Origin: Myxococcota bacterium
Lineage (GTDB): Bacteria > Myxococcota_C > UBA6777
Length of the DNA: 47,173 nucleotides
NCBI GenBank assembly: GCA_023150835.1
Contig: JAKLKB010000038.1
Coordinates: 1-47,173, forward strand
Direction of reading: 5' to 3'
Shown: piece after piece, positions 1 through 47,173 of the stretch
How the letters are laid out: each line of letters opens with the position of its first letter
How positions within the stretch are numbered: the first letter of the stretch is position 1
Position numbers and translations under genes: made by a program
The notes under the pieces: model-generated
What the model was told of the DNA's origin: nothing
Seen by the model: the letters and a program-made list of their open reading frames with translations, nothing else
Databases searched by the model: none

Positions 1-551
1 ACAGGATGGCTTTTCCCCGAACAACGAAAGATCGGCGCATCCCCCAGATACGCCGCGATGCTCTCCGAGGGCAATGTCGCCGACATCACCACGATCCGTA
101 GATCCTCTCGCACCTCCCGCTGGATCTGCATCAACATCCCCAGCACCAGATCTCCCACCAGATGCCGCTCGTGAAACTCATCCAAGATCACCACCCCCAC
201 CCCCACCAAAAATGGATCGGCCACCAAACGGCGTAACGCCAAACCCTCGGTCGTCACCAACAAACGCGTTGCTTCGCTCGCACACGAAGCAAAACGCACC
301 TGATAACCGACTTCTTCCCCCAACCGCCCTCCCCGCTCCCATGCGATGCGTTCGGCAGCTTGACGGGCCGCGATCCGACGCGGCTCCAACACCAACACCT
401 GCCCCTGCGCCAACCCCGCATCCAACAAAGCCGGCGGCACTCGCGTCGTCTTTCCTGCCCCGGGCGCTGCCTCCAGCACCATCCGAGACGATTCGCGCAA
501 AAGCTCCACAATCCTCGGAATATACGGATCGATCGGCAAGCCTTCTTTCAT
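1..551 (-). CDS. hrpB: ATP-dependent RNA helicase HrpB, N-terminal part (runs off window)
   Basis: The minus strand read from an ATG at 551 gives 183 codons that stay open to the window edge. Motifs appear in the order expected of a DEAH-type superfamily 2 helicase: Walker A APGAGKTTRVP near residue 30, motif Ia LEPRRIAARQAAERIA, motif II as DEFH (with ERHL following), and motif III SAT. The sequence around Walker A and the DEFH variant fit the HrpB family, whose cellular role is poorly defined. A GGAAGGGGG Shine-Dalgarno lies just upstream of the ATG. The C-terminal helicase and HrpB-specific domains fall outside the window. Family assignment is by motif recognition. Confidence 0.85.
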   Translation of the reverse strand, partial: MKEGLPIDPYIPRIVELLRESSRMVLEAAPGAGKTTRVPPALLDAGLAQGQVLVLEPRRIAARQAAERIAWERGGRLGEEVGYQVRFASCASEATRLLVTTEGLALRRLVADPFLVGVGVVILDEFHERHLVGDLVLGMLMQIQREVREDLRIVVMSATLPSESIAAYLGDAPIFRCSGKSHP

Positions 552-772
552 CACACCCCCTTCCATTTTGGACGAAAACACCTGTTCGGATGACGATACA
601 CAAGCGGCATCTTTTTTGCCAGAGCAACCCAACGCGCAGATCAAGCATCTACTCTATCCGCGCAGACGGCCAAAAAGACCGAGCAGGCCGCTTCTCGGCG
701 TGTCATCTTAACGATCTCGGTTGCCTTTGCAACGGCAACCCTACTTACCCCTCCCACAAAGGAGTCCTTCTC

Positions 773-1180
773 ATGAAGAAAGCATTGTTTTTGTTCGCCG
801 TATTGTCTGTTGTCTCCGCCCAATCGGGCTGCAAAACCATCCAATCTATGGACGAAAAAGCCAGCTCGATGGTCTCCGATCCCAACACCAAACAAAGTAT
901 CATGAGCAAACTCGTCGGATTGCTCGGCAAACAATCGGGCGATCAAAAAGAATCTACCATCAGCAAGATCGCTGCCTTCGGCTCCCGAGCTGTCCCCTCC
1001 CTTGTCAACGCCCTCAAAGGCGGCGACAAACCCACCAAACAAGGCGCGCTCGAAACCCTCGGTCGCATCGGGCCTGCCGCCAAACCCGCCGAACCCGAAG
1101 TCCAAAAAGCCGCCCAAAGCACCGACCCCGACATCAAAAGTGCCGCCACCTCCGCCCTCTCCAAAATCCTCGGCAAATAG
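773..1180 (+). CDS. small HEAT-like repeat lipoprotein
   Basis: 135 residues. AAAGGAG at 758-764 supports the ATG at 773 over any earlier in-frame start. A signal peptide (MKKALFLFAVLSVVSAQSGC) ends in a lipobox-like SAQSGC, so the product is probably a lipoprotein with Cys20 as the modified residue. The rest is helical: an Ala/Lys-rich stretch around residues 60-130 holds two or three HEAT-like units (for example AVPSLVNALKGG and ALETLGRIGPAA). HEAT units usually mediate protein-protein contacts. No catalytic motif is visible. It is transcribed divergently from hrpB, across about 220 bp, and is followed by a CT-rich tract. Function unknown. Confidence 0.8.
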   Translation: MKKALFLFAVLSVVSAQSGCKTIQSMDEKASSMVSDPNTKQSIMSKLVGLLGKQSGDQKESTISKIAAFGSRAVPSLVNALKGGDKPTKQGALETLGRIGPAAKPAEPEVQKAAQSTDPDIKSAATSALSKILGK

Positions 1181-1185
1181 CATCC

Positions 1186-1292
1186 TCTTCTTTCCTCCTC
1201 CTGCTCTTCTTTCCTCCCCCTCTTCTTTCCTCCTGCTCTTTTTTCCTCCCCCTCTTCTTTCCTCCCCCTCCTCTTCTTCTTCTTTCCGTGCC
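1186..1292. repeat. CT-rich polypyrimidine tract
   Basis: About 105 bp of almost pure pyrimidine on the plus strand, made of irregular repeats of TCTTTCCTCC and CCCCTCTTCTTTCC. It lies directly downstream of the HEAT-like lipoprotein gene. No coding signal is credible; the long open frames here come from base composition. A 26-bp sequence at 1293-1318 recurs at 6051-6076. Confidence 0.8.
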
Positions 1293-1318
1293 TTCCGTGT
1301 TTTCCGTGGACTCTTCTT
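1293..1318 (+). repeat. dispersed repeat C, copy 1
   Basis: A 26-bp sequence beginning TTCCGTGTTTTCCGTGGACT occurs here and again at 6051-6076, in both cases in an intergenic region after a pyrimidine-rich stretch. Function unknown. Up to the 1479 start codon the spacer otherwise shows nothing recognisable. Confidence 0.6.
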
Positions 1319-1478
1319 CGGCGGAGTGAGATCTCCACCATCTCATTTCAAGACACTCCCCCACGACCCCAAGCCAAGGCCCCGATTCACTTGACGTCTT
1401 TGTGGGGCTTCTCTACACTCCAACCCGCTCACGCAACAAGCTCTCTCCGCAAAAATCAATCATGATCAGGATTTGTGT

Positions 1479-4400
1479 ATGCGCAAACACCGCCGAAAAA
1501 CAAAAGGCAGCCTTCAACTATTCCAAACACAACCAACACAAACGCCCGTATGTAGGGGGCGTTGGTTGGCTTTGATTGGTGTATTTGTTTTTTGGGTGCT
1601 GCTGTTTCCGACGCCAGCGCCTGCGCAAACAGCGTTTTCTTACGAAGGCTTTCCCGGCCTATCCGACTTTGAATTGAGCGGATCTACCGAAGAAGCGGCC
1701 AAAGACCCCAAACGTGGGAAGGCATTGCGCATCACCAACGCGTACAGCAGCGCAGGGGGCGCGTTCTACAAGAAGCCGATCGATTTGTCTCAAAACAGTT
1801 CTTTTAGCTCTTACTTTTCATTTCGCCTCCACGAACCACGCGGCGAGATCGACGGAGCAGACAAATTGCAAGGAGCGGACGGACTGCTGTTTGTGGTTCA
1901 GACAACCAGCAACCAGATCGGAGAAGGTGGCGCAGGCATCGGATATGGCGGTCTCAAAAACAGCCTTGCGATCGAATTCGATACATGGAAAAACGACTAC
2001 GATCCAGACGGAAACCACGTTGGCATCAACACCAACGGTGAGATGAAGTCGATTGTCACAAAACACATCCAAACGCCCCTAAACAACGGAAAAGTCTGGC
2101 ATACGTGGGTGGATTACGATGGCAAACGGCACATCCTTGAAGTGCGCCTCTCCACCACGGAACAACGCCCGTACAAGCCGACCCTTCGCCACAAGCTCGA
2201 TCTCCAAAAGACCTTAAAGCAGCAGCGTGTCTATGTCGGATTCACCGCAGGCACCGGTGCATCGGGCAATATACACGATGTCTTGCGCTGGCATTTTCGC
2301 GGCCAATTTTCTCCCATCGGCGGAGAACAGAGCCTCCAAGTCATCGAAGACATACCGCACACGCTCATCCCTGATCAGCTTGGCATCATCTTCGATGCGT
2401 CGGGTTCGATGCGTGCGCGAATCTCAAAAAAAGAAACCCGCATGATGCTTGCCAAGCGCGCAATGCGCGATGTTCTCGACGAGATCCCCGATCACGTGCA
2501 GATCGGTTGGATGGCTTTTGGACATCGCTATCGCTCCACCCCCCATGCCCGTAGTTGCGGTGATATCGAGATGTTGGTGCCTTTTGCCGATAACAACAAA
2601 GCCGCGATTCAACGCGCCATCGAAAACATCCGACCGCGTGGCGAAACTCCTATCGGTCGGGCTTTGTGGCAGATAGGACAACAATTTCAGCGCAACCGCA
2701 CGAAAAAGTGGATCATCGTCCTCACCGATGGGATCGAGACTTGCGACCCCACCCCTCGCCATCCTCACTACCCTCTGCGAGTCATCCGCGATCTTCGCAA
2801 ACAAGGCATCGATCTGCGCGTCAACCTCGTGGGCTTCGGCATCCGCCAAAAAGCCACCCATCGCTTGTTGTACCGCATCGCCCAACAAGGCGGCGGCATC
2901 TATCTTCAAGCCCAAAAAGAACAAGACCTCCGCCGATCTCTTCGCAACGCGCTTACAGTACCCGTCCTCATCCGCGATCATCAAGGCCGCCTGCTCGCCC
3001 AAACCTCGCTCAACGGTTCCAAAGTCGCCCTCGAATCAGGCGATTACCGCATCGACGTGATGACACAGCCACCTGTCCTCGATCAGCCCGTCTCCTTGCA
3101 CAAAAACCAGCAGCTTCGACTCCGCCTCTCCCACTCAAACGGCTCCTTCCGGCTTCTTCTCCCCCCGCCACCACCCCAAATCATCGCAGCCACAACCCCC
3201 CGACATGCCGCGATCTCCACACCACACCACACCCACTCCCCCACAAATCCCCGAACGACCGAAACCATCCCACCCAACACCACAACACCTCCCACAAATC
3301 CCCGAACGACCGAAACCATCCCACCCAACACCACAACACCTCCCACAAATCCCCGAACGACCGAAACCATCCCACCCAAAACCTCGACGCCACCCACAAC
3401 CCCCCGAACGGCTGAAGCCGCCCCGCACAAAGCCACTCCACCCAAAACCACCACTCCATCCAAGGAGGCCCGTCCCTCCGTGCCCACCACAACCCAAACG
3501 GCTGTGCCAACGACCGCTCCGCTCGGCGGCTGCCCAGCGGCCCCAAAGCACAGCAAAGCGTTGTATACGTGGTTTGTGAAGCAATTTTCATTTGAGGTGT
3601 ACGAGGGCTCACTGCGCGGCGTATCGGGCGTTTGCGAAAGCAAGGCAGGAAACAGCGTCGATCTATCGCTCTTGTTGGCGACATGGCTCAAAGAACGCGG
3701 AAAGACGGTGCGGATCGCAACAACGAAACTTTCTGACGCAGAACAAGCAGCGGTCTTTCGAGCCTTTGTGCAACAAAAAGCGCAGCGATGGAAAACATAT
3801 CAAGAAGCCATCAACGCGAATCGCTCTTTTGAAGAGGCCATTGCAACCCTGATCGAGCGCATGGATACATTTGCGGATATCCCTTATCTGCGAGGATTGT
3901 TGCAAAGCACACCTTCGCTTCGGGAAGTCTGGACAGCCCTTGCTCTGCAACGATTTTTGCGAGAACGCCCCGAAGATCTTTATCAAGGATTGATGGAAGA
4001 AGTGGAAAAAGTCTGGCCTCCACAAGCAGAGCAAGCCAAACAGGCTTTTTCTGCACAAACGGGCGCTTTGCGTGCGATGCTGCGCGAACACACATGGGTT
4101 CAATACAAACAAGGCGAGAAATGGGTGGATCTTGATCCGGCGCTCCGTCTTCCGATAGGCCGATCGCTGCGGGCTGCACAACAACATCGCTCACTCGATG
4201 CTTTTTTGCAAACACTCCCCACTCATCGCCTTCGCTTCGAGCTAACCGCCACTTTTCAAGCAGGAAATCAGCGCAAAGACATCACACTCCTTGAGACCTC
4301 CGCCCCTGCGCATGAATGGGCCAAAGCCCCGATCATCTTGCGCTTTTCTCCCACCGATCAAAAGTTCGACCAATCCCCCCTCACTTCGGCAATCCAAAAC

Positions 4401-5861
4401 GTACTCTCCGCCAACGAAGGCGGCTTGCCTTACCAACCGCTCCTCTTGTTCGGCAAGAAAGTGATCACAGGAGCGCCTCTTCGGATCAAAGACTGGCGTC
4501 CCACCAAAGCCAGCGATCCCTTTTTCTCAGGACTCGACGAAAAAGTACCGCCCCCCTCCCAACGCCCCGAAATTGCACGCATTGTGCTTACGCTACACCG
4601 CACTTCTCCAGACGGTCAGACGAACACCACACGCCGCATCCTCTTGGACCGCGTCGGCGCAGAACAAGCCCTCTCAACGGGGGCTTGGGCGCTCGCCCCC
4701 CTTCAACCTCATCACTTCTCCGCGCTGCGCCTCATCCGCGTGTATCATGCTTCTGTTGGATCTTCCACCTCAAGCAGCCTCCCCTCACAAAAGCTCCTCT
4801 CGAATCCCTTCCTACGGGGGCTTTCGACGATCGCGGAAATCTTCCAACGCTATATCGATCACCAACACAACCTCGGATCCGACGGTCTTTCCTTCGGTTA
4901 TCGTGCTGCGCCTTCGGTCGTTGCGGTCGTTGCCTCGCCACATGATCTCCCCAATTCCCCGCCTCCAAAATACACGCATCTACCGCTGCTTTCGCTCGAT
5001 ATCTTGCGCCAAGGTTGGCAGCCGCTTCAATACGATTCTCCTGCACGCTCAGGACTACAAGCCGCTGCCGTCGAACACGCTTGGATGGAGCTTTTGCGCT
5101 CCGCCCTTCCATCGCCCTACCAAACCGCCCAAGCCTCGGTCTTCTCCATCTTTTACGAAGCCAAACAACAAAAGATCCCCTTGCGCCTCATCCACGACGC
5201 TTCGCAACTCGCCAAACTTGCCCTCTCTTCCGAACAAAAAGCCTTGCTCGCACCACATCTCCACAAACACAAGATCATCGTCCCTGAGCGGCCTGTCCTC
5301 TTCCACAACCAGCCTCGCATGGCTTGGCTGCGGATACATCGCACGCTCCACCAATGGAGCGATCACCTCGATACAGACGGACGTTCCGCTTGGACCGAGT
5401 ACGCGACAAAATTGGGACAAGAACTCAAAACCGCGCCCTTTTGGGGCTGCTTTTTTGCGCTCAACGCGGCACTCGCCAGTTTTGCAGCCTCTCGTTTTTC
5501 AAACGATCCAGCAGTGTCAAGCAAACTCAATACAGCAACGTTTGTATTGGCCACCGCTTCGCTTCTCTTGGGAACAACAGGTTGTGAAGCTTCCACATCA
5601 CGCCAAGTCACGGCTCTGCTTTGGGCCAGTTTGCTTGCTGAATACCGCTTCCTTCTGTCACCTTCCACCACACCACCCGCCTCCACAACACCACCCACCT
5701 CTAACACACCACCTGCCTCTAACACACCACCTGCCTCCAACACTCCGCATCCACCGCCCCCTCCAAGAAGGCACCGACGCAGCAGCCCCCAACAGCGAGG
5801 CCCGCAACGCATTCAATACCAACACCGATCCTCCGGCACTTACGAGATCCAACATCGCTAA
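1479..5861 (+). CDS. large secreted legume-lectin / vWA / transglutaminase-like protein
   Basis: 1460 residues. ATG 1479 (CAGGA at 1467-1471) is preferred over the in-frame TTG at 1473. A long n-region and a hydrophobic segment ending PTPAPAQ form the signal peptide (about residues 1-49). Residues 50-285 resemble an L-type lectin domain (ADGLLFVVQ, LAIEFDTWKN, NHVGINTNG). Residues 300-495 are a von Willebrand A domain with MIDAS motif DASGSM and downstream LTDGIETC. A Pro/Thr linker with a 17-residue tandem repeat follows. Then comes a transglutaminase-like region (AGNSVDLSLLLATWLKERG, later HTWVQY and WVDLDPA) in which Ser stands where the catalytic Cys is expected. A hydrophobic pair near the C-terminus is followed by a second TPPAS-type repeat. 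Likely an envelope or extracellular adhesion/assembly protein; exact role unknown. Confidence 0.8.
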   Translation: MRKHRRKTKGSLQLFQTQPTQTPVCRGRWLALIGVFVFWVLLFPTPAPAQTAFSYEGFPGLSDFELSGSTEEAAKDPKRGKALRITNAYSSAGGAFYKKPIDLSQNSSFSSYFSFRLHEPRGEIDGADKLQGADGLLFVVQTTSNQIGEGGAGIGYGGLKNSLAIEFDTWKNDYDPDGNHVGINTNGEMKSIVTKHIQTPLNNGKVWHTWVDYDGKRHILEVRLSTTEQRPYKPTLRHKLDLQKTLKQQRVYVGFTAGTGASGNIHDVLRWHFRGQFSPIGGEQSLQVIEDIPHTLIPDQLGIIFDASGSMRARISKKETRMMLAKRAMRDVLDEIPDHVQIGWMAFGHRYRSTPHARSCGDIEMLVPFADNNKAAIQRAIENIRPRGETPIGRALWQIGQQFQRNRTKKWIIVLTDGIETCDPTPRHPHYPLRVIRDLRKQGIDLRVNLVGFGIRQKATHRLLYRIAQQGGGIYLQAQKEQDLRRSLRNALTVPVLIRDHQGRLLAQTSLNGSKVALESGDYRIDVMTQPPVLDQPVSLHKNQQLRLRLSHSNGSFRLLLPPPPPQIIAATTPRHAAISTPHHTHSPTNPRTTETIPPNTTTPPTNPRTTETIPPNTTTPPTNPRTTETIPPKTSTPPTTPRTAEAAPHKATPPKTTTPSKEARPSVPTTTQTAVPTTAPLGGCPAAPKHSKALYTWFVKQFSFEVYEGSLRGVSGVCESKAGNSVDLSLLLATWLKERGKTVRIATTKLSDAEQAAVFRAFVQQKAQRWKTYQEAINANRSFEEAIATLIERMDTFADIPYLRGLLQSTPSLREVWTALALQRFLRERPEDLYQGLMEEVEKVWPPQAEQAKQAFSAQTGALRAMLREHTWVQYKQGEKWVDLDPALRLPIGRSLRAAQQHRSLDAFLQTLPTHRLRFELTATFQAGNQRKDITLLETSAPAHEWAKAPIILRFSPTDQKFDQSPLTSAIQNVLSANEGGLPYQPLLLFGKKVITGAPLRIKDWRPTKASDPFFSGLDEKVPPPSQRPEIARIVLTLHRTSPDGQTNTTRRILLDRVGAEQALSTGAWALAPLQPHHFSALRLIRVYHASVGSSTSSSLPSQKLLSNPFLRGLSTIAEIFQRYIDHQHNLGSDGLSFGYRAAPSVVAVVASPHDLPNSPPPKYTHLPLLSLDILRQGWQPLQYDSPARSGLQAAAVEHAWMELLRSALPSPYQTAQASVFSIFYEAKQQKIPLRLIHDASQLAKLALSSEQKALLAPHLHKHKIIVPERPVLFHNQPRMAWLRIHRTLHQWSDHLDTDGRSAWTEYATKLGQELKTAPFWGCFFALNAALASFAASRFSNDPAVSSKLNTATFVLATASLLLGTTGCEASTSRQVTALLWASLLAEYRFLLSPSTTPPASTTPPTSNTPPASNTPPASNTPHPPPPPRRHRRSSPQQRGPQRIQYQHRSSGTYEIQHR
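3240..3400 (+). repeat. 51-bp in-frame minisatellite in the lectin/vWA gene
   Basis: Three near-identical 51-bp units start at 3240, 3291 and 3342, with a degenerate fourth from 3393. Each encodes a 17-residue Pro/Thr unit beginning PTNPRTTETIPP. It forms the linker between the vWA and transglutaminase-like regions. The units are almost identical at DNA level, so the expansion looks recent. Confidence 0.95.
5660..5746 (+). repeat. C-terminal Pro/Thr/Ser tandem repeat
   Basis: Units of 15-18 bp encoding TTPPAS, NTPPAS and variants are repeated about five times near the 3' end of the lectin/vWA gene. They precede a basic C-terminal tail. Confidence 0.8.
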
Positions 5862-5907
5862 AGCCTCCGCCAAGAGACCTCCACGTTCTCATACTTCCCT
5901 ACTTCCC

Positions 5908-6008
5908 TACGTGATCGTGCGAGAGTGCGTAGACGCCCGATTGTTGGGCAGCCACAGGGGGCTGCCCCTACCTCTTTACGATCACACAGCCGGCGGATTT
6001 CGTATTAC
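5908..6008. repeat. repeat family A, copy 1 (foldback element)
   Basis: An imperfect palindrome of about 100 bp centred on GGGCAGCCACAGGGGGCTGC (5945 onward). Outer arms are CGTGATCGTGCG on the left and CGATCACAC...CGGATTTCGTA on the right, matching copies near 12.7, 12.9, 19.2, 26.2 and 45.0 kb. It lies 47 bp after the lectin/vWA stop codon. The remaining sequence to about 6115 holds repeat C copy 2 and nothing else recognised. Confidence 0.8.
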
Positions 6009-6050
6009 GAAGCGTGAAACTCCCTCTAGTCGTATTATATGATATCTCCT

Positions 6051-6076
6051 TTCCGTGTTTTCCGTGGACTCTTCTT
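6051..6076 (+). repeat. dispersed repeat C, copy 2
   Basis: Repeats the 26-bp sequence at 1293-1318. It lies in the spacer between repeat A copy 1 and the phosphatase pseudogene. Confidence 0.6.
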
Positions 6077-6115
6077 TCCTTGGACTTTCTATGATGGAAA
6101 CCAAAGACAAACCCA

Positions 6116-6375
6116 TCACACTGATCGCACCAACCGAACAGAGCGGGCCACGCCTTCTTCAAGCAACTGGATCAGCACAGGATCCATCCGCTCGAATTCA
6201 TCGGGGATATCCAAACACACGAGCTTTTTGTCCCTCAGCATCTCCCGAAACTGCTTGGCAACCTTGTTGCGGTGGTAGCGTTCCATCACAAAGATCACAT
6301 TTCCAACAAGCAACGCAACTTCAATCTCATGGCGCGGAGGCTTTGCCGCGCTTTGTCAACGAAGCCCTCGGAGAT
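6116..6375 (-). pseudogene. remnant of a predicted protein tyrosine phosphatase (COG4551-like)
   Basis: The minus-strand frame 6116-6313 encodes VIFVMERYHRNKVAKQF, then LVCLDIPDEFERMDPVLIQL. These match the C-terminal half of the small predicted tyrosine phosphatases of COG4551 (pattern IFVME..H, then LDIPD.Y..M.PELI..L). Further upstream on the same strand, the similarity appears to continue in another frame (EGFVDKARQSLRA, near 6366-6334), which implies a frameshift near 6330. The N-terminal CX5R active-site segment is not found in any frame up to the neighbouring gene at 6549. I read this as a truncated, frameshifted relic. The C-terminal match is fairly secure; the frameshifted part is inference. 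Confidence 0.6.
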
Positions 6376-6548
6376 TATCGCCCTACAGCAGGAAGTGCGA
6401 TGATCGACCAAGGACAACGGATCGACGGGATCAATTCGACAGAAACCCCTCTGCCCAACGAGCTCCCAACGCAACAAGAGGCCCCTGTATCGGACGAAAA
6501 CGCAAACCAAGAAGCCCCTGCATCGGATGGAAACACAAAGCAACCAAT

Positions 6549-8159
6549 TTATTTGCCCAACAAAGCCACGCACAACCTAGCGCGGGACACTGTGCCGACG
6601 ATTTGGTTGTTGACAGCGACCGGCAAGCGGCGGATCTGCTTGGACACCATGATATCAGCCACCTTCATCAAATCGTCTTCTGGCGATAGCACGATAGGAT
6701 GAGTGATCACCAAGTCAGAAATACGCTCGGGAGCGCGCACTCGTCCATTAATCGAAAGCAATTCAAACCTTTCCAACAACGAATCGGTTTGATTTTGATC
6801 CGATTGTGGCAAGAGATAACGGATCAAATCTCCCTCGGACAATACGCCGATAAATTCACCCTTGCCGTCCACAACGACGAGATCGCTCGCAGACGTGCGC
6901 TCCACGATCTCTGCCGCTTGACGAAGTGTCGCATCCATCCGGATGGTCTCGACGTTTGTGGACATGATATCGCGAACCTTCAAAGAACCTGTATGCGAAG
7001 TGTGGTAAGCGCTCACCATCTCTTTGGCGGACGAAGGTCGGAATTGCTGGATCGCCGCTTCGTGGATATCGACCCACTCTGCCTCTTTTGCTTTGGCTGC
7101 GATCACCGAAACAATCAACTCCTCTCCGATCATCAAGCCACGCGACGTTCCATGATCCGCGATGCCAACGCCCTTGTATTCGCTTGGGCTGTAAAATGGA
7201 AATCCGCCAAACAAGCGAAATCCTACCCGTTGCAATCGCGCCACCCAACTGCTTGTTAGCTCATGCCGTTCGGCACGCAATTCTTCTTTGTTTGCCAAGA
7301 TATCGTCGATCTCTCTGGAAAAAAACAACTTCATCGCGCTTTTGTCGCGCTCTGGGATCGCCAATCGATCGATGTAATCGAACATTGTATGAAAATGCCG
7401 CCAGCAAGCCTTGTATCGAACGAAAAAATCGGGATGAAAGTGGTCGGAATTCGGTTCAACCAAAACAAAAACGGTGGGATCGAGTGCCTTGATCCGCGCA
7501 AAAACTTCATCTCGCGCCACAGCAGCACCGTTGCCGTTGCTTTGGATGTGATGCGCTGCAAAGGCTGAGTTCACAACCAGTTCAGACGAACCGACAACAT
7601 CAGAAATCTTCGACCAATCAGCCTCTGTTAACTCTTCACCTGCCTTCAAAAAGCCAATTACCTCGATCGACAAACCCAAGAATTGCGCTGTGCTTTTCAA
7701 GGAATGTTCGGCTTCTTGCAAACTGCTTTGCCCCGGCTCGATCGCGATCACTGTAAGCTTTCTCGGCAAGGCTTGGTGTTGATGCAAAAGCTTCAGCAAA
7801 GCAACTTCTTGTTGGGCTGTTCCGATGCCTAAATCCATAAGAACGACATGATCTCGATTCGCAAGATAACCCGCCAAAAGTTCATTGGCGATCTGCCCGC
7901 TCATCGTCACCATCGGATAATTCTGAGCAAGTAGATTAAACAAAGAGATCTGAGACAGATTTAATTCCCGTAAATATAAATTAACCGCAGCTAAGTCCCG
8001 TTGGATTCGCCTTGCCAAAGCGTTCACAAAAATAGAAACGCTTAAATCCTTTGGCAACATCATGGCTTGGGCCGTTTCGTCGATGAGCCGACTCGCATCC
8101 ATTCGTCGGTCTTCGTCGATGGCTTGGGCGATCCGATGCAAATTGGATTCAATGGACAT
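6549..8159 (-). CDS. bacterial GRAS-domain protein fused to a CBS-domain pair
   Basis: 536 residues; GGAGAG lies six bases before the ATG. Residues 60-350 match the GRAS family, a Rossmann-type methyltransferase fold known from plant gibberellin and root regulators and from a minority of bacteria. Signatures are VVLMDLGIGTAQQEVALL (SAM-binding loop region), ELVVNSAFAAHHI, VFVLVEPNSDHFHPDFFVRY and SSWVARLQRVGFRLF. Residues 395-535 form two CBS motifs (VRDIMSTNVETI...GVLSEGDLIRYLL and ...VADIMVSKQIRRLPVAV), which usually bind adenine nucleotides or SAM. The product is probably a cytosolic small-molecule methyltransferase or sensor gated by nucleotide binding; the substrate is unknown. It is the last gene of the minus-strand run but is separated from its neighbour by 233 bp. 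Confidence 0.82.
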   Translation of the reverse strand: MSIESNLHRIAQAIDEDRRMDASRLIDETAQAMMLPKDLSVSIFVNALARRIQRDLAAVNLYLRELNLSQISLFNLLAQNYPMVTMSGQIANELLAGYLANRDHVVLMDLGIGTAQQEVALLKLLHQHQALPRKLTVIAIEPGQSSLQEAEHSLKSTAQFLGLSIEVIGFLKAGEELTEADWSKISDVVGSSELVVNSAFAAHHIQSNGNGAAVARDEVFARIKALDPTVFVLVEPNSDHFHPDFFVRYKACWRHFHTMFDYIDRLAIPERDKSAMKLFFSREIDDILANKEELRAERHELTSSWVARLQRVGFRLFGGFPFYSPSEYKGVGIADHGTSRGLMIGEELIVSVIAAKAKEAEWVDIHEAAIQQFRPSSAKEMVSAYHTSHTGSLKVRDIMSTNVETIRMDATLRQAAEIVERTSASDLVVVDGKGEFIGVLSEGDLIRYLLPQSDQNQTDSLLERFELLSINGRVRAPERISDLVITHPIVLSPEDDLMKVADIMVSKQIRRLPVAVNNQIVGTVSRARLCVALLGK

Positions 8160-8275
8160 AACGCTCTCCCTTGTGATGAGAGGATGACGCTGCAGTCTCG
8201 TATGAGAACATGACGATCACCCGAAGATTTTCTGCATGGGTACGGGGTATAGACAACAAGATCAGCGAAGTCAAG

Positions 8276-8391
8276 ACTCGTCCTCTTGGATAGCGCAAGA
8301 CGGATACGGTGGGTGCGGGCCTTGCGGGGGGAGGCGAGCCCCTCGGTTCGAGTACTCGTCCTCTTGGATAGCGCAAGACGGATACGGTGGG
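8276..8391. repeat. two exact 38-bp direct repeats
   Basis: The 38-bp sequence starting ACTCGTCCTCTTGGATAGCG occurs at 8276-8313 and 8354-8391, 78 bp apart. The second copy ends one base before the stop codon of the minus-strand gene at 8393. The remainder of the 8160-8392 spacer shows nothing recognisable. Confidence 0.9.
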
Positions 8392-8392
8392 A

Positions 8393-11359
8393 CTAAAGGA
8401 TTTCCTGCATCGGCGTCACCAAAGCCCCATTGACGAGGCGGCCACTTTCGAGACGAAGGATCTGCCAAGTCGCAGGAGTCACACCCAGTAGGTGCGAAAA
8501 AACTTCGGAAGGACGGGGGCTTTTGCCTTGCGTATCTTGGAAGGTGATCACCAAACCATCGCCCAACCACGGTCCCCACGAGGTCGGAATGCGTGTTCCC
8601 CCGACCACGATCTCCCACGAAGGGACAACCGTTTGCAGATCAGCCGTGTAGGTTTGTTCCTTGCGAACAAAAGAACAAGGCTGAGATATCCGCTGCGAGA
8701 TGATCTCTTGCCACGCTTCGGGGCGTTGCGTCGTGGGCAACAAGCAAAAGTATTGCCAAGCAGAGATCACTTTGCTGATGCCCAAAAGACGCGCATGAAG
8801 CGGCACCACCGAAAGAAACGACAACCCCTCGATCGCGTGCTCTTGTAGGCGTGCAAGCATCGTATCCAGCGCAGGCATCGTATAAAACGACAGATCGACG
8901 TACTCCGCCAACGAAGAGGCCCCCAACGGTAAGTCATGGGCAAAGCGCACCGTCACCGTGTCGCCCGTCTCGCGCAAAAAGGGAAGCCCGCTGCGTCGAA
9001 ACGTCGCGTGCAACATCGGGAGAAAGTCTTTTTGCGTCATCAACGTGGCGTAGCCTGTACGCGCATAACGCAAACGGCAGCGATATTGATTCGGATTGTT
9101 GGGGATGATCACCGCTGGGGCCTCACGTTTGGCCCGCTCTTGCGGCACAAGGATCCGATCGGCGTGTTCGCGCAACACAAGCAAAAGACCGCGCATCTCT
9201 TCGTGCGAAGTGCCACAAGCCAAACAATGCGCTCCTAGAAATTCCGATGATCGCGATAGCTCCGATGATCGTGATAGCTCCGATGATCGTGATGGCTCCG
9301 ATGGTTTCGACGGCTCCAACGATCGCGATGATTCCGGCTGTTTCAATGGTTCCGACCGTTCCGAATCTTTCGATCGTGCCGGCGGCCTCGGTAGTTGTAA
9401 TGGATTCGTATCTTTCGAGATATCCCGATCGACCGAGGGGATATCTGCCCTCCACGCTTGCAAGCATATTTGCCAGATGGACTCCGCCTTTGTGTCGTCC
9501 TCTTGAAGATCGATCGCAGCACGAGACAACCTCTCGGCCAACAAAGCACAGCCCGCAACATCGGTCAAAACCATCGCCGCAAACGTCCGCCGCCACGCAG
9601 CAGGTGCTTTGATCCGAAAGTCCCACGCCTCGGCCAATTGTTCGAGAGCCGCAAGCCTCTCCTTCCATTCGTCATGCGAAAGCAGCGGATATTGCGTCGT
9701 CTCTGAAATATTACGCGGCAGCCAAGGATGCACAAACAGCCGCACTCTCCCGTTGCGCTGGTAAAGTTTGCTGATCTGTGTCGCTTTTCTACCGATCCGC
9801 GCCCATGCCAGCGCCTCTTGTGGACCTCTGCTCGGAACACCCAACAACAGATCCAACGGAACTCGCGTGTGACGCTGCGCCATCCGCTCTCGCCACATAC
9901 ACGGCCAAAAAGCGATGGTGGAGTCGTACCAGACCTCTTCTTCTTGCTCTTGTGAACCCTCTAAGCCCGATGGATAGGCATCCCACGCCATACACAATGC
10001 CCATTCATCCTGCCGATACATCATCCGATCCAGCCAACCATCCAGCCCCAACGCACTCAAGGCCTCCTTCCATCGTTGCTTTTCAAATGATCTCGCCGTG
10101 ATATCTTTTGTATCAGAAAAACTGGCCTCGCTCCCCTCCGCTTGTACCGCAGAAGCGGCCTCGCTTCCCTCTGCTTGTACCGCAGAAGCGGCCTCGCTTC
10201 CCTCTGCTTGTATCGCAGAATAGGCCTGTATCGCAGAAGCGGTTTCGATTTCCGCAACCTGTATCGCAGGGACGGTTTTTTTAGGCCGCACAAGCGTCGG
10301 GCGATGGATGGCCCCAAAAGACCGAGACATCGCGTCACGATGGTCTTGTTGAGCCTGTGCAAGCCAAAGCTCCCAACGTTCCCAAGCAGGTGTCTGTGGC
10401 CCGGGTTGGAGCAGATCGAGAAAACATTGCAACAAGCGAGACAGCGTTGTATCGGCTGTTTCACGCAACAACGCATCTCGGCAAAAAGCACAGCCTTGAA
10501 GATGCCATTGGCCCAACGTCCACAAAAGCGCACGTTCCGGATCAGACAGCGCATCCATCGCAGGGATCGCAAGCTGCTTCGGCCAGACCGATGCGGTCCG
10601 GATCGCATCGGTGGGTAGCTCGTACGCGAGCTTGGCTTGCTTTTGCGCTTGCCAACGCGGCGCATACATCAACAACAACGTCAGCGGATCGCCGATCAAA
10701 AACGCATCCAACCACCCCCACAAAACAGATGGCGATGAAACCTCCAAACCATCCGTATGTTCCGTATGTTCCGTATGTTCCGTATGTTCCGTATGTTCCG
10801 TATGTTCCGTATGTTCCGTATGTTCCGCATCATGCACATATTCCGTATCACACGCATGATCCGTATGCTCCGTATCATGCGTATGTTCCGTAGGTTCCAT
10901 ACGGCGTCCCAAACGGCCCACGCCATACAACAACGGCTTTTTCTTGCGATGTTCGGCCATCACAGGGATCTTTGCTTGCTCCAAGATACGCAACAGACGC
11001 AAGATATCTTCAGGTTGATCAAGGATCGCAAGCAAGATATCAAAGTCCTCTAACGGAGAGGCACTTTCCATGCTGCGTAAGACTTCTCCTTGTTCAAACA
11101 AATCGGCAGATTCTTCGGGCGAGATCGCAACAACACGCTCGACTTGGATCGAAGGGAGCGTATTGAGCAAACGGTACATCCAAAGGTGTTGTAGCTCGCG
11201 GTGGGAAGTATCTTCGCGCACAGGTAGCAGCAACGCGAGACGCAGCGATTGGGCGTCGGGCGTGATCGTCAAAGCTTCGTGCTCACCTGCAACACAGCGA
11301 TAAGCCTGATACCAGCGAAAAAGTGCGTCGCGGTAGGGATGCGAATACAGATCAAACAT
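8393..11359 (-). CDS. degenerate radical-SAM-type protein with C-terminal DUF2344 domain
   Basis: 988 residues. The N-terminal 30-230 region follows the TIGR03960-type pattern of fused radical-SAM proteins (LLNTLPSIQVERV, LRSMESASPLEDFDILL, AKIPVMAEHR, WLDAFLIGDPL). Residues of about 790-940 match the radical-SAM-linked DUF2344 domain (YRCRLRYARTGYATLMTQKD, HATFRRSGLPF, SLAEYVDLSF). The middle, where the [4Fe-4S]-binding CX3CX2C should be, has only an isolated CAFC, so the iron-sulphur site appears lost. A second Cys pair (CLACGTSH) precedes DUF2344. Linkers contain three in-frame minisatellites (EHT, EAASAVQAEGS, SRSSEL). It starts 15 bp after arsS and is probably co-transcribed with it. Likely a cytosolic, catalytically changed paralogue; role unknown. 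Confidence 0.7.
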   Translation of the reverse strand: MFDLYSHPYRDALFRWYQAYRCVAGEHEALTITPDAQSLRLALLLPVREDTSHRELQHLWMYRLLNTLPSIQVERVVAISPEESADLFEQGEVLRSMESASPLEDFDILLAILDQPEDILRLLRILEQAKIPVMAEHRKKKPLLYGVGRLGRRMEPTEHTHDTEHTDHACDTEYVHDAEHTEHTEHTEHTEHTEHTEHTEHTDGLEVSSPSVLWGWLDAFLIGDPLTLLLMYAPRWQAQKQAKLAYELPTDAIRTASVWPKQLAIPAMDALSDPERALLWTLGQWHLQGCAFCRDALLRETADTTLSRLLQCFLDLLQPGPQTPAWERWELWLAQAQQDHRDAMSRSFGAIHRPTLVRPKKTVPAIQVAEIETASAIQAYSAIQAEGSEAASAVQAEGSEAASAVQAEGSEASFSDTKDITARSFEKQRWKEALSALGLDGWLDRMMYRQDEWALCMAWDAYPSGLEGSQEQEEEVWYDSTIAFWPCMWRERMAQRHTRVPLDLLLGVPSRGPQEALAWARIGRKATQISKLYQRNGRVRLFVHPWLPRNISETTQYPLLSHDEWKERLAALEQLAEAWDFRIKAPAAWRRTFAAMVLTDVAGCALLAERLSRAAIDLQEDDTKAESIWQICLQAWRADIPSVDRDISKDTNPLQLPRPPARSKDSERSEPLKQPESSRSLEPSKPSEPSRSSELSRSSELSRSSEFLGAHCLACGTSHEEMRGLLLVLREHADRILVPQERAKREAPAVIIPNNPNQYRCRLRYARTGYATLMTQKDFLPMLHATFRRSGLPFLRETGDTVTVRFAHDLPLGASSLAEYVDLSFYTMPALDTMLARLQEHAIEGLSFLSVVPLHARLLGISKVISAWQYFCLLPTTQRPEAWQEIISQRISQPCSFVRKEQTYTADLQTVVPSWEIVVGGTRIPTSWGPWLGDGLVITFQDTQGKSPRPSEVFSHLLGVTPATWQILRLESGRLVNGALVTPMQEIL
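9240..9385 (-). repeat. 18-bp in-frame minisatellite (Ser/Arg/Glu) in the DUF2344 gene
   Basis: The 18-bp unit GATGATCGTGATAGCTCC and variants recur about six times with increasing divergence. On the minus strand they encode SELSRS repeats just upstream of CLACGTSH. Confidence 0.85.
10126..10240 (-). repeat. 33-bp in-frame minisatellite in the DUF2344 gene
   Basis: Three nearly exact 33-bp units plus a partial unit encode EAASAVQAEGS on the minus strand, in the middle of the protein. Confidence 0.9.
10752..10830 (-). repeat. 9-bp in-frame microsatellite (His/Thr/Glu) in the DUF2344 gene
   Basis: About eight tandem copies of the 9-bp unit TATGTTCCG (plus strand), encoding a run of EHT on the minus strand. 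Diverged copies continue to about 10900. It falls in the loop before the N-terminal domain's final WLDAFLIGD segment. Confidence 0.95.
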
Positions 11360-11374
11360 GCCTTGTTTTCGTTC

Positions 11375-12706
11375 TCACTCGATGGCTCCGCCACAAGAGC
11401 TTCCTGCGCCTGCGGTGCAACCGAAGCAATGGCGGCCTGTGACGATCCGCCTCGATTGGAGAGGTAAGACGTTAAAATGTCGGATATCTGGAGAAACCGC
11501 ATCGGTCATCTCACAGGAAAGCTCCAACATTTGATTAAAATCACAATCGTACAAACGCCCGTCCCACCCGACAGAAAGCGTGTTTCGGCACATCACCCCC
11601 GCAACGGTTGAAGGGTTGAAGGCCCGCAACAGCACTTCCATATACTCGGCCAGTTGATCACGTTCGATCAACCATTCGAGATAGCGAGCGATCGGCATAT
11701 TGGCGAGTGCGATCAGACGGTCAAAAGCGACGCAGTGGTTGCGCAACAAAGCTTCTTTCCATTCGCGCTCCATCGCACACTGATCGCCCGGTAGATAGGC
11801 CCCCACAGGATTCACCATCAAAGTCAAGCGGCGTGCGGGAACTCCTTGTCCATACCCAGCGGCGTTGAGTCGGCGCAAAGCATCCAGCGATCTCTCGTAG
11901 GTTCCATCGCCGCGCTGCGCATCGGTGTTGCGCTTGCGGTAATGCGGCAACGAGCAAACCACTTCCACGCCCCGCTCCGCCAGCCACGCAGGAAGATCAC
12001 GGCAACGCTCTGTCAGCAGCACCGTGAGGTTGCAACGATCGATCACATGCTTCCCCATCTTGACGCATTCATCGACAAGATAGCGAAAATGGGGATTCAG
12101 TTCGGGGGCTCCGCCTGTGATATCGACCGTGTGTGCGGTGCTTTGGCGCAAAGCCGCAAGGCAAGCCTCCACGATTTCACGATCCATATTTTCCTTGATG
12201 CGGTCGGGACCTGCGTCGACATGACAATGACGGCAGGTCATATTGCACAGTTTTCCGATATTGATCTGGAAGATATCTAGTGTACTCGGTCGCAATGGCT
12301 GATAACCTGCGCTCGCCGTAGCCGCATCAAAATCTCCACCAAACGGAAGTCCCGCCATCGGCAAAGCCTCAAGCGTCGCGATCTGGGCCGATGCCGCCGC
12401 CAACGGCGAAGCACGCCGCACCAGACTCTCCAGACGCTGCCCACGTTCGTCTGCTTTTGGCCCGCCCGAAGAGGCTGATGACACCGACGATACCGATGAC
12501 ACCGATGACACCGATGACACCGACGATGCCGATGATGCCGATGATGCCGATGATGCCGATGATGCCGACGACACCGACGACACCGACGATGCCGACGAAG
12601 GATGCGTGACCGTGCGATCAATTCCGAGTGATGGGGTTGTTTTCCCTTCGTTGTTGCGTGGGAGTGAAGTTGCAGGCACCACGCCAAAGCGTTCAAGAAT
12701 CGACAT
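11375..12706 (-). CDS. arsS: ArsS-like radical SAM protein (arsenosugar biosynthesis family)
   Basis: 443 residues. AAGGAG five bases before ATG 12706 fixes this start; an upstream in-frame ATG at 12754 lacks such a site and lies in repeat DNA. The radical-SAM cluster motif is CNMTCRHC (in KLCNMTCRHCHVDAGPDR), followed by VDITGGAPELN. The C-terminus has the cysteine-rich signature CFGCTAGAGSSCGGAIE of the rSAM/Cys-rich (ArsS/SeCys) family. In characterised members the enzyme acts on dimethylated arsenic to build arsenosugars; some homologues carry selenocysteine, but all positions here are Cys. It is paired with the AhpD/CMD-like gene upstream, separated by a repeat-filled 281 bp. No arsM is present in the window. 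An N-terminal SSV/SSA repeat is inserted at about residues 36-75. Confidence 0.9.
   Translation of the reverse strand: MSILERFGVVPATSLPRNNEGKTTPSLGIDRTVTHPSSASSVSSVSSASSASSASSASSASSVSSVSSVSSVSSVSSASSGGPKADERGQRLESLVRRASPLAAASAQIATLEALPMAGLPFGGDFDAATASAGYQPLRPSTLDIFQINIGKLCNMTCRHCHVDAGPDRIKENMDREIVEACLAALRQSTAHTVDITGGAPELNPHFRYLVDECVKMGKHVIDRCNLTVLLTERCRDLPAWLAERGVEVVCSLPHYRKRNTDAQRGDGTYERSLDALRRLNAAGYGQGVPARRLTLMVNPVGAYLPGDQCAMEREWKEALLRNHCVAFDRLIALANMPIARYLEWLIERDQLAEYMEVLLRAFNPSTVAGVMCRNTLSVGWDGRLYDCDFNQMLELSCEMTDAVSPDIRHFNVLPLQSRRIVTGRHCFGCTAGAGSSCGGAIE
12476..12600 (-). repeat. 9-bp in-frame microsatellite (Ser/Val/Ala) in arsS
   Basis: About thirteen 9-bp units of the type GATGACACC or GATGATGCC encode an SSV/SSA run on the minus strand near the ArsS N-terminus, ahead of the catalytic domain. 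Such a low-complexity insert is not expected in this family. Confidence 0.95.
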
Positions 12707-12728
12707 CTTGGCTCCTTGCCAGACTACA

Positions 12729-12858
12729 GGCCAGATCATACGAGATCCGCTCATCGTGTGATCGCAAAACGTAGGGGCAGCCCCCTGTGGCTGCCCAACT
12801 ACAGGGCGTCTACAGCGGATCGCATGACCCTTCGATCACATCTCTTGGATATCGTTGC
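12729..12858. repeat. repeat family A, copy 2
   Basis: The core of 105 bp (12729-12833) is repeated almost exactly at 12881-12985. Left arm is ATACGAGATCCG...GTGTGATCG and the central palindrome is GGGGCAGCCCCCTGTGGCTG. The right arm CGATCACATCTCTTGGATAT extends to about 12858. Confidence 0.9.
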
Positions 12859-12880
12859 GTCGCCAGATCACAGGCCAAAC

Positions 12881-12985
12881 GGCCAGATCATACGAGATCC
12901 GCTCATCGTGTGATCGCAAAACGTAGGGGCAGCCCCCTGTGGCTGCCCAACTACAGGGCGTCTACAGCGGATCGCATGACCCTTC
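12881..12985. repeat. repeat family A, copy 3
   Basis: A near-exact direct duplicate of 12729-12833 at a 152-bp offset. Its right end is two bases from the stop codon (12988-12990) of the minus-strand AhpD/CMD-like gene. Copies 2 and 3 fill most of the gap between that gene and arsS. Confidence 0.9.
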
Positions 12986-12987
12986 AC

Positions 12988-13326
12988 TTACATCGAAGCC
13001 TTTTTGACATGATCAAGCATCTGCAAGCCGTGTATCAACGAAGCCCCACCACGGATCGCCGTAGCGACATGTACCGCCTCTGTCATCTGTTCGAGATCCG
13101 AGCCTTGCTTGAGCGATTCTTGGCTGTAAGCATCGATGCAATAAGGACATTGGACGGCATGGGCCACCGCCAACGCGATCAAAGACTTTTCCCGAGCAGA
13201 CAAAGCCCCGTCCGCAAAGACTTCGCCGTAGTACTCGAAAAACTTGGCCGCCAGCTTGTCGTTGCCTTCGCTGATCTGACCAAAACGCGGAAGATGCTCG
13301 GGTTTATAATAAGAACTCTCACTCAT
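12988..13326 (-). CDS. arsenosugar biosynthesis-associated AhpD/CMD-like peroxidase-family protein
   Basis: 112 residues. An AAGGAG nine bases upstream selects ATG 13326. The protein matches the carboxymuconolactone decarboxylase/AhpD-like family that accompanies ArsS (TIGR04169-type): LPRFGQISEGN, then AREKSLIALAVAHAVQCPYCIDAYSQ, then MTEAVHVATAIRGGASLIHG. The CPYC pair is the presumed redox site; some family members have selenocysteine there, but here both positions are Cys. Known proteins of this fold are small, all-helical and oligomeric, with peroxidase or decarboxylase chemistry; the exact reaction in this branch is unsettled. It follows thiL by 35 bp and precedes arsS, so it is likely part of the same transcript. 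Confidence 0.9.
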   Translation of the reverse strand: MSESSYYKPEHLPRFGQISEGNDKLAAKFFEYYGEVFADGALSAREKSLIALAVAHAVQCPYCIDAYSQESLKQGSDLEQMTEAVHVATAIRGGASLIHGLQMLDHVKKASM

Positions 13327-13361
13327 CAAAAAGGACTCCTTTTTCTCCTCGACCAAGGCAC

Positions 13362-14405
13362 CTAAAAATGCTTCCAACCTTGCGGAGAGACAGCTTGAAG
13401 GCTGGTGTCGGTGCGTTCTAGCAGATACCCATCTTGCGCACGAGTGATCTCGCCAATCCAAGAGACCGAAACACCGGCCTCTTGGTGGAGGGCTTCTGCG
13501 ATCGCCTGCTTTTGATCAGAAGCAGCGCAAAACAACAAGCTGTAATCGTCACTTGGCGCAAACAGCGTTTCCAACAGCCCGCGCTTTTGCTCGATAGACC
13601 AACGTTTGAGCGTATCGCTGCAAGGGATCTGCGTCTCGACGAGGCGCGCCCCCACACCCGAGGCTTTCAGCAGATGATCCAGATCCGCCAAAAGGCCGTC
13701 GCTTACATCGATCATCGCATGGGCATACAACGAAAGTACCCGTCCAGCCGCCAAAAACACTGCTGGTTGGAGATACGACCGCACCAACGGATGACAGGTC
13801 GCAAGCTCAAGAGCCTGCCAGTCTTGGGGTGAAAACGCCTGCAGGATCGCCAAGCCAGCCGCCGAAGCTCCACAAGCACCGATCAAGCCGATGCTATCGC
13901 CGAGCTGAGCCCCACTTCGGCGCACGAGTTGAGCCGCCTTGGCTTGGCCGATCAGCGTGATATCGACAAACAACGGACCCTCTGTGCTTGTTAGATTTCC
14001 GCCGACGATCTGCACTCCTGTCTCGGTGAAGGCTTCGACAAGCCCCCGATACAACGCCTCAACCGTCTCGACCGCGATCTTCTCCGTCAGGCCGAGACTC
14101 ACGAGCGCCAAACGCGGCTGTGCGCCCATCGCTGCGATATCACTCAAGTTCACAGCAGCACAACGTCGCCCCAAACAAGCGCTCAAATCGGCTCGTTCAA
14201 GCATCTGCGGAAAAAAGTGGCGCCCCATGACTTGCACATCGCAAGTCAATACCGCGTCTTCGCCGAAGGTTGGACGCCAGATCGCGGCATCATCGCCGAT
14301 CCCAAGAGGCAGATCAGCGCGTGGACGTGATGCCCACGGCGCTTCGCACAAGCGTTTGATACGTTCGATCAGACCGAACTCTCCGACCTCTTTGAGTGTG
14401 GTCAT
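13362..14405 (-). CDS. thiL: thiamine-monophosphate kinase
   Basis: 347 residues, the usual ThiL length. ThiL phosphorylates thiamine monophosphate to the active cofactor thiamine diphosphate using ATP, in the cytosol. Signatures include the N-terminal GEFGLIERI, GIGDDAAIW (metal and nucleotide binding), AVNLSDIAAMGAQP, VGGNLTS and MIDVSDGLLADLDHL. The ATG overlaps the pepF stop as ATGA (14402-14405), indicating translational coupling. No THI box is visible because the gene is internal to an operon with pepF upstream. Confidence 0.95.
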   Translation of the reverse strand: MTTLKEVGEFGLIERIKRLCEAPWASRPRADLPLGIGDDAAIWRPTFGEDAVLTCDVQVMGRHFFPQMLERADLSACLGRRCAAVNLSDIAAMGAQPRLALVSLGLTEKIAVETVEALYRGLVEAFTETGVQIVGGNLTSTEGPLFVDITLIGQAKAAQLVRRSGAQLGDSIGLIGACGASAAGLAILQAFSPQDWQALELATCHPLVRSYLQPAVFLAAGRVLSLYAHAMIDVSDGLLADLDHLLKASGVGARLVETQIPCSDTLKRWSIEQKRGLLETLFAPSDDYSLLFCAASDQKQAIAEALHQEAGVSVSWIGEITRAQDGYLLERTDTSLQAVSPQGWKHF

Positions 14406-16213
14406 CCCAACAGCCCTTCGAGTTCATCAAGCAAAGCACGAAAACGATCCAGCGAAGACTCGATCGGAGCGGGCGTGGTAAGATCGACTCCCGCGTCGCG
14501 CAAAAGCTCCAGCGGATACTTCGATCCACCCGCACGCAAAAAGCAAAGGTAGCGCTCGACCGCAGGCGGCCCCTCCTGCAAGATCTGTTGACTCAACGCC
14601 GTCGCTGCCGCCATCCCCGTCGCGTACTTGTACACATAAAAGTTGTAATAAAAGTGCGGGATGCGCGACCATTCCCACGCGATCATCCGATCTTCGTCTT
14701 CCCATGCCACCGCATCGCCAAAATACGTCTTGATCATCGCCTCATAGCGTCGATCCAGATCTTCGGCGGTCAAGGCCGCCTCGCCTTTTTCGACGGCTGC
14801 GTAGATATCGCGCTCAAACTCCGCAAACATCGTTTGGCGAAACATCGTCGAACGAAAATCATTGAGGTATTGATTCAACAGATACGCTCGGATCTTTGGG
14901 TCATTCTTTTGCTGCAACAAAAAGTGCATCAACAATGCTTCGTTGGTCGTCGAGGCGACTTCTGCCACAAAGATCCGATATTCGGCGGTTTGGTAAGGCT
15001 GTGTGCGATTCGCAAGCGCCGTGTGCATCGAATGGCCCATCTCATGCGCAAGCGTAAACACCGAGTGCAGCGTGCCGTTGTAGTTATGCAAGATGTACGG
15101 CGAAGAATCGTAGCACCCCGAAGAATAAGCCCCTGATCGCTTACCTTTGTTTTCGTAACGATCGACCCAGCCGTCCGAAAATCCCTGCTGTGCGAGCTTT
15201 TGATACGCTTCTCCCAACGGCGCAAGAGAGGCCATCACCAGATCTTCGGCCTGCTTCCATTCATAAGAAAGCTCCACATCCGAGACCAAAGAAACAGACG
15301 TATCGTAAAGATACATCTTGTCCAACCCCATCACCCGCTTGCGTAAGTGCATATAGCGGTAAAAATCCCCCAGACGACTGTGGATCACTTGGATCAAGTT
15401 GTCGTAAACGTCGGTCGATACGTTGTCTGCAAACAACGCAGCCTCTCGTGCGGAAGCATAGTTGCGCGCTTTGGCTTTGAAGATGCCGCTTTTGATCTTG
15501 CCATCAAGGGCCGCCGCCATGCTGTTTCGGCTACCTTGAAATGTCCGATAATAGGCCGAAAAAGCTTCGCGACGCACTTCGCGCTCTTTGGATTGCAACA
15601 GCTTTTGGTACGTTGCGTGTGACAGTTGTGTCTCTTTACCGCCGTCGCTGTGGACTTTGGGAAAGCGCTCGGGGATCTCGATGTTGTTGATCATCCCAAA
15701 GATTTTTTCTGTTGCGGAGAGCGGTTCTTCTGCCATCGCAAGCAAACGCTCTTCGGAAGGCGTCAACGTATGGGGCTTACGACGCAAGAGGTCTTGGAGA
15801 TAAACGCGATACGGCACCAAGGCGGGATGTTCGATCCACGTAGCCAGACGATCCGCATCCATCGAAAGGATCTCAGGGGCCACATACGCCGTCGCGGTGG
15901 ACAGTTGGTGAGACAAGCTGCGAGCGCGTTCATACAAGCCCTGCATCGCGTGATTGGACAAGTCTTCATCGTGCCGCAAGTGCGTATACACATAGACTTT
16001 TTCCATCTTTCGATAACTTGCGAACATCATCGCGAGGGCTTGGCTCAAGATCTGTTCACTTTCGCTCAATCTCCCCTTCCATTGGGCCACTTCCACAGGG
16101 AAGGTCGCGGCTGTCTGAAAATCCGCTTCCCACGCTTCGACAGAAGCGTACATCGGTTCAAGATTCCATTGTTCTTGGCGCGGGACGTCTTTGCGTTCTC
16201 GGATCTCGGACAT
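14402..16213 (-). CDS. pepF: oligoendopeptidase F (M3B metallopeptidase)
   Basis: 603 residues. ATG 16213 is chosen because GGAGG sits seven to eight bases upstream; the in-frame TTG at 16228 would overlap that site. The catalytic zinc motif is HEMGH (TLAHEMGHSMHTAL) near residue 385, with the second zinc-ligand region EVASTTNEALL following. The C-terminal AWEDEDRMIAWEWSRIPHFYYNFYVYKYATG is typical of PepF. These enzymes hydrolyse short peptides in the cytosol. It is the first gene of the pepF-thiL-CMD-arsS-DUF2344 run and is divergent from serC. Confidence 0.95.
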   Translation of the reverse strand: MSEIRERKDVPRQEQWNLEPMYASVEAWEADFQTAATFPVEVAQWKGRLSESEQILSQALAMMFASYRKMEKVYVYTHLRHDEDLSNHAMQGLYERARSLSHQLSTATAYVAPEILSMDADRLATWIEHPALVPYRVYLQDLLRRKPHTLTPSEERLLAMAEEPLSATEKIFGMINNIEIPERFPKVHSDGGKETQLSHATYQKLLQSKEREVRREAFSAYYRTFQGSRNSMAAALDGKIKSGIFKAKARNYASAREAALFADNVSTDVYDNLIQVIHSRLGDFYRYMHLRKRVMGLDKMYLYDTSVSLVSDVELSYEWKQAEDLVMASLAPLGEAYQKLAQQGFSDGWVDRYENKGKRSGAYSSGCYDSSPYILHNYNGTLHSVFTLAHEMGHSMHTALANRTQPYQTAEYRIFVAEVASTTNEALLMHFLLQQKNDPKIRAYLLNQYLNDFRSTMFRQTMFAEFERDIYAAVEKGEAALTAEDLDRRYEAMIKTYFGDAVAWEDEDRMIAWEWSRIPHFYYNFYVYKYATGMAAATALSQQILQEGPPAVERYLCFLRAGGSKYPLELLRDAGVDLTTPAPIESSLDRFRALLDELEGLLG

Positions 16214-16516
16214 CAGCAATTCCTCCAAAAGCGAACGAGTCGATGGCTGTCGTGCAGTCGATGCTCGGCGTTACACGGTCGGCATGACAAGGCCGCCGAG
16301 CGGTGGCATAGTGCGCAAGGCTCGGCAACGAAGCAAGAGGACTCCCCATAAAGGTCTGTGTTTGGCGGATTTTTTGTGCGGTGGCTTGTCAAGCAGCGTT
16401 TGTGGTGGCATCTTTGCCCGCTCGAAATGTCGGGCGTATCTTGCGTCCGACCCGATCTCAAGGCAGACCCAAGCAGAAGAATAAACACTCGTTGACAGAG
16501 AGGAGCGTCTTTCACG
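16214..16516. other. divergent intergenic region between pepF and serC
   Basis: About 300 bp without a credible gene. It must carry promoters for both pepF (minus) and serC (plus). AGAGGAG at 16499-16505 serves as the serC ribosome-binding site. I see no convincing riboswitch, terminator or repeat here. Confidence 0.6.
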
Positions 16517-17602
16517 ATGGGACGAATCTATAACTTTTATCCCGGACCTGCGGCCTTACCCTTGTCTGTTTTGCAAAAAGCCCAAGAAGCTCTGTTCGAT
16601 TTTCGTGGCATGGGCGCTGGCGTGATGGAGATCAGCCACCGCTCTGCCGAGTTTGAATCTGTCCTGCTCAGTGCCCAACAACGGCTCAAGCGCTTGCTTG
16701 GCCTCGATCCAAGCACCCACATCTTGTTTATCCAAGGCGGTGCGCGCTTACAGTTTGCGATGGTTCCGATGAACTTCTTGCAAACAGCAGCGGCTTACAT
16801 CGAAACAGGCAACTGGTCCGAAGGCGCGATCAAAGAAGCCCGTCGTGTGGGAGAAACCCGTGTGATCGGCTCCAGCGCAGATCGACAATACGCCTACATC
16901 CCGTCCTTCGACAAAAGCCAACTGCGTGGCGATGAAGACTACCTGCACATCACCACCAACAACACGATCTACGGGGCGCAATGGCACTCCATCCCTGACA
17001 CAGGCAAGATCCCACTGGTTGCGGATATGTCTTCGGATATCGCCAGCCGTCCTCACGACTACAACCGTTATGACCTGATCTACGCAGGCGCACAGAAAAA
17101 TCTCGGCCCTGCCGGAGTGACCGTCGTTTTGGTCAAAGACAGCTTCGCACAAAAAGCCAACCGCAGCGACAAACTCTCTCCCATGCTGCGTTATCAAACA
17201 TACATCGATAAAAACTCGCTCTACAACACACCTCCCGTCTGGAGCATCTTTATGTTGGATCTTGTTCTCGAATGGCTCGAAGACGAAGGCGGACTCGCGG
17301 AGATCGGCGCTCGCAACCAAAAGAAAGCCGAGATGTTGTATCGCTTTTGCGACGAACGGCCTGATTTTTACAAAGGCTGTATTGATCGGCCTGACCGCTC
17401 GTTGATGAACATCACGTTGCGCTTGCCCACCGAAGATCTCGAAAAGAAACTGGTGGCCGAAGCCAAACAAGCCGGTTTTCTCGGACTCAAAGGACACAAA
17501 CTCAGCGGTGGCATCCGCATCTCCAATTACAACGCCATCCCCGTCGAAGCCGCCGAAAAACTGGCCGGCTTCCTTGATGAGTTTGCACGCAAAAACGCCT
17601 GA
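16517..17602 (+). CDS. serC: phosphoserine aminotransferase
   Basis: 361 residues, full length for SerC, a class V PLP-dependent aminotransferase that converts 3-phosphohydroxypyruvate and glutamate to phosphoserine in serine synthesis. Signatures: YNFYPGPAALP at the N-terminus, EISHRS, FIQGGARLQFAMVPMN, and the PLP-lysine region YAGAQKNLGPAG near residue 195. The C-terminus has the SGGIRISNYNA segment that binds the substrate phosphate. GGAG upstream supports the ATG. The PQQ-propeller lipoprotein gene follows 56 bp later. No serA or serB is nearby. Confidence 0.96.
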   Translation: MGRIYNFYPGPAALPLSVLQKAQEALFDFRGMGAGVMEISHRSAEFESVLLSAQQRLKRLLGLDPSTHILFIQGGARLQFAMVPMNFLQTAAAYIETGNWSEGAIKEARRVGETRVIGSSADRQYAYIPSFDKSQLRGDEDYLHITTNNTIYGAQWHSIPDTGKIPLVADMSSDIASRPHDYNRYDLIYAGAQKNLGPAGVTVVLVKDSFAQKANRSDKLSPMLRYQTYIDKNSLYNTPPVWSIFMLDLVLEWLEDEGGLAEIGARNQKKAEMLYRFCDERPDFYKGCIDRPDRSLMNITLRLPTEDLEKKLVAEAKQAGFLGLKGHKLSGGIRISNYNAIPVEAAEKLAGFLDEFARKNA

Positions 17603-17658
17603 CCTCCGCCTCAAAGCCCACCTCGTCTCTTGCCCCACAATCACGGAGATATCTTCGC

Positions 17659-19101
17659 ATGTTCGCATGGATCTTCTCGCAGCTTGTCGCTGCTCGCGGC
17701 GACCGCCACCTTCGCACCGCGACAACACAGCTTCTTCAACGGCCCTCTCCGTATCCCAAAAGCCGATACAGCGGTTTTTTTTCGATATTGGCGCTTGGGT
17801 GGCTCGGCGTTTGTCTTTGCGCTTGCCAACTCCCCGACGAAGGATCTGGACGCATCGGCCCGATCAAACAGTGGGGACTCGATCTCAAGTCGGCGATCCA
17901 CTCGCTTCCCGCGATCGATCAAAACGGAAACCTCTACGTCGGGACAGCAGACGGTCGGTTTCTTTCGTTGACGCCTCGTGCAAGTATCCGTTGGGAGACC
18001 AAACTCGAAGGTATCGTCTTGAGTCCGTCGATCTCTCCTTCGGGTGTGCTGGTCGTCAACACCCACGAAGGCTTCATTGAAGCCTTTCACCTTGATGGAC
18101 GCTCGCTTTGGAAGCATCAACCTCGCAAGTTACTCTTCGGTTGCCCCCCTGCTTACGGCAAAAACGAAAAGAACGAAGAAGTGGTCTTTACGGCAGGTGA
18201 TCTGGTCTTGGTGGCTTACACGACGCAAGACGGCAAACCCTACGTCTTGGGCAAAGATCTGCCCTTGGTGTATACTTGCCCTTCTGTTGGGCCTGACAAC
18301 ACCTTGTATTATGGCGATCGCGAATATGTCTATGCTTGGGATATCAAAACCAAGACAGAACGCTGGCGTTATTTCTTTGGCAAACGCACCTCAAGCCCTG
18401 CTGTGGATCGCGCAGGAAACCTCTATTTTGGAACGACGGATGCGCGTCTGGTGAGCCTCACCGCCCAAGGCCGATTTCGCTGGCATTACCTCCCGCCCGA
18501 TATCGCGAAGACTTGGAAGCCCGCCTCTCGCCCCACCTCCCGCAGCGCTACCTCCCCCGCCGACGAACTCCCCAAAGCGCTCACCAAAGAACAACTCCGC
18601 GAACAATTGATGAAGCGCATCCAAGAGATGATGAACAAACGCGCAAGTACCCGCCCACCCGGCTTACAAAAACCACCACGCCCTCCCACCCACCTTTCTC
18701 CTTATCAAAAACTTCCTGCCTTTGGCCCCGCCGCCAAACAAGCCTACAAAAAGATCTTCCCGATGACTTGGCCAACCCTCCGACCCGATGGTGAAATCCT
18801 CACCGTCCGCCACGACAAAGGCGCCTACATCATCACCCCCCAAGGGCGACTGCGAAAGTTCATCCACCAAGCCGAAGGCTCTTTCCGTGGCCGCCCACTG
18901 ATCGACCGCAAAGGTCGCTTTTTCCTCGGCTCACCCGCTGCCCTCTTCTTCGCCTACACCCCCGACGGAACACTTGCTTACGACTTTTTTACGGGCGGCG
19001 AAGCCATCACAGGCGCAGCCTTTTCTCCCGACCAAAACACCGTATACTTCGGCACCATGAGCGGCCACCTCTACGCACTCCACGCTCAAAAACAAAAATA
19101 G
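17659..19101 (+). CDS. PQQ-like beta-propeller lipoprotein
   Basis: 480 residues. GGAG at 17645-17648 supports ATG 17659. An unusually long basic n-region (about 35 residues) precedes a hydrophobic stretch (FFSILALGWLGVCLCAC) whose Cys56 is the likely lipidation site. Residues 70-300 and 370-478 contain repeated blades of the type AIDQNGNLYVGTADGRFLSL, VDRAGNLYFGTTDARLVSL and FSPDQNTVYFGTMSGHLYAL, typical of the PQQ/YVTN propeller fold. A Pro/Lys-rich helical insert (about residues 290-370) interrupts the propeller. Probably an envelope scaffold; some propeller lipoproteins (BamB) serve barrel assembly, but this one cannot be assigned. Confidence 0.85.
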   Translation: MFAWIFSQLVAARGDRHLRTATTQLLQRPSPYPKSRYSGFFSILALGWLGVCLCACQLPDEGSGRIGPIKQWGLDLKSAIHSLPAIDQNGNLYVGTADGRFLSLTPRASIRWETKLEGIVLSPSISPSGVLVVNTHEGFIEAFHLDGRSLWKHQPRKLLFGCPPAYGKNEKNEEVVFTAGDLVLVAYTTQDGKPYVLGKDLPLVYTCPSVGPDNTLYYGDREYVYAWDIKTKTERWRYFFGKRTSSPAVDRAGNLYFGTTDARLVSLTAQGRFRWHYLPPDIAKTWKPASRPTSRSATSPADELPKALTKEQLREQLMKRIQEMMNKRASTRPPGLQKPPRPPTHLSPYQKLPAFGPAAKQAYKKIFPMTWPTLRPDGEILTVRHDKGAYIITPQGRLRKFIHQAEGSFRGRPLIDRKGRFFLGSPAALFFAYTPDGTLAYDFFTGGEAITGAAFSPDQNTVYFGTMSGHLYALHAQKQK

Positions 19102-19127
19102 CTTTCCTTCTGTCCCTTCCCCGATTT

Positions 19128-19183
19128 GACTTACGTGGCGGGTTTTGTGGGGTTTTACCCCATACGCGCCTTGTTAAGCGATG
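19128..19183 (-). repeat. fragment of repeat family B, inverted
   Basis: GACTTACGTGGCGGGTTTTG followed by a GGGG..CCCC hairpin matches the right end of family B read in reverse (compare the complement of 21120-21177). The rest of the element is absent or too diverged. Confidence 0.5.
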
Positions 19184-19221
19184 GTTGGCCCCCCACCCCG
19201 AACACTCGGACACTTCGCGTA

Positions 19222-19352
19222 AAGACGTAGGGGCAGCCCCCTGTGGCTGCCCTATAATCGGGTGTCTACGTACTCTCCTTTGCTGTGTACATCACCCGGA
19301 TATCGTATCATGCCGACGTTTCGATCACACATCGCTCGGATATCGTACAAAG
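19222..19352. repeat. repeat family A, copy 4
   Basis: The palindromic core GTAGGGGCAGCCCCCTGTGG is followed by GGGTGTCTACG. Two tandem right-arm sequences of the form ATCAC..CGGATATCGTA follow (about 19288-19310 and 19321-19350). The element ends about 16 bp from the stop codon of the minus-strand gene at 19368. Confidence 0.8.
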
Positions 19353-19367
19353 CTGTTTTTGCATAAA

Positions 19368-20348
19368 TCAGAAATACCAGAAAAAATTAAGCGTCGGAAG
19401 AGGAAGAAAAGGTAGGGTTGTTTTCGGATCGAAGTTATAGACAAAACTGATGCCTGCGGTAAAAGAAAAGCTATTTTCTGCCAGAAAATGCACTCCGAGA
19501 TCGAAGTGCAACACAGGCTCGGGAAACGATGCGCTCAACACGCCTGTCCAACCTTTCAAAGGCATCATCATACCGCCGCCGATATACGGAGACCATGCGA
19601 AACTGCGCAAAGGGATGACGCGAAACGAGATATCAAGGGACGGAGAAAGTGGAGCGAATGTCACCACAGGATTGATCAGGCCCCACAACAAAAGGCTGAC
19701 TTGAATCCCCCCCAAACCTTCGATGCCTGCGCTCAGTCCCGCTCCAAGGTTCCACACGCGCTGTTTGCGGGTCAACAACAGCGGCGCAGAAGGTTTTGCA
19801 AGATCGTGTGTTTGAAGCTGTTTGTAGTGAGCCACGAATTGAGGATCTTCGAGCAGTCTCGGATCTTCTTTGAGGGCGCGTTGATAAAAGCGCCGCTGTT
19901 GGGGCGCATCGCCTTGTTTCGCGTATTGCTCCGCCATGCGCAGATAAGCGCGTGCGAGATAATAACGCAGCAATGGGCGTGTTGGATTGTTCTTTCGAGC
20001 TTTTTCGAGGGCCTCGATCGCCGAAGATATCTCACCCTTTTGATAAAACTGCACACCTTCGCGGATATCCGCCTCGATCGTGGAGGGGACACGCTCTGCA
20101 CACGGCTCAGATGGAGAGAGTTCCAACAAAGCGACGGTGCCTCCGACGGACTCCGCAAGACGCGGGGGCGGACAAGGCATCGCATGAACGCGCCAAGGCA
20201 TCCCCCACGCACAAAGGCCCAATATCCCCCAAAAAGCGGCAAGAAGAGAGCTACAGCGTGGGGCTTGTGGAAGGAATCTTACGACGAGGCATGATATCCC
20301 CGAAGCAGCAGCCCCAAGCTGACACGGAGCGACTCCGAAGCAACCCAA
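19368..20348 (-). CDS. secreted TPR-like protein with C-terminal beta-barrel-like region (start uncertain)
   Basis: The credible protein begins with a signal-like hydrophobic stretch (LLAAFWGILGLCAWGMPW). It continues with a tetratricopeptide-like region (REGVQFYQKGEISSAIEALEKA, LLRYYLARAYLRMAEQYAKQ), and then alternating beta strands ending NFFWYF. A terminal aromatic residue is typical of outer-membrane barrels. No ATG or ribosome-binding site fits in front of the signal peptide. A TTG at 20348 is the furthest non-repeat start; the in-frame ATG at 20201 would delete the signal. The frame stays open through repeat B copy 1 to 20867, but that sequence is repeat DNA. A 5' end displaced by the repeat is possible. 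Function unknown. Confidence 0.6.
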   Translation of the reverse strand: MGCFGVAPCQLGAAASGISCLVVRFLPQAPRCSSLLAAFWGILGLCAWGMPWRVHAMPCPPPRLAESVGGTVALLELSPSEPCAERVPSTIEADIREGVQFYQKGEISSAIEALEKARKNNPTRPLLRYYLARAYLRMAEQYAKQGDAPQQRRFYQRALKEDPRLLEDPQFVAHYKQLQTHDLAKPSAPLLLTRKQRVWNLGAGLSAGIEGLGGIQVSLLLWGLINPVVTFAPLSPSLDISFRVIPLRSFAWSPYIGGGMMMPLKGWTGVLSASFPEPVLHFDLGVHFLAENSFSFTAGISFVYNFDPKTTLPFLPLPTLNFFWYF

Positions 20349-20364
20349 AAACAGACCGTAGAGA

Positions 20365-20534
20365 GGACTTACGCAGTTGCCCAAAAAAAGCCGTGTTCGC
20401 GGGATTTCAACAAGCGGCTGTGCCGTTTGTGTGAAACACCATCGATCACCCCGCCAACACGGGGTCAAGCGAGCCGCGCTCCCTTGCAGGGTGTGGGGTG
20501 GAACCCCACAAAAACCATCCCGTTGCGTAAGTCC
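20365..20534 (+). repeat. repeat family B, copy 1 (MITE-like)
   Basis: A 170-bp element bounded by perfect 11-bp terminal inverted repeats, GGACTTACGCA and TGCGTAAGTCC (12 bp if the flanking A/T is counted). Internal conserved blocks are GTTGCC-A-rich-GCCGTGTTCGC, CCAACACGGGGTCAAG and the hairpin GTGGGGTGGAACCCCAC. It encodes nothing and resembles a non-autonomous MITE. Confidence 0.9.
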
Positions 20535-20762
20535 TATGTAGATTCGGCGCAACATCACGTGCTTTGTTCTCGTACCTGTGTGCTTCTCGAATATCGCGAT
20601 CCCATCGGATCGATCGCAGACCTGTTTTCTCAAAGCGCCCTCTTTCCCTTGCGCCGCATTGCACAAACAAGGCCACCTACCCACCCATCGTCTTCGGTTG
20701 CCCTGATCTCCTTTCCTTTGCGCCGCCAACTTAGCACACCTTCGCCGCCGCACGTCAACAAG

Positions 20763-20861
20763 TGACTCCGACCTGTATCTGAGATCCACCAAGAAGCGAC
20801 TCCGACCTGTATCTGAGATCCACCAAGAAGCGACTCCGACCTGTATCTGAGATTCACACCG
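20763..20861. repeat. 34-bp tandem repeat, three copies
   Basis: Three near-exact 34-bp units starting at about 20763, 20797 and 20831 contain GACTCCGACCTGTATCTGAG. The 20870-21010 sequence beyond it holds nothing I recognise. Confidence 0.95.
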
Positions 20862-21010
20862 AGACACGCAAGATCACACCACAGCAAGCACGCAAAAGAA
20901 CCCAAACAAGAATAGATCGGATCGCAAAGAACCCCGTTGCAAGCATCCGAAAAAACCGCTTCGCTCGCCCCAGCACACAAACCCAGCGGCTTCACGCCTC
21001 AACCCCCAAC

Positions 21011-21177
21011 AGGAGCGACGCAGTTGCCAAAAAAGCCGTGTTCGCGACACTTCAAGCGACAGAGCCGTTGTTTTGAAAGACCTGTGATCTGTTCGCCAAC
21101 ACGGGGTCCATAGAGCCGCGCTAAGGAAGTGGGGCGTGGGGTGACACCCCACAAAACAAGCCCAACCACGTAAGTCC
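21011..21177 (+). repeat. repeat family B, copy 2
   Basis: Same internal blocks as copy 1 (GCAGTTGCC..GCCGTGTTCGC, CGCCAACACGGGGTC, GTGGGGTGACACCCCAC). Ends have drifted to AGGAGCGACGCAG and CACGTAAGTCC. It ends 22 bp before the ATG at 21200, so it may affect that gene's expression. Confidence 0.85.
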
Positions 21178-21199
21178 CAACCAAAAAAAGGATTTTTCG

Positions 21200-22063
21200 A
21201 TGAAACGAGCTTCTCTGCTTACACTTTTTTTAAGCCTTAGTCTCTTTATTTTGCATGCTTTTTTCTTTACAAAAGCCCACGCACGCCAGCCCAAGGCTTT
21301 TCCTTGCCTGCGCGTTGTGCCCGGACAATCCATCGGGAGCGTGCGGATCGGCATGACACGACAAGAGATCCACCAACTCAACAAACAAGGCATCTCTGTT
21401 CGCCTAGAACAACCGAGCCTTCCGCACATCTATCTTGTCTCAAAGCTGCGTGTCATCTTGACGCAAACAACCAACCCAACGGTTTGGTTCATCGACGCGA
21501 CCATCTACCCTGCTGATCAGACTTGCGTGCAGATCGATGACAAGATCATCCATCCCGCCCGAAATTGGCTTCATACCGCCGCAACCTACGGGATATGCGA
21601 GCCGATCGAGAGGCGAACAGGTGGAAACGCCATCTCTTGCGCCAGCAAGGGCATGATGTTGCTCAAAAGCCGCAGTCCGGGCTTTCGGATCACCGTATCC
21701 CCGACCACTCGCTCCATCCAACATCCCCGATGCGACGGGTATATCCAACGCGGCATGGGCATCGCCGCTCACGGACAATGGACTCCTGCGTTCCCGAATT
21801 TTCCCGCAGAGTGGACACTTCAACAAGGAAAAACGTACTGCATGGATCATCTTCTTCTCAACACCCAGACCACCCCCTCACAGATCCCGACGATGGGCGA
21901 ATGCACGACCCTACGCCGAAGAGGCGGAAGCATCGTCTATTGCAACCACTCTGGCCTAGCCTTGTTTTTTGCAGGCCCTTACGAAAAGCTCGAACGCCTC
22001 GTCCTCTACCACCAAAGCCACCTCCCGCTTTCGATCCACTACCCGCCCCAAATCAAGAAATAA
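21200..22063 (+). CDS. secreted protein of unknown function with SmpA-like motif
   Basis: 287 residues; AAGGA upstream supports the ATG. An N-terminal signal peptide (LLTLFLSLSLFILHAFFF...AHA) is followed by residues 37-60 with VVPGQSIGSVRIGMTRQEIHQL. This pattern resembles the start of SmpA/BLIP-type repeats (the G.I.lGMt..ev.. signature). The mature part has about eight cysteines spread over its length, suggesting disulphides in the periplasm or outside the cell. No catalytic motif is visible. It lies between two family B elements (copies 2 and 3) and forms an isolated transcription unit. Family not identified. Confidence 0.7.
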   Translation: MKRASLLTLFLSLSLFILHAFFFTKAHARQPKAFPCLRVVPGQSIGSVRIGMTRQEIHQLNKQGISVRLEQPSLPHIYLVSKLRVILTQTTNPTVWFIDATIYPADQTCVQIDDKIIHPARNWLHTAATYGICEPIERRTGGNAISCASKGMMLLKSRSPGFRITVSPTTRSIQHPRCDGYIQRGMGIAAHGQWTPAFPNFPAEWTLQQGKTYCMDHLLLNTQTTPSQIPTMGECTTLRRRGGSIVYCNHSGLALFFAGPYEKLERLVLYHQSHLPLSIHYPPQIKK

Positions 22064-22072
22064 CTCCCCATA

Positions 22073-22236
22073 GCACTTACGCAGTTCGATGGTTTTTATG
22101 GGGTTTCACCCCACACCCCACTTCCTTAGCGCGGCTCCCTTGACCCCGTATTCGCGGGACCGTCGATGGTGTTTCAAACAAACAACACAGCCGCTTGAAG
22201 TACTGCGAGCACAGCTTTTTTGGCAACTGCGTAAGC
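22073..22236 (-). repeat. repeat family B, copy 3 (inverted)
   Basis: The reverse orientation of copies 1 and 2: CACTTACGCAG at the left, GGGGTTTCACCCCAC hairpin, CTTGACCCCGTATTCGCGGG, then TTTTTTGGCAACTGCGTAAG at the right. Together with copy 2 it brackets the gene at 21200-22063 as an inverted pair. The 22237-22388 remainder holds only the ribosome-binding site of the next gene. Confidence 0.85.
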
Positions 22237-22388
22237 TTTTTTGTTTTTGTAGAGCTTGGCTCCACACCCCGCCCGTCTGATTGACGTCGTCTTGCAAGAA
22301 GACGACACTCAGCCAAAGCGATCATGTTGTTGTACTGCAACAGCAACCTGCAAAACCCCACCCATCCGCCGTAATAGAAGGAGCGAAG

Positions 22389-24209
22389 ATGCGATATCCC
22401 ACGTTTTTGTTTGGAGCGTCTCTTACTTTGTTCTTGTCTTTCTCTTGGCTTGGATGCGACCCGATGCCCCCCACCGAGGCCACCCAACAAGAGACCACGT
22501 CTTCTCAGGAAAATAGCCGCGAATCCTCTCAAGAACAAACCACCCCCAACGAGATCTCGAACCCACCCGACGGAAGCAACGAACCGATCACACCACCCGA
22601 CGGAAGCAACGAACCGATCGCACCACCACCTGACGGAAGCAGCGAACCGCTCACGCCCGAATTTGACGAACCAACCGAGCCTTCGGGAAATGAAACGTCC
22701 AACGACAGCTCTCCCGAACCTCTCATGGAAGCTGCAAACGAGGCCACTCCCGAAACCACCGCAGAAGCGTCACCCGAGCTTGCACAAGAAACCACTCCCG
22801 AAACCACCCCAAAGATCCCCACCCAAGCCCTGCTCGGACCGATCACTCAGATCGGCAAACCCATGCTGCCCTACTCGCCGTCGGGAATTTATGGCCAAAA
22901 GCCCCAAATCATCGGGATCTCACGCACAGACGGAAGCGTCGACGTGGCTTGGCTTGACCAAACCTCACCTTCCCCGATCTTCGTCACGCACATCCGCCCC
23001 GATAGCAACGGATACAAAGCGGCGTGGCATCTCAAGTCCCATTCCCTCGGATTACTCGCAGGTTTTGCACGCACAGAAAACGATCACTTTCTCGTCCTCA
23101 CAGCCATCAAAGAGGATATCGGTCGCAACACAACCCCCAACAAGCAACATCGCGACAAGATCTTGCAGTTGGTTCGGCTCGATGACGAAGGCAAGCAGAC
23201 CTACCTCACAGAGATGCGCACAGATCTGTTCAAAGCAACGGAACTCCCCGTATACGAGCCGCTTTCCTTTGGCACAGGACGACTGGCCTACGGAAACAAC
23301 CGCTTTTTGATCCACATCGCACAACGCACAGAGTACGATGCCGCCGTCAGCCAACGCCACCAGATCGCCAGCTACATCTGGGGAAATGCCACCACAGGGC
23401 TTTTGACGGGTCGGATGCAAGGCATCAGTCACTCGTTCCAACAGCGCCTTCTTTTCGATGGGACGGTCTTTATCGGGAGTGCGCTGGGTGATGCTTCGCT
23501 GCGTGGGATCTCCATGCGAAAGTTTTCCAACCAAACCCAACACCTCGGCGTCAAAACCGCTTTTGCCGTCAAAGGCGGAAGTCAAGACACAGGGGGCGGA
23601 TACAACAACACCTTCTCGCGTCACGGTCAGATCGCTGTGGGCGACAAAGGTTATGCGTTGTTGTTTTCAACCGAAAATACGGACGTTTACCTCAATGCAA
23701 CCAACGCTGCACGCAATCTGGCCTTTTTGCACATCGTCAAAGAATTTCAGTCCGCCAAGGCCCCTGATGGAAACAGCTATAACGTCCATATCACCGACAC
23801 TTCCACCAGTAATCCCAACACCAAAACGCTGGAAGTGGCGATCAAAGATTATTGGGGCAAAACCTTTGCAGGAAAAAACAAAGATATCGCTTGGCTCACG
23901 CAGTACACCACATCGACCGAACACGCCGAATGTCCGAAGATCGTGCGCGTTGGCACCAACCGCTATCTGGTCGTGTGGGAAAAATGGACCAACGGACAGC
24001 ACACATCGAGCTTTGCGATGTTGGTGGACGAGTATGGAAACACAGTCAAAGCCGCGAAAGATATCGGAAAGCTGAGGCTGCACAAAGACGATGATGCGTT
24101 TGCGCTTGGAGACAAAGCTGCGTGGGTGATCGGAGCTGCAAACCCCGCAAGGCTGGTCTTGATCACCGTCGACCAAAATCTCACACCGAGATCCTACGAC
24201 ATCCCCTAA
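22389..24209 (+). CDS. lipoprotein with Pro/Glu/Thr-rich linker and unknown C-terminal domain
   Basis: 606 residues. AAGGAG at 22379-22384 selects ATG 22389 over the in-frame start at 22281. The signal peptide ends LSFSWLGC, a lipobox with Cys22. Residues 25-155 are a low-complexity Pro/Glu/Thr/Ser linker with PPDGSNEPI repeats and PETT repeats, like surface-exposed anchors of myxobacterial-type lipoproteins. Residues 165-606 look like a globular, beta-rich domain with spaced motifs (VDVAWLDQTSPSPIFVTHIR, NRFLIHIAQR, NRYLVVWEKWTNG, ARLVLITVDQN) that could be propeller blades. No enzyme motif is recognised. Likely anchored to the outer membrane; function unknown. Confidence 0.75.
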   Translation: MRYPTFLFGASLTLFLSFSWLGCDPMPPTEATQQETTSSQENSRESSQEQTTPNEISNPPDGSNEPITPPDGSNEPIAPPPDGSSEPLTPEFDEPTEPSGNETSNDSSPEPLMEAANEATPETTAEASPELAQETTPETTPKIPTQALLGPITQIGKPMLPYSPSGIYGQKPQIIGISRTDGSVDVAWLDQTSPSPIFVTHIRPDSNGYKAAWHLKSHSLGLLAGFARTENDHFLVLTAIKEDIGRNTTPNKQHRDKILQLVRLDDEGKQTYLTEMRTDLFKATELPVYEPLSFGTGRLAYGNNRFLIHIAQRTEYDAAVSQRHQIASYIWGNATTGLLTGRMQGISHSFQQRLLFDGTVFIGSALGDASLRGISMRKFSNQTQHLGVKTAFAVKGGSQDTGGGYNNTFSRHGQIAVGDKGYALLFSTENTDVYLNATNAARNLAFLHIVKEFQSAKAPDGNSYNVHITDTSTSNPNTKTLEVAIKDYWGKTFAGKNKDIAWLTQYTTSTEHAECPKIVRVGTNRYLVVWEKWTNGQHTSSFAMLVDEYGNTVKAAKDIGKLRLHKDDDAFALGDKAAWVIGAANPARLVLITVDQNLTPRSYDIP

Positions 24210-24212
24210 CCA

Positions 24213-24767
24213 TTACAGATCCGTTTTTTCGAGAAATGCGGGAGGGATCGGTTCAGAAAGGAAGTGTTCTTGATCGGGCTGAAAGAACTTGACGCCCGAA
24301 TCATGGGCCTTTTCAGCATGAATGCGCAAGATCAGGGGGTGGGGGGTGTAGCGACGGGCCACCGAACGGGCGCGTTCGAGTTCGATCGTCAGGTGGACAT
24401 ATTGGCGCTGCATCGGCAAAAGTCCGGTCTGTTGGATCTTTTGCCATGCTTCGGGGGTGGTGCCGTGGTACAAAAACGCGGGTGGAGCGGCCTCTTCGTA
24501 GACAATCGGGGTCACTTTGCTGTGGCCGTAAAAAGCGCGGATCTTCCCATCGATCCGCTCAAATCGCTTCTTTCCATCTTTGTCCCCTGCCAAGACTTCG
24601 TCGAGGTCGTCCTGTGTAAAACGCTTTCCATAGCGATCTTCGACACAACACCAGACCGCATCGAAGTCTGCGAAGCCTTGATCATCCAAGACAAGGCCGA
24701 ACTCTTCGGCACCGTGACGCAAAAGAAAAGAAAGAAATTTGGAGAGTTGAAGTGTGGGTTTCGACAT
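24213..24767 (-). CDS. kptA: RNA 2'-phosphotransferase (KptA/Tpt1 family)
   Basis: 184 residues, the usual KptA length. Family motifs run in order: LSKFLSFLLRHGAEEFGL (Arg of the conserved tetrad) near residue 17, KIRAFYGHS near residue 80, FLYHGTTPEAW near residue 98, HLTIELERARSVARRY near residue 125 and the C-terminal FLSEPIPPAFL. Known Tpt1 enzymes use NAD+ to move an internal RNA 2'-phosphate to ADP-ribose, the last step of fungal and plant-type tRNA splicing. The natural substrate in most bacteria is unclear. It is convergent with the lipoprotein gene ending at 24209. An interrupted tRNA-like gene lies about 4 kb away at 28636-28752. Confidence 0.93.
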   Translation of the reverse strand: MSKPTLQLSKFLSFLLRHGAEEFGLVLDDQGFADFDAVWCCVEDRYGKRFTQDDLDEVLAGDKDGKKRFERIDGKIRAFYGHSKVTPIVYEEAAPPAFLYHGTTPEAWQKIQQTGLLPMQRQYVHLTIELERARSVARRYTPHPLILRIHAEKAHDSGVKFFQPDQEHFLSEPIPPAFLEKTDL

Positions 24768-24839
24768 CAGGTATCCCTTTGCAAAAGCTCTATGGTTCGA
24801 AAAGATCCAAGGCAGGTGGTTTGTTTAAAAGGCGACAGA

Positions 24840-24923
24840 TCAGCCCGCCCCTCTTGGGGTCAAGGGGGCGCACTACGGAGGCGTGGCGTGGGTGGCCCCC
24901 CACAAAAACAGCCCAACAAGTCC
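24840..24923 (+). repeat. repeat family B, copy 4 (truncated)
   Basis: Only the right half of the family is recognisable: CTTGGGGTCAAGGGGGCGC, GGTGGCCCCCCACAAAAA and a final AACAAGTCC. The left half is missing. The rest of the kptA/acyl-CoA dehydrogenase spacer shows nothing further except GGAG before the 25060 start. Confidence 0.7.
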
Positions 24924-25059
24924 GTCCTCTGCTCGGACAGTTGCGTTGCTTGACGGGGTGAGTCTAGGATAAGTTTGCAGACGCCAGAGAAATCTTTGGC
25001 TTGTCAGAGAGTGCCCGAGAAAAACGCCGATTCTTCGGCTCAAACGGAGACGTTGTTTT

Positions 25060-26217
25060 ATGAAGTTTACGCAAGAGCATCAGATGTTTCGCCAAAGTGT
25101 ACGAAAGTTCGTGGAAAACGAGATCAACCCACACGTCGACGCATGGGAAGCTGCCGAAGAATTCCCCTCGCACGATCTGTTCAAAAAGATGGGTAGTCTG
25201 GGCTTTTTGGGTGCATCCTATCCCGAAGAGTACGGTGGTTTGGGCCTCGACTACTCTTATAACGTGGTTTTGGCCGAAGAGATGGCGCGGATCAAGTGCG
25301 CGGGTGTTCCGATGGCGATCGCTGTTCAAACCGATATGGCGACACCAGCGTTGGCGGCGTTTGGCAGCGATGAACTCAAGCGAGAATTTTTGGCTCCTGC
25401 GATCCGAGGCGAGATGGTCGCTGCGATCGCGGTTTCGGAGCCGGGTGCGGGTTCGGATGTTGCAGCGATCGCGACACGCGCAGACAGCGATGGGGACGAC
25501 TACATCATCAACGGCAGCAAGATCTACATCACGAACGGCTGCAAAGCGGATTGGTTGTGTTTGTTGGCGCGCACGTCACCCGGGACGGGATTTCGGGGGA
25601 TGTCGCTGATCGTGATCCCCACCCAAACTTCGGGAGTCAGCGTCAGCCGCAAACTCAAAAAGATGGGCAATCTATCGAGCGATACGGCAGAACTGCATTT
25701 TGAAAATGTGCGCGTTCCCAAACGCTACTGTATCGGGGAAGAAGGGATGGGCTTCATCTTGCAGATGCAGCAATTCCAAAAAGAGCGACTGATCGGCTCG
25801 ATCATGGGGGCCGAAGGGGCCGAACAGATCGTGCGTATGACGATCCGCTATTGCAAAGAACGCAAGACGTTCGGGCAACCGCTGATCGACAACCAATGGA
25901 TCCACTTCCATATCGCCGAATTATTGACGGAGATCGAGTGCTTGCGGCAGCTCAACTATTCTTGTGCGCGGCGGTTGATTGAAGGCGAAGACGTCACCCG
26001 CGAAGTCTCGATGGCAAAGCTCAAAGCAGGTCGATTGGTCCGCCAAGTGGCTGATACGTGCATCCAATTTCACGGTGGGATGGGCTATATGGAAGATTAT
26101 CCGATGGCCCGCTATTACCGCGATGCGCGGTTGATCTCGATCGGCGGCGGGGCCGATGAGATCATGCTCGGCATCATCGCCAAATACGAAGATATCCTCC
26201 CCAGTCGCAAAAAATAA
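25060..26217 (+). CDS. acyl-CoA dehydrogenase
   Basis: 385 residues, full length for the FAD-dependent acyl-CoA dehydrogenase family that oxidises acyl-CoA to the 2,3-enoyl thioester. Signatures: AVSEPGAGSDVAAI near residue 130 (FAD and substrate contact), FGQPLIDNQWIHFHIAEL, and the C-terminal QFHGGMGYMEDYPMARYYRDAR. The late motif reads SIGGGADEIML where medium- and short-chain enzymes have YEGTSEIQ. The catalytic Glu of that motif is therefore Gly, as in long-chain/isovaleryl-type members, whose base lies in an earlier helix (here perhaps in FQKERLIG). Substrate unknown. It stands alone; the stop codon TAA runs directly into repeat A copy 5. Confidence 0.93.
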   Translation: MKFTQEHQMFRQSVRKFVENEINPHVDAWEAAEEFPSHDLFKKMGSLGFLGASYPEEYGGLGLDYSYNVVLAEEMARIKCAGVPMAIAVQTDMATPALAAFGSDELKREFLAPAIRGEMVAAIAVSEPGAGSDVAAIATRADSDGDDYIINGSKIYITNGCKADWLCLLARTSPGTGFRGMSLIVIPTQTSGVSVSRKLKKMGNLSSDTAELHFENVRVPKRYCIGEEGMGFILQMQQFQKERLIGSIMGAEGAEQIVRMTIRYCKERKTFGQPLIDNQWIHFHIAELLTEIECLRQLNYSCARRLIEGEDVTREVSMAKLKAGRLVRQVADTCIQFHGGMGYMEDYPMARYYRDARLISIGGGADEIMLGIIAKYEDILPSRKK

Positions 26218-26333
26218 TACGATATCCGTGTGATGTGTGATCGTAAGATATTGCGTAGACGCCCGATTCTTGGGCAGCCACACCTGTCTGCCCCTACGTT
26301 TTCACGATAACACTACGGGCGGATTTCGTATAA
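26217..26333. repeat. repeat family A, copy 5, at the acyl-CoA dehydrogenase stop codon
   Basis: A full foldback of about 117 bp. Left arm is ATACGATATCCGTGTGATG, core GGGCAGCCACACCTGTCTGC, and right arm ends CGGATTTCGTATAAC. The first base is the last base of the TAA stop codon. Confidence 0.9.
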
Positions 26334-26386
26334 CCTGCGCGATCGATCCGCGAAAGCACCGTATTATCGGTCTGTTTACGCCTTTA

Positions 26387-27490
26387 TTAGCGGGGCGTTT
26401 GGGCCAAAGCTGCTGCGTTGGCGTCGAGAAAAGCGCCGAGTCGTTGGTTGAAAAGAGCGGATTCTTCAAACATCGGCATATGTCCCGATTCTTCGAAGAG
26501 ATAGAACTGAGATTGCGGGATCGCTCGTGCAAGGCGCTGTCCCATCGTAGGCAACAACAGCGGATCGTGTTTTCCCCAAAAGACCGCAGTCGGCATACGC
26601 AAGGCTTGGAGCTGTTCGGGAGAAAGGAAGCGTTCGGAGAGATACCGAGCGATGCGTGTGCGTTGTTCTTTGTTCTTCCAAAAGATCTGTTTGAGAGTCG
26701 CGTCAAGCGCAAAGTCGGGGACACCGCTTGGTTTATGGAAAACTCTATCCAAAAACACCCGTAGATGCTTGGTGTTTTGAGGGATCAACAGATCAGGAAC
26801 ATTGCCGTTGGCATAAGCAAAAGCCTTTTTGATGCGTTCTTGTTCTTCGGCAGAAGGCGAAAGCCCCGCAGCATCGACCACCACAAGCCGCGCCACTTTT
26901 TGAGGATGTCGCAAGGCAAAAGCCAGCGAGATGTATCCCCCAAACGACACACCCACAACATGAGCGCGGGCGATGCCATGCCGATCGAGTAATTCAGCGA
27001 TGGCATCGGCTTGTTCAAATGGGTTGCCTGTGAGTTCGGAACTTTTCGGAAGGCTATCACCAAACCAATAGATATCGGGGGCATAGACCCGATAAGACTT
27101 GGAAAAATGGTGTAATTGAGATTTCCATGTTTGTGCAGCATCCCCGCCAAACCCATGAACGAACATGATCGGGAACCCATGTCCGCCAGAAAAATAACGC
27201 ATACTCCCGTTGCTTAGCTCGATGGTGCGGGCATGAATCCCGTTTCCACGCAGTTGACCTTCCATGTGATCTTGGTGCATCTTAATGAAGTTGCAGCCAC
27301 CCAGTCCAACCGCCAACCCACCCACCAGCCCAGCCCGAAACAACGGCCCCATACACCACCCCAACGCTATCCCCGCAAGATGACGCCACCAAAGTACTGC
27401 AACACGGATCATACTCTTTGCCCTTTCGCCCAAAATTACGGTCGCCTTTTTCTGATGACCACGCACCAAAAAAACCAACACCTTCGTCAT
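26387..27490 (-). CDS. alpha/beta hydrolase, probable lipoprotein or membrane-anchored
   Basis: 367 residues from ATG 27490, whose ATGA overlaps the stop of the upstream gene (27487-27489), indicating translational coupling. ATG 27412 (MIRVAVLWW) is an alternative start. A hydrophobic region ending LAVGLGGC could be a lipobox. The hydrolase domain follows: FVHGFGGDAAQTW (oxyanion region), nucleophile elbow GVSFGGY, acid region FWGKHDPLLLP, and catalytic His in EESGHMPMFE. This is the meta-cleavage-hydrolase/haloperoxidase-like branch. Substrate unknown. The partner gene is a signal-anchored protein of unknown function, so the pair may work at the envelope. Confidence 0.85.
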   Translation of the reverse strand: MTKVLVFLVRGHQKKATVILGERAKSMIRVAVLWWRHLAGIALGWCMGPLFRAGLVGGLAVGLGGCNFIKMHQDHMEGQLRGNGIHARTIELSNGSMRYFSGGHGFPIMFVHGFGGDAAQTWKSQLHHFSKSYRVYAPDIYWFGDSLPKSSELTGNPFEQADAIAELLDRHGIARAHVVGVSFGGYISLAFALRHPQKVARLVVVDAAGLSPSAEEQERIKKAFAYANGNVPDLLIPQNTKHLRVFLDRVFHKPSGVPDFALDATLKQIFWKNKEQRTRIARYLSERFLSPEQLQALRMPTAVFWGKHDPLLLPTMGQRLARAIPQSQFYLFEESGHMPMFEESALFNQRLGAFLDANAAALAQTPR

Positions 27491-28263
27491 GGCTGTGTGC
27501 GAAGAGCAGGATAGCGTTTTACAAGTTCTTGAAAAGGATCTTTGCCAACCAACGTGACGATATCCTTGGCAGCTTCGATGGGATCGAGTACCAGCAACCC
27601 CACAGGCAACTGATGGCGCGTGCTGACTTTGGCTCCTGTCGCCAGCGTCTTCCATCCCTCAAAGCTCGCTTCGACCCCACCCACGGGGATGATCGACACC
27701 CACATCCACCACTTTTTCGGCAGACCCGCTTCGTCAAGCTCGTAAAGATAGCTATCCCCGGGCGTCACACCGCCGCTACTGAAAGTAACCAACAACATCT
27801 TCTTCCCGTCTTTTTGCACAACGCGACGTGTGACACTGCTTTCAAAGACTTTTTCCATCGGGTTCAGCCAATAACTATCGTTGCACCAAAACGCATACGC
27901 CGTACGCAAGAGCTTTTCCCGCTCGGCCCCCGACACTTCCTTGCCTGCGCGCAGAGCGATGCCCTTGGTGGGTTCCAACAGAGACAGCGTCACTTCGACC
28001 GCGCTGCTGCCTTGCCCCCAACCAACTTGGGCAAACCAACGCTTGCGATCCCATAGATGGCGGTTTTTCCCCCAAAACACCCATCGGATCGCCCCCGTTT
28101 CTTTCCATGCTTTGTCGTGGATCGCTTGCAGCATCTTGCGCGCAAGCTGCTCCGCTTCGGGACCTGTACGGCCTTGTGGCAACGCTCGATGAAACAACAC
28201 ATACACGCCGCCCACTCCTAACAACACCAACAACAGTAGCCCCAAACCGATCTTTTTGATCAT
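27487..28263 (-). CDS. signal-anchored protein of unknown function
   Basis: 258 residues. AAGGAG before ATG 28263 selects this start over 28305. The N-terminal MIKKIGLGLLLLVLLGVGGVYVLF is one transmembrane anchor or uncleaved signal, with the remainder outside the cytosol. The outer part has motifs such as YAFWCNDSYWLNPMEKVF and LVTFSSGGVTPGDSYLYELDEAGLPKKWWMWVS, suggestive of a beta-rich fold like lipoprotein-carrier-type proteins. That resemblance is weak. It overlaps the next gene by ATGA, so the two are co-expressed with the downstream hydrolase. Confidence 0.75.
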   Translation of the reverse strand: MIKKIGLGLLLLVLLGVGGVYVLFHRALPQGRTGPEAEQLARKMLQAIHDKAWKETGAIRWVFWGKNRHLWDRKRWFAQVGWGQGSSAVEVTLSLLEPTKGIALRAGKEVSGAEREKLLRTAYAFWCNDSYWLNPMEKVFESSVTRRVVQKDGKKMLLVTFSSGGVTPGDSYLYELDEAGLPKKWWMWVSIIPVGGVEASFEGWKTLATGAKVSTRHQLPVGLLVLDPIEAAKDIVTLVGKDPFQELVKRYPALRTQP

Positions 28264-28410
28264 GCAGATCTGCTCCTTCTTTTCGCGATCTCCGTGATTG
28301 CCCATCGCAACCCAAAACCACCGCGCTGATCTCGTACCACATCAGAATGACTCGTCGATTGTTTTTTAGCGCGGATAGGTCGAAATAATGATAAAATTAA
28401 GCATTTTGGA

Positions 28411-28557
28411 GTTTTTGCGGGGCTTTGCCCCACACCCCGCCATAGGCTATCGCCCCTTGACCCCGTGAGGGGCGAAGAGAGCACAGGTTTTCCAACACAA
28501 CGGCTCTGTCGCTTGAAGTGTCGCGAACACGGCTTTTTTTGGCAACTGCGTCACTCC
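28411..28557 (-). repeat. repeat family B, copy 5 (inverted)
   Basis: Contains the inverted family B blocks: TTTGCGGGGCTTTGCCCCAC hairpin, CCTTGACCCCGTG, TCGCGAACACGGC and TTTTTTTGGCAACTGCGTCA. It lies 78 bp upstream of the interrupted tRNA-like gene. The 28264-28410 sequence before it holds only the presumed promoter of the minus-strand gene at 28263. Confidence 0.8.
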
Positions 28558-28635
28558 GTTGAGAAGTTTCGAACTTTCGCATCCGCGCTCCGTAGTCGGG
28601 CAGGTCGACGAGCCATGACTTCGCTCGCCACCAAC

Positions 28636-28752
28636 GAAAGGGTAGCCAAACGGTAAGGCGTCGGGAAACACGCGTGTTTTGTACAAAACACCACAGCAAA
28701 ACCAAAAAACTGAAAGACCCGATATCTGGGAGTTCGAATCTCTCCCCTTTCA
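28636..28752 (+). tRNA. tRNA-like gene with a 52-nt interrupted anticodon loop
   Basis: A cloverleaf folds by eye. Acceptor: GAAAGGG (28636-28642) with CCCTTTC (28745-28751), 7/7 pairs. T8 is 28643. D arm: GCC (28645-28647) with GGC (28657-28659), loop AAACGGTAA carrying the conserved GG. Anticodon stem: TCGGG (28661-28665) with CCCGA (28718-28722), 5/5. Variable region is 5 nt. T arm: GGGAG/CTCTC with loop TTCGAAT. The anticodon loop is 52 nt instead of 7 and contains an 18-nt perfect palindrome (28674-28691). CCA is not encoded and a T-run follows at once. The D arm resembles tRNA-Gln types, but the anticodon cannot be read. It may be an intron-containing tRNA or a pseudo-tRNA with an insertion. 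Confidence 0.65.
28674..28691. repeat. 18-bp perfect palindrome inside the tRNA-like anticodon loop
   Basis: GTGTTTTGTACAAAACAC is fully self-complementary and forms most of a potential stem inside the inserted segment. Confidence 0.9.
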
Positions 28753-28770
28753 CTTTTTCTTCCTCCTGAT

Positions 28771-28884
28771 AGGACTTACGCAGTTCGATACGAAAAAGGC
28801 CCATGTTCGGGCGCGGGCGGTTCGCGAACCGCCCCTACAAAGGGTTGATTCTTCACGGTTTCCCTCTTCAACTGCGTAACTCCT
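28771..28884. repeat. composite repeat: family B ends around a different palindromic core
   Basis: The ends are AGGACTTACGCAGTTCGAT and AACTGCGTAACTCCT, the same termini as family B. The interior has instead the palindrome GGGCGGTTCGCGAACCGCCC with CCTAC, reminiscent of the GTAGGGGC cores of family A. It starts 18 bp after the tRNA-like gene. Confidence 0.8.
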
Positions 28885-29027
28885 ATCCTGATCTTTTTCT
28901 GCGTTGCGTTGCAAAACATTGACATTTTGTTTGGATGCGATTACACCGCTGCATGAATCGGGCTTCAGCGAAAAATTTTGCGTGTTTGGATGCGGAAGCA
29001 AGAAGCGCGAAACACAAGGAGATGGTG

Positions 29028-29969
29028 ATGATCGGAGAGTTGAAGATCATATCAGGGAGCGCCCACCCCGAGCTGACGGCGGAGATCTGCAAGTATCTGG
29101 GGATGCAGCCAGGGGAGACGGAGAGAACGCGATTTTCCAACGAAAACATGATGATCCAGATCAAAGACAACGTGCGGGGACGAGATGTGTTTGTGGTACA
29201 GCCCTCGTGTGCTCCTGTCAGCGATGGGATCATCGAGTTGCTGATCACCTTGGATGCGCTGCGTTCGGCCTCTGCGGGTCGGATCACAGCGGTGATCCCG
29301 TATTTTCCGTATGTTCGTTCGGATAAAAAAGATCGTCCACGCATCTCGATCTCGGCGCGATTGATGGCGGATCTGCTCGAAACATCGGGAGCAGAGCGCG
29401 TATTGACGATGGATCTGCATGCACCCCAGATTCAAGGATTTTTCCGTGTTCCTGTGGATCAACTCAGCGCAGCACCGTTGCTTTGCGACCATCTGCGACG
29501 TCGAGACTTGACGAATACGGTGTTGGTGGCGGGAGATGTAGGCGAAGCGAAGGATGTGGGGGGCTTTGCACGCCGTCTTGGTCTGCCCGTTGCGATCATC
29601 GATAAGCGCCGTTATGACGACAGCGAGCGAGCGATCCCGACGCATCTTGTGGGCGAAGTAGCCGGGATGAACGCGATCATCGTGGACGACGAAGTGTCAA
29701 CGGGTGGAACACTCACCGAAGCAGCAGAGTATTTGATCCAAAAAGGCGCAAAGCGTGTCAGCGCGGTCGCAACACATCCGATCTTTGTCGGTCCAGCGAT
29801 CCAACGCATCGCAGACTCGCCACTTGAAGAAGTGATCGTCACCAACACCGTCCCCGTTCCTGAAAGCAAGCGCCATCCGAAGATCACCGTCCTCTCGATC
29901 GCCAGCTTTTTTGCCGAAGCCATCCGCCGCATCTATCACAACGAATCCGTCGGCGCGATGCTTGGTTAA
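29028..29969 (+). CDS. prs: ribose-phosphate pyrophosphokinase
   Basis: 313 residues, the normal PRPP synthetase length. ATG 29028 sits six bases after AAGGAG; ATG 29022 would be too close. The enzyme makes PRPP from ribose-5-phosphate and ATP in the cytosol. Signatures: SNENMMIQIKDNVRGRDVFVVQ, AVIPYFPYVRSDKKDRPRISISARL, TMDLHAPQIQGFF (divalent metal and ATP site), and the PRPP loop IIVDDEVSTGGTL near residue 219. The YVRSDKKDRPR stretch differs from the classical YARQDRK form, so it may belong to a divergent Prs subgroup. Its own promoter is presumed in 28885-29021; nothing else was seen there. Confidence 0.95.
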   Translation: MIGELKIISGSAHPELTAEICKYLGMQPGETERTRFSNENMMIQIKDNVRGRDVFVVQPSCAPVSDGIIELLITLDALRSASAGRITAVIPYFPYVRSDKKDRPRISISARLMADLLETSGAERVLTMDLHAPQIQGFFRVPVDQLSAAPLLCDHLRRRDLTNTVLVAGDVGEAKDVGGFARRLGLPVAIIDKRRYDDSERAIPTHLVGEVAGMNAIIVDDEVSTGGTLTEAAEYLIQKGAKRVSAVATHPIFVGPAIQRIADSPLEEVIVTNTVPVPESKRHPKITVLSIASFFAEAIRRIYHNESVGAMLG

Positions 29970-29984
29970 GTGACTGCTGCGTGA

Positions 29985-30569
29985 TTATTTGATGGGTTCA
30001 AAATAGAACCAATCGAGGGGCGTAGGGCCACCGTCGATCAAGACGCCGAACAAGCGCATCCGCGAGCGTTCGGTTAAGACGATGCGTTCGGGGTCTTTTT
30101 CATCGCGTGCGAGTTGGAAACACAAAAAGCCTTCAGCCCGTTGTTTGGGTCGGATCTCGCCCATTGGAAAGTAGTACTTGCCCCAATAGTCGACGGGTTG
30201 TTGTTTGGAGAGTTTGTGATAGTCCCGAACCATCGCCCGAAACGCTTCCTCACGGGCAACCTCTGTTCGTTTCATGGAATAGATACCGAGATGTTTGTTT
30301 TTTCCGATCTGCTTGCCCACAAATTGAATTTTGTGGGGGTCGATGTAGATCTTGGATTCGCCTTGCGTATTGTCGAGTTCAAAAACACCGCAAAAGATCG
30401 TCGGATCAACAAAAGTGCGTAATACCCGCAATCGAGAGCCACCCAACAAACTCATCTCTTGCATGGTGGGCTTGACTTCGCCCCATCCTGTCGTCTTGCA
30501 TCCTGCCCCCCAACACAACACACCGATCCACCACAAAAAACACCAACATCCAATGCGTTTTAGCCTCAC
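29985..30569 (-). CDS. lipoprotein of unknown function (GTG start)
   Basis: 194 residues from GTG 30569, preceded by GAGGTGG. The longer frame upstream (to 30914) is not supported. The signal sequence MRLKRIGCWCFLWWIGVLCWGAGC ends in a lipobox-like WGAGC. The mature part has a central motif FCGVFELDNTQGESKIYIDP and the C-terminal SRMRLFGVLIDGGPTPLDWFYF. No family recognised. It is convergent with prs, whose stop is 15 bp away. Confidence 0.72.
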   Translation of the reverse strand: MRLKRIGCWCFLWWIGVLCWGAGCKTTGWGEVKPTMQEMSLLGGSRLRVLRTFVDPTIFCGVFELDNTQGESKIYIDPHKIQFVGKQIGKNKHLGIYSMKRTEVAREEAFRAMVRDYHKLSKQQPVDYWGKYYFPMGEIRPKQRAEGFLCFQLARDEKDPERIVLTERSRMRLFGVLIDGGPTPLDWFYFEPIK

Positions 30570-30715
30570 CCTACCACCTCGCCTTGCTATAATTTGACAA
30601 GATTGCTGTAAAACTCTGCTAACACGCCCCCACATCTCTGTCAATTTTTTGTGGTGCGGGGGCGCTTTGTGTAGGGTATGGTTTTTCCAAACCCAAGCAC
30701 AAGGAGTTTGTTGCG

Positions 30716-31897
30716 ATGAGAGTTCGATACAAGACGAGATATGTTGCGGTAGGAGCGATGGGGGCTTTTCTTGCCCTTTGGGTGGGAAATCAAGCCATTG
30801 CCGAATCCGCGAATTGGACGATAGAGCAACACATTCGGGCACTGACAAAAAAAGATCCCACCGTTCGGATGAACGCAGCGAAAGCGCTAGGAAAGATGGG
30901 AAAGGCTGCCACATCGGCTATTTCTGCTCTTGTCCAACGGTTGGAGGACGAGGATCAGGATGTCCGTTATGAAGCGATCCACGCACTCGGCAAGATGGGA
31001 GAAGCGGCTTCTTTTGTGGCTCCTGCGTTGATCAAGATACTGAGCCACAACGATGACGATACACGGTCTTTTGCTGCCAGCGCGTTGAGTTGTATGGGAA
31101 GGAAGATCCTTCCTTTGCTTTTGAAAAGCTCGAAAGATCCGAATCCATGGATTCGTTCGCATGTCTTTGACGCTTTGGGGGGGATGGGAGCGATTGCGAT
31201 TCCAGCGCTCCCTTGGATGGTGCGCGCTCTGCGTGATCCATCCGAAGAAGTTCGCTCCTCCTCTGTTCGGGCATTAGGGGAGATGGGAGCGGCTGCCCTT
31301 CCTTCCGTTTCTGTAGTCATACAAGCCCTTCGCGATCCATCTGACGATGTTCGCTACTTTGCAGTCCAATCGTTAGGGAAAATGGGGGCCAGAACCGCTT
31401 CGGTACTCCCTGCATTGGCAAAAGCTTTAGAGGATTCTTCTGAAAGTGTTCGTCATGAAACAGCTTTCGTTTTAGGAGAGATGAGAAATTTTGCGGTTCC
31501 TCTCCTTTCTTTATTGATCCAAAAACTTCGCGATCCACATGAGCGTGTTCGCACCCAAGCAGCTTGGGCGCTGGAAAAGATCGGGGTAGAAGCGAGAGTT
31601 GCTATCTCTTTTTTAATACAAAACCTTGAAGACAAAGAGGCATCGGTGCGTGTTCGTGCTGCCTCCACGTTGCTCTCTTTTGGAAAAGCAAAGTTTGTTT
31701 TGCCTGTTCTGATCAAAGCACTTGATGACAATTACTGGCACACAGTTATCGAAGCAGCCGAAATATTGGGGAGGATGGGCGAAAAAGCGAAAAGCGCGAT
31801 TCCTGCGTTGGTGCTTGTTGCTCGGGGAGAAAACAGGTTGGTTCGAGACAGCGCAAGGAAAGCGCTCAAGAAGCTGGGCTATCGCGGCAAGGATTGA
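30716..31897 (+). CDS. secreted HEAT-repeat protein
   Basis: 393 residues. AAGGAG nine bases before ATG 30716 supports the start. A signal peptide ends near NQAIAES. From residue 38 to the end there are about nine HEAT/PBS-lyase-type units of roughly 38 residues, with a recurrent pattern such as VRMNAAKALGKMG, VRYEAIHALGKMG, VRSSSVRALGEMG and VRYFAVQSLGKMG. Such solenoids bind other proteins. In phycobilin lyases they act on chromophores, but nothing here suggests pigment. Likely periplasmic. It begins a lower-GC stretch that runs through the IscB region. Confidence 0.88.
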   Translation: MRVRYKTRYVAVGAMGAFLALWVGNQAIAESANWTIEQHIRALTKKDPTVRMNAAKALGKMGKAATSAISALVQRLEDEDQDVRYEAIHALGKMGEAASFVAPALIKILSHNDDDTRSFAASALSCMGRKILPLLLKSSKDPNPWIRSHVFDALGGMGAIAIPALPWMVRALRDPSEEVRSSSVRALGEMGAAALPSVSVVIQALRDPSDDVRYFAVQSLGKMGARTASVLPALAKALEDSSESVRHETAFVLGEMRNFAVPLLSLLIQKLRDPHERVRTQAAWALEKIGVEARVAISFLIQNLEDKEASVRVRAASTLLSFGKAKFVLPVLIKALDDNYWHTVIEAAEILGRMGEKAKSAIPALVLVARGENRLVRDSARKALKKLGYRGKD

Positions 31898-32039
31898 GAA
31901 GAAGGCTCACGTTGTGTTTTGAGGTCTTTTTCGAAAAACGTGGTATCCTCGGGCTTCATGGCTTGTTTGCCCTTGACATGAGAGGTCTCAGAGGAACGTC
32001 TCGCGACATGACAGTTGAAGAAAACAACGAAAACTCGAT

Positions 32040-32330
32040 GGGTTCGTTCAAAACAGATAGCGATGAAGAGGTCAGCGACGCAACAGAGATCGGGCAGGCA
32101 CACCTGTCTGCCCCTACAAAACACCGTGTGATTTCCAACACGTAGGGGCAACCCTGTGTACCTGCCCTCGCTGAGGTTGGTTTGAACGGACCCACTCGAT
32201 GTCACCGACGCAACAGAGATCGGGCAGGCACACCTGTCTGCCCCTACAAAACACCGTGTGATTTCCAACATGTAGGGGCAACCCTGTGTGCCTGCCCTAG
32301 CTGAGGTTGGTTTGAACGGACCCACTCGAT
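32040..32330. repeat. 130-bp tandem duplication within terminal inverted repeats
   Basis: Two 130-bp units (32071-32200 and 32201-32330) are nearly identical. Each holds a long palindrome built from GGGCAGGCACACCTGTCTGC..CCTAC and GTAGGGGCAACCCTGTGT..CCTGCCC, related to the core of family A. A GGGTTCGTTCAAA at 32040-32052 is inverted relative to TTTGAACGGACCC at 32181-32193 and 32311-32323 (12/13 match). It looks like a foldback mobile element whose body has duplicated. The 31898-32039 sequence before it holds no supported gene. Confidence 0.85.
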
Positions 32331-32384
32331 CAAAAACGTCGCTCATGAGGTACCTTAGAAGACCTCAAAACACAACATGAGCCG

Positions 32385-32704
32385 AAAAGCAACCCCTTGG
32401 GTACCTCCTGCACTTGAAAAGCTACCCCGAAGGGTACCTTCTGCACTCGAAAAGCTACCCCGAAGGGTACCTCCTGCACTTGAAAAGCTACCCCTTGGGT
32501 ACCTTCTGCGCTCGAAAAGCAACCCCTTGGGTACCTCCTGCGCTTGAAAAGCAACCCCTTGGGTACCTCCTGCACTTGAAAAGCAACCCCTTGGGCTCCT
32601 TCTGCACTCGACAAGCTACCCCGAGGGCTCCTTCTGCACTCGACAAGCTACCCCGAGGACTCCTTCTGCGCTTGGACGGCTACCCCTCGGGTCACTTTTG
32701 CGGG
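32385..32704. repeat. 32/33-bp minisatellite, ten units
   Basis: Ten head-to-tail units start at 32385, 32417, 32450, 32483, 32515, 32547, 32579, 32611, 32643 and 32675. Each has the form AAAAGCAACCCCTTGGGTAC followed by CTCCTGCACTTG. Unit lengths alternate between 32 and 33 bp, so no reading frame is preserved. The first six contain the palindrome GGTACC; later units decay to GGCTCC. The array sits between two genes, and both strands show spurious open frames. The 32705-32835 sequence after it carries only the next gene's ribosome-binding site. Confidence 0.95.
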
Positions 32705-32835
32705 ATGTGTGTTGTGGGGAGGTGTGTTTGATTGACTTGGGCATCGTGGTGTGTGACATTTTTTGGACGATGAAGCGTCAAGCGTGCCGCAGATTCGACG
32801 CTTTTCGCAACAACAAGCGCAGGAGTATCGTTAGC

Positions 32836-33906
32836 ATGGTCGCTCTTTATAGAGAACCAACTCTTGAAAATGTGGTGTTATCCACCCTCCCATACCAAGT
32901 GGAAAGAAGCCGCCTCCCGAGCAAAGCACAAGACCATCGCGCTCTCTTTTCGTCGAAAAGCCCACATATACGCGAGGGAGAGTCGTATCCAAAACAACCC
33001 TTGAGCAGTCAAGAGCTTTTGTTGCAAAAAACCTACGCAGCTCTCGATCTGGAGATCGAAAAAATCGTCTCCAGCAAGTCCGTAAGCGAATTGCACTCCA
33101 GCATGACGCAGGGACTCTCTGCATCGTTTGAGTATTCGGTGGCCTATGCAAAGTTTCTGTTATCCATCGACGAAGAGAGTGTCGTTGCTTTTCTAACCCC
33201 ACCGCCGTCGCTGGTAGAAGAAAAAGATTTCGCAGAACATCGAATGCCAGAGCGGTTTCGCCGCAGTGTTCTACAGACTTTCAAAAAAATGTTGGACAAC
33301 GCGAGTCTACAAATTCTCTACTTACAAAAAGTAGCCCAAGATCCGATCTCACCAAAGACAGCAAACCAACCCCAAGGCCACTTTTTGCGCTCTTTTATTG
33401 GGTACTCTTTGCGATCAGAGGAAGATTGGCGACGAGAGGTTCTTTCGTGGTCTCAGGGCGAAGTCCCAACACATCACCTCATGGCAAGTTCTCTTTCCTA
33501 CCAAATGGCTGTGTTGTCTTTTTTTAAGACGGATCGCTCTAATCTGGAGTATCCGCTTGCGGTAGTCGAAGAGATACACGCGCAAGCCGTCCGCCAAAGC
33601 CACACGAACACAAAAACGTTGGATTTCTTTTACAGACAAGTTTTTGCTGAACTTTTCATTCAAAAAGTTTCGGAGATTCCGTGCGTTCTTGGTGTTCTCA
33701 AAAATACCAAACACATCCAAACCGATTCGTTTTATGTCCGAGTAAAGCACGCTGCAACAGATGAAGAAATCGATCCGATCTATGATGCTGAAGCTGAGTA
33801 TCTGTTGCCGTTGAGGAATCCTCCAAAGATGGAGATCACTTTTTCTTCCGCAGACAAGTTTTCCCACTACTCGCCCGTATGGCAGCGCGAAGAGATTTCT
33901 TTATGA
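32836..33906 (+). CDS. hypothetical protein
   Basis: 356 residues. AGGAG at 32820-32824 selects ATG 32836 (MVALYREP); earlier in-frame starts lie in or beside the minisatellite. The protein has no signal peptide and looks soluble and helical. Recognisable stretches are few: LLQKTYAALDLEIEKIVSSK, EYSVAYAKFLLSIDEESVVAFL, and a Phe/Tyr-rich C-terminal third. No family recognised. Codon use is more A/T-rich than in the flanking core genes, which suggests an accessory gene. The IscB omega-RNA begins about 55-75 bp after its stop codon. Confidence 0.6.
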   Translation: MVALYREPTLENVVLSTLPYQVERSRLPSKAQDHRALFSSKSPHIREGESYPKQPLSSQELLLQKTYAALDLEIEKIVSSKSVSELHSSMTQGLSASFEYSVAYAKFLLSIDEESVVAFLTPPPSLVEEKDFAEHRMPERFRRSVLQTFKKMLDNASLQILYLQKVAQDPISPKTANQPQGHFLRSFIGYSLRSEEDWRREVLSWSQGEVPTHHLMASSLSYQMAVLSFFKTDRSNLEYPLAVVEEIHAQAVRQSHTNTKTLDFFYRQVFAELFIQKVSEIPCVLGVLKNTKHIQTDSFYVRVKHAATDEEIDPIYDAEAEYLLPLRNPPKMEITFSSADKFSHYSPVWQREEISL

Positions 33907-33980
33907 TCGCGGAAAAATACAGAGAAATCGCCCTTTGCAATGAACGCCTATTTGAAAGCCTTCACTCCCAAGCAACCTGC

Positions 33981-34203
33981 GGTCAACGACCCACCCCTAA
34001 AGGGGCGGGCTTGTGAAAGCAAGCCCAGTTGACCAGACGACAACAGAGGAAGTGGCGCAAGCCAAGTTGTTGTGAACGATAGAGAGCATGTAGAGACCCT
34101 CGGATGCCGCCTCAGTTCGGGGCCCTCTCGTGGCACTGTAAACATCTGCTTGGGTGAGCGGAAGTCAACCACAATGCGAAGGCTCTTCTATCCCGTCGAG
34201 AGG
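33981..34203 (+). ncRNA. omega-RNA scaffold of IscB
   Basis: Non-coding, structured sequence immediately upstream of iscB, where IscB omega-RNAs lie. By eye: outer stem GGTCAAC (33981-33987) with GTTGACC (34028-34034). Inside it are CCCC-TAAA-GGGG and GGGCTTG-TGAAAG-CAAGCCC hairpins. GGC-GCAA-GCC lies within ACAAC/GTTGT. A terminal stem CCTCTCG (34124-34130) pairs with CGAGAGG (34197-34203) and ends exactly at the iscB ATG. In known systems the guide is the roughly 15-20 nt directly 5' of the scaffold, here about 33960-33980; that boundary is not proven. The RNA would direct the nuclease to matching DNA. Confidence 0.8.
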
Positions 34204-35502
34204 ATGTCGGATTCTGTGCTTGCCTCAAAAAGCACAGATACGCACGACCTGAAAAGGAAAAACGTCTTGTTCGTTTTTATTCAAAACCAACACGGAACTC
34301 CCTTGATGCCTTGTTCTCCGGCCAAGGCTCGCCGTCTGCTCAACGATGGCAAAGCCAAGGTACTGCGAAAAACCCCCTTTACGCTCAAGCTGTTGTATGG
34401 CAGTTCGGGATACAAACAGCCTGTAGTCGCGGGCATGGATGCGGGAACGCACACCCTTGGATGCGCGGCGGTCACGAACGGCCAAGTCGTGTATCAGTCG
34501 GAGGTCAAGCTCCGAACCGATGTCTCCAAAAAGATGCAGCAAAGGGCGGTGTATCGGCGGAATCGGCGAGGACGCAAAACCCGCTATCGCAAAGCTCGCT
34601 GGCGCAATCGTGCGAGTCTGCGCAAAAAAGGTCGGATTGCGCCGTCGGTGCGCTCGAAGATCGAGAGCCACTTGCGTGAGAAAAAGCAGGTGGAGTCCAT
34701 ACTTCCCGTGACGAGATGGAAAGTCGAGACCGCGAGTTTCGATATACACAAGCTCACGAACCCCGAAGTGTCGTCTTTGGGCTATCAGGAAGGCGCTCAA
34801 AAGGGATACTACAACGTGAAAGCGTACGTACTGGAGCGAGATGGGTATCGCTGCCAATCGGGGCGAAAAGCGGAACACGACAAGGTATTACAAGTGCATC
34901 ACAAGGTGTATCGCTGTCAGGGCGGGACAGATACGCCCGACAATCTCGTCACGTTGTGTCGAAGGTGTCACGAGGACTTGCACGCTGGGATGTTTGAACT
35001 CAAGGCAAAAAAAAGCAAAACCAAACACGCGACAGAGATGGGGATCGTGAAAGCGCAGTTGAAAAAACGTTGGAGGTTTGAAGAGACGTATGGCTACGAG
35101 ACGAAGTACAAGCGAGAACAGTGTTTGGGCTTGTCGAAGAGCCATGCCAACGATGCGGTGGCGATCTGCTGCGAAGAAGGAGAGACGGTGAAGTTGGACG
35201 AAGTGTTGTACTTGAAGCGGCATGTTTCGGCAGGGGATTACCAACAAACGATGGGCAGACATTCACAAACACGTATCCCCACAGGAAAACTGTTTGGGCT
35301 ACGCAAACACGACTTGGTCAGGACAGAAAAAGGCACAGGATGGGTCAAAGGCAAGCGCAGTACGGGCTTTTTCGTACTCGAAACCATCGACGGCCAAACC
35401 CTCACCACTTCCGTCAATGTCAAGAAGGCCACCACTCGGCTGGCCGCACGAACCACCACCCTCACAACACAAAGAAAGAGCGGCGCTTCCTCCCCCCTCT
35501 AA
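34204..35502 (+). CDS. iscB: IscB RNA-guided nuclease (RuvC + HNH), IS200/IS605-associated
   Basis: 432 residues from ATG 34204; earlier in-frame ATGs fall in the omega-RNA. Domains in order: PLMP domain with GTPLMPCSPAKARRLL (residues 31-46); RuvC-I with GMDAG (Asp79); Arg-rich bridge helix (about 114-138); RuvC-II with KVETASFD (Glu175); HNH with VHHKV (His232/233), Asn247 and CRRCHEDLH (252-260); RuvC-III with SHANDAVAI (His314, Asp317); C-terminal TAM-interacting-like region with TGKLFGLRKHDLV. All nuclease residues seem present. One oddity: the first zinc pair usually seen as CxxC reads CQSGRK, so one Cys is missing. IscB is the transposon-encoded ancestor of Cas9. No Y1 transposase TnpA is nearby. 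Confidence 0.93.
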   Translation: MSDSVLASKSTDTHDLKRKNVLFVFIQNQHGTPLMPCSPAKARRLLNDGKAKVLRKTPFTLKLLYGSSGYKQPVVAGMDAGTHTLGCAAVTNGQVVYQSEVKLRTDVSKKMQQRAVYRRNRRGRKTRYRKARWRNRASLRKKGRIAPSVRSKIESHLREKKQVESILPVTRWKVETASFDIHKLTNPEVSSLGYQEGAQKGYYNVKAYVLERDGYRCQSGRKAEHDKVLQVHHKVYRCQGGTDTPDNLVTLCRRCHEDLHAGMFELKAKKSKTKHATEMGIVKAQLKKRWRFEETYGYETKYKREQCLGLSKSHANDAVAICCEEGETVKLDEVLYLKRHVSAGDYQQTMGRHSQTRIPTGKLFGLRKHDLVRTEKGTGWVKGKRSTGFFVLETIDGQTLTTSVNVKKATTRLAARTTTLTTQRKSGASSPL

Positions 35503-35547
35503 AGAAGGGGGTCTCCGCGCCTTAAAAACGATGAAGATCGGCGGTGG

Positions 35548-35874
35548 GTGATTACGATCATGTTTTATGCCGCGCTTCACTGGGTGAATACTGTGATGGC
35601 AGTTTGCGGGATAGAAACCGACGAAGAAGGCAGCCATGCGCTGCGTTCTCGTTTTTTAAACGATCGAAACTTTGAGCTTATAGGGATCGCGAAAGCCTAC
35701 AGAAATCTGCTTTCCGCAAGCAAAGACGCAAGATACCGAGGCGAGACATTCACCGCGCAAGATGTGCAGTCAAGACGTTCATCTTACGACAAGATCAAAA
35801 GCACTTGCATTCAATGGACTCAGGATCACCCCCACCCCACAGATGCGCAGAAATTAGCAGCCCAAGCACTCTAG
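35548..35874 (+). CDS. HEPN-like small protein, apparently 5'-truncated at the IscB element
   Basis: The frame is open from just after the iscB stop (35503) and continues in the same frame. The first start codon is GTG 35548, giving 108 residues, with no good ribosome-binding site. The sequence WVITIMFYAALHWVNTVMAVCGI, then SHALRSRFL and YRNLLSASKDARYRGETF matches a HEPN-like family, which normally has about 20 more residues before the FYAALH helix. Those residues (DEDRRW just upstream) are partly present, but no start codon precedes them. HEPN proteins are often RNases or toxin components; the RX4-6H motif is not clear here. I infer that the IscB element landed at this gene's 5' end. Confidence 0.6.
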   Translation: MITIMFYAALHWVNTVMAVCGIETDEEGSHALRSRFLNDRNFELIGIAKAYRNLLSASKDARYRGETFTAQDVQSRRSSYDKIKSTCIQWTQDHPHPTDAQKLAAQAL

Positions 35875-35881
35875 ATCGTAA

Positions 35882-36034
35882 TAGGACAGGAGCCCCCGCA
35901 GTTGGCCAAAAAAACCCGTGTTCGCACCCGTCCAAGCGAGAGCGTCGTGGGTGTGAAAAACAGTGATCAGTTCGCCAACACGGGGTCAAGGGGACGCAGT
36001 TCCCTTGCGGGGCGTGGGGTGGAACCCCACAAAA
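35882..36034 (+). repeat. repeat family B, copy 6
   Basis: AGGACAGGAG..GCAGTTGGCC, CCGTGTTCGC, TTCGCCAACACGGGGTCAAG and GTGGGGTGGAACCCCAC follow the family order. The ends are degenerate. Confidence 0.85.
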
Positions 36035-36067
36035 CCAAAAGCCAGAAAAAGACGAGCGGATGGGGGC

Positions 36068-36319
36068 TCAAAAACCGAGGGCTTGTTGGAGGTGGGTATC
36101 GCAGAGGGCGCTGGGGTCGTTGGATTCTTGTTGTGCGAGGAGACAGGCTGGGCAGGAGTCGGCTTGGGCGTAGACTTTTTGATTTTTGATCTCTTGATCG
36201 AGGCCGCGCAATTGTTCGTGGGCATCGGCGCGAACGTGCTTTGCGGGATCCCAACCTGCTTTTTGCTTGAGGCGTTGGACATCCGAACCGAGGTGTTTGG
36301 GTGGTTTGTTGTGACTCAA
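36068..36319 (-). CDS. small zinc-finger-like protein, TTG start
   Basis: 83 residues. No ATG fits, but TTG 36319 is preceded at six bases by GGAGG (complement of 36326-36330), so a TTG start is likely. The C-terminal half contains SCPACLLAQQESNDPSALCDTHLQQALGF in two parts: CPAC and, thirteen residues later, CDTH. This CX2C..CX2H arrangement suggests a zinc site. The N-terminal half is helical and charged. It is squeezed between family B copies 6 and 7. Family and function not recognised. Confidence 0.5.
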   Translation of the reverse strand: MSHNKPPKHLGSDVQRLKQKAGWDPAKHVRADAHEQLRGLDQEIKNQKVYAQADSCPACLLAQQESNDPSALCDTHLQQALGF

Positions 36320-36351
36320 AGCGATCCTCCGATCTTTTCTTGTGTGGGAGT

Positions 36352-36491
36352 GGCGCAGTTGCCAAAAAACCCCGTGTTTTGGGAGGTTCAAGCGAGAGCG
36401 CCGTTGGTTTGGAAGACGGTGCTCTGTTCGCCAATACGGGGTCAAGGGGGCTGTCACCCCTTGCGGGGCGTGGGGTGGAGCCCCACAAAAC
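36352..36491 (+). repeat. repeat family B, copy 7
   Basis: GCGCAGTTGCC-A-rich-CCCCGTG, TTCGCCAATACGGGGTCAAG and GTGGGGTGGAGCCCCAC. It ends seven bases from the stop codon of the minus-strand formate-THF ligase gene. Confidence 0.85.
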
Positions 36492-36497
36492 GTTCCA

Positions 36498-38252
36498 TCA
36501 AGAGAGGCCGAGGATCTCGCCTGTGGTGGTATCGATATCGATATCCATGAAGGCGGGATGTGTAGCGAGTCCGGGCATGGTGCTCATCTCACCGACGAGG
36601 GGGTAGAGGAAGCCAGCGCCGACGCTTGCGCGGATCTCGCGGATCGGCAAGACAAAGCCGGATGGAGCGCCTTTTTGGTTGGGGTCATGGCTGAGACTGA
36701 GATGGGTTTTGGCCATACAGATCGAGAGGTGCTGGAGTCCGAGGGCTTCGTAGCGTTGGAGTTGCTGTTGTGCGGTGGGGCTGAAAGAGACGGAGGAAGC
36801 GAGGTAGATCTCGCGGGCGATGGTTTCGATCTTTTCGGCCAAGGGGGCGTGATCGGGATAAAGAAGTTGGAAGGAGTTGGGGGCTTGGGTGGCATCGAGG
36901 ACGGCGTGAGCGAGTTCAGCGGCTCCTGCGCCACCTTCGGCGAAGTGGTTGGAGGGGACAGCAGCGAAAGCGCCCTTGGTTGCGGCGTATTGTTGGATCA
37001 AAGCGATCTCTGCGGGTGAATCTTCGGCAAAGCGATTGATCGCAACGACGACGGGAACCCCGAAGCGACGGACGATATCGATATGCCGCCCGAGGTTCGG
37101 GAGTCCAGCGGCGAGCAAGTCGAGGTCTTCGCGGGTGTAGGCGGGATCGAGGGGTGCGCCCGGGGAGACGGCGGGTCCACCGCCGTGCATCTTGAGGGCG
37201 CGGATGGTGGCGACAAGGACAGCAGCATCGGGCTTGAGGCCAGAAGCGCGGCACTTGATGTCGCAAAACTTTTCAAAGCCGATATCGGCGGCAAATCCGG
37301 CTTCGGTGATCACGATATCAGCGAGTCGAAGGGCGATCTGATCGGCGAGGATGGAGGAGTTTCCATGAGCGATATTGGCGAAGGGTCCGGCATGGATGAT
37401 CACGGGCTGACCTTCGCGGGTTTGGAGCAAGTTGGGTTGGAGGGCATCGCGCAAGAGGACGGTGACAGCGCCCGCAACACCGAGATCTTCGAGGGTGACG
37501 GCACGCCCTTGTCGGTCGAGAGCGACGACAGCGCGCCCGACGCGAGAGCGCAGATCGGCAAGGCTTGTGGAGAGCGCAAGGATCGCCATCAACTCACTTG
37601 CGGGCGTGATATCAAAGCGGGTTTTTCGCGGAAAATAGGGGCTGGGTGAACCGTCTGCAAGCGTATCCTCATCGAGACCGACTTGGATATCCCGCAACAC
37701 GCGATCGGTGACATCGAGGACACGGGTCCAAGAGATCGTCTCGGGGTCGACATCAAGGCGTCTCGCAAGACCACGCTTTTGCAACGAAGCATCGCTCTGA
37801 CGGGACTCGTGATAGAGGCGAGTGTCCAAAGCCGCCGCAGCAAGGTTGTGTGCGGCTGTGATGGCGTGCATATCGCCTGTCAGGTGGAGATTGAGGGCGG
37901 AGGAAGGGACGATCCGCGCCTTTCCACCGCCTGCTGCACCGCCTTTGATGTTGAAGGTCGGCCCCATGCTGGGCTGTCGCAAGGTGGCGATCACGCGCTT
38001 TTTGAGAACACTTCCGAGGGCTTGGGTCAATCCAAGAGCGGTGGTGGTTTTGCCTTCACCGAGCGGGGTGGGCGTGATGGCGGTGACGACCACATAACGC
38101 CCGAGCGGCTGGTCTTTTTTGCGCGAAAGGATAGAAAGAGAGAGTTTGGCCTTTTCGGGTCCGTAGGCAAAGACTTCTTCATCGAGAACGCCCATCTCAC
38201 GGGCGACATCACGGATCGGCAAGAACGGTTCATGGCGTGGAGCAGCGGTCAT
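36498..38252 (-). CDS. fhs: formate--tetrahydrofolate ligase
   Basis: 584 residues, slightly longer than the usual ~555. It ATP-dependently joins formate to tetrahydrofolate, giving 10-formyl-THF for C1 metabolism in the cytosol. Signatures: P-loop TPLGEGKTTTALGL near residue 62, RQPSMGPTFNIKGGAAGGG, LHLTGDMHAITAAHNL, IHAGPFANIAHGNSSILAD, FCDIKCRASGLKPDAAVLVATIRALKMHGG, and the C-terminal EMSTMPGLATHPAF. The family normally has GEIMTMPGLP in that last motif. It lies 45 bp after the UvrD-type helicase stop and is probably co-transcribed with it. No ZTP or THF riboswitch is visible. Confidence 0.96.
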   Translation of the reverse strand: MTAAPRHEPFLPIRDVAREMGVLDEEVFAYGPEKAKLSLSILSRKKDQPLGRYVVVTAITPTPLGEGKTTTALGLTQALGSVLKKRVIATLRQPSMGPTFNIKGGAAGGGKARIVPSSALNLHLTGDMHAITAAHNLAAAALDTRLYHESRQSDASLQKRGLARRLDVDPETISWTRVLDVTDRVLRDIQVGLDEDTLADGSPSPYFPRKTRFDITPASELMAILALSTSLADLRSRVGRAVVALDRQGRAVTLEDLGVAGAVTVLLRDALQPNLLQTREGQPVIIHAGPFANIAHGNSSILADQIALRLADIVITEAGFAADIGFEKFCDIKCRASGLKPDAAVLVATIRALKMHGGGPAVSPGAPLDPAYTREDLDLLAAGLPNLGRHIDIVRRFGVPVVVAINRFAEDSPAEIALIQQYAATKGAFAAVPSNHFAEGGAGAAELAHAVLDATQAPNSFQLLYPDHAPLAEKIETIAREIYLASSVSFSPTAQQQLQRYEALGLQHLSICMAKTHLSLSHDPNQKGAPSGFVLPIREIRASVGAGFLYPLVGEMSTMPGLATHPAFMDIDIDTTTGEILGLS

Positions 38253-38296
38253 GGCGGATCATCCAATACGGTTGACGCGAACCCGAAACTATCGGA

Positions 38297-40918
38297 TCAG
38301 CGGGGTGTTGGGGGCAATATCTCCATGTTGACAAAGCCGGGGGCGATGCGGCGTTTTCCAAGGGAGCCAAAGTCGATCACCAAGCGAAGATTGCTGTTGA
38401 CTTCAAAGACTTCAAGGATCGTCCCCATCCCATAACTGGGGTGACGGACACGTAGCCCGACCGCGTAGTCCTCCTTGGAGGGGATCTGTCCCAAGACAAA
38501 AGGACTTTTGGAGACATCGGGAGAACCATTGCGGTGCGGCGAGGCTGTCGCAGAGATCCCGACGAGGCGTTGGATCTCCTCGATGGTGGTTGCGTCGGGG
38601 AGTTCGTCAAAGACGCCGAACTCTTCCCAGTAGGCCAGATTGTTCTCGTCGAGGTCGAGCTTTTCAAGCCATTTCTTTTGGAGCGCCAGTCGAAAGATCT
38701 TCTGGATCTCGCGTGCGAGGGCGGTTTTTTGCTCGTGGTGGCCTTGCCACCAAAAGCTGAAATAACGTTCGAGTTGAAGTTTTTGGGTGTGTCGAGCGAT
38801 GGTCAACAAGTGTTCGACACGCCAAGAGTGAGGAGAAGATTCCAAGACGTGGCGGATCTGTTCGATATGTTCGAGCGTAGAGATGTAGTTGGCTTCGAGG
38901 AGAAAAGGAGAGGTGCGGTTTTTACGCAAGATATACAGATGAAGCTCGCGCTTGGTGCGTGTGACGGCCACATAAAGCAGTCGCCGTTCTTCTTCGAGAT
39001 TGTCCTGATTTCCGCGAAAAGGGATGGTGCCATCGTTGCAATCGGGGATAAAGACGATCGGCCATTCGAGGCCTTTGGCCCGAAAGATCGTCAAGATCGA
39101 CACAAAGTCCCCTTCGTCGGACTGGAGCTTTTGTTTTTCAAAGGAGATGCGGGCGATATGATCGAGCAGTTCGATCGGCGTGCCTTTGCCATCGGCGTAC
39201 TCGATCAAGCCCTCGACGTTTCGCACCCGTCCTTCGGCATTTTCAGGAAACCCGCTACTGCGCGACAAAAAGCGGTTGTATTCAAGGCGCAGTTCGAGTT
39301 CTTGGAGGACGGAAGAAGCCAGCAGTTGATCTTCAAAGGGCGGATGCAGCGCGTAGGGCGTAGGTTGCGAAAGGATGGAGAGTTGCTCTTGTCTATCGGG
39401 ATCGGTCTCAGGGCCGAGACGTGTCGCCAGCCACAACAAGTTATCGGCCAGCTCTTCGAGGTGTTTGCGCTGCCACGAATGGACTTCTTCAGCGTGTCTT
39501 TGGATGGATTGATTCAAGGAGATGCGGTGATAGCGGACATCTTGGAAGATCTTCTCTGCAAGTTCGCTGGAGATGTAGCGCACAGGCCGATTAAAGATCG
39601 TGCGCCACATCTGGCCGAGTTCGTTAAACTCTGCGTCCGAAAGCGGAGCGCCTGCGATCAGCAGCCGATTGAGACGCGCAACCCGCAGATAACAAAGCAA
39701 CACGCGCACTTCGGGACGATCATAAAAGGGCGTTGAGCCGATGATCTTGTAGGGGATCTGCTCTTCGATCAGAGGGTGTTCGATGTGGGGGGTTTGGGCA
39801 TAAAGGCGAACAAGGATCGCCATATCGCGCAAGGGCGTATTTTTTTGGCGAGCGGCTTTGATCTCGGAGACGATCTGCCGCCCCATCATCGGGATGCTTT
39901 CGGCGTCATGGGCAAAAGTACGCCCGTCAAATCCGCGTGTGAGATGAAGGCTTTTGCGCTCGCGTTGTTTGTTTTGGGCGATGATCTGATTGGCGAGGAC
40001 CACTTGAGAGGCTTTGCAACGAAAGTTATCGCTCACAAAATAGCGCTTGGCCCCGTATCGTTCGGCAAAATGGAGGATAAAGTGAGGTCGCGCACCACGC
40101 CATTCGTAGATGGTTTGGTCATCGTCCCCGATCACCATGTAGTTGCGGTGGCGGAAAGAGAGGATATCCAAGATCTCGGATTGAACGAGGTTAACGTCTT
40201 GGAACTCGTCGACGATCAAGCAATCAAAAGCCGCCTGCCACTCGCTGCGAAGGGCCGGATGGCGCACCAACATCTCCCACGCCCCAAGCAACATATAATC
40301 GAACGTCAACGCACGTCGTTCGCGCCGCACTTGCTCGAAGATCCGATACAGATCGAGATACCAAGGAAGATGGCTCGGAGCCACGGCTTGGGTGGCCCAT
40401 TGCAGCGCCTCAGAAGGCAGATCGGCAGCCAACAGATCGGGATACTGGAGATTGCCCATGCAGGCGCTGACAAAGGTTTGGAAGTCTTCGCGGTCGATAT
40501 TGCGGCCTTCGTTTTTGTCAACGATGCCGCTGTCTCGGGCGATCCCCAACGCATGGTTCATCAAAGATTCGGAAAGTCGGTCAGGATCGCTGTTTTTATC
40601 AAATTGCAATTGGATCAAGCCGAGAGATTGGGCGCGATTCAACACCCGCCAGCCCAAACTATGCAGTGTCACGGCTTGTACACGCGAACAACTCGGCCAC
40701 GCCTTCAAGGCTTTGCTGATATCGTCGACGGTTGCGCGGCTAAACGATGTGGCAAGGATGCGTTCGGGCCGAAATATCCGCTCCCGAACAAGGCGTTCGA
40801 TGCGGTGAACCATCGCGGTAGTCTTGCCTGCCCCTGCGACGGCAAAAACCAAAGCGGGGCCTTTGTCATGAGCAACAATGGCTTGTTGTTCGGGCGTCAG
40901 TTGCAACATCTTATCCAT
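38297..40918 (-). CDS. UvrD/PcrA-like superfamily 1 DNA helicase
   Basis: 873 residues from ATG 40918, with AGGA upstream. Motifs: Q-motif LTPEQQAIVAHDKGPALV, Walker A AVAGAGKTTAM, Ia ATSFSRATVDDI, motif II VDEFQDVNLVQ, motif III GDDDQTIYEWRGA, motif IV region ..YFVSDNFRCKASQV, motif V FVSILTIFRAKGLEWPIVFIPDCNDGT and motif VI EEERRLLYVAVTRTKREL. The C-terminal tail (LRVRHPSYGMGTILEVF..LVIDFGSLGKRRIAPGFVNMEIL) resembles the RNA-polymerase-binding Tudor-like domain of PcrA/UvrD. Middle domain 2B is longer and more diverged than in UvrD. Involved in DNA repair or replication-fork processing. Confidence 0.92.
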   Translation of the reverse strand: MDKMLQLTPEQQAIVAHDKGPALVFAVAGAGKTTAMVHRIERLVRERIFRPERILATSFSRATVDDISKALKAWPSCSRVQAVTLHSLGWRVLNRAQSLGLIQLQFDKNSDPDRLSESLMNHALGIARDSGIVDKNEGRNIDREDFQTFVSACMGNLQYPDLLAADLPSEALQWATQAVAPSHLPWYLDLYRIFEQVRRERRALTFDYMLLGAWEMLVRHPALRSEWQAAFDCLIVDEFQDVNLVQSEILDILSFRHRNYMVIGDDDQTIYEWRGARPHFILHFAERYGAKRYFVSDNFRCKASQVVLANQIIAQNKQRERKSLHLTRGFDGRTFAHDAESIPMMGRQIVSEIKAARQKNTPLRDMAILVRLYAQTPHIEHPLIEEQIPYKIIGSTPFYDRPEVRVLLCYLRVARLNRLLIAGAPLSDAEFNELGQMWRTIFNRPVRYISSELAEKIFQDVRYHRISLNQSIQRHAEEVHSWQRKHLEELADNLLWLATRLGPETDPDRQEQLSILSQPTPYALHPPFEDQLLASSVLQELELRLEYNRFLSRSSGFPENAEGRVRNVEGLIEYADGKGTPIELLDHIARISFEKQKLQSDEGDFVSILTIFRAKGLEWPIVFIPDCNDGTIPFRGNQDNLEEERRLLYVAVTRTKRELHLYILRKNRTSPFLLEANYISTLEHIEQIRHVLESSPHSWRVEHLLTIARHTQKLQLERYFSFWWQGHHEQKTALAREIQKIFRLALQKKWLEKLDLDENNLAYWEEFGVFDELPDATTIEEIQRLVGISATASPHRNGSPDVSKSPFVLGQIPSKEDYAVGLRVRHPSYGMGTILEVFEVNSNLRLVIDFGSLGKRRIAPGFVNMEILPPTPR

Positions 40919-41035
40919 CAGATTCCTGCGGCATCCAATAATGGTTTCTGAGGACTCCCCTTCCGATATGCCGTACGGAAGGTCGAAAAAACGAATGTAC
41001 GCGAAGACTCTGGCAGAGCGCGACACAGGCGATAT

Positions 41036-42367
41036 CTACCCAATCGAACGATAACGCCGAACGATCGCGAAGGTCAACACCAACCAAGCACCAAGCAAAA
41101 ACACCGTGATCGCGCCCAACCATCGGCTCCATTGCCAATACACCAAAAACAACAGCAACAACGACGCAAAACCTTTGGCCGCCCGATAAGAAAAAACATC
41201 CACAACGGCCTTGCCTTGCGTCTTTTCTTCGTGCGAAAGCGGAAGATAAAGTAACTCTTTCGCCGCACGAAACAACGAATACCCCATACTTTTATCAAAG
41301 ATCTTCGCAAAGGCGATCATGCCGAACGTCGGAACCACAAAAAACCCACACAACGCCACCAACAACGTCACAGGGATCAACACCAACGTCGCGGATACAC
41401 CGACAAAACGCAGGATCAAACCCGTCGAAAACTGAAACACCATCGACACCACATCGATGATCGCATACACCTGCCCCACCACCGCCGTCCGCTGATCGGT
41501 GTTTGGATACGTCTTTTCGAGCATCTGGTTGTATTGATAATCAAGGCTGTTCGTGGCGATCTGCGAACACAAGATCAACAAAAACACCAACCACAAGTAC
41601 GAACTCCGCCACACAACACCAAACCCATCCCCCCATGCCGCCTTTTTCGATGGTGTTTCTGCCACAGCAGTTTGCGAAGATGCCGATGTTTCGGACGTTT
41701 TCGATGATGCTTTTGTGTCGGTACGTTGAGGCGCTCCTTGGGAAGCAGCAGAGACGGTGGGTTCATGTCCGACCCAGCGCACAAAGGCCCACGCAGCAAG
41801 CCCCATCCCCACCAACATCGGGACCAACAGATACGCGGTGTGTGCTGTTCCCCACCAACGCGCCATCGGCCCGACACCCAAGTTTGCGACCAGTCCGCCC
41901 AAAGACCCCATCACACAAAACAAACCATACAACCATCGGGCTTTTCGCAGGTCAAAGACTTGGTTGGCATAGCCCCAAAAGATCTCGACCAACACCACAA
42001 TATACACGTCTTTCCAAACATACAAAGCAAACGTACCCGCCCGTACTCCCGCGATATGCAAGCCGATCAGCCCCCAAACCAGCAAGCCGCTCCCCACGCT
42101 CACCCAACCAAAAAGCTGCAACATCGGCATCCATGACGCATGACGATTGTACAGCGCCACCACCCCCAACGCGACCGCCGCCACCACCATCCACACCGTC
42201 GGAAGAGCCTTACTGGTATACTCTTTTAGAAACAAAGACTCGCTCACAGGCCGCGCCACCGCATAAGTCGCCAACAAGACAAAGGCCAACCCACACAACC
42301 CCACCGCCCGATGGATATCCACACGCGCCCACGCATCCCGACTGGTTTCTTGATCCGCTCTCAACAC
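41036..42367 (-). CDS. NTT/MFS-like membrane transporter
   Basis: About 443 residues from GTG 42367 (GGAG seven bases upstream). The frame is open to 42715, but that part overlaps the hydrolase gene and is not credible. Ten to twelve transmembrane segments are visible, beginning VGLCGLAFVLLATYAVARPVSESLFL. The arrangement LYVWKDVYIVVLVEIFWGYANQVFDLRKARWLYGLFCVMGSLGGLVANL resembles NTP/NDP exchange transporter-like or MFS_1 proteins, where FW..A.......A.R.FG...G.lG is a signature. A Ser/Thr/Ala-rich loop (SKTSETSASSQTAVAETPSKKA) separates two halves. Substrate unknown. It follows the hydrolase by 67 bp. Confidence 0.8.
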   Translation of the reverse strand: MLRADQETSRDAWARVDIHRAVGLCGLAFVLLATYAVARPVSESLFLKEYTSKALPTVWMVVAAVALGVVALYNRHASWMPMLQLFGWVSVGSGLLVWGLIGLHIAGVRAGTFALYVWKDVYIVVLVEIFWGYANQVFDLRKARWLYGLFCVMGSLGGLVANLGVGPMARWWGTAHTAYLLVPMLVGMGLAAWAFVRWVGHEPTVSAASQGAPQRTDTKASSKTSETSASSQTAVAETPSKKAAWGDGFGVVWRSSYLWLVFLLILCSQIATNSLDYQYNQMLEKTYPNTDQRTAVVGQVYAIIDVVSMVFQFSTGLILRFVGVSATLVLIPVTLLVALCGFFVVPTFGMIAFAKIFDKSMGYSLFRAAKELLYLPLSHEEKTQGKAVVDVFSYRAAKGFASLLLLFLVYWQWSRWLGAITVFLLGAWLVLTFAIVRRYRSIG

Positions 42368-42434
42368 CGCACTCTCCCGTCCTCCCTCCCCAAAAAACGA
42401 CGATCTGCCCGATGCAGCGTTGGTTTGCGAGTCA

Positions 42435-43445
42435 TTACGACTTGCCCGATGCAGCGTTGGGTTGCGTCGTACTTGAGGAGGAAGCATTGGCTTGAGAAGC
42501 GCTGCTTTGTGAAGCGTGGACTTGGGCGGGTGAATGGACTTGATCGGCGAAGTGCTTTTGCAAAAAATGAAGCATACGGAGCCAAAACAGATCGGGGTGT
42601 TCGACCATGGCGGCGTGGCTGCCGTCTTGGACCCATTGGAGTTCGGCGTTTGGGATGCGTGCGTGCATCTCTTGGGAGACTTCGGGGGGCGTAAACAGAT
42701 CCTTTTCGCCCGCAAAGATCAAGGTCGGGATGGCGATGCTTTCGAGCAGATCGTCGGCAGAGTGTTCTTGAAGAGAGCGCGCAAGAGAGAAGAACACCAA
42801 GGGAGACATCTTGCGCAAGTGTCCGAGATACATCTCGATCTCGCTTGCTGGAAAATAGCGTCGATTCACGATGCCGGCGACACGGGCAAACGGATCGGCG
42901 ATCCACGTCTGGAACAGCTTGGGCCAGACTTCGGCGGTCATCTCGGGATGCTCGAAGATCCACGAAGAAACACGCTCGAAGATATCGGAGGCGTAGCGAA
43001 AGCGCATAAAGGTATCAAATGGGCGTTGAAACGTCCCAAGCATCGGGATAAATCCTTGGACGCGATCAGGATACCGACGCAAACATTCAAGGCCGATCTG
43101 CACCCCCATCGAATGCCCCACCAATACCGCCTGTGCGAGGCTGTAATGATCCATCACTCGCATCAAGTCATCCACACAAACCCCCAACGTCATCGCCGTG
43201 TCGGGATGGGGCGACTCGGAGCGCCCATGTCCTTGGTAATCCCAATTGATCGTCCGAACATACGCCCCCAAAGGCCGACAGATCGCAGGCCAAAAGCTTT
43301 CTGCGGCCACTCCCAAGCCATTACAAAACAGCAGCGGAAGCCCGTTGCCTCGGCTGACCGAGTACAAGCGAACGCCTTGCGCGTTGATCACCCAAGACTC
43401 GGTGGTTTGCGTCGTCGCGTGTTCGTGCGGAGGATATGTCGTCAT
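42435..43445 (-). CDS. alpha/beta hydrolase
   Basis: 336 residues from ATG 43445, with GAGG upstream. Catalytic set: oxyanion region LLFCNGLGVAAESF, nucleophile elbow GHSMGV, acid region FAGEKDLFTPPE, and His in DGSHAAMVEHPDLFW. The C-terminal 40 residues are a low-complexity Ser/Gln/Ala tail (SQSSASQANASSSS) beyond the normal domain end. It belongs to the broad esterase/epoxide-hydrolase-like family, so no substrate can be named. No signal peptide, so it is cytosolic. It is first in a likely operon with the transporter and divergent from the PP2C gene. Confidence 0.88.
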   Translation of the reverse strand: MTTYPPHEHATTQTTESWVINAQGVRLYSVSRGNGLPLLFCNGLGVAAESFWPAICRPLGAYVRTINWDYQGHGRSESPHPDTAMTLGVCVDDLMRVMDHYSLAQAVLVGHSMGVQIGLECLRRYPDRVQGFIPMLGTFQRPFDTFMRFRYASDIFERVSSWIFEHPEMTAEVWPKLFQTWIADPFARVAGIVNRRYFPASEIEMYLGHLRKMSPLVFFSLARSLQEHSADDLLESIAIPTLIFAGEKDLFTPPEVSQEMHARIPNAELQWVQDGSHAAMVEHPDLFWLRMLHFLQKHFADQVHSPAQVHASQSSASQANASSSSTTQPNAASGKS

Positions 43446-43778
43446 CGCCCTCTTCTTCTCTATCGTGGGGTTCGGAAACATCAGTCGCCCCAAGTGGAGT
43501 CCATCTCGGCTCGCGCTGGGGTGTGTCGTGGAGTTCGTTTGGCAGCGCGTCCGACAAGATATCGCCGATGGATGCGCGCTGTTTTTCCCTTGCTCGCGAA
43601 GGGCGAGAGTAGATCATCTGCCAAGAGGTTGACAAGTGATTTCGCCTCGCCGATACTCCGTTTTCTTGGTGTGCGAAAAGCAAAGCCATTCTTTGTAGAG
43701 TGGCCGAAGAAAACGGCGCGGCGGGCGAGCATTGGAAACGGCACGCGAGCATTGAAACAGACGCAGGCGAGAGTAGAT

Positions 43779-45029
43779 ATGACGCAAAAGCGAGAACAGC
43801 TTCGGATCCGAGCGTGGGCGAAAACAGACGTCGGTCGCCAACGAAAACACAACGAAGACAACTACATTGTAGATATGGATCTCGGCTTATTCGGTGTGGC
43901 CGATGGGATGGGGGGTCACGCTGCCGGCGAAGTCGCCTCCGAAACCGCCCTCACAGTCCTTCGGACAACGCTCGAAGAACGCATCGAATCCCTTCGCGCC
44001 CTGATCGAAGAAAGCCCTGAAAAAAATCGCCCCAAGATCCTCAATCACATCGACGAAGCTGTCCAAGCTGCCGCAAAATCCGTCTATGATATGTCCAAAA
44101 AGAAAGCCGATGCACGAGGCATGGGGACCACCCTCTCGATGATGATGGTCCTCGGAAACAAAGCTGTCGTCGGGCACGTCGGAGACAGCCGCATCTTTTT
44201 GTTGCGGCAAAACCAGATCTTCCAACTCACCGAAGATCACTCCCTCGTCAAAGAACAACTGCGGATGGGCTTGATCACCGAAGAAGAAGCCGAACGCTCT
44301 CCCTACAAAAACGTGATCACCCGCGCTGTCGGCGCTTCCGATACCGTCAAAGTCGACACCTTGTTCGTCGACCTTCATGATGGCGATCGCTTCTTGTTGT
44401 GTTCGGACGGACTACACGGCTACTTCCAAGAAGGCGAAGTCGGCCCCCACATGGCCGAAGAAGATATCGAAAAGATCCCCGAGCGCCTGATCAATCTCGC
44501 CAACGAACGCGGCGGAAAAGACAACATCACCGCCATCCTCGTTTGGGCCGGAACCGACTCCCCCAAAAGTGACAAAACCAAAAAAACCGAGATCACCTTG
44601 CGGATGGATCTCCTTCAAAAAGTCCCCCTCTTCCAACACATGACCTATCAAGAACTCGTGAAGGTCATGAATATCACTTACCTCAAAACCTATCACAAAG
44701 GCGAACGTGTCGTCGAAGAAGACGAAGTCGGCGATGTCCTCTACATCATCTTCAAAGGCAAAGCCAGCGTACAACGCAAAGGCAAACAAGTGGCCATGCT
44801 CCGCGAAGGCGATCACTTCGGAGAGATGGCTCTCGTCGACAAGATGCCCCGCTCCGCCACCGTCATCATCGAAGACGAATCCCAACTCCTCACCATCACA
44901 CGCAAAAACTTCATCGAACTGATGCGCGTCGAACAAAGCATCGCCGTCAAGATCCTCTGGGGCTTCCTCAAAACCATGTCCTCCCGCCTCCGCAACACCA
45001 CCGCCTCCCTCGTCGAAGAGATCGAATAA
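43779..45029 (+). CDS. PP2C-type Ser/Thr phosphatase fused to a cyclic-nucleotide-binding domain
   Basis: 416 residues from ATG 43779; the frame is open further upstream, but that part overlaps the hydrolase gene. Residues 10-250 are a PPM phosphatase: QRKHNEDNY, FGVADGMGGHAAGE, VVGHVGDSRIFLL, LLCSDGLHGYF and GGKDNITAILV contain the metal-binding Asp residues. Residues 275-400 are a cyclic-nucleotide-binding domain with the phosphate cassette GDHFGEMALVDKMPRSATV, including the conserved Glu and Arg. This suggests phosphatase activity controlled by cAMP or cGMP. A counter-acting Ser/Thr kinase is not in the window. Soluble and cytosolic. The TAA stop runs into repeat A copy 6. Confidence 0.93.
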   Translation: MTQKREQLRIRAWAKTDVGRQRKHNEDNYIVDMDLGLFGVADGMGGHAAGEVASETALTVLRTTLEERIESLRALIEESPEKNRPKILNHIDEAVQAAAKSVYDMSKKKADARGMGTTLSMMMVLGNKAVVGHVGDSRIFLLRQNQIFQLTEDHSLVKEQLRMGLITEEEAERSPYKNVITRAVGASDTVKVDTLFVDLHDGDRFLLCSDGLHGYFQEGEVGPHMAEEDIEKIPERLINLANERGGKDNITAILVWAGTDSPKSDKTKKTEITLRMDLLQKVPLFQHMTYQELVKVMNITYLKTYHKGERVVEEDEVGDVLYIIFKGKASVQRKGKQVAMLREGDHFGEMALVDKMPRSATVIIEDESQLLTITRKNFIELMRVEQSIAVKILWGFLKTMSSRLRNTTASLVEEIE

Positions 45030-45146
45030 TACGAGATCCGCTCATTGTGCGATCGCAAAACGTAGGGGCAGACAGGTGTGGCTGCCCAAGAATCGGGCGT
45101 CTACGCACGACCCTTCGATCACACATCACACGGATATCGTATAACA
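45029..45146. repeat. repeat family A, copy 6, at the PP2C stop codon
   Basis: Left arm ATACGAGATCCGCTCATTGT, core GGGGCAGACAGGTGTGGCTG, and right arm CGATCACACATCACACGGAT followed by ATCGTATAAC. The first base is the last base of the TAA stop, the same junction (AATAATACGA) as copy 5 at 26217. Confidence 0.9.
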
Positions 45147-45192
45147 CCCACCGTTGTTTGTCAGACAAAAATCAAATCAGCGAGGCCTGTGT

Positions 45193-46620
45193 TTAAGAGG
45201 GGGTGGTCTTGTTGTCTTGTTCGCCCGATAGAGGGGCATGGGAGAGGCTTGGCGGGGGAGTTTCGGGTTCTTCGATGGAGATGCGTTTGATCTCGATCAT
45301 CCGAACGTGGCGTTCGTCTGCTTCAAGCACGCGGAAGGTAAAATGGAAACGTTCTAGGGTTTCGCCGATCTGTGGAACACGGCCTGATTCGGAGGTCACG
45401 AATCCACCAAGCGTCTCGTAATCCCCTTCGTTCGGGAATTCGATCTCCAACATCTCTTCGAGTTCGCGGATGCTGACTTGTGCGCGGACGCGCCATTTGC
45501 CGGGTTCGATCTCCACAAAATCTTTTTCGTCATCTTTGTCGTACTCATCGTGGATCTCTCCGACGATCTCTTCAAGGATATCTTCGAGTGTGACCAAGCC
45601 CATCGTTCCGCCAAATTCGTCCACCACGATCGCCATGTGACTTTTTCGGCGTTGAAACTCGCTCAACAGATCCGAGACTTTCATCGTACTCGGAACAAAG
45701 TAGGGAGCGCGCAAAAGAGAGCTCCAATCCTCGCCCACCCCGCTGTCTCCGTTGGATGTGTGCATCCGAAACAGATCGCGCAAATAAAGAATCCCCACGA
45801 TCTGATCCATACTTTCACGATAGACGGGGATGCGACTGTGGATCGCATCACGCGCCATCTCCAACAGCTCTTTTCGGGACATATCGACCGACAAGGCGAC
45901 GATCTTGATACGCGGGATCATAATCTCGCGCAGCGTGATGTCGTCGAACTCAAGGACCGATTTTAACAGCTTCTCTTTTTCGTAGTGCAGCACTCCCTCG
46001 CGTGTGCCGATGCTGATCATGTATTCGAGATCTTCTTCGCTCATAAACGGCCCGCTGCGGTGGATATCTCCCCCAAAGATCCGAACAGCCCACGCCGCGA
46101 TCGCCACCAAAAACCCCGTCAATAGGTAAAATCCCCAATACGAAAGTTGCAGCACAGGAAAAACCAGATGCGCGACTTGGGTGGCATGGTGCTTCGCGTA
46201 GGTCTTTGGCACAATCTCCCCAAAGATCAAGATGATCAGCGTCATCACCCCCACAGCGATCGCCACACCTTGGTTGTCGAAGATATGCTGCGCGATCGTC
46301 GTCGCCACCGCAGAAGCAAGGATGTTTACGATGTTGTTGCCCACAAGGATCGTCGTCAATACGCGGTTGGGATGCTCCAACCACAGCTTCAATCGCCCGT
46401 ACCGAGCAGAGTCCTTGTCCATCAATTGCTCGATTTTCGGACGAGCAAGAGCTGTCAGCGCCGTTTCACACGCGGAAAAGATGGCCGACAACACCAAACA
46501 CAAAAGGATCAACAACCACTCCCATGTGGGAACGCTTGCAAGTTTCTGCATCCAAGAGGCCGAGGTATTTGTCGCCACAACCATCCCGAAAAGACCCTGT
46601 GCTAGGGGAACACTGTCCAA
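45193..46620 (-). CDS. CorC/HlyC-type membrane protein (CNNM, CBS pair, CorC_HlyC domain)
   Basis: 475 residues. TTG 46620 follows GGAG at four bases and AAGGAG at about 11; ATG further in would cut into the first segment. Residues 30-190 are the DUF21/CNNM membrane domain with three or four helices (ACETALTALARPKIEQL, VGNNIVNILASAVAT, LIFGEIVPKTYAK). A CBS pair follows at 220-340 (MIPRIKIVALSVD..., SHMAIVVDEFGGTMGLVTLEDILEEIVGEIHDEYD). The C-terminal CorC_HlyC domain spans 360-455 (YETLGGFVTSESGRVPQIGETL). Relatives take part in Mg2+ or Co2+ export or homeostasis; the exact ion is unknown. It sits alone in the inner membrane. Confidence 0.93.
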   Translation of the reverse strand: MDSVPLAQGLFGMVVATNTSASWMQKLASVPTWEWLLILLCLVLSAIFSACETALTALARPKIEQLMDKDSARYGRLKLWLEHPNRVLTTILVGNNIVNILASAVATTIAQHIFDNQGVAIAVGVMTLIILIFGEIVPKTYAKHHATQVAHLVFPVLQLSYWGFYLLTGFLVAIAAWAVRIFGGDIHRSGPFMSEEDLEYMISIGTREGVLHYEKEKLLKSVLEFDDITLREIMIPRIKIVALSVDMSRKELLEMARDAIHSRIPVYRESMDQIVGILYLRDLFRMHTSNGDSGVGEDWSSLLRAPYFVPSTMKVSDLLSEFQRRKSHMAIVVDEFGGTMGLVTLEDILEEIVGEIHDEYDKDDEKDFVEIEPGKWRVRAQVSIRELEEMLEIEFPNEGDYETLGGFVTSESGRVPQIGETLERFHFTFRVLEADERHVRMIEIKRISIEEPETPPPSLSHAPLSGEQDNKTTPS

Positions 46621-47118
46621 GGTACTCCAGCTCCTTTGATGGGGGCGTTTTCCCGTCTTTCATCGCCCGCCGAAAAGGCTCGTGAGACGATGCACCTGCT
46701 CAACGCGCAAGAGCAGCGTTGGGTCGCCAAAAATCCGCACACACAAGCGTTCAAACCACCCACCCATCCGTCCTTTTGTTCATCTGCTTTGTCGGTGGGT
46801 CTTTCTGCCTGTAAGTGCGGAGTGTAGCCCTATCGCAAAGTCGGCGTCAAGCGCGCCCCCTTCCCCATCCATCCATTCCGTCCAATCTACGGCCTTTTGA
46901 GCAAAATGCGTCACGCACACGCCACAAAAAATCAGAGCACGCGACAAAGCAAAAGGATGGAGGGAAAAGGTGTGGCGGATAGAAGGAAAACGATAGGAAG
47001 AGCAGGCAGGGGAAAAGGTGTTGTGGACAGGAGGGAGCTTACTCTAGGTCTTGCTTTTTTGATCACAAGTGATGAGAGTTGATCACAGTTGAGGATTTTT
47101 ATGTGATCGAGAGAGCAG
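46621..47118. other. intergenic region before the right-edge gene
   Basis: About 500 bp with no convincing gene. The last 130 bp contain purine-rich direct repeats (GAAAAGGTGTGG and GAAAAGGTGTTGTGG near 46975 and 47016). Two TTGATCACA sequences flank GTGATGAGAG (about 47058-47085). They could mark the left end of a mobile element or an operator. Confidence 0.4.
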
Positions 47119-47173
47119 ATGACAGAGAAAAGATATACCATCGGACAATTCGCCAAAGAGATCAACAGATCAA
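47119..47173 (+). CDS. MerR-type HTH protein, possibly IS607-family transposase (5' end only)
   Basis: Only 18 codons are inside the window: MTEKRYTIGQFAKEINRS. The YTIGQFAKEI pattern is the first helix of a MerR-type DNA-binding domain. The variant with INRS resembles the N-terminus of IS607-family serine transposases, whose MerR-like head is followed by TLQRWDREG, but the deciding residues lie beyond the edge. A weak GAGAG site precedes the ATG. If it is IS607, a TnpB or IscB-type gene may follow. Confidence 0.45.
   Translation, partial: MTEKRYTIGQFAKEINRS

What the first reader, a model, noticed from the sequence alone, without database searches (positions are those of the whole stretch)
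33960..35502. Intact IscB nuclease with a complete, foldable omega-RNA
The window carries a solo IscB with all RuvC and HNH catalytic residues. Directly upstream is a structured non-coding region whose last stem (CCTCTCG/CGAGAGG) closes exactly at the start codon. IscB is the RNA-guided ancestor of Cas9, so each intact natural example with a readable guide is of interest. Here the first zinc pair of HNH is altered (CQSG instead of CxxC) and no TnpA is adjacent. The guide should be the bases immediately 5' of 33981.
Basis: partly seen in the sequence, partly recalled or inferred. Interest (0 to 1): 0.88.

Follow-up and report, generated by a model that had tools for sequence, protein, structure and literature searches.

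The report
IscB mobile element docking at start codons
This is a genuine, intact copy of a known kind of RNA-guided mobile element (IscB, an ancestor-type relative of Cas9); many sister copies in the same and a related bacterium show that it inserts in front of the motif ATGA, very often exactly between a gene's ribosome-binding site and its start codon, so the RNA guide then matches that gene's own translation-start region.

Summary
A full-length HEARO (IscB omega-RNA) hit at 33982-34208 (91 bits, cut-off 83) precedes an IscB well above NCBIfam's cut-off, with all RuvC/HNH catalytic positions. It is a new member of a known kind, not a new system. Corrections: iscB probably starts at TTG 34267, not ATG 34204. 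CCTCTCG/CGAGAGG is complementary but not paired in the Rfam or MFE structure; at most a pseudoknot. "CQSG" is not decay: a 65%-identical IscB in another phylum shares it.

Beyond the claim: the element (33982-35530) is multicopy. A same-genus genome gives three reciprocal empty sites. They define the ends, show no target duplication, place the guide in the left host flank and the target motif (ATGA, rarely GTGA/ACGA) on the right. In most copies that ATGA is the start codon of the next gene (metK, actD, transaldolase, ACP), and left flanks often end in a Shine-Dalgarno motif. This exceeds chance even counting only non-coding sites, and recurs in plasmid IscBs from several phyla. The window's own copy instead interrupts a small ORF. 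Neither genome shows an intact IS605-type TnpA. I could not check whether start-codon docking is already published; the ATGA/GTGA target I recall as known.

The parts
33962..33981 (+). Predicted guide: last 20 nt of host left flank, TCACTCCCAAGCAACCTGCG, directly 5' of the omega-RNA scaffold
   Evidence: HEARO hit begins at 33982; same sequence without the element in sister genome G001
33982..34208 (+). omega-RNA (HEARO) scaffold; its first base is also the left end of the mobile element
   Evidence: Rfam RF02033, 91 bits; compensatory outer-stem changes
34204..35502 (+). iscB ORF; most likely true start TTG 34267 (411 aa); ATG 34204 would give 432 aa
   Evidence: NF040563 326 bits vs 175; relatives L052/L053 start at the aligned residue; SD AAAAGGAA at 34252-34259
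35460..35530 (+). Right end of the element, including the GC-rich hairpin CCTCCCCCCTCTAAAGAAGGGGG and terminal CG
   Evidence: Conserved in 31 listed right-end sites from own and sister genome
35531..35534 (+). Target-adjacent motif / insertion target ATGA, belongs to the host flank
   Evidence: Present at the right ends listed (GTGA in one); ACGA in the G001 empty allele
33903..33981 (+). 5' part of the interrupted host ORF (MIAEKYREIALCNERLFESLHSQATC...)
   Evidence: Frame continues across the empty site of G001
35531..35874 (+). 3' part of the interrupted host ORF (...DEDRRWVITIMFYAALHWV...)
   Evidence: 98% identical protein in G001 L067

Best explanation
A 1549-bp solo IscB element of the IS200/IS605-like (ISC/HEARO) kind. 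The omega-RNA is transcribed through the left end, taking the adjoining host bases as its guide; IscB plus this RNA recognises the empty site (guide match followed by ATGA) and cuts it, so a site that has lost the element is recopied from an occupied one (homing or retention). A transposase supplied in trans moves the element to a position directly 5' of ATGA without target duplication. Because ATGA is often a start codon followed by A, copies settle between the Shine-Dalgarno and the start codon, leaving the coding sequence intact; the iscB stop lies about 28 nt before the new start, so the downstream gene is probably translated from the element's leader or by coupling to iscB. Shown: ends, target motif, guide origin, copy number, empty sites, start-codon excess. 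Inferred from the family: RNA expression, cutting, homing, transposase in trans, translational coupling.
For: HEARO and IscB models. Multicopy: left ends on contigs C52, C218, C166, C106, C145, C220 (91-93% identical) and right ends on C238, C212, C198, C100, C171, C87 (95-99%), mostly where the assembly broke. Empty sites: window site vs G001, actD (G000 occupied, G001 empty), transaldolase (G001 occupied, G000 empty). ATGA at the right end in 30 of 31 listed sites, GTGA in the other (that search pattern required NTG[AG], but the unconstrained list shows the same). metK found once in G000, with orthologues in G002-G004 starting at or next to the same Met. Pfam domains near the N-terminus begin at residues 3-14 for MetK, TAL, ActD, HPF, BMC and ACP. 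SD motif in 18/40 left flanks vs 10.7% of background ATGA (p 3e-8), shifted controls 2, 1, 5. At least 14 of 27 non-intragenic sites at starts vs 12.6% of non-coding RTGA sites, p 1e-6. Plasmid IscBs: 10 of 19 distinct sites have the annotated next CDS starting ATGA at the right end. Published TAM of the related IsrB: NTGA, cutting shown with ATGA (PMC9581776).
Against: No RNA or cleavage data. The G001 empty allele at the window site has ACGA, not ATGA, so that allele may not be cut. No intact IS605-type TnpA found in either same-genus genome, although the assemblies are 93% and 86% complete. The window's own copy is intragenic, not at a start codon. The AlphaFold model was too poor to use (mean pLDDT 39.5).
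Confidence: 0.93

Rival explanations
1. The start-codon excess is only survivorship: insertion is random at ATGA, and copies inside genes were purged, leaving start-codon sites because they keep the coding sequence intact. (This is a rival to the docking part only, not to IscB identity.)
For: ATGA is the only motif seen at the junction; intragenic copies do occur (the window, C87, G001 C326), so insertion is not restricted to starts.
Against: Even among non-coding RTGA sites only 12.6% are starts, versus at least 14 of 27 non-intragenic insertions; but selection may also act on promoter and terminator disruption, so survivorship beyond simple purging cannot be excluded.
Confidence: 0.5
2. The locus is a decaying or catalytically altered relic: loss of the second zinc cysteine (CQSG) and an intragenic position mean it no longer works.
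For: First zinc pair lacks its second Cys.
Against: The same CQSG occurs in a 65%-identical Methylococcaceae IscB and in the C87 copy; reading frame, all catalytic residues and the omega-RNA are intact; near-identical copies sit at many sites.
Confidence: 0.06
3. A domesticated regulator: nuclease-guide complexes bound at former 5' untranslated regions repress or regulate genes, similar in outcome to TnpB-derived repressors.
For: Guides of many copies cover the Shine-Dalgarno region and the target motif is the start codon.
Against: In an occupied site the target is split by the element itself, so a single-copy gene offers no intact target; catalytic residues are intact; copy number and polymorphic sites fit a mobile element.
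Confidence: 0.05

Closest known systems
IscB / OMEGA system of IS200/IS605-superfamily (ISC) transposons, e.g. OgeuIscB (PDB 7XHT, 7UTN)
   Same: Domain order, catalytic residues, upstream omega-RNA with guide at its 5' end, solo occurrence without TnpA
   Different: 411-432 aa versus about 496; first zinc pair CQSG; multicopy in one host genome with resolved empty sites
HEARO RNA (Rfam RF02033)
   Same: Full-length match with conserved outer stem and adjacent HNH-protein ORF; from memory, HEARO elements were described as sitting next to ATGA/GTGA
   Different: Diverged from the model consensus (91 bits, 8 above cut-off)
IsrB (DtIsrB)
   Same: Published TAM NTGA, ATGA accepted (PMC9581776), like the ATGA found here
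   Different: IsrB lacks the HNH domain, present here

Membership tests
IscB | IscB-specific protein model above curated cut-off | tested here: met
   NF040563 326.1 bits vs 175
IscB | Split RuvC plus HNH with all catalytic residues, and an arginine-rich bridge region | tested here: met
   D79, E175, H232/H233, H314, D317 invariant in alignment; RRXRR region
IscB | HNH fold confirmed by structure | tested here: inconclusive
   AlphaFold mean pLDDT 39.5 with a three-sequence alignment
HEARO omega-RNA | Covariance model match above gathering score directly 5' of iscB | tested here: met
   91 vs 83 bits
HEARO omega-RNA | Compensatory base changes | tested here: met
   Four fully paired variants of the outer stem
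OMEGA / ISC element | Guide derives from host DNA flanking the left end | tested here: met
   Three reciprocal empty sites
OMEGA / ISC element | Target-adjacent motif 3' of the target in the empty site | tested here: met
   ATGA in actD and transaldolase empty sites; ACGA at the window site
IS200/IS605 superfamily | No target duplication, terminal hairpins | tested here: met
   Empty sites and conserved end hairpins
IS200/IS605 superfamily | Moved by a Y1 TnpA | tested here: inconclusive
   None intact found in G000/G001, only a fragment and single-copy REP-type relatives
IscB | RNA-guided DNA cleavage | not testable with these tools
   Needs biochemistry

The most novel reading that the evidence does not exclude
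IscB elements dock preferentially at start codons: target motif and start codon coincide, the element separates Shine-Dalgarno from AUG and supplies its own translation leader (perhaps coupled to iscB) for genes as basic as metK, so losing the element is costly and the guides form a record of host translation-start sites.
Probability: 0.4. Interest if true: 0.65.

Novelty: new member of a known kind. Interest (0 to 1): 0.42.

Why it matters
Natural IscBs with known ends, copies, guides, target motif and empty sites in two close genomes are a ready-made system for testing homing by a Cas9 ancestor. The start-codon position gives a simple testable idea for how such elements survive in genomes: they land where coding sequence is not damaged and may become part of a needed gene's expression. 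How solo IscBs move without a nearby TnpA remains open and is directly testable here.

Tried and rejected
Decay through CQSG: rejected, shared by a relative. The CCTCTCG/CGAGAGG pairing as closing stem: absent from MFE and Rfam structures; the complementarity is kept in lineage copies, so a pseudoknot remains possible. An autonomous sister element with TnpA and the same ends: no matching ends found near the Y1 genes examined in G000-G004 loci. AlphaFold model too weak for a fold search. MAFFT alignment of distant omega-RNAs misplaced the second hairpin, so stems were compared directly. The original IscB/ISC papers (PMC8929163, PMC4810608) and PMC4140389 (a guess at the HEARO paper) are not held; no held paper found on start-codon docking.

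Full report
Check of the claim. The window contains one Rfam match, HEARO RF02033, at 33982-34208 on the + strand, covering the whole model at 91 bits against a gathering score of 83. The ORF behind it scores 326 bits against NCBI's IscB model (cut-off 175) and 201 bits against the Pfam RRXRR family, plus an HNH match. All catalytic positions are present and invariant against IscBs of a Methylococcaceae and an Elusimicrobia genome that are 63-65% identical, and the protein aligns to solved IscBs. The folding energy of the scaffold is only modestly unusual (z -2.1); the case for the RNA rests on the covariance match and on compensatory changes in the outer stem (four fully paired variants).

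Corrections. The ATG at 34204 is probably not the start of IscB: relatives start at the residue aligned with position 22, and the window has a TTG at 34267 preceded by AAAAGGAA at 34252-34259. The CCTCTCG/CGAGAGG complementarity is real, but the two segments are not paired with each other in the Rfam alignment or the minimum-energy fold; if the pairing forms, it is a pseudoknot. CQSG instead of CxxC is shared with the 65%-identical Methylococcaceae protein, while the Elusimicrobia protein has CxxC; the second pair C252/C255 is kept.

The element. In the window's own genome (7.56 Mb, 239 contigs) closely similar left ends lie at the ends of six other contigs, and right ends on six more, five of them at contig ends; the assembly evidently broke inside the repeat. 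A same-genus genome (G001, the Myxococcota MAG KLAP109 judging from shared contig sequences) has even more. Aligned ends give the left terminus GTCAAYGACC and the right terminus ...CG, followed by ATGA (GTGA once), with no conserved base to the left.

Empty sites. The interrupted ORF of the window is present in G001 without this copy: CCTGCG directly followed by ACGAAGATCGG, where the window has CCTGCG, element, ATGAAGATCGG. G001 carries its own copy of the element 42 bp upstream, at an ATGA that is unoccupied in the window. Two more reciprocal pairs follow: actD (empty in G001: AAAAAGGATACGTTG then ATGAAGTGG; occupied in the window genome after AAAAAGGATCTACGGTCA) and transaldolase (empty in the window genome: AAGGAGATTCCG then ATGAGC; occupied in G001 after AAGGAGATCCA). 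A few bases next to the junction differ between the two genomes. There is no target duplication. The element is therefore 33982-35530, the guide is the left host flank, and ATGA belongs to the host on the right.

Start codons. In most copies that ATGA opens the next gene: MetK (found once in this genome; orthologues in three same-family genomes start at or next to the same Met), ActD, ribosome hibernation factor, a microcompartment protein, transaldolase, acyl carrier protein, and several proteins beginning with signal or lipoprotein peptides. I count 14 sites as confident starts from N-terminal domain positions and signal peptides; the signal peptides are my own reading. Eighteen of 40 left flanks end with a Shine-Dalgarno motif against 10.7% of background ATGA sites (p 3e-8; shifted controls 2, 1 and 5). 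Against non-coding RTGA sites of the window, of which 12.6% are predicted starts, at least 14 of 27 gives p 1e-6; this null comes from a simple ORF-based gene set of one 47-kb window. Independent annotation: in plasmid IscBs from Pseudomonadota, Bacillota, Fusobacteriota and Deinococcota, the next annotated CDS begins with ATGA at the right end in 10 of 19 distinct sites, and the Methylococcaceae and Elusimicrobia relatives do the same. HEARO hits were found in all twelve plasmid loci tested.

Interpretation. Known biology of this superfamily (recording of the insertion site in the guide, and cutting of the empty site after transposition, described for TnpB in PMC11870625) fits the features seen; IsrB, a close relative, has a published NTGA TAM and cuts ATGA targets (PMC9581776). 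The point worth following is where the copies sit: the guide is often the Shine-Dalgarno region and the target motif the start codon. Whether this is preference of the transposase or selection is not settled. The iscB stop lies about 28 nt before the downstream start in this lineage and overlaps it in some others, which makes translational coupling plausible but unproven.

Transposase. No TnpA is adjacent. Genome-wide, the window's genome shows only a 28-residue Y1 remnant beside a tnpB-like ORF and a single REP-type Y1 protein; G001 shows only the latter type. Two IscB lineages about 32% identical (the window's and C172/C226) share similar ends: C172 has a right end 93% identical to the window's over 68 bases and both share the first 53 bases of the left end at 83-85%, suggesting one machinery acts on both.

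Verdict. The finding is right in substance and is a new member of a known kind. Start-codon docking is the part worth following; I could not establish whether it has been described, because the original HEARO and IscB papers are not in the library. From memory, ATGA/GTGA adjacency of HEARO elements is known.

Noticed in passing
L005/L025 (G000 C37:582), L115 (G001 C253), L027 (G000 C169): Short left-end-only remnants of about 65-82 bp that end directly at ATGA, in two cases apparently the start codon of a gene: possible non-autonomous or aberrantly ended elements.
   Followed up: partly
L144 (G000 C225), about positions 1967-2056: Two right ends in tandem about 90 bp apart in front of the ribosome hibernation factor gene, the second directly at its start codon.
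   Followed up: no
L003 (G000 C172), L122 (G001 C211), L140 (G001 C14): Same right flank (MSISLEQPTWL gene) in both genomes but different left flanks on C172 and C14, while the C172 left flank recurs on G001 C211: copies seem to have recombined or nested, which would swap guides.
   Followed up: partly
L033 (G000 C129) and L108 (G001 C67): The 16-nt guide of the C129 copy matches a site in G001 directly followed by GTGACGAA: a likely fourth empty site with a GTGA motif.
   Followed up: no
L051 (G000 C113), minus strand: REP-type Y1 transposase relative whose frame contains a long tract of repeated QIGQA units.
   Followed up: no
window 10757-11053: Tandem repeat region translating as repeated HTEHTEH / MFRMFR units.
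   Followed up: no
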